From NCBI RefSeq assembly GCF_027484365.1, contig NZ_JAIXTC010000018.1:144286-208285 (forward strand): a stretch of 64,000 nucleotides of DNA, read 5' to 3'. This document shows positions 1 to 64,000 of this stretch, piece after piece. A model generated the notes under the pieces. The model had not been told where the DNA came from. It made no database searches and worked only from the letters and a program-made list of their open reading frames with translations. Made by a program: the position numbers and the translations under genes. Source of the DNA: Brevundimonas sp. GTDB taxonomy: Bacteria; Pseudomonadota; Alphaproteobacteria; Caulobacterales; Caulobacteraceae. Within the stretch, counting starts at the first letter, position 1. Each line of letters begins with the position of its first letter.

Positions 1-19
1 CGCCGCCTTCAACGCCCAG

Positions 20-1453
20 TTGACGCGCCTGCCCGCTGCGATCCAGCCCGACGTGCGCGCCTTCTACGAGCTCAACGGCTGGCGTCCAATGTGGACCGCC
101 GACCGTCTGCGCACTCTGAACCTCGCCTCGGCGCGCGCCGAGCGTCATGGGCTGTCGCGGTCCGATTTCTTCGACTTCGTGGGCCTGGCCGCCGATCCGG
201 ACAGTGCGGACATCCGCACCACGGCCGCCGCCCTCACCTATGCCCGCGTCCTGGCCGAGGGCCGCGTCCGTCCCGAGACGGTCGAGGACCTTTGGGAGAT
301 GCAGAAGAACCGCGTCGATCTGCCGGTCGGGCTGAACGACGCCCTGGCCCAGAACAAGATCGTCGAATGGTACGAGGGTCTGGCGCCGACCGACATCGGC
401 TACACCAACCTGTCGGCTGGCTATGTCCGCTACCGCCGAATCATCCGCGAGGGAGGCTGGCCGCGCTTCGTCGCCCGCGCAGGCACGATCGAGCCGGGCT
501 CAAGCGACAATCGCGTGCCCGCCATGATCGCCCGCCTGGTGGCCGAGGGCGACCTCAGCGCCGCCGATGGCGCACGCCTGACCGCCCAGGGTCTGGTCTA
601 TGGCCCGGAACTCCAGACCGCGATGCGCGGCTTCCAGGCCCGTCATGGACTGGCCGCTGACGGCCGCATCGGCGCCGGCACCCAGAGTTCGCTCGGTGCC
701 TCGGCTGAGGACCGGGCCCGCCAGATCGCCCTGAATCTGGAACGTCGCCGCTGGCTGAAACGGGACCTGAATCCCGAGCGTATCGAGGTCAATACGGCTG
801 CGGCCATCATGGTCTACTGGAAGGACGGCCGCCCGGTTCACTCCAACCGGGTCGTCTGCGGCGCCCCGTCGACCCAGACCCCGAGCCTCGAGAAGCCCTT
901 TGCCTCGGTCGTCGCCAACCCACCCTGGTATGTGCCCGCCGGGATCGCCCGCCGCGAGATCCTGCCCCGCGGCCCCGCCTACCTGGCCTCGCAGAACATG
1001 TATGTATCCAACGGCACCGTTATCCAGCGCGCCGGGCCGAGAGCGGCCCTCGGCTATGTGAAGTTCGAACTGCGCGACAGCTACGCCATCTTCCTGCACG
1101 ACACCCCGTCGAAAGCCGCCTTCAACCTGTCGATGCGTCAGCGGTCGCATGGCTGCGTCCGCGTCCAGAACGCTGTCGAGTTCGCCCGCCTGCTGCTCTC
1201 GCCCGACCCGACCCTGCTCGGCCAGTTCGACGACGCCCAGGTCAGCCGCGACACCCGGCGTATCCAGACCGGCCGCGAGATCACCGTGCGCCTGCTCTAC
1301 TGGACCGCCTTCGTCGACGGCCAGGGGCGCGTCGCCTTCCGCGAGGACGTCTACCGCCGCGACCAGAAGCTGGCCGAGGCCCTCGGCATCGCCGTCAGCC
1401 TGCCGACGGTGGTGGATGACGGGACTGCCGTCGCCAACGACGTCGGCCCGTAG
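20..1453 (+). CDS. L,D-transpeptidase (YcbB/YkuD-type) with peptidoglycan-binding domain; 5' end probably outside the window
   Basis: Catalytic motif SHGCVRVQNAVEFARLLL; PG-binding-like segment GPELQTAMRGFQARHGLAADGRIGAGT; ORF runs to the left window edge. Confidence 0.9.
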   Translation: MTRLPAAIQPDVRAFYELNGWRPMWTADRLRTLNLASARAERHGLSRSDFFDFVGLAADPDSADIRTTAAALTYARVLAEGRVRPETVEDLWEMQKNRVDLPVGLNDALAQNKIVEWYEGLAPTDIGYTNLSAGYVRYRRIIREGGWPRFVARAGTIEPGSSDNRVPAMIARLVAEGDLSAADGARLTAQGLVYGPELQTAMRGFQARHGLAADGRIGAGTQSSLGASAEDRARQIALNLERRRWLKRDLNPERIEVNTAAAIMVYWKDGRPVHSNRVVCGAPSTQTPSLEKPFASVVANPPWYVPAGIARREILPRGPAYLASQNMYVSNGTVIQRAGPRAALGYVKFELRDSYAIFLHDTPSKAAFNLSMRQRSHGCVRVQNAVEFARLLLSPDPTLLGQFDDAQVSRDTRRIQTGREITVRLLYWTAFVDGQGRVAFREDVYRRDQKLAEALGIAVSLPTVVDDGTAVANDVGP

Positions 1454-1502
1454 ACTATAGCGCGCACCTCTCCCGCCCCTGGGGGAGGGAGAAGTGTGAG
1501 GT

Positions 1503-2030
1503 CTAGGTCCGGAACGCGGCTTCCAGCATCCCCAGCTGGCTCAGCACCGGGTTCGCGTCCGGCTCGGGCGCGGCGTCGAGATACATGCGCCTGTCCAGAT
1601 AAAGGACACGGTCGTGCAGCTTTTCGGCGCGGACGAGGTATTCAACCAGGGCGATCGGCATCTCGGAATGGCTCGGCTCGCTCTCGACCTTGCGTTCGCT
1701 GAGGCGATAGCGCGGCTCGCAGGCAGCTTCCGGAGCCATGTCGCCTTCGCGGACGGCGCGCTGGACCAGCAGCCAGGACGCCACCTGCATCAGGCGCGTC
1801 GTCAGTCTCATGCTCTCGGCGGCGTAGGCCAGGGCGGCGGAGCGCGACAGCAGCTTGGATTCGCGGCGCCCGTCGCCATCCAGATAGGCGGCGGTCTCCT
1901 CGACCAGATCCATCCCCTCCTGGAAGGTGCGCTCGAACAGTTCGGAGCGCGCGAAATCGCGAATCTCTCCGGCGCGGGACGCCGTATTCGGCGCGGGATT
2001 ATCGTCGCCCATCAACTCAGCCATACTCAT
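1503..2030 (-). CDS. DUF1465 family protein
   Basis: ORF MSMAELMGDDNPAPNTASRAGEIRDFARSELFERTFQEGMDLVEETAAYLDGDGR...; start could be as far upstream as 2105. Confidence 0.7.
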   Translation of the reverse strand: MSMAELMGDDNPAPNTASRAGEIRDFARSELFERTFQEGMDLVEETAAYLDGDGRRESKLLSRSAALAYAAESMRLTTRLMQVASWLLVQRAVREGDMAPEAACEPRYRLSERKVESEPSHSEMPIALVEYLVRAEKLHDRVLYLDRRMYLDAAPEPDANPVLSQLGMLEAAFRT

Positions 2031-2129
2031 CGTGATCCGGAAGGTCCGCTCGTCTATCGGGCCGGAACGGCGCCGCACGCCGTCCGCCTGCAACCGCCAT
2101 GCCACGGAAAGGGCCTCTGCGGAACCGCA

Positions 2130-2336
2130 TCAGCGGCCGAAGTTGAACAGGGCGTCGGCGGCGGACTTCTTCGCGGCCTTGCCGGCGATGGCCGCGCGCG
2201 CCCGGGCAATCTCGGCTTCCAGGGCCTCAATCCGCTCGCCCAGTTCATCGACCGAATACAGGTCCAGATCCTCGCGCCCCAGGGCCGCCATGGCCGCTCC
2301 GCGTTGCGGGCGCGGATCGAGATCCTCAAACGTCAT
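2130..2336 (-). CDS. DUF1192 family small protein
   Basis: MTFEDLDPRPQRGAAMAALGREDLDLYSVDELGERIEALEAEIARARAAI, a typical DUF1192-like sequence. Confidence 0.7.
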   Translation of the reverse strand: MTFEDLDPRPQRGAAMAALGREDLDLYSVDELGERIEALEAEIARARAAIAGKAAKKSAADALFNFGR

Positions 2337-2412
2337 CGTCGCCTCCTTGGCCAGAACCCCGAAGAAGCCCATTTACGCTCCCGGACACGGACGATTGCAA
2401 GGCTTGGACGAT

Positions 2413-3402
2413 ATGCGGATCATCGAGATCGACGGCGGCTCGGGTTCCGCCGAGGCGTTGCACCTCTCCGAACGCCCGGATCCTCTTGCCGGGGATGGTG
2501 AAATCCGCATCCGCGTGCACGCCGCCGGGGTCAATCGCCCCGACCTCCTTCAGCGCGCGGGCGCCTACCCTCCCCCACCCGGCGCATCCGACATCATGGG
2601 GCTGGAGGTCGCCGGCGTGGTCGACCAGGTCGGTCCGGATTCAACACCCGGCGCCCGGGCCCGCTGGCGGGTCGGCGACCGGGTCTGCGCCCTTCTGGGC
2701 GGCGGAGGCTATGCAGAGTATGCAATCGTCGACGCCCGGCACGCCCTGCCGATCCCCGACGATCTGGACTTCATCCAGGCGGCGGCCCTGCCCGAGACAG
2801 TCTTCACTGTCTTCGCCAATGTGTTCGAGGCTGGCGGGCTGAAGGCCGGCGAAACCCTGCTGATCCACGGTGCCACCTCCGGCATCGGCGTGACGGCCAT
2901 CCAGATGGCGAAGGCGGCGGGCGCCCGCGTCATCGCCACCTCACGGGGCGCGGCCAAGACCGGTGCGGCCCTCGCGCTTGGGGCAGACGTCAGCCTCGAC
3001 GCCTCGGCAGGAGACCTTGAGACAGCGATCCGGGACGCCGGCGGCGCGGACGTCATCCTCGATATGGTCGGCGCGGCCTATGCGGAGGCCAATCTGAACG
3101 CCCTGAAGCCCGGCGGACGCTGGGTCGTGATCGCGACGCTCAGCGGAGCGCTCGCCCAGGTCGATCTGATGCGGATCATGATGAAACAGGCGACCCTGAC
3201 GGGTTCGACCCTCCGTCGACGATCCGCCGACGAGAAAGCCCGTCTCGCGGCGGCTGTGGAGGCGGTGGTCTGGCCCTGGGTCGTCTCGGGGGCTGTGCGG
3301 CCGCCGGTCGAGGCCACCTTCCCCCTGGCCGAAACGAAACTCGCCCACCTCCGGTTGGAGGCGGGCGAGCATGTCGGCAAGATTGTCCTTACGGTCAGCT
3401 AG
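2413..3402 (+). CDS. NAD(P)H-quinone oxidoreductase (zinc-independent MDR/QOR family)
   Basis: MRIIEIDGGSGSAEAL...VHAAGVNRPDLLQRAGAYPPPPGASDIMGLEVAGVV...LLIHGATSGIGVTAIQMAKAAGA. Confidence 0.9.
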   Translation: MRIIEIDGGSGSAEALHLSERPDPLAGDGEIRIRVHAAGVNRPDLLQRAGAYPPPPGASDIMGLEVAGVVDQVGPDSTPGARARWRVGDRVCALLGGGGYAEYAIVDARHALPIPDDLDFIQAAALPETVFTVFANVFEAGGLKAGETLLIHGATSGIGVTAIQMAKAAGARVIATSRGAAKTGAALALGADVSLDASAGDLETAIRDAGGADVILDMVGAAYAEANLNALKPGGRWVVIATLSGALAQVDLMRIMMKQATLTGSTLRRRSADEKARLAAAVEAVVWPWVVSGAVRPPVEATFPLAETKLAHLRLEAGEHVGKIVLTVS

Positions 3403-3445
3403 CGGGGTGTGACCGCATCCCGGACCGTCGCTGAACCGGAGCCGC

Positions 3446-4204
3446 CTACCAGCGACCGCCGCCCCGGGCCGGACGCATCGAAGAGATGCGATCGTTATAG
3501 CCGGTGCTGTTCAGGTTGCGGATGCTGTTCGTCACGATCTGGCACTGACCGCGGTAGTTGGAGTCGGTGCAGACCTCCCATGGGCCGTTGAGCTCCATCG
3601 AGCTGATCTGGTCATTCAGGCCCGAGTTGTTCAGATTCGAAATCTCGCTGCGGAAAGTCTGCGAATAGCCGCGGTAATTGCTGTCGGCATACACGGTGAT
3701 GCTGCTCCGGCCGTTGTTGCCGCCCCAGCCACCGCCGTTGTTCCCGCCGTTGCCCCAACCACCGCCATTGTTGCCGCCATTGCCCCAACCACCGCCGTTG
3801 TTGCCGCCATTGCCCCAGCCGCCGCCGTTGTTGCCGCCGTTACCCCAGCCGCCGCCGTTGCCGCCGCCATTGCCGCCGGGTCGTCCGCCGCCGCCGTTGT
3901 TCCCCCCGCGATCCTCATAGTCGCCGCGAACATTGGCGCAGACCAGCAGGCCGTTATCGTTGCCGATGTCGCTGGACGAGCAGCGCGCCAGTTCGATGGA
4001 GGTGCCACGGATGTTTCCGCGCATATCGCGGCAGTCGGCATAGAGCCGGCCCTGATTGACATAGGATCCGCTGCAGCTGTCAGCGAAGCTGCCGCGCGGC
4101 GCGACCCGCTGAGGTCCGTTGCCGTCGGCCATCGCCGGGGCGCTTTCCTGGGCGCCGCCAGCGAGCATCGCCAGGGCGGCGATCGAGGTGAGTGCGATAG
4201 ACAT
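3446..4204 (-). CDS. Secreted protein: signal peptide, CVNH-like domain, GNGGNNGGGW repeats, beta/gamma-crystallin-like domain
   Basis: N-terminal signal; SFADSCSGSYVNQGRLYADCRDMRGNIRGTSIELARC (CVNH-like); four GNGGNNGGGW units; ITVYADSNYRGYSQTFRSEISNLNNSGLNDQISSMEL...VCTDSNYRGQCQIVTNSIRNLNSTGYNDRISSM (two crystallin-like motifs). Confidence 0.8.
   Translation of the reverse strand: MSIALTSIAALAMLAGGAQESAPAMADGNGPQRVAPRGSFADSCSGSYVNQGRLYADCRDMRGNIRGTSIELARCSSSDIGNDNGLLVCANVRGDYEDRGGNNGGGGRPGGNGGGNGGGWGNGGNNGGGWGNGGNNGGGWGNGGNNGGGWGNGGNNGGGWGGNNGRSSITVYADSNYRGYSQTFRSEISNLNNSGLNDQISSMELNGPWEVCTDSNYRGQCQIVTNSIRNLNSTGYNDRISSMRPARGGGRW
3712..3874. repeat. 30-bp in-frame tandem repeat encoding GNGGNNGGGW (about 4 full units plus partials)
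   Basis: Repeated (g/c)ccccaaccaccgccgttgttgccgccatt units read directly in the DNA. Confidence 0.9.
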
Positions 4205-4419
4205 GGTCTTCCTCCAGATGATCCCTGAGGCCGCTCAACGCGTCCGATGTGACAGTGTCCAACTATCAGCATGAACCGTTGCTGTATGACACCGACAGAC
4301 GACGTTTTCTTTTGCTCCAAACAGGCCTATATCAAATCATCAGCGCCCGGCCGAAAGGTCGGGCGCCGTCGTATCCAGAGCCCGGGATCGCCGGGCCCCT
4401 CATTTCCGGGACTGCCCCA

Positions 4420-5085
4420 ATGACCGACATCCTGATGCCCAAGGCCACTGCGGTCTGGCTTGTGGACAACACCTCGCTGACGTTTGAACAGATCGCCGAC
4501 TTCTGCGGCCTGCATCCGCTGGAAGTGCGCGGCATCGCCGACGGCGACGTGGCCCGTGACATCCGCGGCGTGGACCCCATCACCGGCGGCCAGCTGGCGC
4601 GCGAGGAACTGGACAAGGCCCAGGAGAATGATGCCTATCGCATGAAGGCCATCGTCAGCCGTCATGCCGAGCTTCTGAAGACCCACAAGCCGGCGCCGAA
4701 ATACACCCCGGTGTCGCGTCGCCAGGATCGTCCGGACGCCATCATGTGGTTCGTCAAGAACCACCCCGAAGTCACCGACGCCCAGATCGCCAAACTGCTG
4801 GGCACCACCAAGTCGACGATCGACAGCGTGCGCAACCGCACCCACTGGAACAGCCCCAACATCAAGCCGGTGGACCCGGTGACGCTCGGCCTCGTCGGCC
4901 AGCTGGTGCTGGACGAACTGGTCTCGAAGGCCGCCGACAAGAAGAACAAGGACGATGCGAAGAAGGGCGGCGCTGCCCTCCAGCCCATCGAAGCCGAACC
5001 CGCCGAACCCGAGTTCGTCCCCGAAGAACGCGAACGCCGGACCGCCGAACCGACCGCCGCCTCGGTGTTCGGCACCAACGAGTAA
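4420..5085 (+). CDS. trcR: DUF1013 family cell-cycle transcriptional regulator TrcR
   Basis: MTDILMPKATAVWLVDNTSLTFEQIADFCGLHPLEVRGIADGDVARDIRGVDPITGGQLAREELDKAQ..., a characteristic DUF1013 sequence. Confidence 0.85.
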   Translation: MTDILMPKATAVWLVDNTSLTFEQIADFCGLHPLEVRGIADGDVARDIRGVDPITGGQLAREELDKAQENDAYRMKAIVSRHAELLKTHKPAPKYTPVSRRQDRPDAIMWFVKNHPEVTDAQIAKLLGTTKSTIDSVRNRTHWNSPNIKPVDPVTLGLVGQLVLDELVSKAADKKNKDDAKKGGAALQPIEAEPAEPEFVPEERERRTAEPTAASVFGTNE

Positions 5086-5162
5086 TCCTTCTCCCTTCCC
5101 CTTGGGGGGAGGGAGAACCGCGCTCAACCAGCGAGCGACCGCGTCGCGAGCGCTAGCGCAAC

Positions 5163-5198
5163 AAAAAAGTACGGCCCCGGGATCGCTCCCGGGGCCGT
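5163..5198 (-). terminator. Intrinsic terminator downstream of the minus-strand DUF465 gene
   Basis: Perfect stem acggccccggga-tcgc-tcccggggccgt followed on the minus strand by acttttttg. Confidence 0.75.
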
Positions 5199-5223
5199 TC
5201 GCTTGTCTGGAGGGAGACCGGGG

Positions 5224-5397
5224 CTAGCCTGCCCTGGCCTCCAGACTGGTGATTTCCTCCTTGAGCCGAAGCTTCTTTCGTTTCAGCTCCCTGACCTGCA
5301 ACTCATCCACGGCGGGCCGACCGAACGCCTGCCGGATGGTCTCATCCAGCTGGCGGTGACGATTTCCCAGTTCGCGGATACGAGCTTCGATGGTCAT
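5224..5397 (-). CDS. YdcH/DUF465 family small protein
   Basis: MTIEARIRELGNRHRQLDETIRQAFGRPAVDELQVRELKRKKLRLKEEITSLEARAG, with the DUF465 KRKKLxLKEEI motif. Confidence 0.8.
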   Translation of the reverse strand: MTIEARIRELGNRHRQLDETIRQAFGRPAVDELQVRELKRKKLRLKEEITSLEARAG

Positions 5398-5535
5398 GGC
5401 TTGCGCCTCCATGTCTAAGGGACCACACAGTGAGCGCCTGGATTTGCGGTCTGTGAAATCACGGTTCGGTGACGTCAACAGAACGTAAAATTTCTCCGGG
5501 CACGTCGGAACCTGGCCCCCAAACTGGACCATGAT

Positions 5536-6138
5536 GTGAACGTAGCCGTACGGAACCCGCCGACCCGCCTGGTGGTCGGACTCTCCGGCGCCTCGGGGGT
5601 GATCTACGGACTCCGGGTGCTCGACGCCCTGAGCGAGCTCGGTGTCGAGAGCCATCTGGTGGTCACCCGCGCGGCCCTGCTCACATTGTCGCAGGAGACC
5701 GATTTCAGCGCAGACGACCTGATGGCCAGAGCTTCGGTCGTCCATAAGCTCAACGATGTCGGCGCCTCGATCGCCTCGGGCTCCTTCAAGTCCCTGGGCA
5801 TGATCGTTGCCCCCTGTTCGGTCCGGACCATGAGCGAGATCGCCACAGGCGTAACCTCGACCCTGCTGACCCGCGCCGCCGACGTCGTGCTGAAGGAACG
5901 CCGGCCCCTGGTCCTGATGGTGCGCGAGACCCCCTTCCACCTCGGACACCTGCGCACCATGACGGCCCTGGCCGAGATGGGCGCCACCATCGCCCCGCCC
6001 CTGCCCGCCTTCTATTCCAGACCCGCCTCGATCGCAGAGATGGTCGACCAGTCCGTGGGCCGCGCGCTGGACCTGTTCGGGCTCGACTGGGCCCCGGTGA
6101 AGCGCTGGGACGGGCTGAAAGGCCCTGGCGATGCCTGA
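5536..6138 (+). CDS. ubiX: Flavin prenyltransferase UbiX
   Basis: RLVVGLSGASGVIYGLRVLDAL...IVAPCSVRTMSEIATGVTSTLLTRAADVVLKERRPLVLMVRETPFH. Confidence 0.95.
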   Translation: MNVAVRNPPTRLVVGLSGASGVIYGLRVLDALSELGVESHLVVTRAALLTLSQETDFSADDLMARASVVHKLNDVGASIASGSFKSLGMIVAPCSVRTMSEIATGVTSTLLTRAADVVLKERRPLVLMVRETPFHLGHLRTMTALAEMGATIAPPLPAFYSRPASIAEMVDQSVGRALDLFGLDWAPVKRWDGLKGPGDA

Positions 6139-6610
6139 GCCCGACGACACATTCTGGGACTGGGCGCTGAAGGCCTATGCCGCTCCCGGCGTACCCGAGG
6201 CCTGCCTGCAGCTGCAGGACGGAACCGGCCAGAACGTCCCCCTTCTGCTCTGGGCCGGCTGGACCGCCGCGACGGGCCGCCTGCTCGACGAGGACGCCAT
6301 CGAGGGCGCCTGCGACTGCGCCCGCGCATGGGACGCCGCCGCCGTCGCGCCCCTGCGCACTCTTCGACGCACGCTCAAGAACACCAATCCCGACATCGAC
6401 AACGCCGCGCGCGAGAGCCTGCGCGAGTCCGTGAAGGCCGTCGAACTGGCTGCCGAGCGCCATCTGATGGCCGGACTGGAGGTCCTGGCCCCCGCGCCTA
6501 CGGGTCCACCCCGCCCTGCCATAGACGCCCTGGCCTCCGTCGCGCGCGTCTGGAGCCGGGTCGTGCCGCGCCCGGCTCTGACAACGCTCGCCGAACGCCT
6601 TCCGGCCTGA
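6131..6610 (+). CDS. TIGR02444-like family protein
   Basis: MPEPDDTFWDWALKAYAAPGVPEACLQLQDGTGQNVPLLLWAGWTAATGR; overlaps the ubiX 3' end. Confidence 0.7.
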   Translation: MPEPDDTFWDWALKAYAAPGVPEACLQLQDGTGQNVPLLLWAGWTAATGRLLDEDAIEGACDCARAWDAAAVAPLRTLRRTLKNTNPDIDNAARESLRESVKAVELAAERHLMAGLEVLAPAPTGPPRPAIDALASVARVWSRVVPRPALTTLAERLPA

Positions 6611-6649
6611 CCCGGCCTCAGGTATAAGCCCGCCTTCGCGGGGACCGGC

Positions 6650-6874
6650 ATGAACGACGATCAACCCTTTCTGACCGACGAAGAGATCGCCCTGCACGCA
6701 GAGGTGAAGCTGCTGCGTCTGGAACACGCCGACCTCGACGCCTCCATCGAGGCCCTGTCGCACATGCCGATCCCGGACCAGCTCCTGATCGCCCGCCTCA
6801 AGCGCAAGAAGCTCCTGCTCCGCGACGAGATCGTGAAAATCGAAAGCCGGATCCTGCCGGACATCATCGCCTAG
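6650..6874 (+). CDS. YdcH/DUF465 family small protein (second paralogue)
   Basis: ...LRLEHADLDASIEALSHMPIPDQLLIARLKRKKLLLRDEIVKIESRI. Confidence 0.75.
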   Translation: MNDDQPFLTDEEIALHAEVKLLRLEHADLDASIEALSHMPIPDQLLIARLKRKKLLLRDEIVKIESRILPDIIA

Positions 6875-6991
6875 CTGATCCCTATCCCTCTCAGGGAGGG
6901 GGACCCGCTGGACTCTGTCTTTCCGAGTCCTGAGAGTACAACGCCTTGGACCCAGTCTGCGCACTGTCGCATAGATCGTTGTTTTTGCGCA

Positions 6992-7570
6992 CTATCTTCC
7001 GCGCTTGCGAACCCACATCGCCGCATCCGCCTCGGCCAGCCAGGTCTCCACGTCCGTCTGGCCGGCGAAGGCCCGCACCCCGAACGACCCGCCCAGCGAG
7101 GCCGGCTGGCCGTCGTAGGTGAACGCAGCCTCCTCCAGCGCCGCCTTCAGTCCGGCCGCCTTCTCCTTGCCGGCATCCATGTCGGCGTTCAGCAGGAGGA
7201 TCGCGAACTCATCCCCGCCCAGTCGCCCGACGGCGTCGGTCGCCCGGACATTCTCCAGCAGCAGCTCCGCCACCCGCACCAGGGCGGCGTCGCCCGCCGC
7301 ATGGCCCAGCGCATCGTTGACCCCCTTGAATCCGTCGAGGTCCAGATACAGCAGCACCGCCGGGACCTTGTAGCGGGTGCAGTAGGCCATGGTCCGGGTC
7401 ATGGCTGCGACGAAGCCCCGCCGGTTCAGCACGGGGGTCAGGACGTCGTGCTCCGCCGCCGCCTCGGCCGCCTCGGCGCGCGCAGTCAGGGCCGCCACCT
7501 CGGCGCGCAGCCGGGCGATCTCGGCCCCAAGGTCGGCGGGCGGGTCGTCGATGTCCGGCGCGTCGGTCAC
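6992..7570 (-). CDS. GGDEF domain protein (putative diguanylate cyclase) with N-terminal coiled coil
   Basis: DVLTPVLNRRGF...YLDLDGFKGVNDALGHAAGD...VGRLGGDEFAILL. Confidence 0.9.
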   Translation of the reverse strand: MTDAPDIDDPPADLGAEIARLRAEVAALTARAEAAEAAAEHDVLTPVLNRRGFVAAMTRTMAYCTRYKVPAVLLYLDLDGFKGVNDALGHAAGDAALVRVAELLLENVRATDAVGRLGGDEFAILLLNADMDAGKEKAAGLKAALEEAAFTYDGQPASLGGSFGVRAFAGQTDVETWLAEADAAMWVRKRGR

Positions 7571-7691
7571 GTCGAGAAGCAGCTCCGGGCGCGACTCAAT
7601 GCGTGCGCCGTCCGCCCCAAGCTAACGCCGTTGGTTGCGGGCGCAACGCGCGTGCTGTAACGGGCCGCTTTCCTCGCTGGAGCCCCTAAGC

Positions 7692-8183
7692 ATGGCGACG
7701 ACGACCCCCCCGGTGGCGATCATCATGGGCAGCCGCTCGGACTGGCCCACCATGAAGCACGCGGCCGACATGCTCGACCGTCTGGGCGTCGCCTGGGACG
7801 CCCGCGTCGTCTCGGCCCATCGCACCCCGCAACGCTTGTTCGACTTCGCGAACGGCGCGAAGGCCGCCGGTTTCAAGGTCATCATCGCCGGCGCCGGCGG
7901 GGCCGCCCATCTGCCCGGCATGGCCGCCGCGATGACACCGCTTCCGGTTCTCGGCGTTCCGGTCCAGTCGAAGGCGCTCAAGGGTCTCGACAGCCTGCTG
8001 TCCATCGTCCAGATGCCCGGCGGCGTCCCCGTCGCCACCCTGGCCATCGGAGAGGCCGGGGCGAAGAACGCCGGCATCCTCGCCGCCCAGATCCTGGCCC
8101 TCAACGACGAGGTCCTGGCCGGCCGCCTCGACGCCTTCCGCGAAGCCCAGACCGAGTCGGTCCACGAGACGGTCGAAGACTGA
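7692..8183 (+). CDS. purE: 5-(carboxyamino)imidazole ribonucleotide mutase
   Basis: [70 protein letters not shown]. Confidence 0.95.
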
Positions 8184-9284
8184 GTGCCCTTTCTGTCTGA
8201 ATCAGCCCTGCCCGTCCCCCTCCCGCCCGGTTCGACCATCGGCATCCTCGGCGGCGGCCAGCTCGGGCGCATGCTGTCGCAGGCCGCCTCGCGGCTCGGC
8301 TTCGACGTCGTCATCCTCGACCCGGAGGAAAACAGCCCGGCCGGTCGTGTCTCGCGCGGCCAGATCGTCGCCGCCTATGACGACCCGACGGCCCTGAACG
8401 TCTTCGGACAGGTCTGCGACGTGGTGACCTTCGAGTTCGAGAACGTCCCCGCCGCCTCGGTCGAACGCCTGGCTGAGGCCGGCGCCCTTGTCGCTCCCGG
8501 ACCGACCGCGCTGGCCGTCGCCCAGGACCGGGTGGACGAAAAGACCTTCCTCAACGCCGTCGGCGCGCCCACGGTCGCCTTCGCCGCCGTCGACAGCCTC
8601 GACGACCTCAACGCTGCGCTTGAGACGCTCGGCACGCCCGCCCTGCTCAAGACCCGCCGCGACGGCTACGACGGCAAGGGCCAGGTCTGGATCAGGTCGC
8701 CGAAACAGGCCGCAGCCGCCCTGACCGAGCTCGGGGGCCGCCCCGCCATCCTCGAGGCCCGCGCCGCCTTCACCCGCGAACTGTCCATCATCGCCGCCCG
8801 GGGCCGTGACGGCGCGATCGCCGTCTATCCGCTGGGCGAGAACCACCATTCGGGTGGCGTCCTGCGCACCACCCACGCCCCGGCCCAGGTCGATGCGAAG
8901 ACCCTGAAGCGCGCAAAGGCGATCGCCGCCGCCGTGCTGGAGGGCCTCGCCTATGTCGGCGTCGTGGGCATCGAGCTGTTCGACCTCGGAGGCGGCCAGT
9001 TGCTGGTCAACGAGATCGCCCCCCGCGTCCACAACACCGGCCACTGGACTCAGGACGGCTGCGTCTGCGACCAGTTCGAACAACATATTCGCGCCGTCGC
9101 CGGCTGGCCGCTCGGACCCACCGCCGCTCACGCTCGCGTCGAGATGACCAACCTTCTCGGCGACGAGGTCGAGCAGTGGTCCCGACTGGCCGCCAAACCC
9201 GACCAGCGCCTCCATCTCTACGGCAAGGCGGAGGCCCGTCCCGGCCGCAAGATGGCGCACGTTAACCGGGTGAAGCCGCTCTGA
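8184..9284 (+). CDS. purK: 5-(carboxyamino)imidazole ribonucleotide synthase (GTG start directly after the purE stop)
   Basis: TIGILGGGQLGRMLSQAASRLGFDVVILDPEENSPAGRVS...ELFDLGGGQLLVNEIAPRVHNTGHWTQDGC. Confidence 0.95.
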   Translation: MPFLSESALPVPLPPGSTIGILGGGQLGRMLSQAASRLGFDVVILDPEENSPAGRVSRGQIVAAYDDPTALNVFGQVCDVVTFEFENVPAASVERLAEAGALVAPGPTALAVAQDRVDEKTFLNAVGAPTVAFAAVDSLDDLNAALETLGTPALLKTRRDGYDGKGQVWIRSPKQAAAALTELGGRPAILEARAAFTRELSIIAARGRDGAIAVYPLGENHHSGGVLRTTHAPAQVDAKTLKRAKAIAAAVLEGLAYVGVVGIELFDLGGGQLLVNEIAPRVHNTGHWTQDGCVCDQFEQHIRAVAGWPLGPTAAHARVEMTNLLGDEVEQWSRLAAKPDQRLHLYGKAEARPGRKMAHVNRVKPL

Positions 9285-9309
9285 CTCTCCCTCTCCCGGT
9301 GGGACAGGG

Positions 9310-9987
9310 TTACGTTCTCTGCGGATATCGCAGCCGGCTCAGCATCTCGGTGACCTTGCGGACCGGGGCGTCGAAATCCTTGCCCGCCTTCCACTTCTCG
9401 AAGGTCATCACGTTCTCGATCCGCGCAGCCACGAAGGCGTCCGAGGCGTCCTTGCCGTCGAACAGTCGCAGAGTCATGGCCGGGATCAGGATGCCCGACA
9501 GGATGGTCCGCTTCGAATAGTGGTTCCAGTCGGTCGCAGCATCTCCTGCCCAGCGCCAGAGCCGGTCCGCCGTCGCCCAGGTCAGGCTGAGCACCAGATC
9601 GGTATTGGTCGGCAGGGCCAGGAAACCCGACAGCCGCTTCTCGGCCTCCGCATCCGCTGCGGCGACCTCCAGCCGGGTCGAGACGGCTTTGGCGATTCGC
9701 TCGCGGATCTTCAGCGCCGCCGGATCGCCCAGCGCGGCCAGGGCCTGGTCGTCGTGCCGACGCCAAAGCAGGGCCGCCAGATCGCGTGCGCCGTTGGGCA
9801 GCAGCAGCTCCTGATCACCTTCGCTCAAGCCGTTCGCCGCGCAGGCCTCGCGCACCATCCGGCCGTTCCAGCCCAGGCGCGGAGCCAGATCCAGCGCCGA
9901 ATCGAGCACGGACTGCTCCATCCGGTCGGCCCAATCCGGTTCATGGGCGGGCTCAGGCGTGTTCGACAGGTGAGGCGTATCGATCAT
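9310..9987 (-). CDS. COQ9 family ubiquinone biosynthesis protein
   Basis: [56 protein letters not shown]...[30 protein letters not shown]. Confidence 0.85.
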
Positions 9988-10172
9988 TTGGACATGATAC
10001 GCCCGTCACAGCGGGATCGCGAGCGTCACGGAAGCGCTGTGACGATCTGGACAGGACAGAAGGCTTGGTGTATCCGCACGCCTTCGCTCGCCGGGCTGTC
10101 GCCCGCGGGAACCGATTTTATTTGTCTGCCCGCCTCTCAAGGACGCGGCGGGCGGCCAAAGGAGAGTTCAAC

Positions 10173-10412
10173 CTGGTACAGATTTTCGTTCGCGATAATA
10201 ACGTCGATCAAGCGCTCAAAGCCCTCAAGAAGAAGATGCAGCGCGAAGGCAGCTTCCGTGAAATGAAGCGCCACGTGCACTACGAGAAGCCCTCGGAGAA
10301 GCGCGCCCGCCAGAAGGCCGAGGCCGTTCGTCGCGCCCGCAAGTTGGCCCGCAAGCGCATGCAGCGCGAAGGCCTGCTGCCGCCTCCGAAGCCCCGCGTC
10401 CCGCGCGCCTAA
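10173..10412 (+). CDS. rpsU: 30S ribosomal protein S21, apparent CTG start
   Basis: (M)[61 protein letters not shown]; Shine-Dalgarno-like AAGGAG just upstream; no in-frame ATG nearby. Confidence 0.9.
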
Positions 10413-10438
10413 GGGCCGCGACGTAAGGTACAGATTTC

Positions 10439-10472
10439 AAAGGCCGCCCCGGGAAACCGGGGCGGCCTTTTT
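10439..10472 (+). terminator. Intrinsic terminator of rpsU
   Basis: aaaggccgccccgg-gaaa-ccggggcggcctttttg. Confidence 0.9.
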
Positions 10473-10482
10473 GATGGCGTGA

Positions 10483-10662
10483 AACCCTCTCCCCTTGCGG
10501 GAGAGGGCTTGAGGCTCGCAGAGCGCAGCGATGCGCCAGCCGAAAGGGTGAGGGGTCATGCCGCCTCACCGGTAAGGACCGGCGTCACCCCTCACCCGCT
10601 CGCGCCAGAACGACGGCTGCGCCGCCGTGCGCGACCTCCCTCTCCCGCAAGGGGAGAGGGTT
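10483..10662. repeat. Palindromic intergenic repeat with 25-bp perfect terminal inverted repeats
   Basis: Arms AACCCTCTCCCCTTGCGGGAGAGGG (10483-10507) and CCCTCTCCCGCAAGGGGAGAGGGTT (10638-10662). Confidence 0.8.
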
Positions 10663-10668
10663 ACAGGC

Positions 10669-12050
10669 CTACCGCCCGCCGCCCGAGATGGCCTGGCCGA
10701 AGCTCTTCCAGCTCAGCTTCACGTCCGACAGCGCACCCGCCCGGAAGGCCCGGCCGGCCAGCCACACCATCAGCAGGGCTACAGCGAACATCCCCGCCAT
10801 CGTGCCGATGATCTCGATCAAAGGCGGCCCGGACGGTGCCCGCGCGCTCATCAGGAAGGGGGTGAAGAAGGGCACCCAGGACAGGAACTTCACCGCCGGC
10901 GCGTCGGGGTTCACCAGGGCCATCTGGACGACCAGCAAGGGCACGACCAGCACCATCATGATCGGCCCCATCAGGGTCTGGGCGTCGCGCGGCGTCTCGC
11001 AGAAGGCGCCGATGGCCGCGAACAGCACGGCGTACATCAGGTAGCCGCCGACGATGTAGCCGATGAAGTAGAAGATCAGCCCGTCGGTCATCAGCACCGA
11101 GGCGACGTCGCCTGCCACCGAGGGGGCCGCCGTGATCAGACCCGCGGCCCCGATCCCGCCCCAGACGACCAGCACCGACAGGGTCAGCATCGCCACACCG
11201 AGGACCTTGCCGGTCAGAATCTCGGTCGCCGAGGCCGACGACAGCAGGACCTCGAGGATCTTGTTCGACTTCTCCTCCATCACGCTGTTCAGCAGGATCG
11301 AGGCGCCGGTGATGATCAGCGACCAGAGGATGAAGCTGAAGGCCAGGCCGATGATGCCGGGCAGGCGGTCCTTGAACGACACCTCACCTCCCCCCGCCGA
11401 GCGTGGCGAAAACACATTGATCTCGGGCCGGAAGTCATCGACGCGCTCGACCACGGCCCGGTCGATCCCGGCCTCGCGCAGGACGGTGTCGCGGTTCTCG
11501 TCGCGCAGGGCCCGGCGCACGAAGTCCTCAACCGTGTCGTCGGTCGCCCGCGCCGCCCAGACTCGGGCCGCCGGTCCCTCGGGGGTCCGGGTCAGGAAGA
11601 CGATCGCGTCGAGTCGCTGCGACTTGGGTGTCTCGTCGGTCAGGTAGCGGCGCACGACCGCCTCCTGGGCCGCGCCCGGCGCGGCGGCGGACAGATCGGC
11701 CGGCGTATCGACGAACCGGATACGCGACCGCGTCATGGAAGCGATCGCGCTTTCGGCGGCTCCGGGAGGTGCTCCCGAGGATTTCGCAGCCTTCTCGGCG
11801 GCTTCCCGGGCGCGTTCGGCCTGACGTTCGGCGTCGGCATCCAGGACGTTTTTCACGGCGGCGGCCAGACCGGTCGCGGCCGGCCCCTCCTCGATCAGGA
11901 CGACCGTCCGCACAGGATCGGCCCCGCGCATCAGAAGGGGCACGGCCCCGCCGAGCACGGCGAACAGGGGGAAGGCCAGCAGGGACAGCCAGAACCCGAC
12001 CGTCTTGGCATAGGCGAGGAACTCGCGCTGGGCGATCAGCAGGATACGGT

Positions 12051-12054
<4 letters not shown>
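10669..12054 (-). CDS. ABC-2 type transporter permease (NatB-like)
   Basis: MNRILLIAQREFLAYAKTVGFWLSLLAFPLFAVLGGAVPLLM...SVMEEKSNKILEVLLSSASATEILTGKVLGVA. Confidence 0.85.
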
Positions 12055-13022
<968 letters not shown>

Positions 13023-13085
13023 CCCCCGGTCAACACCAGACCTAGGGGTAGCAAAGGACGCTTTACATGGAAACCGGATTCGACG

Positions 13086-13694
13086 TCAGTCGGCGACGAC
13101 GACCTGGAAGGTCTCACCCACGACGCGGGACGGGTTCACCTGGGCTCCGTCGCGACGCACCTCGAAATGCAGGTGCGGACCGGTGGAATAGCCGGTCGAC
13201 CCCACCAGGCCGATCCGTTCGCCTGCCAGCACACGGTCGCCGGACGCCACATCGATACGGCTCAGGTGGGCGTACATCGTGGTCATGCCGTTCGGATGGC
13301 GCATCTCGATGAAATTGCCATAACCCTCGGGCTGGTGACCAATACGAATGATCTGGCCCTCGGCCGCCGAATAGACGGCGGTGCCTTGAGGCGCAGCGAT
13401 ATCCACACCCTTGTGCATCCGTGCGCCCCGTTCCCCGCCCAGCCGGCGCATGCCGAAGCGGGAGTTGATGGCGAAGCCGCGCACCGGCTCCTCGAACCGC
13501 ATCGGCCGCGTCAGGGGCCCGGCGGGTTCGGCCACCGCCATGACCGGCGGCACTTCAGGCAAGGCCAGGGTCCGGATCCGGGGCTCCCGGTCCGCCGGCG
13601 CCATGGCCATGGCCATGACCGCGACGCCGATCAGGGCGGCGGTCTGGCCGGAGTGGGTCACAAACGCACGGGCGGTCGGAAGCAGTCGGCGCAT
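13086..13694 (-). CDS. M23 family metallopeptidase
   Basis: SRFGMRRLGGERGARMHKGVDIAAPQGTAVYSAAEGQIIRIG...GYSTGPHLHFEVRRDG; start chosen at MRRLLPT. Confidence 0.9.
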   Translation of the reverse strand: MRRLLPTARAFVTHSGQTAALIGVAVMAMAMAPADREPRIRTLALPEVPPVMAVAEPAGPLTRPMRFEEPVRGFAINSRFGMRRLGGERGARMHKGVDIAAPQGTAVYSAAEGQIIRIGHQPEGYGNFIEMRHPNGMTTMYAHLSRIDVASGDRVLAGERIGLVGSTGYSTGPHLHFEVRRDGAQVNPSRVVGETFQVVVAD

Positions 13695-13855
13695 GAAGTC
13701 GTCGGCTCGGTGGCGCTTTTCGAAAGCAGTGGACGCCCGTGGGCGCGGGTCCGGGACCGGCGCGCTTCGGCGAACGGCCGTGTCGTCAATTCCTGGGGCG
13801 ACTTTGGGGCGGGCCGGGCGCCAAGGCGTCGCACCCCGGGAACCGGGCAAACGAA

Positions 13856-13886
13856 AAGCGCGCCGGCCGCAGGGGCCGACGCGCTT
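13856..13886 (-). terminator. Terminator-like hairpin downstream of the GDSL autotransporter
   Basis: aagcgcgccggcc...ggccgacgcgctt followed on the minus strand by ttttcgttt. Confidence 0.6.
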
Positions 13887-13909
13887 CGCAGAAGGGCTTG
13901 AGCTTTCGC

Positions 13910-15715
13910 CTAGAGCGGCAGGGTGACGGTGATGCCGCCCATGTGGCTGTCGGCATGATCGCCGAAGCGACCGCGATAGCCGACCTCGACCTCGAGCGGA
14001 CCCAGTTCGCCGCTCAGCCCGGCGGAGGCCAGGAACGAGCCGCCGAACGGATCGTCGATGCGACGTGACAGGACCTGCGCCGGGTTGGCGGCGATGCCGA
14101 CCCGCACGGCGTCGGAGCTGTCGTCGAGGCTGTCGCGGTAACCGCCCTCGACGAAGACGGCGAAGCCGCCCATGTCGCCCTCGGCCCGGAGGACGGCCTC
14201 GGCGGTGATGCCCTTCACAGAGCGGTCGCGGTATTCATAGGACGCAGCCGGTCCCTGCTCGACATAGCCGTCGACGTCGGCGTTGGCATAGGTCACGGCG
14301 ATCCGCGGAGAGAGGGCGATCCCGCCGGCGTCGAACCACAGTCCGCCCTGCAGACGCGCACCGGAGCTGAAGCCCCGGGTCGTGCCGGTCTGAACGATCG
14401 GCGCAAGGGCGCTGACGCGTTCAATGTCGTTGTAGTCGTCACTGGCGAGGCCGAAGGCACCGTTGATGAACGCCGAGTCCGAACGCCAGCCTGCGCCGAC
14501 GTCCAGCGCGAGGGTCTGCAGCTGGAAGTTGGTCGGGCCGGCGACGACATCCGCGTTGCGATAGCTGCCGGTCAGGCTGAACCGCATCGTCTCGGTGCCC
14601 GATTCCAGCATCATCTGGGCGCCGTAGCCGTCGGATTCGGCCGCGGCCACCGTGCCCCGCGCGTCGGTCTCGGAGCGGTCATAGAGGCCGCCGATCGAGA
14701 TCGACGTCCCCGCGACCCAGGCCGCATGTCCCGACATCCGGCCGGTCACGCCGTCCAGGGCGTCTTCGCGGTGACGATAGGCGGTTTCGCCCTGCAGGGT
14801 CGAACCCGCCGCCCGGTCGCCGTAGTAGAGGTAGTCGTTGGCGAGGGTCGCCACGAGCCGGTGCCCGGCGGCGGTCGGGTGAACGCCGTCGAAATACAGG
14901 TAGCTGTCCGGGTTGGCGCAGACGGTCACGCCGTTGAAGCAGGCGTCCGTCACATTGGTCAGACCGAAGCGGCCGGGGTTGGCGGCCAGGGTGTCGGACA
15001 CCTTGGCAAGATCGAACAGGATGATGTTGGTGTTGGGCCGGGCTGCGGCGGTCGCCATCAGGGCCGTCTGCAATCCGCTGTTGAATGTGGATCCCGCGTA
15101 ATCTGCCAAAGGCGAGGCCGTTGTCGTGCGGAACTGGGGCGTGATGCCCAGCCGCGGCAGGTTGGTGACCAGGATCGTCCCGGCTCCGCGGCCGGCGATG
15201 TCATTGACCAGGAAATTCATGTCCGCCACCGCAGCGGTCAGGGTCGGCGTAATCGCGGCGGTTGGAGCGGCGCTCGCCCCTGCAGCCGGCAGGGCCTGGA
15301 AGATGTTGTTGGCGCCGCCCAGGACGCTGACCAGATCATTGGGACCGAACACGCCGCCGCGGGCGAGATAGGTCGTCAGCTGCTGGCGCATCCCTGGCGG
15401 GAAGGCGATGTTGTTGTCGGTCCTCGAACCGCCGTAGGCCAGGTTGATGCTGCCGGTGACAGAACCGTTGAAGTTGGCGGCATTAAAGCCCAGCAATTCC
15501 GTGAACACCCGCCCGTTGGAGAAGCGGCCCTGGAAGTAGGGCGGCGACGGCGGCTGGGTCCCGCCCGAGGCGAGATACAGGTTGCCGTTGTCGCTGAGCG
15601 AGTCGCCCAGAACGACCAGGCGGCCGTAGGTCTGGGCCGAGGCGGCGGTGGCGAGCGCGGCGGATGCGGCGAGCGTCAGCGCAGCCAGGGCTGCGCCGCG
15701 AAGATAGCGTGACAT
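13910..15715 (-). CDS. SGNH/GDSL esterase with C-terminal autotransporter beta-barrel (EstA-like)
   Basis: Signal peptide MSRYLRGAALAALTLAASAALATAASAQ; GDSLSDNGN block; DGVHPTAAGH; barrel-like C-terminus. Confidence 0.9.
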   Translation of the reverse strand: MSRYLRGAALAALTLAASAALATAASAQTYGRLVVLGDSLSDNGNLYLASGGTQPPSPPYFQGRFSNGRVFTELLGFNAANFNGSVTGSINLAYGGSRTDNNIAFPPGMRQQLTTYLARGGVFGPNDLVSVLGGANNIFQALPAAGASAAPTAAITPTLTAAVADMNFLVNDIAGRGAGTILVTNLPRLGITPQFRTTTASPLADYAGSTFNSGLQTALMATAAARPNTNIILFDLAKVSDTLAANPGRFGLTNVTDACFNGVTVCANPDSYLYFDGVHPTAAGHRLVATLANDYLYYGDRAAGSTLQGETAYRHREDALDGVTGRMSGHAAWVAGTSISIGGLYDRSETDARGTVAAAESDGYGAQMMLESGTETMRFSLTGSYRNADVVAGPTNFQLQTLALDVGAGWRSDSAFINGAFGLASDDYNDIERVSALAPIVQTGTTRGFSSGARLQGGLWFDAGGIALSPRIAVTYANADVDGYVEQGPAASYEYRDRSVKGITAEAVLRAEGDMGGFAVFVEGGYRDSLDDSSDAVRVGIAANPAQVLSRRIDDPFGGSFLASAGLSGELGPLEVEVGYRGRFGDHADSHMGGITVTLPL

Positions 15716-15806
15716 GGTCTTCCTCCCTCGGTCGTCGATTTCGCGACCGTTGGATGACAGTCTGCGCCCGTTTTGCGGGAGCGCAAGATGCCGCGAGGGA
15801 AGGTTC

Positions 15807-17699
15807 CTAGTGGAGCAGGCGGAACCGCAGCGTTCCGGCCACACTCTTCAGGACCCGGAGAGCCTGGGGATCGTAGTCTCGGTCGACGTCGGTGATGACG
15901 TAGCCGGTGCGTTCATCCGTCTTCAGGTGCTGGCCGAGAATGTTCAGCCCGGCCGCCGACAGCTCCCGGTTCAGCTCGGCCATCACGCCCGGCTGGTTCC
16001 TGTGGATGTGCAGGATGCGGTGGCCGCCGGAGACCTCGGTCAGCTGCACATTCGGCAGGTTGACGCAGAAGGTCGTGTCGCCGCGGTTAAGATAGCCCAG
16101 CAGCCGTTCGGCCGCGAACTCGGCGATGGCCTCCTGGGCCTCCTCCGTTGAGCCGCCGATATGGGGCGTCAGGATGACGTTCTTCAGGCCCATCAGGGGG
16201 CTGTCGAACGGATCGGCGTTGGTCCGGGGCTCCTCGGGGAAGACGTCGAGCGCCGCGCCGCCGATCCGGCCCGAGCCGATCGCCTGGGCGAGGGAGCCGA
16301 CATTGACCACATGGCCGCGCGACAGGTTCAGGAACAGGGTCCCCTCCCGCATCATCTGGAACTGGGCCGGTCCGATCAGATTGGTGTTCTCGCGCCGCCC
16401 GTCGACGTGAAGGGTGACCACATCCGCCTCGGCCAGCAGGGCGTCCAGCGAGCGCATCCGCTTCGCATTGCCGAGCGCCAGCCGTTCCGACAGGTCATGG
16501 AAGATGACCCGCATCCCCAGGGCCTCTGCGAGGACTGACAACTGGGATCCGATCGCGCCGTAGCCCACGATGCCCAGGGTCTTGCCGCGCAGTTCGCGCG
16601 AACCCTCGGCCGACTTGTTCCAACGGCCCTCGTGCATCGCCGCCGACTTGTCGACCACGTCGCGCATCAGGGTGATGGTCAGGCCGATGGCCAGCTCCAC
16701 CACGCTGCGGGTGTTGGAATAGGGCGCGTTGAACACGGCCACGCCCTTCGCCGCCGCAGCGTCCAGGTCGATCTGGTTCGTGCCGATGCAGAAGGCCGCC
16801 ACAGCCAGCAGACGATCCGCCGCCTCCAGCACGGCCTCGGTCACATTGGTCTTGGAGCGGATGCCCAGAACATGGACGCCCTTGATCTTCTCGATCAGGT
16901 CCGCCTCGTCCAGCGCGCCCTTCATCGTTTCAACGGAGTAGCCCGCCTCCTCCAGCCGCTCGACGGCGGCGGGGTGGATGTTTTCCAGCAGCAGCATGCG
17001 GATGCGGCTGCGTGGATAGGACCAGCGCCCGGCCAGACCCTCGGCATGCAAGAGTTCGTCGATGGATTTCGCCTCGCCGTCGGCCACCGCCACGACCTTG
17101 TCCCGACGCGCGATCTCGGTGAAGGCGTAGAACCGGTCCGCAGCCCCGCCCAGCTTGACCTCGGCGTCGTTCCAGCCGTCACCGACCATGACCACCGGAC
17201 CCTTGAGGCCCAAGGCCCTGATCACGATCGGCTTGCCGTTCTCGTGCGACAGGGGGTTGGCGTCGTCGACACCGATCACCACGCCATCGGCGTCGTACAT
17301 CAGGTCATTGCAGATGACCCGATCCGCCGACACGCCCAGGCGCTCGGCTACAGGCGCGATGATCTCGCGGAAACCGCCGGACAGGATGACGACGTTCGCC
17401 GCATTCTCGTTGAAAAAGCGCAGGTTCCGCCGCACCGACGGCGTGCCTTCGTCGAGGATACGGTCGGCGAGAGCCTGAACATGGGTCCTGGTCAGCGGCA
17501 ACAGGGCGAGGCGTGCCCGCAGGGCCTCGCCGAAATCGACTTCTCCGGCCATGGCGCGATCGGTCAGAGACGCGATCTGCGCGCGGATCGGCGTAGCATC
17601 GACATGCCCCTCAAGAGCGATGTCTGCGAGGGCTTCGAGGGTTTCGATGCGCACAAGCGTCGAATCGAAGTCGAAAATCAGCGTCGGAGCGGCGGTCAT
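15807..17699 (-). CDS. Fused phosphoserine phosphatase (SerB-like HAD) and D-3-phosphoglycerate dehydrogenase (SerA-like with ACT)
   Basis: N-terminus LIFDFDSTLVRIETLEALA...VVILSGGFREIIAPVAERL...MVGDGWNDAEVK; C-terminus GIRSKTNVTEAVLEAADRLLAVAAFCIGTNQIDLDAAAAKGVAVFNAPYSNTRSVVELAIG...LGIVGYGAIGSQLSVLAEALGM...HIHRNQPGVMAELNRELSAAGLNILGQHLKTDERTGYVITDVD. Confidence 0.92.
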   Translation of the reverse strand: MTAAPTLIFDFDSTLVRIETLEALADIALEGHVDATPIRAQIASLTDRAMAGEVDFGEALRARLALLPLTRTHVQALADRILDEGTPSVRRNLRFFNENAANVVILSGGFREIIAPVAERLGVSADRVICNDLMYDADGVVIGVDDANPLSHENGKPIVIRALGLKGPVVMVGDGWNDAEVKLGGAADRFYAFTEIARRDKVVAVADGEAKSIDELLHAEGLAGRWSYPRSRIRMLLLENIHPAAVERLEEAGYSVETMKGALDEADLIEKIKGVHVLGIRSKTNVTEAVLEAADRLLAVAAFCIGTNQIDLDAAAAKGVAVFNAPYSNTRSVVELAIGLTITLMRDVVDKSAAMHEGRWNKSAEGSRELRGKTLGIVGYGAIGSQLSVLAEALGMRVIFHDLSERLALGNAKRMRSLDALLAEADVVTLHVDGRRENTNLIGPAQFQMMREGTLFLNLSRGHVVNVGSLAQAIGSGRIGGAALDVFPEEPRTNADPFDSPLMGLKNVILTPHIGGSTEEAQEAIAEFAAERLLGYLNRGDTTFCVNLPNVQLTEVSGGHRILHIHRNQPGVMAELNRELSAAGLNILGQHLKTDERTGYVITDVDRDYDPQALRVLKSVAGTLRFRLLH

Positions 17700-17748
17700 G
17701 CCCCTCTTTCGCCGACCTTCGCAGTCGCAGCAACGGGTTTGTAGGTCT

Positions 17749-19194
17749 TTAGAGCCCCGTCAGGCGACGCACCCGGCTGTCCGGCCGTCGGCTTTCCAGA
17801 GCGGCCGCGCCGATGGCCGCTGCGATCGTGGCCACGGCCAGCAGGGCGCCGCCTTCACGGGCGTGGTCCCTGGCGTAGCGACCGGCGTCGCCGGCATAGC
17901 GGCGGGCCGAGCGACCGGTTTCTTCGGCGTAGCGACGGGCTTCGCGGGTGTACTTCCGGCGCTGCCTGTCCGACACCGCCCGCTGTCCGCGCTTCAGAAG
18001 CTTCTTCGCCTGATGACGGGCGTCATCGCCCAGATCTCCGGCGCGGTCGCTGACCTCCCCGGCCCGCTCGGTCAGGCCGCGCGAGATGTCATCGAACCTG
18101 TGACGCAGGGCTTCTGCGTCGATCCAGCCCCGGGGATCGAACCGGTCGCGCAGATCCTCGAACCGTCGCGGCCCCGTCCGCTGGGTCAGCAGATAGGTCA
18201 CAAGCGCCGCCGTGGCGACCAGGGCGAGTGAGCCTGCGGCATAGCCGGGGTGTTTGCGGACTTCGGCCAGGGCGCTGAACTGTCGGACCATCGGATAGTG
18301 AACCTCTTCGTCGAGGCCGTCGTCGGTCGGGTCATAGAGCCCGTCGTCATACGGCTGGTAGGCGGAACCCCTGTCCCGCATGAGGCTAGGAGCGAACCGG
18401 GCGAAGAGAGGTTCCGCCAGGCCCGGCAGGAGGGCGTAGAAAGACGCAATGAGCCGCCCTCCTCCGCCGACGGTGATTTCCCGGATCGGATGGGAAGCGC
18501 ACCACAGGACGGTGTCGGCGACGACATGGGTCGCATAGACCGGCTGGGGGTTCTGGACCGCATAGCCGGTCAGGTTGCGGGCGTGTTTCGGATAGGGGGT
18601 ATCCACCGCTGCGGGCTTGACCAGGCTGACGGCGACCGACGCACCCTCGCGCATCAGCTCCATGCGGAAGGCGTTGGTGAACCCCTTCACCGCGTGCTTC
18701 GACGCCGAATAGACGCCCTGCACCGGCATGGGCGCATCGCCCAGAACCGAGCCGACGTTGATGATCGTCCCGCCATCCGGACGCGCCCTCAGATGGTCAG
18801 CGGCCACAAGGGAACCGTTCACGACGCCCCAGTAGTTGGTCTCGAACAGCTGGTGCTGGTCCTCCAGCGTCGTCTCGCGGATCGGGCCGTAGATCGAGAC
18901 GCCGGCGTTGTTCACCCAGGTGTCGAAACCGCCGAACAGCCGCCGGCACTTGTCCGCCGCTTCGGCGAGGGCGTCATAATCGGCGACGTCGGCGACGGCA
19001 TAGGCGACCCGCGCCCCCTCCTGCTGCAGCTCCTCGACCAGGGCCCTCAGGTCGCTCTCGCCGCGCGCGATCAGGAAGACGCAGGCGCCGGTCCTGGCCG
19101 CCCGGCGGGCGGTGGCCAGCCCTATGCCGGACGTGGCGCCGGTAATGACAATGGCCTGCTGGCTGACGGGTTTCAGATTCGGCTTGGCGGGCAT
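17749..19194 (-). CDS. SDR family oxidoreductase with C-terminal extension
   Basis: IVITGATSGIGLATARRAARTGACVFLIARGE...YSASKHAVKGFTNAFRMEL; Arg/Tyr/Ala-rich C-terminal tail. Confidence 0.85.
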   Translation of the reverse strand: MPAKPNLKPVSQQAIVITGATSGIGLATARRAARTGACVFLIARGESDLRALVEELQQEGARVAYAVADVADYDALAEAADKCRRLFGGFDTWVNNAGVSIYGPIRETTLEDQHQLFETNYWGVVNGSLVAADHLRARPDGGTIINVGSVLGDAPMPVQGVYSASKHAVKGFTNAFRMELMREGASVAVSLVKPAAVDTPYPKHARNLTGYAVQNPQPVYATHVVADTVLWCASHPIREITVGGGGRLIASFYALLPGLAEPLFARFAPSLMRDRGSAYQPYDDGLYDPTDDGLDEEVHYPMVRQFSALAEVRKHPGYAAGSLALVATAALVTYLLTQRTGPRRFEDLRDRFDPRGWIDAEALRHRFDDISRGLTERAGEVSDRAGDLGDDARHQAKKLLKRGQRAVSDRQRRKYTREARRYAEETGRSARRYAGDAGRYARDHAREGGALLAVATIAAAIGAAALESRRPDSRVRRLTGL

Positions 19195-19366
19195 GGGACA
19201 GGCTTTCGTCGGTGTCGGCATCGAGAACGGGCGGACCGTGCGCCCGGTTGCGACAGATAGCACGCCAGCGCGTCCGCGCGAGACGACAGGCGATCGCCCT
19301 TACCAACCGCCCCATGACTTCCTATCTTGCGCCGTTCTCGACATCTTCGCCTGCTAAGGACCCGCC

Positions 19367-20308
19367 GTGACCGATCACGAGCTCCCCGCCGTTTCCGCGC
19401 CGACCGACAACCTCGCCGCCGCCTTCCAGATCGAGGGCTGGCCCGTGCGAGGCCGCCTCGTACGCCTCGGCGACGCGATCGACACGATCCTGTCCGCCCA
19501 TGCCTATCCGGAGCCGGTCGCGGCCTTGCTGGGCGAGGCCTGCGCGCTCGCCGCCCTGGTCGGGTCCGCTCTCAAATTTGAGGGCCGTCTGATCGTCCAG
19601 GCCCAGGGCGACGGTCCGGTGAAATATGTGGTCGCCGACTACGACACGGACGGCCATCTGCGCGGCTACTGCCGTTTCGACGAGGACGAGGTCGCGGCCG
19701 CCTCCTCCGGTTTCGCGCGTCCCGGCGCGAAGACCCTGCTGGGCCAGGGCGTCTTCGTGATGACCCTGGATCGCGGTCCCGACTTCGAGCGCACCCAGGG
19801 CATCACCCCGATCGAGGGCGAGAGCCTGTCGCTGGCGGCCGAACACTATTTCGTCCAGTCCGAGCAGATCCCGACCAAGGTCCGCCTCGCCGTCGGCTCC
19901 GTCACCGACGAGACCGGCACGACCTGGCGTGCGGGCGGTGCCCTGATCCAGTTGATTGCTGCTGACGACGCGCGCGGTTCGACGGAGGAGGTGTGGGACC
20001 GGACCCGCGCCCTGTTCCAGACCCTGGCGGACGACGAACTGGTCGATCCGACCATCACGCCCGAGACACTGCTGTTCCGTCTGTTTCACGAAGACGGCGT
20101 GCGGCTGGAGGACGCCCGCGCCCTGAAGGCCCGGTGCCGCTGCTCCGCCGATCGTATCAGCGCCGTCCTCGCCTCTTTCGGGCCGGAAGAACGCGCCGAA
20201 ATGGTCGAGCCCGACGGCAAGATCCATGTCACCTGCGAATACTGCGCGACGGTCTACAAGCTGGAGCCGGACGTGGTGGAGGCCCAGGCAGAAGCGTCCG
20301 CTCAGTAA
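19367..20308 (+). CDS. hslO: Hsp33 family redox-regulated chaperone
   Basis: ILSAHAYPEPVAALLGEACALAALVGSALKFEGRLIVQAQGDGPVKYVVADY; zinc motifs CRC and CEYC. Confidence 0.93.
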   Translation: MTDHELPAVSAPTDNLAAAFQIEGWPVRGRLVRLGDAIDTILSAHAYPEPVAALLGEACALAALVGSALKFEGRLIVQAQGDGPVKYVVADYDTDGHLRGYCRFDEDEVAAASSGFARPGAKTLLGQGVFVMTLDRGPDFERTQGITPIEGESLSLAAEHYFVQSEQIPTKVRLAVGSVTDETGTTWRAGGALIQLIAADDARGSTEEVWDRTRALFQTLADDELVDPTITPETLLFRLFHEDGVRLEDARALKARCRCSADRISAVLASFGPEERAEMVEPDGKIHVTCEYCATVYKLEPDVVEAQAEASAQ

Positions 20309-22101
20309 GCGAGAGCGATACCGTCCTTTCGCATCTCGGTGGCCGCGCCATAGGTCCAGCGGCTGCCGGGGTTCTGTTGCATGACCACGTTCTGATACCC
20401 GCCGAACCCACCGTCCGTCGGGCCGAGTACCCAGCCACGCTGCTCCAGGCCGGCCCGGGCCGCTTGGGACACACCGTTCTCGAGATGCAGGACGCCGACG
20501 CCCTCTGACGGCTGCCCCGTCGGTTCTGATGATCCTTCATGCTGCCAGCGCGGGCTGTCCCCGGCCTCCTGCGGATCGAGGCCGTAGTCGACCATGTTGA
20601 TGATGATCTGGGCCTGGCCCTGGGGCTGCATGCCGCCCCCCATGACGCCGAACGCCATCCACGGATCTCCGTCCTTGCAGGCGAAACCGGGGATGATGGT
20701 GTGGAATGGCCGCTTGCCCGGCGCATAGACGTTCGGGTGGCCGTCGGTCAGGGCGAAAAGCTCGCCCCGGTCCTGGAACATGAAGCCCAACGGTCGTTCG
20801 CCGTCATCGGGCACCAGACCCGATCCCATGCCGCGATAGTTGGACTGAATCCAGCTGACCATCATCCCGTCCCTGTCGGCGACACTGAAATAGGTCGTGT
20901 CGCCCTGCGTCGGCGCATCGCCCGGGAAGGCCCGATCCATGACCCGGTCTGGCCGGATCAACCGCGCCCGCCCGGCGGCATAGGCCTTGGAGTTCAGCCA
21001 CTCGACGGGCGTCTGCGAGAAGCGGTCGTCGGCGAACCATTTCGCGCGGTCCTCGAACGCCAGCCGCTTGGCCTCAGCCTGATGGTGGATAGAGGCCGCG
21101 GTCTGGAAACCCATGCCCTTCAGGTCGAACTGCTCGCAGATATTGAGGATTTGGTTGGTCGCCAGGCCCTGGGTGTTTGGCCCCAACCCGTAGACGTCGA
21201 CACCTCTGTAGTTGGTCTGGATCGGCTCGACCCATTCCGTCCGGTGCGCCGCCAGGTCCGCCCGTGTCATCCATCCGCCGATGCGCCGGAAATAGCGCTC
21301 CATCTGCCCGGCGATCGGCCCCTGGTAAAAGGCGTCGCGTCCGCCCTCGGCGATCAGGCGCAAGGTCCGGCCCAGATGGGGATTGGCGAAAACCTCTCCG
21401 ACGCGCGGCGTCCGACCGCCCGGCGCATAGACGGCCTTGCGGTTTTCGTTCTCCTCGATGACCGTCGAACGGTCGAACCCGGCCATGTTTCGCTCCATGT
21501 ACCAGGCAATGGTCTGGGGCATGGGCACGCCCTGATCGCAGAGCTCGGCGACCGGAAGCAGGACGTCCGCCCAGGGCAGCTTTCCATACCGCTGGTGCGC
21601 GCTCCACCAGGCGTCCACCGTCCCCGGCACATTGACCGTCACCGCGCCGTAGCGCGGCAAATAGCCGTCAATCGCCTTCGACCGCGCCGTCTCCAGCGAC
21701 AGGCCTCGCGGACTGTTTCCCGACCCGTTGAAGCCGACGACCTTCCGCTGGGCCGGGTCCCACAGCATGCAGAAGGCGTCGCCGCCGATGCCGTTGGCGG
21801 TCGGCTCGAGGAAGCCCAGGGCGGCGTTGATGGCGATGGCCGCGTCGATCGCCGAGCCGCCGCGCCTCAGGGTGTCGATCCCGATCAGGGTCGCTGTCGG
21901 ATGCGCCGTCGCCGCCGCGCCGTTCATGCCCCAGACGGTCGACCGCCCCGCAAACGGAGCTCCCGTGATCCGGTCCCCCATGGTCACGCCAGCGAACGGG
22001 TTCTCCGGCGCCGTCTGCAACGACGGCCGGGCCGTCGCGGCTCCGGCAGTCGCCATCAGCGCCCCGGCGGGCAGGGTCGACAGGAAGGTGCGACGGCGCA
22101 T
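20302..22101 (-). CDS. Gamma-glutamyltransferase family protein with Tat-like signal
   Basis: MRRRTFLSTLPAGALMATAGAA...GGSAIDAAIAINAALGFLEPTANGIGGDAFCMLWD...GDTTYFSVADRDGMMVSWIQS. Confidence 0.9.
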   Translation of the reverse strand: MRRRTFLSTLPAGALMATAGAATARPSLQTAPENPFAGVTMGDRITGAPFAGRSTVWGMNGAAATAHPTATLIGIDTLRRGGSAIDAAIAINAALGFLEPTANGIGGDAFCMLWDPAQRKVVGFNGSGNSPRGLSLETARSKAIDGYLPRYGAVTVNVPGTVDAWWSAHQRYGKLPWADVLLPVAELCDQGVPMPQTIAWYMERNMAGFDRSTVIEENENRKAVYAPGGRTPRVGEVFANPHLGRTLRLIAEGGRDAFYQGPIAGQMERYFRRIGGWMTRADLAAHRTEWVEPIQTNYRGVDVYGLGPNTQGLATNQILNICEQFDLKGMGFQTAASIHHQAEAKRLAFEDRAKWFADDRFSQTPVEWLNSKAYAAGRARLIRPDRVMDRAFPGDAPTQGDTTYFSVADRDGMMVSWIQSNYRGMGSGLVPDDGERPLGFMFQDRGELFALTDGHPNVYAPGKRPFHTIIPGFACKDGDPWMAFGVMGGGMQPQGQAQIIINMVDYGLDPQEAGDSPRWQHEGSSEPTGQPSEGVGVLHLENGVSQAARAGLEQRGWVLGPTDGGFGGYQNVVMQQNPGSRWTYGAATEMRKDGIALAY

Positions 22102-22171
22102 GGGCGACTCCTCGGTTGCGAGGGGCGAACCCTATTGCCTCAGGCGATCCTGTGAAGAGGCGTTGTCGCCG

Positions 22172-22861
22172 CTACCCTTCCAGGTCCAGCGAGTAGCCCG
22201 CCGACCGCACGGTGCGGATCGGGTTGGCGCTGTCCTCGACGTTCAGGGCCTTGCGCAGACGGCCGACGTGGACGTCGACGGTGCGGGCCTCGACATAGAC
22301 GTCGGAGCCCCAGACGGCGTCCAGCAGCTGTTCGCGGCTGAACACCCGGCCCGGGTGACGCATGAAATGATCCAGCAGGCGGAACTCGGTCGGGCCCAGA
22401 TGGACCTCCTTGCCCGAGCGGCGCACCCGGTGGGCGACACGGTCGATGATGATGTCACCGTGGCCGACCCGGTCGTCGGCCAGACCCGGCCGGATGCGAC
22501 GCAGGACCGCGCGGATGCGGGCGATCAGTTCGGTCATCGAGAAGGGCTTGGTCAGATAGTCGTCGGCTCCGGTGTCCAGCCCGCGCACGCGGTCCGATTC
22601 CTCGCCCCGCGCCGTCAGCATGATGACCGGCAGGTTGCGCGTCTCGGGACGTCCGCGAATGCGACGGCATACCTCGATGCCCGACACCTTCGGGAGCATC
22701 CAGTCCAGCAGGACCAGATCCGGCTGGCGCTCGTCGATCTGGACCAGCCCCTCTTCGCCGTCGGCGGCCACGACGACGTCGTAGCCCTCCTTTTCGAGGT
22801 TGTACTGAAGCAGGGTCGCGAGGGCGTCCTCGTCTTCCATCACCAGGATATAAGGCTGCAC
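22172..22861 (-). CDS. phoB: Phosphate regulon response regulator PhoB
   Basis: ILVMEDEDALATLLQYNLEKEGYDV...LVLLDWMLPKVSGIEVCRRIR plus winged-helix C-terminus; last gene of the pst operon. Confidence 0.93.
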   Translation of the reverse strand: MQPYILVMEDEDALATLLQYNLEKEGYDVVVAADGEEGLVQIDERQPDLVLLDWMLPKVSGIEVCRRIRGRPETRNLPVIMLTARGEESDRVRGLDTGADDYLTKPFSMTELIARIRAVLRRIRPGLADDRVGHGDIIIDRVAHRVRRSGKEVHLGPTEFRLLDHFMRHPGRVFSREQLLDAVWGSDVYVEARTVDVHVGRLRKALNVEDSANPIRTVRSAGYSLDLEG

Positions 22862-22897
22862 GTCTCAGTCTCCGTCGTCGTCGTCGTCAGCGCGCCG

Positions 22898-23635
22898 TCA
22901 GTTCGTCGGCGGGGTCGGCAAATGGCTCAGGTCGGAATCCCAGTCTCCCGGCGACGGCGTCCAGCGCGGCCGCTCCCCGGTCATCTCGTCGCCCGTGATC
23001 TCGTAGTGGATGACCTCGGCGATGTTGGTGGCGTGATCACCGATCCGTTCAAGGTTCTTGGCCATGAACAGAAGATGGGTGCAGGCGCTGATCGTGCGCG
23101 GATCGCCCATCATGTAGGTCAGCAGTTCCCGGAACAGGGCGTTGTAGTGCTCGTCGACCTCATCGTCGGACGCCCAGACAGCCAAGGCCCGGTCAATCTC
23201 GGAGGCCGTATAGGCATCCAGCACGTCGCGCAGCCGCATCGACACCAGCTTGCCCATCCGCTCGATCGAGCGGGTCAGGGGCTGCATCGGCTCGGTCTCG
23301 GCCAGGGACAGGGCCCGCTTGGCGATATTCTTGGCCAGGTCGCCTGTGCGCTCCAGATCGACCGACAGCTTCATCGCGGCCAGGGTCTTGCGCAGGTCCG
23401 ACGCCACCGGTTGACGCAAGGCGATCAGGCGGATGGCCTTCTTCTCGATGTCGCGGTGCATCGCGTCGACCTTGGCGTCACGCTCCACGACCGCACGCGC
23501 CAGGGCGATGTCGCGACGGGCCACGGACTCGACGGCGTCGGCCACCTGGGCCTCCGCCAGGCCGCCCATGCGGGCGACCTCTGCGGTCAGCTGGTTCAGT
23601 TCGTCGCCGTAGGCCTTGACCGTGTGCTGGTTCAA
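22898..23635 (-). CDS. phoU: Phosphate signalling protein PhoU (probable TTG start overlapping the pstB stop)
   Basis: [41 protein letters not shown]...[24 protein letters not shown]-type signature. Confidence 0.9.
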
Positions 23636-24552
23636 CCGAAGCGTCCCGTGATGTAGTCCAGCGTGCGCCGTTCGCGGGGATTCGTGAAGATTTCCTCGGT
23701 GTTGCCGTGCTCGACGAGACGGCCGAGATGGAAGAAGGCGGTCCGCTGCGACACCCGGGCGGCCTGGGCCATCGAGTGGGTGACGATGACGATGCAATAG
23801 CGTTCGCGCAGCTCGTCGATCAGCTCCTCGATCCGGGCCGTGGCGATCGGATCCAGCGCCGAGCAGGGCTCGTCCATCAGGATGACTTCGGGGTTCACGG
23901 CGATGGCGCGCGCGATGACCAGACGCTGCTGCTGGCCGCCCGACAGGCCGGTGCCGGCCGAATGCAGCCGGTCGGCGACCTCGTCCCACAGACCCGCCTT
24001 CTTCAGCGAGCTCTCGACGATGCCGTCGAGCTCGGACTTCGAGGTGGTCAGGCCGTGAATCTTCGGGCCGTAGGCGACGTTCTCGTAGATGGTCTTGGGG
24101 AAAGGGTTGGGCTTCTGGAACACCATCCCGACCTGGGCGCGCAGCAGCACCGGATCGACCGACTTTGCATTGATGTCCTGCTCGTCCAGCAGAATCTTTC
24201 CGGTCACCTTGGCGCCCTGGATGGTGTCGTTCATCCGGTTGATGCAGCGCAGGAAGGTCGACTTGCCGCAACCCGACGGACCGATGAAGGCAGTCACGGT
24301 CTTGTCCGGGATGTCCAGGCTGACGTCAAACAGGGCCTGTTTGTCGCCATAGAAGACCGAGACGTCGCGCGCCGCGATCTTGGTCGGTCCGGTCGGGCCG
24401 GACGGCGACGTCACCTCGGGCACGCGACCGGCAGCCACGCCGGCCGTATCGGCCTGGGACGGACCCTGATCGCCCGTCACGGGCGTGTTGATCGGGCTGG
24501 CGGGTTCGCCGCCCTCACGTCCGTCGGGGGCGCGGAAAAAGGGAAGTTTCAT
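23632..24552 (-). CDS. pstB: Phosphate ABC transporter ATP-binding protein PstB (alternative start at 24573)
   Basis: [21 protein letters not shown]...[43 protein letters not shown]. Confidence 0.94.
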
Positions 24553-24556
24553 TGGA

Positions 24557-25870
24557 TTACCACCGACGTTCAAACCGCCGGCGCAGCAGGATCGCGGCGG
24601 CGTTCATGACGATCATGAAGGCGAGGAGAACCAGGATGGCCGCGGCCGTCCGCTCATGGAATGCGCGTTCAGAGGCGTTCTCCCAGATATAGACCAGCGA
24701 CGGCAGGGCCCCGGCCGGCTCGTCGATCGCGCCCGGGATGCCGGGCACGAAGCTGACCATACCGATCAGCAGCAGCGGGGCCGTTTCGCCGAGCGCATGG
24801 GCCATGGAGATGATGGTCCCGGTCAGCACGCCCGGCATGGCCAGGGGCAGGACGTGGTGGAACACCGTCTGGGTCCGGCTGGCGCCCATGGCGAGCGCGG
24901 CCTCGCGGATCGACGGCGGCACGGCCTTGAGTGCTGAACGGGTGGCGATGATGATGGTCGGCAGAGCCATCAGGGCCAGCACCAGACCACCCACCAGGGG
25001 CGACGAACGCGGCAGGTGCATCCAGTTGATGAACAGGGCCACGCCCAGCAGGCCGTAGACGATCGAAGGAACGGCCGCGAGATTGTTGATGTTGACCTCG
25101 ATCAGGTCAGTGATCCGGCCCTTCCTCGAGAATTCTTCCAGATAGACAGCCGCTCCGACGCCGAGCGGAATGGCGATGCCGGCCGTGACCAGCAGCATCA
25201 GGGCCGATCCGACCACCGCGCCGAGGACGCCGGCCAGCTCCGGCTCGGTGGAATCGCCATTGGTGAACAGAAGGGTGTTGAAGGTGGTCGAGACGTGACC
25301 TCCGGCCTTCAGCTCGTCCAGCCAAGCCATCTGCGCGTCGCTGACACGCCGCTGATCCGCGGCCGTTTCGCGGGTGATCTCGCCCTTGTAGTAAAGGTCC
25401 GCCTCGTCCGAGACCGGCGCGGTGATTTCCACCGTACGGCCGATCAGCGACGGGTCGTTGCGGACCAGCTCGGCGGCGCGGAACTTCAGTTCCGATGACA
25501 ACAGCGAGCGATACGCCGTTGCCTTCGTGCCCCGCGCATCGTCCGTCTCGCCGAGCCGCGCCAGTTGCTGCTGTGCGACCATTTGCTGGAAGTTGGTGCC
25601 CTGGGGATAGGCGCGGTCGATGCGCGCGGGATCCAGGTAGACCGACACGGTCAACTGATTGGCGTAGAAGGCCGTGTGACCCTGTTCGATGATCCGGCCG
25701 AGCAGCAGAAGCAGGAATCCGATCGCCACCGAGACGGCCAGAATCCCGTACAGCTTGAAGCGTCCCTCCCGGGCATAGCGCTGCTTCAGTCCACGCTGCA
25801 GGCGAGCGGCGCGCGCGGGATCCTCGGCCGCCAGACGGGCCCACATCTTGTCCGCGCCCGTGTCAGTCAT
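24557..25870 (-). CDS. pstA: Phosphate ABC transporter permease PstA
   Basis: [35 protein letters not shown]...[39 protein letters not shown]. Confidence 0.93.
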
Positions 25871-27302
25871 ACTGTTCCCGATAGGTCTGGACGATGCGCT
25901 GGGCGACGATGTTGAGCAGCAGGGTGACGAGGAACAGGGTCAGTCCGAGGCCGAAGGCGGCGAGCGTCTTCGGGCTGTCGAACTCCTGATCGCCGGTCAG
26001 CAGGGTCACGATCTGGACGGTCACGGTGGTCACGGTGTCGAGCGGATTCAGGGTCAGGTTCGCGGCGAGGCCCGCGGCCATGGTCACGATCATGGTCTCG
26101 CCGATGGCCCGGGACATGGCGAGCAGCAAGGCGCCGGCAATGCCCGGCAGGGCGGCCGGCAGCAGCACCCGCTTCACCGTTTCGGACTTGGTCGCCCCCA
26201 TGGCGTAGGACCCGTCGCGCAGCGACTGGGGCACGGCGTTGATGATGTCGTCCGACAGGGACGAGACGAACGGGATCAACATGATTCCCATGACCGCGCC
26301 GGCGACCAGAGCCATCTGGTTTTGCACCAGCATCAGATACTGCCCAATCCCGTCCAGCGGTCCGCCGACGAGAAGCGCGCCGATGCCGTTGAAGAACTCC
26401 CGGAACGCCGGCCCCACCGTCAGTGCGGCGAAGAAACCGTAGACCACGGTCGGCACCCCGGCGAGGATCTCCAGCACCGGCTTGACCACGCCCCGCGACA
26501 GGGCGCTGGCGTACTCCGAAAGATAGATGGCCGAGAACAGCCCGACCGGCGCCGCCACGACCATGGCGATGATCATGATCAGGAAGGTGCCGGCAAACAG
26601 CGGCACGGCCCCGAAGGCGCCGGACGAACCGACCTGATCGGCGCGGATCGCAATCTGCGGACTCCATTGGGTTCCGAACAGGAACTCGGTGACGGGCACG
26701 GCCTGGAAGAAGCGAAGACTGTCCCAAAGCAGGGAAAACACGATGCCGATGGTCGTCAGGATGGCCACGGCGGAACATGCGAACAGGAGGCCGCCGATCC
26801 AGCCCTCGACCCGATTGCGGGCACGAAGGGTCGGCCGGATTTGCGTCCAGGCGAACAGGCCACCCATCACCGCCGCCAGGATCGCAGCAATGACCCCGCC
26901 CCAGGTCAGGGTCTGATGTACGCGCGCCGAACGCGCCGCCTCCGTCGTCAGGGCTTCAGCCAGTTCGCCCGACCAGACCTGGAAGGCGCGCTGGCCTTCT
27001 CCGGTCAGCCGCGCGTCATTGAAGAAGGCCTCGCGACGGAACTGTTCAAGTTCCTGAACGACGGGCGGCGCGTCGGCCGCCAGCAGGTGGTGGGCGATCG
27101 GAGCGGAGAAGACGCCCGCGAGGATCGTCACGACCAGGGCCGGGACGGCGACCCAGATCATGGCGTAATAGCCGTGCTGTTCCGGGCGCGAATGCGGGTG
27201 CTGACCAGGAAGGGCCGCGGCGCGACGTTGAGCCCGGCCGCGCCCGGCCAGATAGGCGAGCACGGCGAACACCGCCAAGAGAGGAATAACAAGCCAGATC
27301 AT
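25863..27302 (-). CDS. pstC: Phosphate ABC transporter permease PstC
   Basis: IYLSEYASALSRGVVKPVLEILAGVPTVVYGFFAALTVGP...VLLPAALPGIAGALLLAMSRAIGETMIVTMAAG. Confidence 0.93.
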   Translation of the reverse strand: MIWLVIPLLAVFAVLAYLAGRGRAQRRAAALPGQHPHSRPEQHGYYAMIWVAVPALVVTILAGVFSAPIAHHLLAADAPPVVQELEQFRREAFFNDARLTGEGQRAFQVWSGELAEALTTEAARSARVHQTLTWGGVIAAILAAVMGGLFAWTQIRPTLRARNRVEGWIGGLLFACSAVAILTTIGIVFSLLWDSLRFFQAVPVTEFLFGTQWSPQIAIRADQVGSSGAFGAVPLFAGTFLIMIIAMVVAAPVGLFSAIYLSEYASALSRGVVKPVLEILAGVPTVVYGFFAALTVGPAFREFFNGIGALLVGGPLDGIGQYLMLVQNQMALVAGAVMGIMLIPFVSSLSDDIINAVPQSLRDGSYAMGATKSETVKRVLLPAALPGIAGALLLAMSRAIGETMIVTMAAGLAANLTLNPLDTVTTVTVQIVTLLTGDQEFDSPKTLAAFGLGLTLFLVTLLLNIVAQRIVQTYREQYD

Positions 27303-27393
27303 CAGGCCCCGGAGCGCACGCGCGAGAATCAGAGCGTGCTCGGAAATCCGGCCCGTCTCGGCGCGGAACCTGCCCTTGGATGGTCAGCGGATT

Positions 27394-27411
27394 AAGACGG
27401 CTGGATGACAG
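27394..27411 (-). promoter_or_regulatory. Candidate Pho box upstream of pstC
   Basis: Minus strand reads CTGTCAT-CCAG-CCGTCTT, resembling two PhoB half-sites 11 bp apart. Confidence 0.55.
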
Positions 27412-27448
27412 TTCTGCAACGTCGTAAACGACCGACGTTTTTCAACGG

Positions 27449-28849
27449 TCAAGCTGGCTCGGATACGCCCGACGACGCTGTGGCGATCGGGAAATAGACG
27501 CTGAACAGCGACCCGTCGCCAGGCGCGCTTTCGACGGTCATTCCGCCCCGGTGTCGATTGACGATGTGTTTGACGATCGCGAGCCCCAGGCCCGTTCCCG
27601 GCCGCTCCCCGCTCTTCTGGCCCTCGACGCGATAGAAGCGCTCGGTCAGGCGCGGCAAATGCTCGCGCGCCATGCCGGGACCGTAGTCGCGTACCGTCAC
27701 GAGGACGTAGCGCGCACCGGCCTCACGGTCGGGGGTCAGCAGCGACAGCCGCGTCGCGCCCGGCACCCGCGCACCGGCCGCCGACTCGACGTCCAGCCCA
27801 TGCCGAACCGTCAGGTCGACCGTGCCGCCCACCGGGGAGTATTTGATCGCATTGTCCGTCAGATTCTGGATGACCTGAACAATCTCGTCCCGATCGCCTA
27901 TGATTCGCGCGTCGCCGGGCTGGACGTCCAGCAATACGGTGACACCCCGTTCCTGGGACAGGACACTGATCGCGTCGACGACGTCGGACGCCGCGCGTGG
28001 CAGATCCACCTTCCCCGAGGGCGGGATATGCTCGTTCAGCTCGATCCGGCTCAGCGACAGGAGATCCGCGACCAGCCGTCCCATCCGGTCCGCCTGGGCC
28101 GCCATGATGTCGAGAAACTTGTCCCTTGCCTTGGGATCGTCCCGGGCATGTCCCTTCAATGTCTCGATGAAACCGGTCAGCGAGGCCAGGGGCGTGCGCA
28201 ACTCATGGCTGGCGTTGGCCAGAAAGTCGACGCGCATCAGCTCCATGCGTCGCACATCCGTCTCGTCGCGCAGACCGAGCAGGGCCATGGTGGTGCTGTC
28301 CGGCGAGGGCAGCGGTCGCACCCAGGCCTTCCAGTGCCGGGTCCGGGCCCCCGCAGCATTGAAGTCCGTCGTCCGGCTGACCCCGCCGTAAAGAGCCTCG
28401 TCCACGGCTTCGAGCACATTCGGATCTCGGACCGCCGAGACCAGCAGCGCCCCCTCCCGCTGAATGCGCAGCAGATCGCGAGCCGCTCGGTTGGCCAGGA
28501 CGATCCGCCGGCCGGCGATGTCATCAGCCTCCCCGCCGCTGACGATCATGACCGGGTCGTCCAGCGCCTCGAACACGCTGTCGAGCAGACCCGCATCCTC
28601 GGGCGCCGACAGGCTGACGCCCGGAACGACAGCCGAAGCCTCATCCGCGACCTTGCGTGGGGCTCTCAGCCCCATCAGCGTCATGAAGCCGGTGACCGCT
28701 GCCCCGGCGATCAGCCAGGGCGCCGCATCGGGTCGCGCCGACGCCAGGGCCAGCATGATGATCACTGCAACACTGCCCGTAGCGCCGTTGGTCCAGAGTC
28801 TGGAGGTGGCGAGCGGGGCGACGGGGGACGGCGACTCGTCGAACGGCAT
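27449..28849 (-). CDS. phoR: Phosphate regulon sensor histidine kinase PhoR
   Basis: MRVDFLANASHELRTPLASLTGFIETLKGHARDD...GTGLGLAIVKHIVNRHRGG; directly upstream of pstC. Confidence 0.9.
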   Translation of the reverse strand: MPFDESPSPVAPLATSRLWTNGATGSVAVIIMLALASARPDAAPWLIAGAAVTGFMTLMGLRAPRKVADEASAVVPGVSLSAPEDAGLLDSVFEALDDPVMIVSGGEADDIAGRRIVLANRAARDLLRIQREGALLVSAVRDPNVLEAVDEALYGGVSRTTDFNAAGARTRHWKAWVRPLPSPDSTTMALLGLRDETDVRRMELMRVDFLANASHELRTPLASLTGFIETLKGHARDDPKARDKFLDIMAAQADRMGRLVADLLSLSRIELNEHIPPSGKVDLPRAASDVVDAISVLSQERGVTVLLDVQPGDARIIGDRDEIVQVIQNLTDNAIKYSPVGGTVDLTVRHGLDVESAAGARVPGATRLSLLTPDREAGARYVLVTVRDYGPGMAREHLPRLTERFYRVEGQKSGERPGTGLGLAIVKHIVNRHRGGMTVESAPGDGSLFSVYFPIATASSGVSEPA

Positions 28850-28982
28850 GGTGTCGTCGCGCCTCCTTGCCGACGTCCGGCCCTCCTGACGTCTCCCTGT
28901 TTCCTAGAACGAGCAGCCCCGGAAAGGCGAGTGGATTCGAGGATCGGCCGACCGTCACGGCCATAGGCCTGTTTTTTTACCT

Positions 28983-31316
28983 GTGGCCGCCAAAGTGATC
29001 GCCAATGTCAGAGAAGTCGCGCCCTTGAACTGGTTCCTGAACTACCTGGTGGTGCAGCACGACGGACGGCTTACGCTGCTGGCGGCGGCCGTCTGCGTGG
29101 TCGGTCTGGCGACGAGCATTACCCTGATCGGCATGGCGCGCCACAGTACCGAGCGCATGCGTATGGTCTATGGCGCGGCCGCCGGGGTGGTCGGCGGCCT
29201 GGCCGTCTGGGCTACACATTTCCTGGCCATGCTCGGTTTCCGGTCCGAAACCATGATCCGCTATGCAGCCGCCGAGACCCTGCTTTCGCTAGGCATCGTC
29301 ATAGTGGGCATGGTCCTGGGCGTCGCCGTCGCCCTGAACGGAAGTTCGCGGCTGACGAGGGGGCTGGTCGCGGCGCTGGCGTCTTGCAGCGTCATCGCGA
29401 TGCATTTCGTCGGCATGTCAGCGATGCGGATCGAGGGCGGTGTTCTGACCTGGAATATCGGTATCGCGGCCGTGGCGATCGGCGTGAGCGTCCTCCTCGC
29501 GCTCTGCACTGCGCTATGGGTCAAGCGCGATGGCTGGTGGCGCATTCCGGCGAACACCACGTTCGCGGTTCTCAGCGTCGGCGTCCTGCATTTCGGCGGC
29601 ATGGCGGCGGTAACGGTCGTACCGGATTCGAGATCAGTTCTGTCGGCCGGAATGTTGCCGGAGTCGGGCTTGCTGCTGTGGGTTGTCAGCGGCGCGACCC
29701 TGGTGGTCATCGTCGCCGCAATCGTCACAAGCCTGGGTCTGTGGGGACGTTCGACCGCTCTCAATCATCTGCGCGAAGCCATCGACACCATGCCTGACGG
29801 CCTCGGCTTCTACGACGCTGACGACCGGCTGTTGATCTGGAACGCCCGCTATGCCGAGGTGAACTCGGACCTCGCCGCGGCCCTCGCCGTAGGCGTCCGC
29901 TTCCGGGATATGCTCCAGTTGGGGGTCGATCAGGGCCTGTACGAAGAAGCCATCGGCCGGGAAGAGGAATGGATGGAGGAACGGCTCGCCGCCCGCAGCC
30001 GCCTGTCCAACACCAAGGAGCAGCAGATCGCCGGCGACCGCTGGCTGCGCATCCAGGACCGTCGCACCTCAAACGGCGGAATCGTTACGGTTGTCAATGA
30101 CATCACCGATCTGAAGCGCGACGCGAAATCCCTGGCCGAGGCACGGGATGCGGCCGAGGCGGCGAACCGGGCCAAGTCCGAGTTCCTGGCCAATATGAGC
30201 CATGAAATCCGGACGCCGCTGAACGGAGTCATCGGGCTGACCCAGGCCCTGGCCCGCACCGATCTCAACGCCGGCCAGCGCGAGATGCTGGACCTGATCC
30301 AGTCGTCGGGTCACACGCTCCAGACCCTGCTCAGCGACATCCTCGACCTGGCCCGCGTCGAGTCAGGCCGTCTGGAAATCGCCGACGAAGTCTTCGACCT
30401 GAATCGCGCCGTCAACGACGCGGCGCAGCTCTATCGGGAACCGGCGTCGGACAAGGGGCTGCAGTTCTTCGTCGAGATCGAGCCGGAGGCCGCTGTCTGG
30501 GTGCGCGGCGACGTCGTCCGCCTGAAACAGATCCTGACCAACCTGGTGTCCAATGCGGTCAAGTTCACCACCACCGGCTTCGTCAGCCTGACCGCCTGCG
30601 TGGGCAAGGACCGGGTCGGCGCCCCCATCATGCGCTTCACGGTCGAGGATACGGGCGTCGGGTTCGACGCCGCCGCCAAGGCGCGGCTGTTCACCCGGTT
30701 CGAACAGGCTGACGGCACCATCACCCGGCGCTTCGGCGGCACGGGGCTCGGGCTCGCCATCTGCCGTCAGCTGGCGGATATGATGGGCGGCGAACTGGAC
30801 TGCGAGAGCGAGCCCGGCGGCGGCTCGGCCTTCATCCTGACCCTGCCCCTGATCGTGGGCGAAGCCCCGGCAGCGGTCGTCACCCCGGCGGCCGGAACCA
30901 AGGACGCTTCCGCCCGGCGATTGCGCGTCCTCGTCGCCGACGACCATCCGACCAACCGAAAGGTCGTCGAGCTGATCCTGGCGCAGACGCCGGTCGATCT
31001 GGTCCAGGCCGAAAACGGCGCCGAGGCCCTGGACGCCTGCCGCGCCCAGCCCTTCGACGTGGTGTTGATGGACATGCAGATGCCCGTCATGGACGGCCTG
31101 ACCGCCGTGCGCGAAATCCGTCTGCACGAACTGGCCATGGGCCGGGACCGCGCGCCGATCGTCATGTTGACGGCCAACGCCCTGCCCGACCATGTCGCGG
31201 CCGCCAAGGCGGCCGGCGCCGACCGCCACCTGGCCAAGCCGTTCGACGCCGCGGAACTGCTCGCGCTGATGGCCGAGCTCGGCGGTGAGAACCGGCAAAG
31301 CGCGGCGGCGGCGTGA
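28983..31316 (+). CDS. Hybrid histidine kinase: MHYT membrane sensor, PAS, HisKA-HATPase, receiver
   Basis: MHYT-like motifs ATHFLAMLGF / AMHFVGMSAM / LHFGGMAAV; FLANMSHEIRTPLNGVIGLTQ; DVVLMDMQMPVMDGLTAV. Confidence 0.9.
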   Translation: MAAKVIANVREVAPLNWFLNYLVVQHDGRLTLLAAAVCVVGLATSITLIGMARHSTERMRMVYGAAAGVVGGLAVWATHFLAMLGFRSETMIRYAAAETLLSLGIVIVGMVLGVAVALNGSSRLTRGLVAALASCSVIAMHFVGMSAMRIEGGVLTWNIGIAAVAIGVSVLLALCTALWVKRDGWWRIPANTTFAVLSVGVLHFGGMAAVTVVPDSRSVLSAGMLPESGLLLWVVSGATLVVIVAAIVTSLGLWGRSTALNHLREAIDTMPDGLGFYDADDRLLIWNARYAEVNSDLAAALAVGVRFRDMLQLGVDQGLYEEAIGREEEWMEERLAARSRLSNTKEQQIAGDRWLRIQDRRTSNGGIVTVVNDITDLKRDAKSLAEARDAAEAANRAKSEFLANMSHEIRTPLNGVIGLTQALARTDLNAGQREMLDLIQSSGHTLQTLLSDILDLARVESGRLEIADEVFDLNRAVNDAAQLYREPASDKGLQFFVEIEPEAAVWVRGDVVRLKQILTNLVSNAVKFTTTGFVSLTACVGKDRVGAPIMRFTVEDTGVGFDAAAKARLFTRFEQADGTITRRFGGTGLGLAICRQLADMMGGELDCESEPGGGSAFILTLPLIVGEAPAAVVTPAAGTKDASARRLRVLVADDHPTNRKVVELILAQTPVDLVQAENGAEALDACRAQPFDVVLMDMQMPVMDGLTAVREIRLHELAMGRDRAPIVMLTANALPDHVAAAKAAGADRHLAKPFDAAELLALMAELGGENRQSAAAA

Positions 31317-31378
31317 ACGGCAAAAACTCGGCGACGTGAACCGCCGAGACCGCCAATTCGAGCCGTCTCGAACGGCAA

Positions 31379-31410
31379 AGGCCGCCGACACTGCGAAGCG
31401 TCGGCGGCCT
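31379..31410 (-). terminator. Hairpin between the convergent MHYT kinase and aceA-linked genes
   Basis: aggccgccgac...gtcggcggcct, 11-bp perfect stem; the T-tract is weak. Confidence 0.5.
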
Positions 31411-31417
31411 GGTCCTT

Positions 31418-31636
31418 CTACTCGTAGCCGTGGGCGGCTTCGTTGATGACCTGTGACGGCATCTGGCTGAAGTCGACCGCGGTCGGGGCCGAGGCGACCG
31501 CCAGCTTGGTCTGGTAGGTCTTGATCACATGCTCCAGACGGCGGCGGACTTCACGTTCGGCCTCGGTTCCCGCATCCAGCGCCAGGGGCGCCAGGCAGAA
31601 GTCGATGATGGCCTGGGGGCGGCTCAGCGGTTCCAT
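31418..31636 (-). CDS. Small hypothetical protein (72 aa) directly downstream of isocitrate lyase
   Basis: MEPLSRPQAIIDFCLAPLALDAGTEAEREVRRRLEHVIKTYQTKLAVASAPTAVDFSQMPSQVINEAAHGYE; Shine-Dalgarno-like GAGGAGAG upstream. Confidence 0.7.
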   Translation of the reverse strand: MEPLSRPQAIIDFCLAPLALDAGTEAEREVRRRLEHVIKTYQTKLAVASAPTAVDFSQMPSQVINEAAHGYE

Positions 31637-31656
31637 AAGCGTCTCTCCTCGATGGG

Positions 31657-32937
31657 TTATTCGGCCGCGACGAACTGCGCGGTCTCGGTGGATTCCTTCA
31701 TGGCGGTCGTGGAGGACTGCCCGTTGGAAATGACGGTGGCGACCTGGTCGAAGTAGCCGGTGCCGACTTCCCGCTGGTGACGCGTGGCGGTGTAGCCGAT
31801 GGCCTCGTTGGCGAACTCGCGCTGCTGGAGCTCTGAATAGGCGGCCATCCCGCGGTCGCGGTAACCGTCCGCCAGCTCGAACATCGAGTTGTTCAGGCTG
31901 TGGAAGCCGGCCAGGGTCACGAACTGGAACTTGTAGCCCATGGCCCCCAGCTCGCGCTGGAATTTGGCGATGGTGGCGTCGTCCAGTTTGGCCTTCCAGT
32001 TGAAGGAGGGCGAGCAGTTGTAGGCCATCAGCTTGCCGGGGTGGGCCTTCTGGATCGCCTCGGCGAACTTCTTCGCGTCGTCCAGATCGGGATGCGAGGT
32101 CTCCCACCACAGCAGGTCGGCGATGTTGGCGTAGCTGAGGCCGCGGGCGATGCAGTGATCCAGGCCCGTGCCTTCCTTCAGGCGGAAGAAGCCTTCCGGC
32201 GTGCGGTTCTCGCGGTCGATGAAGGGCTGGTCACGCTCGTCGATGTCGGACGTGATCAACTGGGCGCTCTCGGCGTCGGTGCGGGCGACGGTGATCGTCG
32301 GCGTGCCCATGACGTCGGCGGCCAGGCGGGCGGCGACCAGATTGCGTTCGTGCGCCTGGGTCGGGATCAGCACCTTGCCGCCGAGGTGGCCGCACTTCTT
32401 CTCAGAGGCCAGCTGGTCCTCGAAGTGGACGCCTGCGGCGCCCGCCTCGATGAAGGCCTTCATGATCTCGAAGCTGTTCAGCGGCCCGCCGAAGCCGGCC
32501 TCGGCGTCGGCGACGATCGGCACATACCAGTCGCGCTTGGCGCCGCCCTCGGCATGCTCGATCTGGTCGGCGCGCTGCAGGGTGCGGTTGATGCGGCGGC
32601 ACAGTTCCGGCGCCGCATTGGCGGGGTACAGCGACTGGTCCGGGTACATGGCACCGGCGGTGTTGGCGTCCGCCGCGACCTGCCAGCCCGACAGGTAGAT
32701 GGCCTTCAGCCCGGCGCGGACCATCTGCATGGCCTGGTTGCCGGTCACCGCGCCCAGGGCATTGATGAAGGGTTCGGTGTGCAGCAGCTCCCACAGGCGG
32801 TTGGCGCCGCGCTCGGCCAGGGTGTGGGTGATCGGCACGGAACCGCGCAGCTTGAGGACGTCTTCCGGCGTGTACGGACGCTCGATGCCGTCGAAGCGGC
32901 CTTTGGGCGAAGGGACGAGATCGGCGAAGGTGGTCAT
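31657..32937 (-). CDS. aceA: Isocitrate lyase
   Basis: [47 protein letters not shown]...[40 protein letters not shown]. Confidence 0.96.
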
Positions 32938-33097
32938 GGCGCTCTGCTCAGGATCTGCCGGGGCGAACGTCGCCCCGGTTCGGTCAGGACAGAGAACACG
33001 CCGCTGTCATTTCTGATACAGCACAGGGCAGGCATATCGTGTCATGTTGTCATATCGTGACTCTTGCATTTGGGTCACGTTGTGACATTCTGCGCCC

Positions 33098-34540
33098 ATG
33101 GACGCCTCGACCGATCGCAAACTGTTCCTCGGCGCCCGGCTCAAACGGCTGCGACGCGACCGGGGACTGACCCAGACGGCCATGGCCGGAGACCTCGGCG
33201 TCTCGCCCAGCTACCTGAACCACATCGAGCGCAACCAGCGGCCCGTCTCGGCCCAGCTCCTGCTGCGGCTGGCACAGACCTATGACGTCGACCTGCGTCA
33301 GCTGGGCCAGTCGGGCACGGCCGGTGAGGCGGAACTGTCGGAGATCCTGTCCGACCCCCTGTTCCAGGGGCTGGACGTCCCGCGCCACGAACTTTTGCAG
33401 CTGGCCGACGAGGCGCCGGGCGCCGCCGAGGCCCTGCTTCGCCTCTATCGCGCCTTCGCGGAGCAGCGCGACCGGTCCCGCGCCGCCCTGATCGACGGCG
33501 GCGAGACGGGGAGCGGTCCCTCCCCCGCCGACTGGGTCCGCGACCATATCCAGTCCCGCGCCAACCATTTCCCGGAGCTGGACGCCCTCGGCGAGGCCCT
33601 GCATGCCGCCCTCGACCCCAACCAGACCGGCGACGGCTTCGAGGCCCTGGCCCGCGCCCGCCTTCAGGCCCGCCACAACCTGTCGGTCCGGGTCATGCCG
33701 GCCGAGGTCATGGTCGAATGGACCCGCCGTTTCGACCCGCATCGCCGACGCCTGCTGCTGTCCGAAACGCTGGACCCGTCATCGCGCGGCTTCGCTATCG
33801 CCTACCAGCTGGCTCTGTCCGAGCACGAGGCCGAGCTGACGGCGCTCGCCGACATCGCCCGCCCTCAGGACGAGACGACGCGCGCCCTGCTCAAGGTGTC
33901 CCTGACCAACACCCTCGCCGCCGCCATCCTCATGCCCTACGCCGCCTTCCAGCGGACGGCAGAGCAGACCGGCTATGACATCGCCCGGCTCCAGACGCGG
34001 TTTTCCGTCTCGTTCGAACAGGTCGCCCACCGCCTGACGACCCTGTCGCGCCCGACGGCGCGCGGCGTGCCCTTCTTCCTGATGCGGGTGGATCAGGCGG
34101 GCAATGTGTCGAAACGCTATGCCTCGGGCGCCTTCCCCTTCGCCCGCTTCGGCGGCGCATGCCCCCGCTGGCGGCTGCACTCGGCCTTCCGTACGCCCGG
34201 GCGGATCGTCACCCAGATCATCGAGACGCCCTCCCAGAACAACGAGCCCGGCCGGCGCTGGTTCACCCTGGCCCGCACCGTCGATCGCCAGGGACACGAC
34301 GGCTACGGCGAGCCCCACGACCTCGCCATCGGTCTGGGCTGCGAGCTCAAGGACGCCCATCGGCTGGTCTATGGGCGCGGTCTCGATCTGACCGCGCCCG
34401 AGGTCACCCCGATCGGCCCGGCCTGCCGCCTGTGCCACCGCCACCCCTGCGCCGAACGCGCCGCCCCGCCGGTGGACCGGCCGCTGCGCGTCGACGACTG
34501 GTCGAAGTCGGTAAGCCCCTATCCGTTCGCGACGACCTAG
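33098..34540 (+). CDS. XRE family regulator with IrrE-like and C-terminal DUF2083-like domains (RamB/ScfR-like), divergent from aceA
   Basis: LGARLKRLRRDRGLTQTAMAGDLGVSPSYLNHIERNQRPVSAQLLLRLAQTYDVDLRQL; Cys-rich C-terminus GPACRLCHRHPCAERA. Confidence 0.88.
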   Translation: MDASTDRKLFLGARLKRLRRDRGLTQTAMAGDLGVSPSYLNHIERNQRPVSAQLLLRLAQTYDVDLRQLGQSGTAGEAELSEILSDPLFQGLDVPRHELLQLADEAPGAAEALLRLYRAFAEQRDRSRAALIDGGETGSGPSPADWVRDHIQSRANHFPELDALGEALHAALDPNQTGDGFEALARARLQARHNLSVRVMPAEVMVEWTRRFDPHRRRLLLSETLDPSSRGFAIAYQLALSEHEAELTALADIARPQDETTRALLKVSLTNTLAAAILMPYAAFQRTAEQTGYDIARLQTRFSVSFEQVAHRLTTLSRPTARGVPFFLMRVDQAGNVSKRYASGAFPFARFGGACPRWRLHSAFRTPGRIVTQIIETPSQNNEPGRRWFTLARTVDRQGHDGYGEPHDLAIGLGCELKDAHRLVYGRGLDLTAPEVTPIGPACRLCHRHPCAERAAPPVDRPLRVDDWSKSVSPYPFATT

Positions 34541-35526
34541 CCGGGGGCGGTGTCCAGCGCCCGCTGCGCTGCGGCAATTTCGCCGGCCATCACCGCCCTG
34601 AGCCGCTGCGGCGCGCCGATGCTCACCTGCTGGCCCCAGGTGAACAGGTGCCAGGCCAGTTCGCGCATGCCCGAGGCCCGGAAGCGGACGATGACGCCGC
34701 CGTCCGGCTGATCCTCCAGCGTCTGGGTCGGGTGCCAGCGCCAGCCCCGCGCCTCGGCCGCGCCTTCGGGCGAGACGCGCAGGACCACGTCCTCGATCTC
34801 GTCCTGATAGATGCCGAAGGACTGGCTGGCGAAGACCGACAGGTCGAACTCCGGTGGCGGCGGTGCGAACCCGTCCTGGGCCTCCACGGCGCTCATCCGG
34901 TCGAGGCGGAAGGTCTGCACCCGGCCGCTCTCCCGGTCCGCTGCGACCAGATAGTTGGCGCGCCCGAACATGACGCCGCAGGGGGCGACAGACCGCCGGC
35001 GCGCCTCCGCCCCCGGCCGCGAATAGGTGAAGGCGAGCGGAGACTGGGCGAGGACGGCGCCCCGGATGGTGGCCAGCATCGCCTCGTCGGCGCTGGGCCT
35101 CGGCCCAGCCTGGACCGCGATGGTCTCGGCCCGCACCAGGGCCTCCAGATCGGGGGCCAGACGGTTCAGGGTCGTCGATCGCATCGCCGACTTGAGCTTG
35201 CGCTCCAGCCCCTCCAGCGCCGCCGCCCGGCCCGCCTCGCCCGAAGCCCGCAGCCCCTGCGCCGCCTTGGTCAGTTCCAGCAGTTCGGTCGCCGTCGGGG
35301 CCTGTTCGAACGCCGACAGTCCGCCCCGGATGCGCCAGCGCTTGGTCGGCGGGTCCGAGACCTCTTCCACCGTGGGGAACAGCAGGATGACGGCGTCGCG
35401 CATCCGCTCGGCCGTGCGCCGGCCGACTCCGCTCTCGCGCGCCATCTCGTCCAGCGTCAGCCCTTCGGCCGAGGCCGCCATGCGCCGCGCCAGCTCGATG
35501 ACCATCACCGCCTTGTCGTGCCGCAA
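34537..35526 (-). CDS. WYL domain transcriptional regulator (YafY-like)
   Basis: N-terminal HTH LTLDEMARESGVGRRTAERMRDAV; WYL-type core SPLAFTYSRPGAEARRRSVAPCGVMFGRANYLVAADRESGRVQTFRLDRM. Confidence 0.85.
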   Translation of the reverse strand: MRHDKAVMVIELARRMAASAEGLTLDEMARESGVGRRTAERMRDAVILLFPTVEEVSDPPTKRWRIRGGLSAFEQAPTATELLELTKAAQGLRASGEAGRAAALEGLERKLKSAMRSTTLNRLAPDLEALVRAETIAVQAGPRPSADEAMLATIRGAVLAQSPLAFTYSRPGAEARRRSVAPCGVMFGRANYLVAADRESGRVQTFRLDRMSAVEAQDGFAPPPPEFDLSVFASQSFGIYQDEIEDVVLRVSPEGAAEARGWRWHPTQTLEDQPDGGVIVRFRASGMRELAWHLFTWGQQVSIGAPQRLRAVMAGEIAAAQRALDTAPG

Positions 35527-35616
35527 GCGCCCGCCTCCGAAAGGTACGTCCGAAACTGACGCAACACTGTCCTATCTCATCCTCAACAGCAACCGCCTCG
35601 AGACCGGAGACACCCC

Positions 35617-35847
35617 ATGGCCCGCGCTTTCGCTCCCCAGACGCAGATCAACGCCAGCCGCTACCTGATCGTCCCGTGCGAGGCCGACGGCTGCGGCGAC
35701 CTGGCCGTGATCTGGGACCGGCTGGAGGAACAGGTGGTCGATGTGATCGACGCCCGCGCCAGCGCCCGCTACTCGGACGAGGACGCCCTGTGGGACGAGG
35801 CCCGCGCCGCCGACGCACACTGCGACGACTTCCGCATGGCGGCCTAG
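35617..35847 (+). CDS. Hypothetical small protein
   Basis: 76-aa ORF MARAFAPQTQINASRYLIVPCEADGCGDLAVIWDRLEEQVVDVIDARASARYSDEDALWDEA; divergent from the WYL gene. Confidence 0.55.
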   Translation: MARAFAPQTQINASRYLIVPCEADGCGDLAVIWDRLEEQVVDVIDARASARYSDEDALWDEARAADAHCDDFRMAA

Positions 35848-35981
35848 AGCCTGATCGGCTGAGGAGGAATCGCTTCGCGATTCCGCTGATGCCGTGAATC
35901 AGGCTCCAGACTAAAGCGAGAGCATGATTCACGCTTCATGCCGGACCCGCGAAGCGGGTCCACCAGAAACGATCATGCTCT
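35847..35981. repeat. Two adjacent nested-hairpin palindromic units
   Basis: Unit 1: GAGCCTGAT...ATCAGGCTC (35847-35906) enclosing GGAATCG/CGATTCC. Unit 2: AGAGCATGAT...ATCATGCTCT (35919-35981) enclosing GGACCCGC/GCGGGTCC. Confidence 0.8.
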
Positions 35982-36402
35982 AGGCCGGGTAGCGCGCCTT
36001 CAGGGTCGCCACCGAGACCCTCGCCATCTCGCGCAAGACGCTTTCGTCCACATCGGACAGGCGATTCAAATAAATGCAGCCCTTGCCCGTCTTGTGCTTT
36101 CCCAGGCGGGCCAGCATGTCCGCCCGGGTCGGCTCATCGGCGGCCATGTAGAGCACGAGGTTCGCTTTCCGGGGCGAGAAGGCGACCAGACTGGCGTCGC
36201 CTTCGTGGCCGCTCTCATACCGGTAGCGATAGTGGCCGAAGCCGATGATCGACGAGCCCCACAGGGTGGCGGTCTCGCCCGTCTCCGACTCGATCAGCGC
36301 GACCAGGGCCCGGGCGTCCTCGCGTCGCTTCGGGTCCTCCACCGAGGCGATGAAGGCCTCGACCGATACGGCTGTCGGTTTCGTCTTCTGCCCAGCCATC
36401 AT
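35980..36402 (-). CDS. DUF1801 domain-containing protein
   Basis: SVEDPKRREDARALVALIESETGETATLWGSSIIGFGHYRYRYESGHEGDASLVAFSPRKANLVLYM. Confidence 0.85.
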   Translation of the reverse strand: MMAGQKTKPTAVSVEAFIASVEDPKRREDARALVALIESETGETATLWGSSIIGFGHYRYRYESGHEGDASLVAFSPRKANLVLYMAADEPTRADMLARLGKHKTGKGCIYLNRLSDVDESVLREMARVSVATLKARYPA

Positions 36403-37517
36403 CCCGCTCCCTGTTTCTGCACGGCGGTCCAGCGATCGATCTGTTTCTGTGCCGGCCGCTCGACCAGACGATGCGCGGCCACGGCGACAATGACGATAAG
36501 GCCGAACATGCCGACGGCGAACAGATCATTGATCCAGATCGAGCCGAAGTCGATCCTTCGCCCGCCGGGCATCCAGTCCAGTTTGCGGGCGATGATCATC
36601 ATCACCGTCAGCAGGAACATGTGCACCATGTAGATCGCGAACGACCACCGCCCCAGGGTCACCAGGGCCGGGTGATCCAGCCCCTTCGACAGGGCCCCGT
36701 CCTCGCCCGCGAACACCCAGACCACGCCGATGAACAGCAGCGTCACCGCGACCGTGACCGGCCCCTCGGCCCAGCCGATGAAGGCGCAGATGGCCACGAC
36801 GGTCGCGACCTCAAGGGCGGTCGCCGCCCGGCCCTTCAGTCTGGGGATCCTCATCCAGACCCCTTGCAGCAGGCAGCCCAGGAAGAAGCCGTAGACCGCC
36901 CTCGGGACGGCGAAATCATAGGTCGTGTTCATCCAGCGCCGGGCGAACATCAGGACCATGATCCCGCCGATCACCGCCAGCACGGCGCCGATCCAGCGGA
37001 ACCGTTTCGGCGCAGCCAGCACCAATCCGGCGAAGATCAGATAGCAGGCCACTTCGGCGCTCAGCGTCCAGGACGGGCCGTTCCAGGTCAGGGACGGCAG
37101 GATGTGCCAGGCCTGGACCAGCAGGAGGTTGGCGAAGATCGCCTCGACCGACCGGTCGCGCGTGAACGGCGTGGCGAAGTCGATGTGGAACCACAGCCGG
37201 GCCAGCTCCAGTCCGATGAAGGCGCCCAGCATCAGGACATGCAGCGGCCACACCCGCCCCAGCCGGCGCACCATGAACCGTCCGGCATCGCCCGCCGTCT
37301 TCAGCCGGGTCGCATAGGCGTGGGCGATGACGAAGCCCGAGAGCACGAAGAAATAGTCGACGAACAGATAGCCGTGCTGGACCAGGCCCCAGTCGCGCCA
37401 GTGGCTGGCGACGGGCATGTGGAACATGACCACCAGGACGGCGCAGATCCCCCGCAGGGAATCGAGGGCCTCGAAACGGCGGGGTGCGGCTGACGTGGAG
37501 GGGGCGATAGGGGTCAC
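36399..37517 (-). CDS. Acyltransferase family (Acyl_transf_3) membrane protein
   Basis: RFEALDSLRGICAVLVVMFHMPVASHWRDWGLVQHGYLFVDYFFVLSGFVIAHAY. Confidence 0.88.
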   Translation of the reverse strand: MTPIAPSTSAAPRRFEALDSLRGICAVLVVMFHMPVASHWRDWGLVQHGYLFVDYFFVLSGFVIAHAYATRLKTAGDAGRFMVRRLGRVWPLHVLMLGAFIGLELARLWFHIDFATPFTRDRSVEAIFANLLLVQAWHILPSLTWNGPSWTLSAEVACYLIFAGLVLAAPKRFRWIGAVLAVIGGIMVLMFARRWMNTTYDFAVPRAVYGFFLGCLLQGVWMRIPRLKGRAATALEVATVVAICAFIGWAEGPVTVAVTLLFIGVVWVFAGEDGALSKGLDHPALVTLGRWSFAIYMVHMFLLTVMMIIARKLDWMPGGRRIDFGSIWINDLFAVGMFGLIVIVAVAAHRLVERPAQKQIDRWTAVQKQGAG

Positions 37518-37532
37518 GGCTGCGTGATACAG

Positions 37533-37955
37533 TCAGACGCCCGGCGGCGACCAGCCCTCCGGCGCCATCTCGAACCCGGCGAAGTCGAATCCCGGCGCGA
37601 CGGTGCAGCCCACCAGGGTCCAGGCCCCGAGACTGCGGGCCGCCTGCCAGGCTCCGGTCGGGACTAGGCCCTGCGGCCGCTCTCCGGCCATCAGGTCAGG
37701 CCCCAGCATGACCGTCTGCTCGACCGGGTCGGCGATCCGCAACTCCAGAGGCGCGCCCGCGTGCCAGTGCCAGATCTCCGCCGCATCGACGCGGTGCCAG
37801 CGCGAGCTCTCGCCCTCGGCCAGCAGGAAATAGATGGCCGTGCCCACGGACCGGCCGTCGACCTCGCGAGGATCCCGGAAGGTCTCGCGATAGTGGCCGC
37901 CCTCCGGATGGGGCTTCAGGTCCAGCAGGGCGATGATGTCGGCAGCGGTGGGCAT
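37533..37955 (-). CDS. Cupin domain protein (DUF985)
   Basis: LDLKPHPEGGHYRETFRDPREVDGRSVGTAIYFLLAEGESSRWHRVDAAEIWHWHAGAPLEL. Confidence 0.85.
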   Translation of the reverse strand: MPTAADIIALLDLKPHPEGGHYRETFRDPREVDGRSVGTAIYFLLAEGESSRWHRVDAAEIWHWHAGAPLELRIADPVEQTVMLGPDLMAGERPQGLVPTGAWQAARSLGAWTLVGCTVAPGFDFAGFEMAPEGWSPPGV

Positions 37956-38291
37956 GCGGGAACGCTACCCGCTTCGACTGTCAAATGTGAGGGGTTCCCG
38001 CGTTCAGGCAGCGAGCGACCGCGCCGGGAGCGTTAGCGCACGTGAGGAGAGTGCTTGGAGGCCTGGCCTCCGAGTTGAACGGAGGGTCTACGGGTTTGCA
38101 CACCCGTTGCGTCGCCCCTCCGCCACCAGGCCGTGTCCGAGAGCGGGGACAGAATGTCGCAGATGTCCTAAGATGATGGAATCGAACACGGTTGAGATGG
38201 TGTTCATCCTTTCGCCGCAACGGACCGCCATACTCGCGCGCTGTTTGCAGGCTCTTGATCCGGTCGGATCAATTCGGGAAACCCTCGGCTC

Positions 38292-39566
38292 ATGCGTTTC
38301 GACTACCGCCTCGCCCTGATCGCCTGCGTTTCGGCCTGCGCGCCGATGCTGCCGCCGCCGCCCGTGAGTGCGACCGGCTGGACGACCCCCGGCCTCCCGG
38401 AACCCGAACGCCCGCAGCCCACGCCGACGCCGGCGGCCCCGCCGCAGGTCGACGCCGCCGGGTTCGAGGGCTGGAAACAGGGTTTCCTGTCGCGGAAGGG
38501 CGGCGAGCGGCGGGCGCTCTACGAGCAACAGCTGGCCGATCTGACGCCCGACCCCGACGTCATTCGCCTGGACGGCAGCCAGCCCGAATTCAGCCGTCCG
38601 GCCGGCGCCTATATCTCCAACGCCGCCTCGGCCGTCCGGATCGCCGAGGCGCGGCGTCGTATCGACGCTGTGCCGTGGGGCGTGCCCCAGCGTTTCGGCG
38701 TGCCTGCGGAGATCCTGGTCTCCATCTGGGGTAATGAGTCCAGCTTCGGCCAGGTCCAGGGCGACAAGGACGTCATCCGCTCCCTGGCCACCCTCGCCTT
38801 CGACGGACGCCGCCGCGACTGGGCCGAGGACCAGCTGAAGAATGCCCTCGACATCGTGGTCGACGGCCGCCGCGAGCGGTCGGGCCTGCTGGGCAGCTGG
38901 GCCGGGGCCATGGGCCAGACCCAGTTCATGCCCGACAACTATCTTCGTCTCGGCGTCGATCAGAACAGTGACGGCCATGTCGACATCTGGGGTTCGGACG
39001 CAGACGCCCTCGCCTCCGCCGCCAACCTGCTGGCCGAGGCCGGCTGGAAGCGGGGTCAGGCCTGGGGCTACGAAATCACCCTGCCGGCCGGGTTCGACTA
39101 TGCCCTGGCCGAGGCCGACGGCCGTCCGTGGAGCTTCTGGGCCCAGCGCGGCGTCGCGATCGCCCGTGGCGGCGCGCCGTCCGCCGACGAGGCGGCCGAA
39201 AACGGCGTCATCCTGCTGCCCCAAGGCGCGCGCGGCCCGGCCTTCCTGGCCCTGCCGAACCACTATGTGATCCGGCGCTACAACAACTCGGTCAGCTATG
39301 CCCTGGCCATCGGACTGACGGCCGACGGCATCGCCGGGCGTCCCGGTCTGGTGGGGACATGGCCCGATGACGGTCCGATCTCACGGGAGCAGCGCTTCGG
39401 GGCCCAGACCGCCCTCGCGCGCGCCGGATACGACCCCGGGGCCATCGACGGCGTGGTCGGCTCCGGCACCCGCCGGGCCCTCAAACAATGGCAGATCGCC
39501 CACGGCCGCATCCCCGACGGCTACCTGACGGCAGCCCTGGCCGATGAGTTGATGCGGGGCATGTGA
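38292..39566 (+). CDS. Lytic murein transglycosylase (MltB-like) with C-terminal PG-binding domain
   Basis: VPAEILVSIWGNESSFGQVQGDKDVIRSLATLAFDGRR...GLLGSWAGAMGQTQFMPDNYL; PG-binding-like C-terminus. Confidence 0.92.
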   Translation: MRFDYRLALIACVSACAPMLPPPPVSATGWTTPGLPEPERPQPTPTPAAPPQVDAAGFEGWKQGFLSRKGGERRALYEQQLADLTPDPDVIRLDGSQPEFSRPAGAYISNAASAVRIAEARRRIDAVPWGVPQRFGVPAEILVSIWGNESSFGQVQGDKDVIRSLATLAFDGRRRDWAEDQLKNALDIVVDGRRERSGLLGSWAGAMGQTQFMPDNYLRLGVDQNSDGHVDIWGSDADALASAANLLAEAGWKRGQAWGYEITLPAGFDYALAEADGRPWSFWAQRGVAIARGGAPSADEAAENGVILLPQGARGPAFLALPNHYVIRRYNNSVSYALAIGLTADGIAGRPGLVGTWPDDGPISREQRFGAQTALARAGYDPGAIDGVVGSGTRRALKQWQIAHGRIPDGYLTAALADELMRGM

Positions 39567-39572
39567 ACAGGC

Positions 39573-39731
39573 CCTTCTCCCCTTGCGGGAGAAGGTGGCC
39601 GAGCGAAGCGAGGTCGGATGAGGGGTCGCGCTGACCTTGGATGTCAGCCCTGCCAGCCCTCACTTCATCCGACTGCGTGACCCCTCATCCGTCAGCCTTC
39701 GGCTGCCACCTTCTCCCGCAAGGGGAGAAGG
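39573..39731. repeat. Palindromic intergenic repeat with 27-bp perfect terminal inverted repeats
   Basis: Arms CCTTCTCCCCTTGCGGGAGAAGGTGGC (39573-39599) and GCCACCTTCTCCCGCAAGGGGAGAAGG (39705-39731). Confidence 0.85.
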
Positions 39732-39737
39732 AATCCA

Positions 39738-40172
39738 TCACCGCTTCCTGAATCGCGCAGCCTCGGCGGCCAGGCCCGAGCCCCAGTCGCTCTTCTCCTC
39801 GGCCGGTTCCGGCACGAAGGCCGCTTCGGGCAGCGCGCCCGCGACGCCCCGCATGGCCAGGGCCAGAGGTTCGGCCATCACCGCCAGCATGCGCAGCGGT
39901 TTGCGCTTCGCGTCGCGCACGTCCCAGCCTTCCGCCTCGAACAGATCCGCCTGATCCTGAGGCGACAGCCGCTCGATCCCGTCCCAGTCGTCGGGACGCG
40001 GGGCGTCCTCGGCCTGTTCGGCGGTCAGGCCAAAGACGGCGACCAGCACCTCGTCCACCTCGGGAAACTCGTCGCGGCGCGACGGGTCGGCATAGCCGGG
40101 CTTCATCAGCGCCTTCGCTTCAAGGTCGGCGACGCCGGGCAGGTCGAAAAGGCGGCGGAGAGTCTGGGTCAT
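39738..40172 (-). CDS. Hypothetical protein
   Basis: 144-aa ORF MTQTLRRLFDLPGVADLEAKALMKPGYADPSRRDEFPEVDEVLVAVFGLTAEQAEDAPRP. Confidence 0.6.
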   Translation of the reverse strand: MTQTLRRLFDLPGVADLEAKALMKPGYADPSRRDEFPEVDEVLVAVFGLTAEQAEDAPRPDDWDGIERLSPQDQADLFEAEGWDVRDAKRKPLRMLAVMAEPLALAMRGVAGALPEAAFVPEPAEEKSDWGSGLAAEAARFRKR

Positions 40173-40209
40173 GCGTCCGCTCTATCCCCTCCTCTGCGCC
40201 TCGAAAAGG

Positions 40210-43200
40210 TCAGCGCAGTTCGACCCGCCGTGCGCCGGTCGGGATCACCAGTTCGCGGCCCTTCCACTCGCCCGCGCGCCCGTCGATGCGGATGCGCGCC
40301 GGCAGGTCCTGCCCCTCCGGCCATTGCAGAACGAACCCGCCCGGCGGGGTTACGCCCGGCGACAGCGTCAGGGTGGTCAGGCCTGCCCGGCGACGCAGGG
40401 CGTAGGTCAATGGTCCGTAGGGCGTACGGATCTCGCGGACACCGACACCGGTCGCGCTGTCGATCCAGCTCATCGGCAGGCCGGCAGCGAGCACGAGCGC
40501 GTGGTCCGCGTCGCGGTCGTACACGAACAGGTCCAGGGCCGAGCGGATATAGTCCGAGCTGATCCAGGCGTGCGGCATGTCGCCGATGAAGCGCGGCTCG
40601 CGCAGGTCCCGCCCCACCACCTCGGCCCAGCCGTTCCAGGCCCGGGGCCGGCGGTCGGCGAAGAAGAAGTCCAGGGCCTGCATCGCCCGCTCGCGCTGGC
40701 CCAGCCTGACGAAGGCCCCGACAGTCCGAAGCTCATAGGGGGTGTAGTCGCGCCAGACCGTCCGGTTGGCCTGACGCGCGGTGAAGTTCTCCCAGTATTT
40801 CTCGAAGGTCCGGATCAGCAGACCCTGCGGGAGCTCGTCCTGAAGGCCGCCCGGCGACAGGCCGATGGTCGTGGACGTGGCGTCGAAATCGCCCCGGTCG
40901 GCGGCGCCGGCGATCCAGTCGATGCGGTGGTGGATGGCCGTGCCGGTGATGGACGCCGTGACGTCCGCCGAGAACTCCGAGCGCGCCGCCGCGAACCGTT
41001 CGGCGGCCTCGGTCTCACCCAGAGCCTCCGCGATCTCGATGGCGTCTCGATAGCCGAGCAGGCCCCAGAAATCGTCCCAGTAGGACCAGGCCGCGCGGTC
41101 TGAATAGCCCTCGTGGCTGATCGACGGCGGCAGCAGGCCGTAGAAATGACGGGTCGCCGGCGTACGGTTCGCTTCGGTGCGGGTCGAGGCGCGCAGCGTG
41201 TCCATATAGCCGATGGCGGCCTGGACCTGGGGCCAGACGGCGCGCAACTGGGTCAGGTCGCCCGTGTAGCGCCAGGTCTCGGCCGCCAGGAAGACGAACT
41301 CCCCGTGGCTGTCGTTCTCCGGCACCGGATCGGCCCCCCGGCTGTCGACGCAGCACGGCACCTTGCCGTTTTCGAAGACATAGGGGGCATACCAGCGCAG
41401 ATAGTCCTGGCTGAGAGCAGCATGACCGAGCCGGTTCAGCCCCTCGGCCATCATCGCTCCGTCGCGGATCCACGAGCGGTTGTAGCTGCGGGTGCCGGGC
41501 TGGAGCGCCGGCCCCTGACGCGACATCAGCATATGGGCGAGAGAGCTCTTCATGGTCGCCTCGATCCGCGCCCCCTCCGGCGGCGTGATCAGGTCGAACC
41601 GGTCCAGTTTTTCGCGCCAGCCGGCGGCGACACGGGTCTGGATCAGATCGAGCGCCGCCTCGACGGAGGCCGTCGCCGGGAGAGCCGGTCGCGGCCCGTC
41701 GAGCGACGAAACCCAGCCGAAGGTGCGCGTCTCGCCCGGTCGCAGGGTGACGGTGTAGAGCATCGCGCCCGACATCAGACCGGTCGCATCGGCGGTCCGG
41801 GCGCCGTCGCGAACGCCCTCGCCGGTCCGCGCGATCAGGCTCTGCGGATCGGCTCCGGCCTCGAAGGTCGCGGTGCGCACCGCATCGGGCGCGGCCAGGG
41901 GATGCACCCGAACGACGTCATCCAGCACCAGCTCCCCTTGATGCCATTGCATCTGGCGAACCGGCGCCGCCCCGCCCGATACGGCCAGGAACTGTTCCGG
42001 CCCGTTGACCTGCATCGGTCGTGCCGCCAGCGCCAGGGTCAGGGTCCGCTCAAGGGCCGAGGTGTTGGTCAGGTCGTAGCGGCCGTACAGCGCTGCGGCG
42101 TCGGGCGATCCTTCGGCCATGGCCGTGATCTTCAGCGTCCAGTCGTCATGCGCCCAGGTCACGGTCGGGATCGGCAGGTCGTCGTCGACCAGGGCCTGTT
42201 CGATCCGCGCATCGGCCCAGGTCACCAGCCGGCCGTTGTCCAGAACGAAGGGTTCGATCGACGGCCCGCCACGCTTCAGCTCGATGGCGCCGTCCTCGGA
42301 GATCAGGCCGCTCTCGCCGCCGCCGTCCACGCCGACCAGGGTCCAGTAGGGCTGTTCGCCCCGGAAGCCGCGCGGGTAGAGGCCGCGTCGGCTCTGACCC
42401 GCGACGGCGGTCAGGAAGGCGGTCTCGTCCTCGCCGAACGCCAGAGGTTCGATGCGCAGATCGGCCAGCGAATAGGCCGTCGCCGCCGCGCCGGTCGTGC
42501 CGAACCCGGCGCCCATCTGGCCGGAGCCCGGCGCAGTCTGGGGCGTCATCAGGTCCAGCCGCAACCAGCGGGCCGAGGCCTCGGGCGTCCGGATCCAGTC
42601 CGTTCCGCCGTCGCCCTGACGCACGCGGGCGATCTCACGCCACTGTCGGCGGTCGGCTGAGGCCATGACCCGATAGGCGGACGCCGCCTTGCCGTCGGCC
42701 CAGCGCAGGGTCAGGCCGCCGAACTCGCGCTCGTAGCCGAGATCCAGCGTCAGGCTCTGCTCACCCGCTCCGAGGGTCGTCCATGCGCTGAGCGGATTGT
42801 CATCCACGCTCAGGGAGGCGATCGCGTTTCCGTCTTCACTCATCGCCGCGGCGACCGGTCGCGGCGGAACCGACGGCTCAGGCGGCAGGGTCCGCAGGGT
42901 CAGGTCGTCGATCTCGATGAAGCCCCTGCCCCCCTCTCCGGCCGTGACCACGAACTCGACCCGCTCGGCGCCCCGGAAGGTCCGGTCCGCGCGGGGGCCC
43001 CAGGCCCAGCCGATCTGACGCTTCTTGATCGTGAACAGGGTCCAGCCGTCGGGGAAGTCGTAGCGGGCGGTGCGGCTCCAGTGGACGTTTTCGCCCGAGG
43101 CGTCGGTGAACTTGACCTCGAAGGTGTTGGTCGGGCCCGCGCCCCGGACCCGGAAGCTGACTTCGTAGTTTTCCGGCGCCTCGAACGGCAGGTCGCGGGC

Positions 43201-43416
43201 CGCGAAGGCGTAGCCGGACCGGCCGTTGAAATCATAGTCCAGGCGCAGGGCCTCGCCACGATGGCCGGTCACGCTGGACAGGGTCGAGGTCACATCGGTC
43301 GAGGCATCGGCGGTCCAGGGGGCCAGGTCCTCGAACGCATCCAGCGTCCGTGACGACTGGGCGTGCGCGGGGGCGGCGAACAGCAAGGCGGCAACCAGCC
43401 CGAGGACCCAACGCAT
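40210..43416 (-). CDS. Large secreted glycoside-hydrolase-like protein: carbohydrate-binding and F5/8 (discoidin)-like N-terminus, six-hairpin glycosidase-like C-terminus
   Basis: Signal peptide MRWVLGLVAALLFAAPAHAQ; discoidin-like SLTLDLGYEREFGGLTLRWADGKAASAYRVMASADRRQWREIARV; SYNRSWIRDGAMMAEGLNRLGH...DSHGEFVFLAAETWRYTGDLTQLRAVWPQVQAAIGYM. Confidence 0.75.
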   Translation of the reverse strand: MRWVLGLVAALLFAAPAHAQSSRTLDAFEDLAPWTADASTDVTSTLSSVTGHRGEALRLDYDFNGRSGYAFAARDLPFEAPENYEVSFRVRGAGPTNTFEVKFTDASGENVHWSRTARYDFPDGWTLFTIKKRQIGWAWGPRADRTFRGAERVEFVVTAGEGGRGFIEIDDLTLRTLPPEPSVPPRPVAAAMSEDGNAIASLSVDDNPLSAWTTLGAGEQSLTLDLGYEREFGGLTLRWADGKAASAYRVMASADRRQWREIARVRQGDGGTDWIRTPEASARWLRLDLMTPQTAPGSGQMGAGFGTTGAAATAYSLADLRIEPLAFGEDETAFLTAVAGQSRRGLYPRGFRGEQPYWTLVGVDGGGESGLISEDGAIELKRGGPSIEPFVLDNGRLVTWADARIEQALVDDDLPIPTVTWAHDDWTLKITAMAEGSPDAAALYGRYDLTNTSALERTLTLALAARPMQVNGPEQFLAVSGGAAPVRQMQWHQGELVLDDVVRVHPLAAPDAVRTATFEAGADPQSLIARTGEGVRDGARTADATGLMSGAMLYTVTLRPGETRTFGWVSSLDGPRPALPATASVEAALDLIQTRVAAGWREKLDRFDLITPPEGARIEATMKSSLAHMLMSRQGPALQPGTRSYNRSWIRDGAMMAEGLNRLGHAALSQDYLRWYAPYVFENGKVPCCVDSRGADPVPENDSHGEFVFLAAETWRYTGDLTQLRAVWPQVQAAIGYMDTLRASTRTEANRTPATRHFYGLLPPSISHEGYSDRAAWSYWDDFWGLLGYRDAIEIAEALGETEAAERFAAARSEFSADVTASITGTAIHHRIDWIAGAADRGDFDATSTTIGLSPGGLQDELPQGLLIRTFEKYWENFTARQANRTVWRDYTPYELRTVGAFVRLGQRERAMQALDFFFADRRPRAWNGWAEVVGRDLREPRFIGDMPHAWISSDYIRSALDLFVYDRDADHALVLAAGLPMSWIDSATGVGVREIRTPYGPLTYALRRRAGLTTLTLSPGVTPPGGFVLQWPEGQDLPARIRIDGRAGEWKGRELVIPTGARRVELR

Positions 43417-43418
43417 AC

Positions 43419-44234
43419 TCAACCCTTTACGCTGCCCGCCAGCATGCCGCGGATATAGAACCGCTGCAGCGCGAGGAAGAGGACCAGTACGGGCGCCACC
43501 GTGATCACGGCGCCCGCCATCATCAGTTCGACGTCCTGGACATGTTCGCGCGACAGGGCCGCCAGCGCGACCGGCAGCGTATAGTTCGACTGGTCGGTCA
43601 GGATGATGAGCGGCCACAGGAAGTCGTTCCAGCTGCCCAGGAAGACGAACAGGCCGAGGGTCACGAGGATTGGAGTCAGGGTCGGCAGGACGATGCGGCG
43701 GAAGATCTGGCCCTCGGTCGCGCCGTCGACGCGCGCGGCCTCCAGCATCTCGTCGGGGATGGAAAGCGCATACTGGCGCACCAGGAACAGGCCGAAGATC
43801 GACGCCAGCCACGGCACAAGGGCCCCGGCATAGGTGTTCACCAGCCCCATGGACTTCAGCATCAGGAACAGCGGCAGGGTGCCGATCTGGGCCGGAATGA
43901 CGAGGGCGCCGATCAGCAGCTGGAACAGTCGGTCCCGCCCCTTGAAGGCCAGTTTGGCGAAGGCGTAGCCGGCGGGAACGGTGAAGCCCAGCGCCAGGCC
44001 TGTTGCCAGGGTCGCCAGGGCGAAACTGTTCCACATATAGCGGCCCATGCCCTGGTTCACGAACAGGTCGCGGTAGTGCTCCAGCGTCGGTGTCCGGGGC
44101 AGAAGCGGCGGCGGGAAGACGGCGGCCTCGCCCGTCTGCATGAAACTGACCGACAGCATCCACAGCAGGGGGAACAGGACGATCAGCCCGATCAGGGCCA
44201 CGCCGAGGTTCAACAGCAGGGTCCGGGGCTTCAC
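43419..44234 (-). CDS. Carbohydrate ABC transporter permease (MalG-like), GTG start
   Basis: EAARVDGATEGQIFRRIVLPTLTPILVTLGLFVFLGSWNDFLWPLI; GTGA overlap with the upstream permease. Confidence 0.9.
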   Translation of the reverse strand: MKPRTLLLNLGVALIGLIVLFPLLWMLSVSFMQTGEAAVFPPPLLPRTPTLEHYRDLFVNQGMGRYMWNSFALATLATGLALGFTVPAGYAFAKLAFKGRDRLFQLLIGALVIPAQIGTLPLFLMLKSMGLVNTYAGALVPWLASIFGLFLVRQYALSIPDEMLEAARVDGATEGQIFRRIVLPTLTPILVTLGLFVFLGSWNDFLWPLIILTDQSNYTLPVALAALSREHVQDVELMMAGAVITVAPVLVLFLALQRFYIRGMLAGSVKG

Positions 44235-45121
44235 GTGTGATCTCCGCCCAGCCGCCGCGACACGGCCAGCTGCACCATGGTCACCGCGAAGATGCACAGG
44301 AACAGGATGAAGGCGACGGCCGAGGCGGACCCGAGGTTCCACCATTTGAAGCCCTCTTCGTACATGAAGTAGAGCACCGTCACGGTCGACTGCGCCGGGC
44401 CACCTTGCGTCATCACATAGGGCTCGGCGAACAGCTGGAAGAAGCCGGCGACCGAGATGATCGACACCAGCAGCAGGGTCGGGGCGATGGCCGGCAGGGT
44501 CACATTGGTGAACCGCGCCCATGGCCCGGCGCCGTCGATCCGCGCGGCCTCATAGAGGTCGTCCGGCACGGTCTGGAGGACCGCGAGGAAGATCAGCATG
44601 TTGTAGCCGAAGATCTTCCACACCACGAAGATCAGGATGGCCGGGATCGAGGTGTCGGGACTGCCCAGCCAGTCGACGGCGGGCAGGCCGATCGACGTCA
44701 GGGCCCAGTTGATGACGCCGTAGCGGGTGTGCAGCAGATAGTTCCACAGCACCGCCGTGGCCACGAGCGTGGTCACGTAAGGCGCAAAGAACATGACCCG
44801 CCAGACCGGCCGCCATTTGATGGTCCGGGCGTTCAGGATCACGGCCGCCGCGAGCGAGGCGATGATCGACAGGGGCACGCCGAGCACGCTGAACCACAGG
44901 GTGTTCTTCATCGCCTGCCAGAACAGCGGATTGGTCAGCAGCCGCTCATAGTTCTGCAGGCCCACGAACCGCATGTTGCCGAGGTCGGCCAGGGCATAGA
45001 TGTCGAAGTCGGTCAGGCTGAGCAGCAGCGACGACACGACCGGAATGACGAAGAAGATCGCGATGGCGATCAGCGCAAGGGCGACGAAGCCCCATGCGGC
45101 GCGTTCCCGGCGAGAGATCAT
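44231..45121 (-). CDS. Sugar ABC transporter permease (MalF-like)
   Basis: LPDDLYEAARIDGAGPWARFTNVTLPAIAPTLL-type EAA motif; ATGA overlap with the binding-protein gene. Confidence 0.9.
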   Translation of the reverse strand: MISRRERAAWGFVALALIAIAIFFVIPVVSSLLLSLTDFDIYALADLGNMRFVGLQNYERLLTNPLFWQAMKNTLWFSVLGVPLSIIASLAAAVILNARTIKWRPVWRVMFFAPYVTTLVATAVLWNYLLHTRYGVINWALTSIGLPAVDWLGSPDTSIPAILIFVVWKIFGYNMLIFLAVLQTVPDDLYEAARIDGAGPWARFTNVTLPAIAPTLLLVSIISVAGFFQLFAEPYVMTQGGPAQSTVTVLYFMYEEGFKWWNLGSASAVAFILFLCIFAVTMVQLAVSRRLGGDHT

Positions 45122-46395
45122 GCCGCCCGCCCCTGTTCGATCATCCAGCGGCGCTTCTCGAGCAGGCGGTCGGCGCGGCGGTCGATCTCGGCGCCGGCCT
45201 GCTGCACGGAGAACTCGCCGCGCACCATCCGCTCCGCCACGACCTGCATCTCGGTCACGATCCGCTCCCACTCGGGAACCTTGGGCACGGCCTTCGCGCG
45301 CGCCAACTGACCGTTGAAGGCGGTGACATAGGGGTCGGACGCCACCTTCGGCGCGGCCCAGGCGGAGCGACGCGCGGGCAGGTCGCCGGAGATGACGTTG
45401 AACCGGGCCTGCACCGCCGGATCGGACAGGTAGCGGACCAGCTTCCAGGCCGCCTCCTGACGGGGGGAAGAGCGGAAGACGGCCAGGGACGACCCGCCGG
45501 GGGCCGAGGCGCCGGGACCGGTCGGACCGGGCACGCCGGCCGTCGTCCAGTGCGGCTGAACCTCCGGCGGCAACCGGGTCTTCATGTCGCCGATGGTCCA
45601 GGGGCCCGAGAAGTAGAAGGCGAAATAACCCCTGGCGAACTCGTTCCAGACGTTGCTGATCTGGGCCGCCGAGGCCAGGGGGGCGAGGCCCTCGTCGAAC
45701 AGGCTCTTGTAGAAGGCGAGCGCCGCCTGGAAGGACTCGCTGGAGAAGTTGCCGCGCGTGTCCTGGTCACGAAGCAAGGGTTGATCGCCCTGCAGACCGA
45801 AGGTCAGCAGTTGCTCGAACTCATTGACCGGCAACAGGATTGCGAAGTTGCCGTCGCCGGACACGCGCTTGACCGCATGCATCGCCCGCTTCCACTCCGC
45901 CCAGTCGGTCGGCATGGCGTCGAAGCCCGCACGGGCCAGAATATCGGTGCGCAGGAAGATCAGCCGCGTGTCGACATACCAGGGCGTGGCCATGGCGCGA
46001 CCGGCGATCGCATTGGTCTCCAGCACAGCAGGAAACTGATCGGTCAGAAGGTCCGCGGCCGCCTCCGGCGTCGGCGACAGGGCCCCGATAGCCGCCAGTT
46101 CCGCGACCCAGGTGTTGCCGATCTGGCTGACGTCGGGCAGCGAGGCGCCGGCATAGGCGGTCAGCAGCTTCTGGTGCGCGGCCGACCAGGGCTGGGGCTG
46201 GACCACGACCCTGATGCCCGGATTGGCCGCCTCGAACGCGGGCAGGATATCGGGCACATGGGTCCCCTCATTGCCCATGGCCCAGAAGGTCAATCGGGTG
46301 ATCCCGTCCTCGCGGCCGCACCCCGCCAGGCCGCCGGAAAGGGCAAGACCGCCCGCCCCCGCCATCAGTCCCAGCGCGGACCGGCGATGGATCAT
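45118..46395 (-). CDS. Extracellular sugar-binding lipoprotein of an ABC transporter
   Basis: Lipobox-like LSGGLAGC; TRLTFWAMGNEGTHVPDILPAFEAANPGIRVVVQPQPWSAAHQKLLTAYAGASLPDVSQIGNTWVAEL. Confidence 0.9.
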   Translation of the reverse strand: MIHRRSALGLMAGAGGLALSGGLAGCGREDGITRLTFWAMGNEGTHVPDILPAFEAANPGIRVVVQPQPWSAAHQKLLTAYAGASLPDVSQIGNTWVAELAAIGALSPTPEAAADLLTDQFPAVLETNAIAGRAMATPWYVDTRLIFLRTDILARAGFDAMPTDWAEWKRAMHAVKRVSGDGNFAILLPVNEFEQLLTFGLQGDQPLLRDQDTRGNFSSESFQAALAFYKSLFDEGLAPLASAAQISNVWNEFARGYFAFYFSGPWTIGDMKTRLPPEVQPHWTTAGVPGPTGPGASAPGGSSLAVFRSSPRQEAAWKLVRYLSDPAVQARFNVISGDLPARRSAWAAPKVASDPYVTAFNGQLARAKAVPKVPEWERIVTEMQVVAERMVRGEFSVQQAGAEIDRRADRLLEKRRWMIEQGRAA

Positions 46396-47834
46396 GCGTC
46401 CAGCCAGCCGCCGGTGAACCCGGCCCGTTGCAGTCCGCGCTTCAGGTTCGGTTCGCCGTGCATGTGACGCCAGACCAGTTCGGAGCGGCCGTTCTCGATC
46501 ATGACCACGATCGGTCCCTGGTCGATGCCGAGGTAGTCGCCGTTGACCCAGCCGAGGCCCGGCACGATCCGGCCGTGCTGCAACCGCCCTTCCCGCTCCG
46601 TCAGGGTCGGGTTGAACGAGTCGAGGAAGCCCCATTCGGTATAGATGCCAGACCCGTAGCGGGTCTTCATCGCCTTCAGGGCGGCGGTCACCTCGGTCGG
46701 GGCGAAGGGGTAGCTGGCCATGGCCGCCGTCGGCGCGATCGTGCCGTCGTCCCGGTCGCCCGGGCCGCGCGCCGAATAGGAGAAGAACTCCCGCTCGCGC
46801 GCGTCGATGACCTGTTTGAAGTCGCCCGGCCCGTCGCAGGCCGTCAGCCCCCAGACGTCGGCCGAATAGCCGTCCCATCCGCCGGGATTGTCGACGGCGT
46901 ATCTGCGCTGGGCGTGGACGGCGCGGCGGCTGTTCTCGAAATAGTCGAGCGACTGCTCGGTCATCATCGACTGGCCCCGCATCCAGGCGTCGCGGATGCC
47001 GCGGAAGTCGATGAACATGTGGCTGTACTGGTGGCCGAAGATCGGCGCGAACTGCAGATGCCAGTCGCCCCAGCGGTCGGTCCAGCTCTGCTCATAGGCA
47101 TGGACCCACTCGTCCCAGACGCCGGTCGGAACCGGGTGGGTCGGACTGCCGATCGCCAGCAGCAGGACCAGCATCCCCTCGTTGTAGACCCACCAGTCGT
47201 GCGGGATGTGGCCCGTCTCCGGATGCCAGCCCATCGAGATGCGGTTGGGCCGCACCACGGCCCAGTCCCATTCCACGCGGTCGTAGATGGCCTGGGCCAG
47301 ACGACGGATCTCTGCCTCGTCGGCATGGCGGCCGTCGAAATACTGCGCGGCGAACAACATGCCGCCCAGCAGCAGGGTCGTATCCACGGTCGACAGTTCG
47401 CAGCGCGCGTAGCGGTGGCCGGTCTCCATCTCGAGGAAATGATAGAAGAAGCCCTTGTAGCCGCTGACGCCGCTGGCCTCCGGCCCCTGCGGCAGGGCGG
47501 CGAAGTAGCGCAGGGTGATCAGGGTCCGCTCGCGCGCCTCGGCCCGGGTCATCCACCCGCGCTGCACCCCCACCGGCCAGCAGGCCAGGGCGAAGCCCAC
47601 GGCCGCGACCGAACAGAAGGACTCGGTCGGCCATCGGTCCGGCGTCAGGCCGGTCTCACGGTCGGTGACATGGACGAACCAGTCGAAGGTCCGGCGCTGA
47701 AGCTCATCGATCTCCGGATCGACAGGATTGACGCCTGACCGCACCCCTCTCCGGTCCTGACCCAGGGCCGGCGATGCGGCGGCGGCCACCAGACCGGCCA
47801 GGGTCGAACCCATCAAGAAGCGACGACGATCCAT
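46392..47834 (-). CDS. Tat-exported glycoamylase-like (PF10091 / GH144-like) protein
   Basis: Twin-Arg MDRRRFLMGSTLAGLVAAAASPALG; LQRRTFDWFVHVTDRETGLTPDRWP...SVAAVGFALACWPVGVQRGWMTRAEARERTLITLRYF...GYKGFFYHFLEMETGHRY...ELSTVDTTLLLGGMLFA. Confidence 0.85.
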   Translation of the reverse strand: MDRRRFLMGSTLAGLVAAAASPALGQDRRGVRSGVNPVDPEIDELQRRTFDWFVHVTDRETGLTPDRWPTESFCSVAAVGFALACWPVGVQRGWMTRAEARERTLITLRYFAALPQGPEASGVSGYKGFFYHFLEMETGHRYARCELSTVDTTLLLGGMLFAAQYFDGRHADEAEIRRLAQAIYDRVEWDWAVVRPNRISMGWHPETGHIPHDWWVYNEGMLVLLLAIGSPTHPVPTGVWDEWVHAYEQSWTDRWGDWHLQFAPIFGHQYSHMFIDFRGIRDAWMRGQSMMTEQSLDYFENSRRAVHAQRRYAVDNPGGWDGYSADVWGLTACDGPGDFKQVIDAREREFFSYSARGPGDRDDGTIAPTAAMASYPFAPTEVTAALKAMKTRYGSGIYTEWGFLDSFNPTLTEREGRLQHGRIVPGLGWVNGDYLGIDQGPIVVMIENGRSELVWRHMHGEPNLKRGLQRAGFTGGWLDA

Positions 47835-47879
47835 GGGTACACCTCTTACGCGGAACCGGCGGGACGATCATGCCCCAAC

Positions 47880-47917
47880 AAAAAGTTGGCCGCCCACGCT
47901 GAAGCGAGGGCGGCCAG
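47880..47917 (-). terminator. Hairpin between the TonB receptor and the glycoamylase/ABC genes
   Basis: tggccgccc...gggcggcca followed on the minus strand by actttttgttg. Confidence 0.65.
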
Positions 47918-47932
47918 TCTCAGGAGAGGTTT

Positions 47933-50900
47933 CTAGAAGACGTAGCGCAGGCCGAGCTGGAAGCTCTGGGTCGGCACGAACTGGGCCGTCGGGGCGCCGA
48001 ACATCGGGTTCGGACGACGCAGGGCCGGGTTGTTGCCGTCCAGGAACATGCCCTGGTTGTAGCCGGAGTAGTTGCGGAAGTTGAACACGTTGATCGCGTC
48101 CAGCGTCAGTTCCAGCCGGGTTCCGCCCGGCATGGCGATCGGGCGGGCCAGACGCAGGTCGACCTGGCGATAGGCGAAGTTCAGGCCCGGCAGGAAGGCG
48201 CGCTTGTCGGGGAAGTGGGCGAACCACTGGATCGGCAGGCCGCCGTCCGGGAAGCCCGTGAACGGACGGCCCGAGCCGAGGGTCACGATCGACGACAGCT
48301 TGAACGCATACGGCAGGCGCAGGGTGCCCGAGGCGACGATGCGGTGACGCTCGACGCCCGGCGAGTTGAAGGTCGGGCTGAAGGCGGTCGAGGCATAGTC
48401 GAAGTCGAAGTTCCCGGTGCCCTGATCCCGGCTGCCGTTCTGGGTCCCGTCCGCAAGGGTGTAGGCCAGGTTGAAGCCGTAGCCCGACTCCTCGGTGTAG
48501 GGACGGTCGATGGTCACATACATCGCCTTATATTCACGCTCGCGACCGTGGTCGGAGTAGAAGACGCTGTCGTTGAAGGCGTAGGGCTGGCCGGTCGCCG
48601 GATTGGTGAACTGCGACGGACGCACCGTGATGCCGTTGGTGTTGTTGACGTTCAGGCGCGACCACTGGAACTCGTTCTCGGTCTTGGCGTACGAGAACGT
48701 CAGCGCCGTCTGGATGTCGCCGAACTTCTGGCGAATGCCGAAGTTGAATTGGTCCGTGCGCGGCGGCGGGGCTTCGTTGTTGACCAGGAAGATTTCGCCA
48801 CGGCCCTGGGTGCCGGCCAGAAGGGTGTCGAGCCCGCCCGCAGTCGCATAGGTCGGATTCCAGGCCACGGTGTTGGGCTGTCCGCCGAACGCCCCGCCCG
48901 CGGGCGAGAAGTAGATGGTGCGGCTCAGTTGGAAAGGCTTGTAGCGTTCGTCGAAGGCGAAGTTGAAGGCGATCCGGTCGAAATAGCGGCCGGCGCCGGC
49001 GAACAGGACGGTGCGCTCGTCGCCGAACACGTCATAGGACAGACCGATGCGCGGCTGGAACGCCTTGGTGTAGGCGTCGCGGCCGCCCGTAGTGATGTAG
49101 TCGTTGACGTCGACCTGGCGGACATAGTTCGGGTTGGCGACCATCAGGGCCAGGACGTCACGCACGACCTGGGGCGTCGTGTAGTCGTTGTTGACGGCGT
49201 TGTCCTCATAGTCCCAACGCAGGCCCAGGTTCAGTTCCAGCTTGTCGGTGACCTGCCAGTCGTCCTGGATGTAGAGGCCGAAGACGGCGTTCTCGGCAGT
49301 TGTCGGAGCCACCGGCAGGTTCAGTGTCACCCGGGTCGGGATGGTCGCGCTGCCGAAGATCGCCGGGTTGGCCGTGATGTCGTAGTCGAACTGAGGGTTC
49401 CGGTTGAACTGCTTGTTCACATAGTATTCTTGCATGGAATACTTGGCGCCGACCTTGATCGTGTGCGACCCCATCCATTCGATCGCGTTGAACGTCAGGT
49501 CGTTGCGGAACGTCAGGCTCTGCTGCTCGATGTCCTGGTTGTTCGACCCGCCGCCCTGATTGAAGACGTTGGCCTCGGTCTGGTTGTAGTCAAACTGGAA
49601 GCCGGGCGTCGTCGCATTGGTGTCGCGATAGATGAGAAACCGGCGTCCGGACTCGCTGAAGTTCGACGCGGTCGGATTGTAGACCGAGTCCAGATAGTCG
49701 ATCGAAAACTCGTTCAGGAAGCTCTCGCCCTGGAACTGGTGCTTGAAGACGACGCCCAGGGTCTCGCCGTTGATCTCGATCGCCCGGCTGATGTCGGTCG
49801 GTCCGTTGCCGAAGTCACGGAGATCAGTCTCCGTGCGATAGGTGGTCGACAGGTCGACGCGCTGACGATCATCCACCTGCCAGGACAGCTTGCCGAAGAA
49901 CAGATCCTGTTCGAACGGGGCCTCAAAGGTGCCCAGGCGCGACGCGAACTGGTTGTTGTATTCGGTGCGGTTCAGGAACACCTGACGCTCGCGCGTCTCG
50001 TCCTTGCGCTCGTAGCTCAGGAAGTAATGCAGCCGATCCTCGATGATCGGGCCGCCTAGCGAGCCGCCGTACTGCAGCCGGTCCAGACGCGCCTGAGGCC
50101 GACCGGCGCGCAGGCCGAACACGTCCTGGGCGATCCAGTCGCTGGGCTGGTAGTAGACGAACAGATCGCCGGTCAGGTCGTTGGTGCCCGAACGGGTGAT
50201 CGACGAGATGATGGCCGACGAGGCCTGCTCATACTCGGCCTTGAAGTTCTGCGTCAGGACGCGGAATTCCTGCACCGCGCTCTGCGGGAAGGGGTTGCCG
50301 CGGCTGTCGTCCTGACCGGCGATGCCGCCGTCGAGGATGGTCGACTTCTGGCTCTGGCCGTCGATGAAGACGTTGACCGCGAGCGACGGCTGACCGCCGG
50401 CCGAGATCGTCCGTTCCGTGTCGCCTTCCTGAACGACCACGCCCGGAGCCAGGGCGGCGAAGTTGAGGAAGTTGCGGCTGATCTGCGGCAGGTCGTTGAT
50501 CTGCTGGCGGCTGACGTTGGTGGCGACTTCCGAGGTACGGACCTCGAAGATGCGACGGCCGGTGACGACGATGTCGTCCACCTGGGTGCCTTCGCCGGCG
50601 TTCGCCGTGGCGGTGGCCCCGACTTCCAGGTCCAGGGTGCCGATCTGGCCGAGCGACAGGGTCACGGTGTCCGTCGCCGTCTGACCGTCCGCGCTGGTGA
50701 CCGTCACCTCGTAGCTGCCGGGGCGCAGACCGGACAGGACGTAGGTGCCGCGGTCCGAAACCCGGGCGCGGTTGGTGTAGCCGGTCGCGGTGTCGCGGGC
50801 GACGACCTCGCCGCCGGGCTCGACGGCCTGGCCTTCGTAGACCGTGCCGCGCAGGGTCGAGGTGGAGACCTGGGCCGAGGCGGCTCCGGCTGTCAGCAGG

Positions 50901-50962
50901 GTCGCGACGGCCAGGGCCGAGGCGGCGCCCAGCGCGCGGGTGCGCAGGGTCATGCGGGTCAT
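47933..50962 (-). CDS. TonB-dependent receptor with N-terminal carboxypeptidase-regulatory-like domain (Oar-like)
   Basis: STSTLRGTVYEGQAVEPGGEVVARDTATGYTNRARVSDRGTYVLSGLRPGSYEVTV; plug VDDIVVTGRRIFEVRTSEVATNVSRQQINDLPQISRNFLNFAALAPGV; terminal Phe. Confidence 0.93.
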   Translation of the reverse strand: MTRMTLRTRALGAASALAVATLLTAGAASAQVSTSTLRGTVYEGQAVEPGGEVVARDTATGYTNRARVSDRGTYVLSGLRPGSYEVTVTSADGQTATDTVTLSLGQIGTLDLEVGATATANAGEGTQVDDIVVTGRRIFEVRTSEVATNVSRQQINDLPQISRNFLNFAALAPGVVVQEGDTERTISAGGQPSLAVNVFIDGQSQKSTILDGGIAGQDDSRGNPFPQSAVQEFRVLTQNFKAEYEQASSAIISSITRSGTNDLTGDLFVYYQPSDWIAQDVFGLRAGRPQARLDRLQYGGSLGGPIIEDRLHYFLSYERKDETRERQVFLNRTEYNNQFASRLGTFEAPFEQDLFFGKLSWQVDDRQRVDLSTTYRTETDLRDFGNGPTDISRAIEINGETLGVVFKHQFQGESFLNEFSIDYLDSVYNPTASNFSESGRRFLIYRDTNATTPGFQFDYNQTEANVFNQGGGSNNQDIEQQSLTFRNDLTFNAIEWMGSHTIKVGAKYSMQEYYVNKQFNRNPQFDYDITANPAIFGSATIPTRVTLNLPVAPTTAENAVFGLYIQDDWQVTDKLELNLGLRWDYEDNAVNNDYTTPQVVRDVLALMVANPNYVRQVDVNDYITTGGRDAYTKAFQPRIGLSYDVFGDERTVLFAGAGRYFDRIAFNFAFDERYKPFQLSRTIYFSPAGGAFGGQPNTVAWNPTYATAGGLDTLLAGTQGRGEIFLVNNEAPPPRTDQFNFGIRQKFGDIQTALTFSYAKTENEFQWSRLNVNNTNGITVRPSQFTNPATGQPYAFNDSVFYSDHGREREYKAMYVTIDRPYTEESGYGFNLAYTLADGTQNGSRDQGTGNFDFDYASTAFSPTFNSPGVERHRIVASGTLRLPYAFKLSSIVTLGSGRPFTGFPDGGLPIQWFAHFPDKRAFLPGLNFAYRQVDLRLARPIAMPGGTRLELTLDAINVFNFRNYSGYNQGMFLDGNNPALRRPNPMFGAPTAQFVPTQSFQLGLRYVF

Positions 50963-51999
50963 TGGGTTTCTCCGTTGAGGGCGATGCTGGATGGGGCGGC
51001 GCCGCAGGAACTGCGGACGACGAGTCGGGGTCGAATGGTTTCGCAGGCGGCGTCGGGCGTCGCCTGCGGGTCATTGGAAGCGGCGATCAGGGCGACCAGA
51101 CGGTCCATGGCGCGGCGGCCGGTCTCGGCGATCTCGATACGCAGGGTGGTCAGGGCCGGCCGGACGAGGGCTGCGATCGGCACGTCGTCGAAACCGACGA
51201 CGGCGACATCCTCGGGGCAGCGCACGCCCGCCTCCTGCAGCGCCAGCAGGGCGCCGACCGCCATGGTGTCGTTGGCGGCGAAGATGGCGTCCGGGCGCAC
51301 GCCCTCGGTCAGCAGCAGGGTCGTCGCCTCAAGGCCGGAGGCCTGGGTGAAGGCCCCGGCGACGACGGCCGGCTCCAGCCCCGCAGCCGTCATGGCCTGG
51401 ACGTAGCCGGCCTGCCGTTCGCGCGCCTCCAGGTTTCCCGACGGGCCGCCGATATGGACGATCCGCTTACGCCCGTGGGCCAGAAGATGCTCGACTGCGG
51501 CGACGGCGCCGCCGACATTGTCGACGACCATGGACGGCCGTCCGGCGTCATTGGCCCCGCCGTTCATCAGCAGCACCGGCAGGCGGCCTGCCAGACTGTG
51601 CGCCAGATTGGCGGAATCGAGATGGGGCGACAGGACGATCAGCCCGTCGACCCGGCCGCGCATGGAGCGGATGGCGGCGGCGGCCTCCGAGGCGTCATCG
51701 TGTGAACTCGACACGATCAGATGCAGGCCGTTTGCGCGCGCGGCCACGTCCATGCCCCGGATCAGCTCAGAGAAGAACTCGCCGAACAGGTCCGGCAGGA
51801 TGACGCCGACCGTGTCCGTCCGGCTGGTCGACAGGCTGCGGGCGCCGGAATGGGGAACGTAGGACAGGGCCTCGACGGCCTCGAGCACCTTCAGCCGGGT
51901 CGGTTCCGTCACGGCGCCGGCCCCCGTCAGCACGCGCGACACCGAGGCCACGGAGACCTGGGCGCGCTCCGCCACGTCACGGATCGTCGCCGGCTTCAT
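50959..51999 (-). CDS. LacI family transcriptional regulator
   Basis: MKPATIRDVAERAQVSVASVSRVLTGAGAVTEPTRLKVLEAVEALSYVPHSGARSLSTSRTDTVGVILPDLFGEFFSELIRGM. Confidence 0.94.
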   Translation of the reverse strand: MKPATIRDVAERAQVSVASVSRVLTGAGAVTEPTRLKVLEAVEALSYVPHSGARSLSTSRTDTVGVILPDLFGEFFSELIRGMDVAARANGLHLIVSSSHDDASEAAAAIRSMRGRVDGLIVLSPHLDSANLAHSLAGRLPVLLMNGGANDAGRPSMVVDNVGGAVAAVEHLLAHGRKRIVHIGGPSGNLEARERQAGYVQAMTAAGLEPAVVAGAFTQASGLEATTLLLTEGVRPDAIFAANDTMAVGALLALQEAGVRCPEDVAVVGFDDVPIAALVRPALTTLRIEIAETGRRAMDRLVALIAASNDPQATPDAACETIRPRLVVRSSCGAAPSSIALNGETQ

Positions 52000-52118
52000 G
52001 CCGCGGGTCCGATCAGCGCACGGCCGTCTGAGCTGTGGGTCAAGGTGCGTTGCACGCGTGTGTCCTGAAACGTCCCGTTCGTACCGGCCCCCTTATCGAA
52101 GGTCCGTCGACAAAAACC

Positions 52119-52132
52119 TGTAATCGGTTACA
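52119..52132. promoter_or_regulatory. Candidate LacI-family operator in the lacI/GH1 divergent promoter region
   Basis: Near-perfect palindrome TGTAATCGGTTACA with CG centre. Confidence 0.6.
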
Positions 52133-52266
52133 TCGCACACTGGTAATGCCGCCCGCAAGTGCCGTAGTTTGGCCATACGACGGAAAACTCCCCTGCGTGA
52201 CCTCACTGCATCGCTTCCCGCCTCCCCGCCGAAGCCATCGCTCCGACCACTGATGAAAGCCTTTCG

Positions 52267-53613
52267 ATGACCGCCAACTATCAATTTCCAGAGGGTTTTT
52301 TGTGGGGAGCGGCGACGGCCGCCTATCAGATCGAGGGCTCGTCCATGGCGGACGGAGCGGGGGAATCCACCTGGGATCGCTTCTGCCAGATTCCCGGCAA
52401 TATGAAGGACGGCGACACCGGCGACGTGGCCTGCGACCACTACAATCGCTGGCGCGAGGACGTCGAACTGATGAAACGGCTGGGGCTCAAGGCCTACCGA
52501 TTCTCGGTCAGCTGGAGCCGGGTCATGCCGGACGGCACGGGTCGGCTGAACGAGGCGGGGCTGAAATTCTACGACAATCTGATCGACGCCCTGATCGAGG
52601 CGGGGATCGAGCCGCTCTGCACCCTCTATCACTGGGATCTGCCGGCGGCGCTCGACGATCGCGGCGGCTGGCTGAACCCCGAGATCGCCGACTGGTTCGC
52701 CAACTACGGCCAGGTCCTGTTCGAACGGTTCAAGGGTCGGGTGAAGACCTGGGGCACGATCAACGAGCCCTGGGTCATCGTCGACGGCGGCTATCTGCAC
52801 GGGGTCCTGGCCCCCGGCCACAGGTCCCACTACGAGGCCGTGATCGCCGGCCACAACGTCCTGCGCGCCCACGGGGCCGCCGTCCGACGCTTCCGCGAGG
52901 TCGGCGAGGGCCGAATCGGCATCGTCCTCAACATCGAGCCCAAATATCCGGCCAGCGACAGGCCGGAGGACGAGGCCGCCCGCAGACGCGCCGAGGCCCA
53001 GATGAACCGCTGGTTCCTCGACCCCCTGATGGGCCGCGGCTATCCGGCGGAGCTTCACGAGGTCTACGGCGACGCGATGCGCGACTTCCCGGCCGAGGAC
53101 TTCGACCTGATCGCCACCCCGACCGACTGGATGGGGCTGAACTGGTACACGCGCGCGGTGCCCGAGAACGCGCCCGACGCCTGGCCCGTCCGCGCCCGGC
53201 CGGTGAAACAGGTCCAGCACGCCCACACGGAAACCGGCTGGGAGGTCTATCCCCCTGCCCTCACCGACACCCTGGTCTGGCTGCATGAGCAGACCAACGG
53301 CCTGCCGTTGATGATAACCGAGAACGGCTCGGCCTGGTACGATCCGCCCCATGCCATCGACGGACGCATCCACGACCCGATGCGGGTCGACTATCTGACC
53401 AACCACCTGAAGGCGGTTCACGACGCCCTCGGCAAGGGCGTCAGGCTCGAGGGCTATATGGCCTGGTCGCTGCTCGACAATCTCGAATGGTCGCTGGGCT
53501 ATTCGAAGCGGTTCGGCATCACCCACGTCAACTTCCTGACCCAGGAGCGGACGATCAAGGACTCAGGCTACCTCTACGCCGAGGTGATCCGCACCAACGG
53601 GGCCTGCCTCTAG
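52267..53613 (+). CDS. GH1 family beta-glucosidase
   Basis: FPEGFLWGAATAAYQIEGS...GTINEPWVIVDGGYLHGVLAPGH...LPLMITENGSAWYD...GYMAWSLLDNLEWSLGYSKRFGI. Confidence 0.95.
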   Translation: MTANYQFPEGFLWGAATAAYQIEGSSMADGAGESTWDRFCQIPGNMKDGDTGDVACDHYNRWREDVELMKRLGLKAYRFSVSWSRVMPDGTGRLNEAGLKFYDNLIDALIEAGIEPLCTLYHWDLPAALDDRGGWLNPEIADWFANYGQVLFERFKGRVKTWGTINEPWVIVDGGYLHGVLAPGHRSHYEAVIAGHNVLRAHGAAVRRFREVGEGRIGIVLNIEPKYPASDRPEDEAARRRAEAQMNRWFLDPLMGRGYPAELHEVYGDAMRDFPAEDFDLIATPTDWMGLNWYTRAVPENAPDAWPVRARPVKQVQHAHTETGWEVYPPALTDTLVWLHEQTNGLPLMITENGSAWYDPPHAIDGRIHDPMRVDYLTNHLKAVHDALGKGVRLEGYMAWSLLDNLEWSLGYSKRFGITHVNFLTQERTIKDSGYLYAEVIRTNGACL

Positions 53614-55133
53614 GGTCTGATCCGCGCATAGAACTGCTCGATCAGGTCCAGCCGCTCGTGGAACGGGACCGGTTTCGCGACCGGCCCGTCATTGGTGAAC
53701 TCCAGCAGCTGGTCCGGCGCGTCGCCGAACTCCGGCCAGGCCGGACGGTCGCCGCCGTTCGGATCGTCCGCCTTCGCGAAGGTCGTCCAGTAGTCGGCCA
53801 TCGCCGTCGCCGCCCGGTCGTCCCGTTCGCCCATCGGCCGCCCCACGGTGTGGAGATTGTCGAAGACATAGGGCCGCTCCGACGCATGGGTCGCCCCGCC
53901 GCTCGGCTCGGGGTTGGATTCAGGCACGACGTCGAAACGATAGAGCCAGGTCGGCTGACCGGCCCGCGCATGCAATCGCGCCAGATGCCTGGCCGGCTCG
54001 TTGAAGATCAGGTCGCTGATGACGTTGGCGTCATAGCCCGCCTGCCCCGAATAGGCGGCGACGAGGGCGTCATACTCGGCGTCGGTCATCACGTCGTCGG
54101 TCCGGCCATAGGCGCCGGCGTCCGTCGGCCGGATCCACCAGAACTCGGCGCTGTTGGTGCCGATGACCAGGGGGACCGGGGCCTGCCGTCCGGCCGCGAA
54201 GGCCTCGACCACGTCCTCGGGCAGGACCGTGCCGTCGACGATCAGGTTGTCGCTGTAGAAGGCCGGCATCGGCGACAGCAGCCGCTCGGCGGGCAGGGCG
54301 CGCAGGTCGTCCGCCGTCGCATTCGGCAGCCCCGCTGACCGCGCGAAGGCGACCCCCAGCGTCTGGGCCGAGGGGCGTCCGGGACGATCGTCGTCCAGCA
54401 GGGCGGACCTTTGCCGCCCCAGACCCGACTGAATCACGGCGCGCTGGAACAGGCCGCGCGCGGCGGGCGCGACCATCAGCTGGGCGACGGCCGCACCACC
54501 GGCCGATTCACCGAAGATCGTGACCTGCCCCGGATCGCCGCCGAAGGCCGCGATATTGTCCCGGACCCATTCCAGGGCCGCGATCTGGTCCATCACGCCA
54601 TAGTTTCCGGCCGGCTCGACGGGCCCGCGCTCGAACGCCAGGGCCGGATGATCGAAGAAGCCCAGTCGCCCGAGCCTGTAGTTGATCGTCACCAGCACCA
54701 CGCCACGCCGCGCCAGGTTCGTCCCGTCATAGAGCGGCGGCGTGCCCGACCCGTTATTGTACCCGCCGCCGTGAATCCAGACCATCACCGGCAGCGGCTC
54801 GGCTCGCGCCGACGGTCGCCAGACGTTCAACGTCAGACAGTCCTCGCTCGCCGGCTCAGGTCCCACGCCCGGGTCGCCGTTGGCCGGCGCCTGGATGCAG
54901 ATTGCGCCGACGCGGCTCGCATCGCGCTCCCCGGTCCACGCGGCGGGAGGCTGGGGCGGACGCCAGCGCAGGTCCCGAACGGGCGGCGCCGCAAAGGGGA
55001 TGCTCTTGAAGGATTCGATGTCACCGGCCTGCCGCCCGACCAGTCGTCCTTGCGCCACCTGGATTTGCGGATTGTCTGAGGAGACGGGCGACAGCGTCAT
55101 CTGGGCGGCCAGGGCGAGACTTGCGAGGAACAT
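53610..55133 (-). CDS. Type-B carboxylesterase/lipase family protein
   Basis: SEDCLTLNVWRPSARAEPLPVMVWIHGGGYNNGSGTPPLYDG...FGGDPGQVTIFGESAGGAAVAQLM. Confidence 0.93.
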   Translation of the reverse strand: MFLASLALAAQMTLSPVSSDNPQIQVAQGRLVGRQAGDIESFKSIPFAAPPVRDLRWRPPQPPAAWTGERDASRVGAICIQAPANGDPGVGPEPASEDCLTLNVWRPSARAEPLPVMVWIHGGGYNNGSGTPPLYDGTNLARRGVVLVTINYRLGRLGFFDHPALAFERGPVEPAGNYGVMDQIAALEWVRDNIAAFGGDPGQVTIFGESAGGAAVAQLMVAPAARGLFQRAVIQSGLGRQRSALLDDDRPGRPSAQTLGVAFARSAGLPNATADDLRALPAERLLSPMPAFYSDNLIVDGTVLPEDVVEAFAAGRQAPVPLVIGTNSAEFWWIRPTDAGAYGRTDDVMTDAEYDALVAAYSGQAGYDANVISDLIFNEPARHLARLHARAGQPTWLYRFDVVPESNPEPSGGATHASERPYVFDNLHTVGRPMGERDDRAATAMADYWTTFAKADDPNGGDRPAWPEFGDAPDQLLEFTNDGPVAKPVPFHERLDLIEQFYARIRP

Positions 55134-55233
55134 GGGGCGATCCTAACCGGACGGGTCCACGAAACAATCGTCACCCTCCCCGGGAACCAATCGTCGCCTT
55201 GTGCGCTGCCCCGGATCGGGGAAGAGGTTACGC

Positions 55234-56745
55234 GTGCGGGCACTTGATCAGGCGATAGACTTGGCGGCGGCGTTCGAGGCCTCGTCCAACCCCTATATGC
55301 TGCTGACCCCCGACCTGCGCTACGCGGGGATGAACGCCGCCTATCTGTCTGCGGTCGGCATGTGCCGGGACCAGCTCATCGGCCAGCCCATCTTCGACAT
55401 CTTCACCGGCGGACCGACCGAGGCCGGGGCCGAGAACGTCCGCCAGCTCCGGGCGTCCTTCGAAAAGGTCCTGGCGACCGGCGAACGCGATCATCTGGCG
55501 CTGATTCACTTCGCCATACCGGTTACGGGCCCCGACGGGGCCGTGATCCACGAGGATCGCTACTGGAGCGCCAGCCACACGCCGCTGCACGACGCCGACG
55601 GCAAGATCGTGCTGATCCTCCAGCACACATCGGACATCACCGAACTGGAGCGCCTGCGGCGGGCGCGGGACGACGCGCCGAGCGTCAGCGCCCTGGACAT
55701 GATCCTGGGCGGCGGCGTCATGAGCCGGGCCCATGCCGTTCAGGAGGACAATCGCCGCCTCGAGACCGAGCGCAACCGCCTCGTCGAGATGTTCATGCAG
55801 GCGCCCGGCTTCGTCGCCATCCTGTCCGGCCCCGATCATGTGTTCCAGATGCACAACGAGGCCTATGCCCGCATCGTCGGTCGCAACGACATCACCGGGA
55901 AGACAATCCATGAGGCGCTTCCCGACCTCGCGGGGCAGGGCTTTTACGAGCGTCTCGATTCCGTCTTCGCGACCGGCGAACCTTATGAGGGCAAGGGGGT
56001 GCCGGTCACCTTCCGGCCGAACGGGGCCGAACGGGCACAGAGCCGCTACGTCGACTTCATCTATCAGCCGGTCCGCGACAATCATGGCGCCGTCGTGGGC
56101 ATCTTCGTCCAGGGCCACGACGTCACGGAAACAATCCATGCGGCGCAACGCCAGCGGCTGATGATCGACGAGCTGAATCACCGGGTGAAGAACACCCTGG
56201 CCACGATCCAGTCGATCGCCATGCAGACCGCCCGATCGCACGCGGACCCCAAGACGTTCGCCGAGAGCTTCCAGGCCCGGCTGATGAGTCTCTCCCACAC
56301 CCACGACCTCCTGACCCTCAGTCACTGGCAGGGCGCCGATCTCCGCGCCGTTCTGGAGCACGAGACGGACGCCCACGGCCCGGCCCGAATCGCCCTGCAC
56401 GGCCCGCCTGTTGCGCTCGAACCGGCAGCCGCCCTGTCACTGGGGATGATCTTCCACGAACTGGCGACCAATGCCGCGAAATACGGCGCCCTGTCCGCGC
56501 AGGATGGACGGGTCTGCGTCGACTGGACGGTCGCCAATCAGGCCAGCCGGACACTGAACGTTGTCTGGCGCGAGGCCGGCGGCCCCCCGGTCGAGACCCC
56601 GACCCGGCGAGGCTTCGGGAGCCGGCTCATTGAAAGGAACGTCCGCCACGATCTGGCGGGCGAGGTCAAACTCAGCTACGCAAGCGACGGTTTTATCGCG
56701 GAATTCTGCATTCCGCTTGATAAGGATACGCAACAGCATGTCTGA
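55234..56745 (+). CDS. PAS-PAS HWE/HisKA_2-type sensor histidine kinase
   Basis: NPYMLLTPDLRYAGMNAAYLSAVGM; MIDELNHRVKNTLATIQSIAMQTARSHADPKTFAESFQARLMSLSHTHDLL; LSLGMIFHELATNAAKYGALS; GTG start behind GAAGAGG. Confidence 0.9.
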   Translation: MRALDQAIDLAAAFEASSNPYMLLTPDLRYAGMNAAYLSAVGMCRDQLIGQPIFDIFTGGPTEAGAENVRQLRASFEKVLATGERDHLALIHFAIPVTGPDGAVIHEDRYWSASHTPLHDADGKIVLILQHTSDITELERLRRARDDAPSVSALDMILGGGVMSRAHAVQEDNRRLETERNRLVEMFMQAPGFVAILSGPDHVFQMHNEAYARIVGRNDITGKTIHEALPDLAGQGFYERLDSVFATGEPYEGKGVPVTFRPNGAERAQSRYVDFIYQPVRDNHGAVVGIFVQGHDVTETIHAAQRQRLMIDELNHRVKNTLATIQSIAMQTARSHADPKTFAESFQARLMSLSHTHDLLTLSHWQGADLRAVLEHETDAHGPARIALHGPPVALEPAAALSLGMIFHELATNAAKYGALSAQDGRVCVDWTVANQASRTLNVVWREAGGPPVETPTRRGFGSRLIERNVRHDLAGEVKLSYASDGFIAEFCIPLDKDTQQHV

Positions 56746-57115
56746 GGGTTTGACGGGCCGCCGTATCCTGGTGGTCGAGGACGAGTCGCTGGTCGCCATG
56801 CTGCTGGAAACCATTCTCGAAGACATGGGCGCGGTGCCCGTCGGCGCGGTCGCCACGGTCGACGAGGCTCTGGAAGTCGTCGCCGACGATCCCCTGCTGG
56901 ACGGCGCCCTGCTGGACGTCAACGTGGCCGGCAGGGAAGTCTTCCCTGTCGCCGAGGCCCTGAAGTCCAAGGGGATCCCGTTCGTCTTCTCGACCGGTTA
57001 TGGCGAAGGAGGCCTCCCCGACCACTGGCGCGGTCAGGCCACCATCCAGAAGCCCTTCACCGAGGACGCGGTGAAAGCGGCCCTGTTCAAGGCTCTGGGC
57101 GTCGCCCGCGTCTGA
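56738..57115 (+). CDS. Single-domain response regulator with FATGUY-like motif
   Basis: RRILVVEDESLVAMLLETILEDMGAVPVG...GALLDVNVAGREVFPVAEALKSKGIPFVFSTGYGE...IQKPFTEDAV; 8-bp overlap with the kinase gene. Confidence 0.9.
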   Translation: MSEGLTGRRILVVEDESLVAMLLETILEDMGAVPVGAVATVDEALEVVADDPLLDGALLDVNVAGREVFPVAEALKSKGIPFVFSTGYGEGGLPDHWRGQATIQKPFTEDAVKAALFKALGVARV

Positions 57116-58685
57116 TGTCCTTCAGCACGGCGCGGGCTGCATTGTGTCCCGGCGCACCGGTGACCCCGCCCCCGGGATGCGCCCCTGATCCGCACAGATA
57201 GAGGCCGGGCACGGGCATGCGGTGATCGGCATGGCCCAGAACCGGCCGTGCGCTGAACAGCTGGTCCAGCGTCAGCCGGCCGTGGAAGATGTCGCCTCCG
57301 ACCAGGCCGAAACGACGTTCCAGATCGCGCGGCCCGAGGGCCAGCCGCCCCAGCACCGAGGCCTTGAAGCCCGGCGCATGGGCCTCGACCGTCTCGATCA
57401 TCAGGTCCGCCACCGTATCGCGATGTTCGTCGCCCAGCGTCGGATCTACATGCTGGCAGAACAGGCTGGCGACATGCTGTCCCGATGGCGCGAGGGTGTC
57501 GTCCAGGGTCGAGGGGATGAGCATCTCGACGATCGGCTGCGACGACCAACCGTTCAGCCGCGCCTCCGCATGGGCCCGATCCATATAGGCGAGGCTGGGC
57601 GCGATGATGATGCCGGCCGTGTGGTGGTCGCCGGGCTCCGGCAGGACCGTGAACCGGGGCAGTTCCGACAGGGCGACGTTCATCCGGAACGTCCCTGACC
57701 CCGATGCATAGCGGCTCATCCGCTCCGTGAAATCGGCCGGCACGACCGCCGGATCGACCAGCCGGTCGAACAGCAGGCGCGGATGCAGGTTCGAGACGAC
57801 GGCACGGCCCCTGATCGTGTCGCCCGCCGTCGTCACCGCCCCGACCGCCCTGCCCTTCTCCGTCAGGACCTCGGCGACCTCGGTGTCGAGCCGGATATCG
57901 ACTCCCTGCTCACGACAGGCGGCGGCCATGGCCTGTGTGATCGCCCCCATGCCGCCGATCGCATGGCCCCAGACGCCCTTGCGTCCGTTCACCTCGCCGA
58001 AGACGTGGTGCAGCAGGACGTAGGCGGACCCCGGCGTATAGGGGCTGGCATAGTTGCCGACGACGCTGTCGAACCCGAACAGGGCCTTGATCGGATCACT
58101 CTCGAACCAGCCGTCCAGCCAGTCGCCGGCCGACTTGGCGAACAGGTCCAGCACGTCACGCCGCCCGGTCAGGTCCAGCCCGCCCAGCCGCCTGGCCACC
58201 GAGGCCGACTTCAGCATTTCCGGCAGGGCCTCGAGCCAGCCGCCGCACGGCAGGTTCGGCGGCGTTTCCAGCACCAGCGCCCGCAGCACCGCCGCCACCG
58301 CCTCCAGCCGCGCCTCATAGTCCGGCAACCGCTCCGCATCCCGCGCCGAGACCCTCGCCACCTGCGCCTGGGTCCGTCCCTCGCCGGCCGTGAAATAGTC
58401 CCCGTCGAGCGGCAGGAAGTTCGACATCCGCCGCTCGACCACCCTGAGCCCATGCCGGGCCAGTTCCAGGTCGGCGATGATCTTCGGGTTCAGCAGGCTG
58501 ACTGTGTAGCTGGCGGTCGAGTTGCGGAAGCCGGGATGGAATTCCTCCGTCACCGCCGCTCCGCCGACGACGCCGCACCGCTCCAGCACCGTGACTTTCA
58601 GCCCGGCCCGCGCCAGATAGAAGGCGCAGACCAGCCCGTTGTGGCCGCCCCCTAGGATGACGACGTCGGTTTCGGTCGCCGCCAT
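57087..58685 (-). CDS. Phytoene-desaturase-like FAD-dependent oxidoreductase (PYROXD2-like)
   Basis: TDVVILGGGHNGLVCAFYLARAGLKVTVLERCGVVGGAAVTEEFHPGFRNSTASYTVSLL...LYLCGSGAHPGGGVTGAPGHNAARAVL. Confidence 0.88.
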   Translation of the reverse strand: MAATETDVVILGGGHNGLVCAFYLARAGLKVTVLERCGVVGGAAVTEEFHPGFRNSTASYTVSLLNPKIIADLELARHGLRVVERRMSNFLPLDGDYFTAGEGRTQAQVARVSARDAERLPDYEARLEAVAAVLRALVLETPPNLPCGGWLEALPEMLKSASVARRLGGLDLTGRRDVLDLFAKSAGDWLDGWFESDPIKALFGFDSVVGNYASPYTPGSAYVLLHHVFGEVNGRKGVWGHAIGGMGAITQAMAAACREQGVDIRLDTEVAEVLTEKGRAVGAVTTAGDTIRGRAVVSNLHPRLLFDRLVDPAVVPADFTERMSRYASGSGTFRMNVALSELPRFTVLPEPGDHHTAGIIIAPSLAYMDRAHAEARLNGWSSQPIVEMLIPSTLDDTLAPSGQHVASLFCQHVDPTLGDEHRDTVADLMIETVEAHAPGFKASVLGRLALGPRDLERRFGLVGGDIFHGRLTLDQLFSARPVLGHADHRMPVPGLYLCGSGAHPGGGVTGAPGHNAARAVLKDIRRGRRPEP

Positions 58686-59317
58686 CAGATCCGGCCTCTC
58701 AACGTCGCCCAGATCAACGTCAGCCGCTTGACCGGTTCAGGCGCCCCGGTCGCCAGCCCGGCGTGCGCCACCGCTGGAAAGGCCTCGGCCGGAAGGGTCC
58801 TGAGCGCCCGGTTCGCGGCCGGTCTCAAGGCCGCGGCTTCATCCCTTCGGCCCACCTGGTTCAGCCCCCGAACCCGTCCCGCCTCGGCGACGGCGTCATC
58901 GTGGCCCGCTCCGGCCAGGACACGCACAGCCGCCTGCATCGGCCCGACATAGAAGGCGTCCAGATCGTGCGGTTCGCTGTGCACCCGGCCGATATGGGCC
59001 TCGATCAGGGCGTCGAACGGCGCGCGGTCGAGGCTGCGACGGGCGACCAGATCGGTCAGGGCCTCCAGCACCGGATGGCCCTTCCTCGCGACCCCGGCGA
59101 ACACCCCGTCCATCTGCTCGCGCCACCACGCATAGCGCATCTCTGCCAGCAGGGGCTGGGTCACCCGAGCGGGAATGCTCATCAGCTCCGCCTCGAAGGC
59201 GTAGAGGGCGATCAGGTCCGCCCGCGCCTGCGCATCACCGACGAACCGGCTGGACAGCCAGCGGTCGGGATCGGCCGCGCGGACCTGATCGTCGAGACTG
59301 GTAGCCGGATCAGCCAA
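58685..59317 (-). CDS. Short squalene/phytoene synthase family protein
   Basis: DPDRWLSSRFVGDAQARADLIALYAFEAELMSIPARVTQPLLAEMRYAWWREQMDGVF; about 210 aa, shorter than typical catalytic members. Confidence 0.8.
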   Translation of the reverse strand: MADPATSLDDQVRAADPDRWLSSRFVGDAQARADLIALYAFEAELMSIPARVTQPLLAEMRYAWWREQMDGVFAGVARKGHPVLEALTDLVARRSLDRAPFDALIEAHIGRVHSEPHDLDAFYVGPMQAAVRVLAGAGHDDAVAEAGRVRGLNQVGRRDEAAALRPAANRALRTLPAEAFPAVAHAGLATGAPEPVKRLTLIWATLRGRI

Positions 59318-59927
59318 ACAGGGTCTGGTACATCGCCATGGAGGTCAGCATGGGCAGGCTGAGCAGCAGGTTGGTGCGGCTGGCCAGCATGGCGACCCGC
59401 GCGGCCTTCGCCTTCTTCTCGTCGTCGACCACGACGATGCCCAGGGCCCGCTTCTGGTTCGGCCAGATGATGCCCCAGACGTTGAGGAACATGACGATCG
59501 CCAGCCAGACGCCGACGCCCATCAGGGCGAAGCCCTGATCACCCTGGACCAGACCCCCGGCGAAGCCGAAGCTCAGCACCTCCATCGAATAGACGTGGCC
59601 CTTCAGCAGCATGACCGCGAGGCCCGCCAACACGGTGAACAGGGCCGCCCAGCGGAACCAGAACAGGGCCTCGGGCGCGATGTATTTGGAGATGGCCGGC
59701 TTCAGCTCGCCCGGGATCGACGGCATGACGCGGATCTGGACGAAGTTGAAATAGTACAGCAGCCCGATCCACAGGATGCCGAAGCCGACGTGGAACCAGC
59801 GGGCCACCGCCTGCCAGAACTGCAGGGCGTCGACCTCCGCAATGCGGAAGAAGGCGAAGATCATCACCGCCGCCAGCACGAGGCTGAGGATCAGCGTGTT
59901 CCTGAAATTAGAAAGCAGATTGGCCAT
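59310..59927 (-). CDS. Urate hydroxylase PuuD-like membrane protein
   Basis: ARWFHVGFGILWIGLLYYFNFVQIRVMPSIPGELKPAISKYIAPEALFWFRWAALFTVLAG; several hydrophobic segments. Confidence 0.75.
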   Translation of the reverse strand: MANLLSNFRNTLILSLVLAAVMIFAFFRIAEVDALQFWQAVARWFHVGFGILWIGLLYYFNFVQIRVMPSIPGELKPAISKYIAPEALFWFRWAALFTVLAGLAVMLLKGHVYSMEVLSFGFAGGLVQGDQGFALMGVGVWLAIVMFLNVWGIIWPNQKRALGIVVVDDEKKAKAARVAMLASRTNLLLSLPMLTSMAMYQTLFG

Positions 59928-59974
59928 GTGTTCGCCCCTCCCCAGGGAATCGTGAAGGGGCGAACTCTAGCTGA

Positions 59975-60958
59975 CTACGGCCGCGATGCCATGCCCAGCT
60001 TGACCGGTTTGGCGTCTTCGGCGAGCTCGCCGCGCTTCACGCCCCAAAGCAGGATGATCGGCGCCCCGACGTAGATCGAGGAATAGGTGCCGACGATGAT
60101 GCCGAACATCAGGGCGATGGAGAAGCCGAACAGGGCCTCGCCGCCGAACACCGCAAGGGCGCCCAGCACCATGACGGCGGTGACGCCGGTGATGATGGTC
60201 CGCGACAGGGTCTCGTTCAGCGACAGGTCGATCACTTCGCGCAACGGCATGGTCTTGTACTTGCGCAGGTTCTCGCGAAGTCGGTCGAACACCACGACGG
60301 TGTCGTTCATCGAATAGCCGATGACCGTCAGGATGGCGGCGACCATGTTCAGGCTGAACTCCAGCTTGAACAGGACGATCAGGCCGAAGGTCAGGATCAC
60401 GTCGTGCAGCAGGCCGGCGACGGCGCCGAAGCCGAACTGGGGCTCGAACCGGAACCAGATATAGGCGAACATCAAGACGATGGCCGAGCCCAGGGCGAGC
60501 AGGCCGGAGGTGAACAATTCGCCCGAGACCTTGGAGCCCACGACGCTGACGCCCGAATAGGTGACCTCGCCGACCGCACCGGTAATGGCGTTTTCGACCT
60601 GGTTGACGACGGCGGTCTGGTCCTGACCGTCGGGAATCTGGAACCGAAGGACGGCGGTCGAGCCGTCCTCGACGTTGGTGTCGCGGCGCGCGATCCCCTG
60701 GACCCCGACGTCACCCAGCCCGAGTTCGCCGACAGAGCTGCGCACGGCCTCGAGGTCGATCGTCTGACCGGCAGGCTTGGCGACTTCCAGCGACGCGCCG
60801 CCCCTGAAGTCGATGCCCATGTTCAGGCCGGGATAGAAGCAGGACACGATCGCCGAGATGCACAGGACGACTGACAGAACGGCCGCGTAGCGCGCGTATT
60901 TGACGAAGGTGAAGTTCGTCTTCTGCGGCAGGATCTTGATAAGGGGCCACCAGGTCAT
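59975..60958 (-). CDS. secF: Protein translocase subunit SecF
   Basis: MGIDFRGGASLEV...GYSMNDTVVVFDRLRENLRKYKTMPLREVIDLSLNETLSRTIITG. Confidence 0.95.
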   Translation of the reverse strand: MTWWPLIKILPQKTNFTFVKYARYAAVLSVVLCISAIVSCFYPGLNMGIDFRGGASLEVAKPAGQTIDLEAVRSSVGELGLGDVGVQGIARRDTNVEDGSTAVLRFQIPDGQDQTAVVNQVENAITGAVGEVTYSGVSVVGSKVSGELFTSGLLALGSAIVLMFAYIWFRFEPQFGFGAVAGLLHDVILTFGLIVLFKLEFSLNMVAAILTVIGYSMNDTVVVFDRLRENLRKYKTMPLREVIDLSLNETLSRTIITGVTAVMVLGALAVFGGEALFGFSIALMFGIIVGTYSSIYVGAPIILLWGVKRGELAEDAKPVKLGMASRP

Positions 60959-62559
60959 CGGGCGGACTCCGCGATCGGAAGGGACTTGGGTTTGGCGATC
61001 TTCAGCCAGTAGGCGAGCAGGATCTGGGCGACCAGAACGGACGAGAAGACCGAGGTGAAGACGCCGATGGTCAGGGTCCAGGCGAAGCCGCGCACCGGAC
61101 CTGCACCGAAGATGAACATGATCATCGCGGCGACGAGGGTGGTCAGGTTGGCGTCGATGATCGTGCCCATGGCCTTGTTGAAGCCCGCGTCCATCGAGGC
61201 GATCACGGACCGTCCGGCCCGCGCCTCATCACGCATCCGCTCGAAGATCAGCACATTGGCGTCGACGGCGACCGCGAAGGTCAGGATCAGGCCGGCGATG
61301 CCCGGCAGGGTCAGGGTCGCCTGGGTCAGGGACATGGCCGCCACGATCAGGATGCCGTTCAGGATCAGCCCCAGCACCGAGATGCCGCCGAACAGGAAGC
61401 CGTAGGCCAGCAGCATGAACAGCACGATGATGATGAAGCCGATGATGGTCGACAGGGCGCCGGCCTTGACGGCGTCGGCGCCGAGTTCAGCCGTCACAGT
61501 CCGGCGTTCCTCGACCGTCAGCGGAGCCGGAAGGGCGCCGCCGTTCAGCAGGTTCACCAGCTCGGACGCCTCCTCGATCGAGAAGTTCCCGGTGATCTGG
61601 CCCGTGCCGCCCGTGATCGGACTCTGGATCGTCGGAGCCGAAATCACCTTGCCGTCCAGGATAATGGCGAAGGGCTTGCCGACATTGGCCGCCGTGGTCT
61701 CGCCGAAGCGACGCGCGCCCTGGCCGTCGAAGCGGAAGTCGATGGCGGGGCGGCCGCTCTGGTCGGCGCCGACGCCGGCCCGGGTCAGGTTCTCACCAGA
61801 GACCAGCACGCGCTTCTTGACCAGGTAGGGAGTCACACCGTCGGGGCCGAGCAACAGCTGCGAGTCCGGCGGCACACGGCCGGCGACCGCGTCCTGCACC
61901 GAGTTCTCGGAATCGACCATCTGGAAGGTCAGCTGGGCCGTTTGGCCGATGACCCGTTCCAGGGCGGCGGGATCGCTCTCGCCCGGCGCCTGCACGACGA
62001 TCCGTTCGGCGCCCTGGCGGGTGATGGAGGGTTCGCGGGTGCCCAGGCTGTCGATGCGGCGACGCACGACCTCGATGGACTGGTCCACCGCCGTCGCGCC
62101 CATCGAATTCAGCGTCGCCTCGGTAAAGGCGAGGCGCACACGATCGTTGCCGATACGCTGGACCTGACGTTCCGCCACGCCGCTGGCGTTCGTCGGACCG
62201 ACAAGGGCCTGCAGTGCCGTATAGGCGGCGTCCTGCCGGCCCGGGTCGGCCAGGGTGATGACCGCGCCGCCCTCTTCACGCGAGATCTGGTTGGTGGCGA
62301 TGCCGTCCTCGCGCAGGGAGACACGGACGTCCTCGATCAGGTTGTCGACGCGCTTGGTCCGCATCGCGTCCACATCGACTTCCAGAAGCAGATAGGATCC
62401 GCCCTGCAGGTCGAGGCCCAAATTCAGGGCGTTCTTCGGCAGCCAGCCCGGCAGGGCCGCCCGCTGGGCTGGAGACAGGGCGTTGGGGAAGGCCAGCAGC
62501 ACGCCTAAGGCAAGCGCGAGCGCGACCAGGATGATTTTCCAGCGGGACAGCTGAATCAT
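60955..62559 (-). CDS. secD: Protein translocase subunit SecD
   Basis: LNLGLDLQGGSYLLLEVD...LPGIAGLILTFAVAVDANVLIFERMRDEARAGRS. Confidence 0.95.
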   Translation of the reverse strand: MIQLSRWKIILVALALALGVLLAFPNALSPAQRAALPGWLPKNALNLGLDLQGGSYLLLEVDVDAMRTKRVDNLIEDVRVSLREDGIATNQISREEGGAVITLADPGRQDAAYTALQALVGPTNASGVAERQVQRIGNDRVRLAFTEATLNSMGATAVDQSIEVVRRRIDSLGTREPSITRQGAERIVVQAPGESDPAALERVIGQTAQLTFQMVDSENSVQDAVAGRVPPDSQLLLGPDGVTPYLVKKRVLVSGENLTRAGVGADQSGRPAIDFRFDGQGARRFGETTAANVGKPFAIILDGKVISAPTIQSPITGGTGQITGNFSIEEASELVNLLNGGALPAPLTVEERRTVTAELGADAVKAGALSTIIGFIIIVLFMLLAYGFLFGGISVLGLILNGILIVAAMSLTQATLTLPGIAGLILTFAVAVDANVLIFERMRDEARAGRSVIASMDAGFNKAMGTIIDANLTTLVAAMIMFIFGAGPVRGFAWTLTIGVFTSVFSSVLVAQILLAYWLKIAKPKSLPIAESAR

Positions 62560-62590
62560 GGACGGGGGTTCCGGTTCAACGAGCCGAGGC

Positions 62591-62908
62591 TCACGCCTTG
62601 GAGTCGTTGGCGGCGATGGCGGTGCGGTTGCGCACCTCGGCGATCAGGCTCTTGACCACGCGGACGTTGACGCTCGGTGCGATCTCGACATTGACCTCGG
62701 TCTCCTCGACGCGGGTCACCTTGCCGATCAGGCCCGAAGACAGGACGATGGTGTCGCCGCGCTTCACGGCGGCGATCAGGGCCGCATGTTCCTTGGCGCG
62801 CTTCTGCTGCGGACGGATCAGCAGGAAGTAGAACAGGACGAAGATCGCGACGAACGGCAGGAACTGCACGATCATGGCCACCAGGCCGCCTTCACCAGTG
62901 GATGTCAT
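62591..62908 (-). CDS. yajC: Preprotein translocase subunit YajC
   Basis: IFVLFYFLLIRPQQKRAKEHAALIAAVKRGDTIVLSSGLIGKVTRVEETEVNVEIAPSVNVRVVKSLIAEV. Confidence 0.93.
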   Translation of the reverse strand: MTSTGEGGLVAMIVQFLPFVAIFVLFYFLLIRPQQKRAKEHAALIAAVKRGDTIVLSSGLIGKVTRVEETEVNVEIAPSVNVRVVKSLIAEVRNRTAIAANDSKA

Positions 62909-63021
62909 TTGGTCAGTCCCCGGGGGATGAGGCAGCCGCTTCCGGGCGCCCGTTTAAAACAAGGCGCGGAACCTAGGGCCGAGACTCCGGGATTGCAACG
63001 CGGCGTGATGTTTCGGCGTCC

Positions 63022-64000
63022 TTACCGTGGCAAAACGGTCAACGGATCGATGGCAACCGGCTCGTCGCCCTGCATCCGCCGGGTCTCGAAGTGGATGGAG
63101 GGCCGTCCGTCGCCCGCCGTCAGGCCGACCGTGCCGACCTGCTGGCCCGCGCGCACGTCGGCCCCGTCGTCGACCGTGGCCGAACCCAGATGGCCATAGA
63201 CCGTGCGCCAGCCGTCCCGGTGCACGAGCACCACGGTCAGCCCCTGCCCTACGATATCGTCGCCGACATAGGCGACGCGTCCGCCGGCGGCGGCGTTGAC
63301 CGGAGCGCCTGCGGCTGCGCCGATGTTGATGCCGTTGTTGCGCTCGCCCAGACCCACGGGCCCGAACCGGCGCAGGACCTCCCCGCGCACAGGCCATTGC
63401 AGGACCGTCGAGCCGGCGGGCGCCACGCCGGTCGAGCCGGTCGCAGCCGGCTGGCGCGGCGGCGGCGGCGCAGCGGGATTTCCGGACGGCGGCGGAGGCG
63501 GCGGGGGAATCACCCCGTTCTCAGGCACCATGACCCCGACGGGCGCGGGACCGGTCGCATAGGGATCGGGGCCAGTATCCAGGGCGCTGTCGGGCAGGAT
63601 GATCGACTGGCCCACGGTGATCGCGCCGCGCGGCCCGAGGCCGTTCAGGTCGATCAGGTTCTGCACCGGCGTCTGGAAACGCCGCCCGACGCCCGAGATC
63701 GTGTCGCCCGGCTGGATGACATAGGCCGCGCCCGCATTGACGCTCACCGGCGCGCTGGGCGTCACATAGGAGGGCGAGGTCGCGGGCGGCGGCGGGTTGT
63801 AGGCAGGCGGCGGCGGATAGCTGTTCGAGGCCGACGACGACGGCGGCGGCAGGGCTCCGCCCTCGATCCGCTCGGTCGGCGCGGTCAGGGGCGGCGGCGC
63901 CTCATAGACCGGCGGCTGGGGCTGGGGCGGTGCGCCATACGGATCGGCCGGGCGCACGCCGTTCGCGCCATAGCCTTCCATCGGCCGGGTCGAATAGCGG
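63022..64000 (-). CDS. LysM/M23 peptidoglycan hydrolase-like protein with Pro-rich linkers; N-terminus outside the window
   Basis: LysM AAYVIQPGDTISGVGRRFQTPVQNLIDLNGLGPRGAITVGQSIILP; M23-like GLTVVLVHRDGWRTVYGHLGSATVDDGADVRAGQQVGTVGLTAGDGRPSIHFETRR. Confidence 0.88.
   Translation of the reverse strand, partial: RYSTRPMEGYGANGVRPADPYGAPPQPQPPVYEAPPPLTAPTERIEGGALPPPSSSASNSYPPPPAYNPPPPATSPSYVTPSAPVSVNAGAAYVIQPGDTISGVGRRFQTPVQNLIDLNGLGPRGAITVGQSIILPDSALDTGPDPYATGPAPVGVMVPENGVIPPPPPPPSGNPAAPPPPRQPAATGSTGVAPAGSTVLQWPVRGEVLRRFGPVGLGERNNGINIGAAAGAPVNAAAGGRVAYVGDDIVGQGLTVVLVHRDGWRTVYGHLGSATVDDGADVRAGQQVGTVGLTAGDGRPSIHFETRRMQGDEPVAIDPLTVLPR

Follow-up and report, generated by a model that had tools for sequence, protein, structure and literature searches.

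The window, a stretch of 64,000 nucleotides from a Brevundimonas genome, carries one gene in which an N-terminal phosphatase of the HAD superfamily is joined to a complete E. coli-type SerA. To judge from its sequence, the product is very probably a bifunctional serine-biosynthesis enzyme that carries out steps 1 and 3 of the pathway and takes the place of canonical SerA and SerB. A preliminary description of this DNA had reported a single uninterrupted open reading frame of 630 codons at this site, and we recover the same frame; it lies on the minus strand, which that description had left unstated, begins with ATG and contains no internal stops (Table 1).

Table 1. Positions of the fused gene, its parts and its neighbors in the window
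Feature	Position	Strand	Remarks
Fused phosphoserine phosphatase–phosphoglycerate dehydrogenase gene	15807..17699	(-)	630 codons plus stop; ORF, Pfam and NCBIfam evidence; same in dozens of genomes
HAD-IB phosphatase half, N-terminal, human-PSPH type	17055..17699	(-)	Residues 1–215
Junction (LLHAEGLAGRWSYPRSR)	17004..17054	(-)	Residues 216–232; short; AlphaFold2 confidence dips
SerA substrate- and NAD-binding domains	16059..17003	(-)	Residues 233–547
C-terminal ACT domain	15810..16022	(-)	Residues 560–630; serine-effector residues H566, N568, N586
SDR-family gene, upstream	17749..19263	(-)	49 bp from the fusion; context only
Hsp33 gene	19367..20308	(+)	Most constant neighbor of the fusion; context only

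Pfam places a HAD domain at residues 8–179, a 2-Hacid_dh domain at 236–547 with its NAD-binding domain at 339–515, and an ACT-like domain at 562–623; the SerA part, ACT included, spans about residues 233–630. The DFDSTLV, SGGFREI and GDGWNDAEVK motifs, from which an N-terminal HAD phosphatase had been recognized, are present, and this half exceeds the cut-off of the TIGR01488 HAD-IB model (62.1 bits; cut-off 45). The further claim of a full E. coli-type SerA ending in an ACT domain agrees with the NF008759 model, which matches residues 225–630 at 631.5 bits (cut-off 404). Two other models remain below their cut-offs, TIGR01327-type PGDH at 264.5 bits (cut-off 454) and TIGR00338 SerB at 87.2 bits (cut-off 144); because the latter cut-off is curated and not reached, the HAD half is not filed as a canonical SerB. 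An AlphaFold2 model of the fusion has a mean pLDDT of 89 and a pTM of 0.78, with a drop in confidence near junction residues 221–230, and Foldseek searches with the whole model returned E. coli SerA structures, serine-bound forms among them, as the top matches. An internal start at M235 that would release free SerA was considered and ruled out, as other fusions have I, V or F in place of this Met.

The architecture recurs well beyond the window. An exact-peptide scan of GTDB species genomes found the full fusion at 31 of 33 loci, 30 of them in Brevundimonas or in records labeled Caulobacteraceae, Caulobacterales or Alphaproteobacteria and one in a Burkholderiales MAG (52% identity). Within the order, 34/298 genomes encode it (33 of the 34 sampled from Brevundimonas and one from a sister genus, at 61% identity), and 38 genomes of the family f4 encode an unfused E. 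coli-type SerA. Around the Burkholderiales MAG the fusion occurs in 8/300 genomes, including the MAG itself and Aquella oligotrophica, at 46–52% identity; the range outside Brevundimonas as a whole is 46–61%. Among 399 genomes across the phylum it was seen in the window's genus only. The architecture search that had been proposed for Caulobacterales and other taxa places the fusion in Brevundimonas, one sister-genus genome and an Aquella-like group. That sequencing or assembly wrongly merged a pair of neighboring genes, a concern raised in the preliminary description, has a negligible probability: the rarity of the architecture is all that favors it, and the independent same-length copies in dozens of genomes, single-contig genomes included, exclude an assembly fusion.

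Beyond Pseudomonadota, coverage came from the exact-peptide scan alone, and the fusion may occur more widely than the sampled phyla show. SerA proteins of comparable length may exist in some Bacteroidota. Plasmid records gave 106 matches, none covering 80% or more of the query. A 712-codon open frame in Nigerium (L041) was tried as a further fusion and rejected; the extension overlaps an ABC-transporter gene and the SerA is unfused. As for gene neighborhoods, the SDR-family gene also precedes the fusion in most Brevundimonas, and the Hsp33 gene adjoins it in the sister genus too. A GDSL-esterase autotransporter-like gene (window 13910–15844) lies directly downstream in most Brevundimonas and has no obvious link to serine. 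L039 and the window both have a gamma-glutamyltranspeptidase gene close to the fusion; this was taken as a coincidence, given 23% identity and the absence of the gene from other Aquella-like loci.

The fusion appears to be the only source of both steps that family models can recognize in Brevundimonas and the Aquella-like lineage. The window's genome is 100% complete, and searches with the fusion protein, TIGR00338 and TIGR01327 found no second SerA or SerB over the family cut-offs, and so none of the standalone serA and serB genes that the preliminary description had allowed for; below the cut-offs were two 2-hydroxyacid dehydrogenases of general type and weakly matching HAD fragments. We extended the comparison to 20 genomes, namely ten with the fusion, seven Caulobacterales without any E. 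coli-type SerA, two of family f4, and G111, a Brevundimonas discussed below. All ten fusion genomes are without a canonical SerB or a TIGR01327-type SerA over cut-off, whereas all seven Caulobacterales without E. coli-type SerA have both (SerB at 176–223 bits and SerA at 650–715 bits). This complementary distribution indicates that the fusion stands in for both canonical genes. The two f4 genomes contain unfused relatives of both fusion halves. These f4 genes (L124, L125), a human-PSPH-type phosphatase and an E. coli-type SerA, occupy separate chromosomal sites in G255 and different contigs in G044.

The middle enzyme of the pathway, SerC, was found in 25/25 genomes tested. As had been noted earlier, its gene is outside the window: it is on another contig (G000:C21:28958–30076; the window is on C15), near purA and without serA. 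By comparison, serC adjoins serA in four non-fusion Caulobacteraceae (e.g., in G022, with serC at C39:118205–119320 and serA at 116537–118096). SerC family-model scores are 450–507 bits in Brevundimonas versus about 690–703 bits in Caulobacteraceae with the serC–serA pair, and the lower score suggests that Brevundimonas SerC evolved faster after serA was lost.

A single Brevundimonas genome provides a natural loss. G111 is 99% complete and encodes SerC, and the fusion, SerA and SerB are all absent. Its syntenic site (L159, G111:C2:134500–153500; junction near 11005–11030) keeps the PhoB, Hsp33 and SDR neighbors, with no detectable remnant of the fusion. Since G111 lacks the fusion as well as SerA and SerB, it is predicted to be auxotrophic, requiring serine or glycine. 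SerC has a second role in pyridoxal phosphate synthesis, and the retention of serC fits this role. G111 can be regarded as a natural double knockout in which the fused gene is gone and serC is kept.

Among solved structures, the phosphatase half is closest to human phosphoserine phosphatase (PSPH; 2.5e-22), and bacterial SerB structures rank behind. The fused HAD halves cluster in a single clade (96/97) of a maximum-likelihood tree; this clade adjoins the unfused HADs of family f4 and is parted from Caulobacter-type SerB by a long branch. The preliminary description of a SerB–SerA fusion is well supported in its pairing of the last and first enzymes, but the ‘SerB’ is of the human-PSPH type and far from Caulobacter SerB. 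Loss of HAD catalytic residues, against which that description had cautioned, is not seen: the HAD-IB motifs (DxDST, Ser, Lys and GDGxxD) occur in 28/28 fusions, and D10, D12, E19, R63, S107, K156, D174 and D178 of the fusion, equivalent to PSPH D20, D22, E29, R65, S109, K158, D179 and D183, are invariant in the same set. E19 and R63 correspond to the substrate residues Glu29 and Arg65, and the counterparts of PSPH S23 and T24 are likewise identical in all 28 proteins. The G110 position varies (G/S/A/N), as does that of F58. The half is under purifying selection (dN/dS 0.04–0.25) and evolves faster than the SerA half.

Because the TIGR00338 score is below cut-off, the assignment of substrate draws on PSPH homology and on these residues, from which we infer specificity for phosphoserine. 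The main rival reading is that the substrate of the HAD half is a different phosphate ester, e.g., histidinol phosphate, and that an unrecognized enzyme supplies phosphoserine phosphatase activity. The low SerB model score would fit this, as would a precedent: in a study of mutant fitness data from several bacteria, annotated phosphoserine phosphatases were proposed to act as histidinol-phosphate phosphatases (PMC5764234). We nonetheless give this rival little probability, as human PSPH is the nearest solved relative, no further SerB passes the cut-off, the covalent tie to SerA favors phosphoserine, and the equivalents of R65 and E29 never vary among the 28 fusions. In PSPH, R65 contacts the serine carboxylate, a group absent from histidinol phosphate, and the conservation of this carboxylate-binding Arg argues against histidinol phosphate as the substrate. 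Less probable still is a HAD half that is catalytically retired, or that serves SerA in a structural or regulatory capacity only. Its faster evolution and the variable G110-equivalent residue are in keeping with such a fate; against it, the catalytic Asp, Ser and Lys and the substrate Arg and Glu are the same in every fusion of two distant lineages, dN/dS is well under 1, and no alternative SerB was found over cut-off.

The dehydrogenase half is more conserved, with dN/dS of 0.01–0.08 (purifying selection), and its best solved relatives are bacterial SerA proteins, including that of E. coli. We use the residue roles generally known for E. coli SerA. Residues R281, W360, K362, R461, E490 and H513 of the fusion match SerA R60, W139, K141, R240, E269 and H292, and the serine-effector residues listed in Table 1 match H344, N346 and N364, each in 28/28 fusions. 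As all of the effector residues are conserved, serine feedback on the dehydrogenase through the ACT domain is likely; this conservation supports putative feedback on the SerA half itself only. Codon 283 of the fusion (window 16851–16853) aligns with Arg62 of E. coli SerA, an active-site anion-binding residue; it encodes Lys in 28/28 fusions, and the aligned residue is Arg in 7/7 unfused SerA proteins checked. This Lys, the variable G110 position, the faster evolution of the HAD half, the low TIGR00338 score and the missing gene in G111 count against the bifunctional reading.

The nearest unfused relative seen for the SerA half is from Nigerium (Actinomycetota). The SerA of Nigerium massiliense (L041:4947–6191) is unfused, is 57–58% identical to the SerA half and has derived residues in common with it (the VDGR loop). 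In the SerA tree, the SerA halves and this protein occupy one branch (100/100). The Nigerium protein could be a relative of the pre-fusion gene or a former fusion that lost its HAD half secondarily. Its position bears on whether the halves were joined separately in Brevundimonas and the Aquella-like lineage, or once with subsequent horizontal transfer. It branches basally to the two fusion clades, and the fusions are monophyletic in just 27% of SerA bootstrap trees, both of which would suit independent origins. We nevertheless consider two origins distinctly unlikely: the HAD halves form a single supported clade, a single SerA origin is not rejected (p-AU 0.36), the junction position and the order of the halves are identical, and K283 and H463 are common to the SerA halves and absent from Nigerium.

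In the proposed mechanism, the C-terminal half, an E. coli-type PGDH, would oxidize 3-phosphoglycerate to 3-phosphohydroxypyruvate under feedback inhibition by serine at the ACT domain; separate SerC would then perform the transamination between the two fusion-catalyzed steps, and the N-terminal half would hydrolyse O-phosphoserine to serine. The first step of the pathway is thermodynamically unfavorable and the last is irreversible. The likeliest benefit would be fixed 1:1 expression and co-location, by which the irreversible last step could pull the unfavorable first one, and we infer that equal dosage and co-location are the simplest benefit of fusing. Coupling between the committed step and the last one, as suggested at the outset, is possible, as is the alternative offered with it, ACT control of the phosphatase. 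A more elaborate proposal is that the fusion scaffolds a complex in which free SerC docks between the halves, phosphohydroxypyruvate and phosphoserine are handed over locally, and ACT-bound serine controls both activities. We regard this as rather unlikely; if true, a single allosteric switch would govern the first and last steps.

The components of this protein are known; what is new is the way they are joined, together with the near-fixation of this fusion in a genus and its presence in Aquella-like bacteria. To our knowledge, fusions of non-consecutive enzymes in a short linear pathway are unusual. The fusion lends itself to a clean test of whether flux or control changes when a committed step under feedback regulation is tied to a final, irreversible one. 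It also has a practical consequence for annotation. With a fused HAD half of the human-PSPH type, the TIGR00338 cut-off calls no SerB in Brevundimonas or Aquella, and this miss could cause false calls of serine auxotrophy. In a searched literature that is thin in subscription journals we found no paper describing a SerB–SerA fusion, nor does one come up in the accessible portions of GapMind and Price 2018; an earlier description may exist.

Comparison with known systems sets the fusion apart at several levels. It resembles E. coli-type SerA (PRK11790/NF008759; PDB 1psd, 1yba) in its full-length match, domain order, about 50% identity, catalytic Arg/Glu/His and serine-effector His/Asn/Asn, and differs in its N-terminal phosphatase, the Lys at R62 and a VDGR loop in place of VPE/VPD. 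Human PSPH (PDB 1nnl, 6hyy) is the best solved match to the HAD half, with catalytic and substrate residues that align, but the HAD of the fusion is joined to SerA, varies at the G110 position and is separated by a long branch. The canonical SerB (TIGR00338) of Caulobacter relatives shares the HAD-IB superfamily and the presumed reaction, whereas the HAD of the fusion falls below that family's cut-off, is distant in the tree and replaces SerB in fusion genomes. A bifunctional PGDH–phosphoserine aminotransferase is known in oomycetes (PMC2705460); it too is a serine-pathway fusion involving PGDH, but it is eukaryotic, has another partner and joins steps 1 and 2 rather than 1 and 3.
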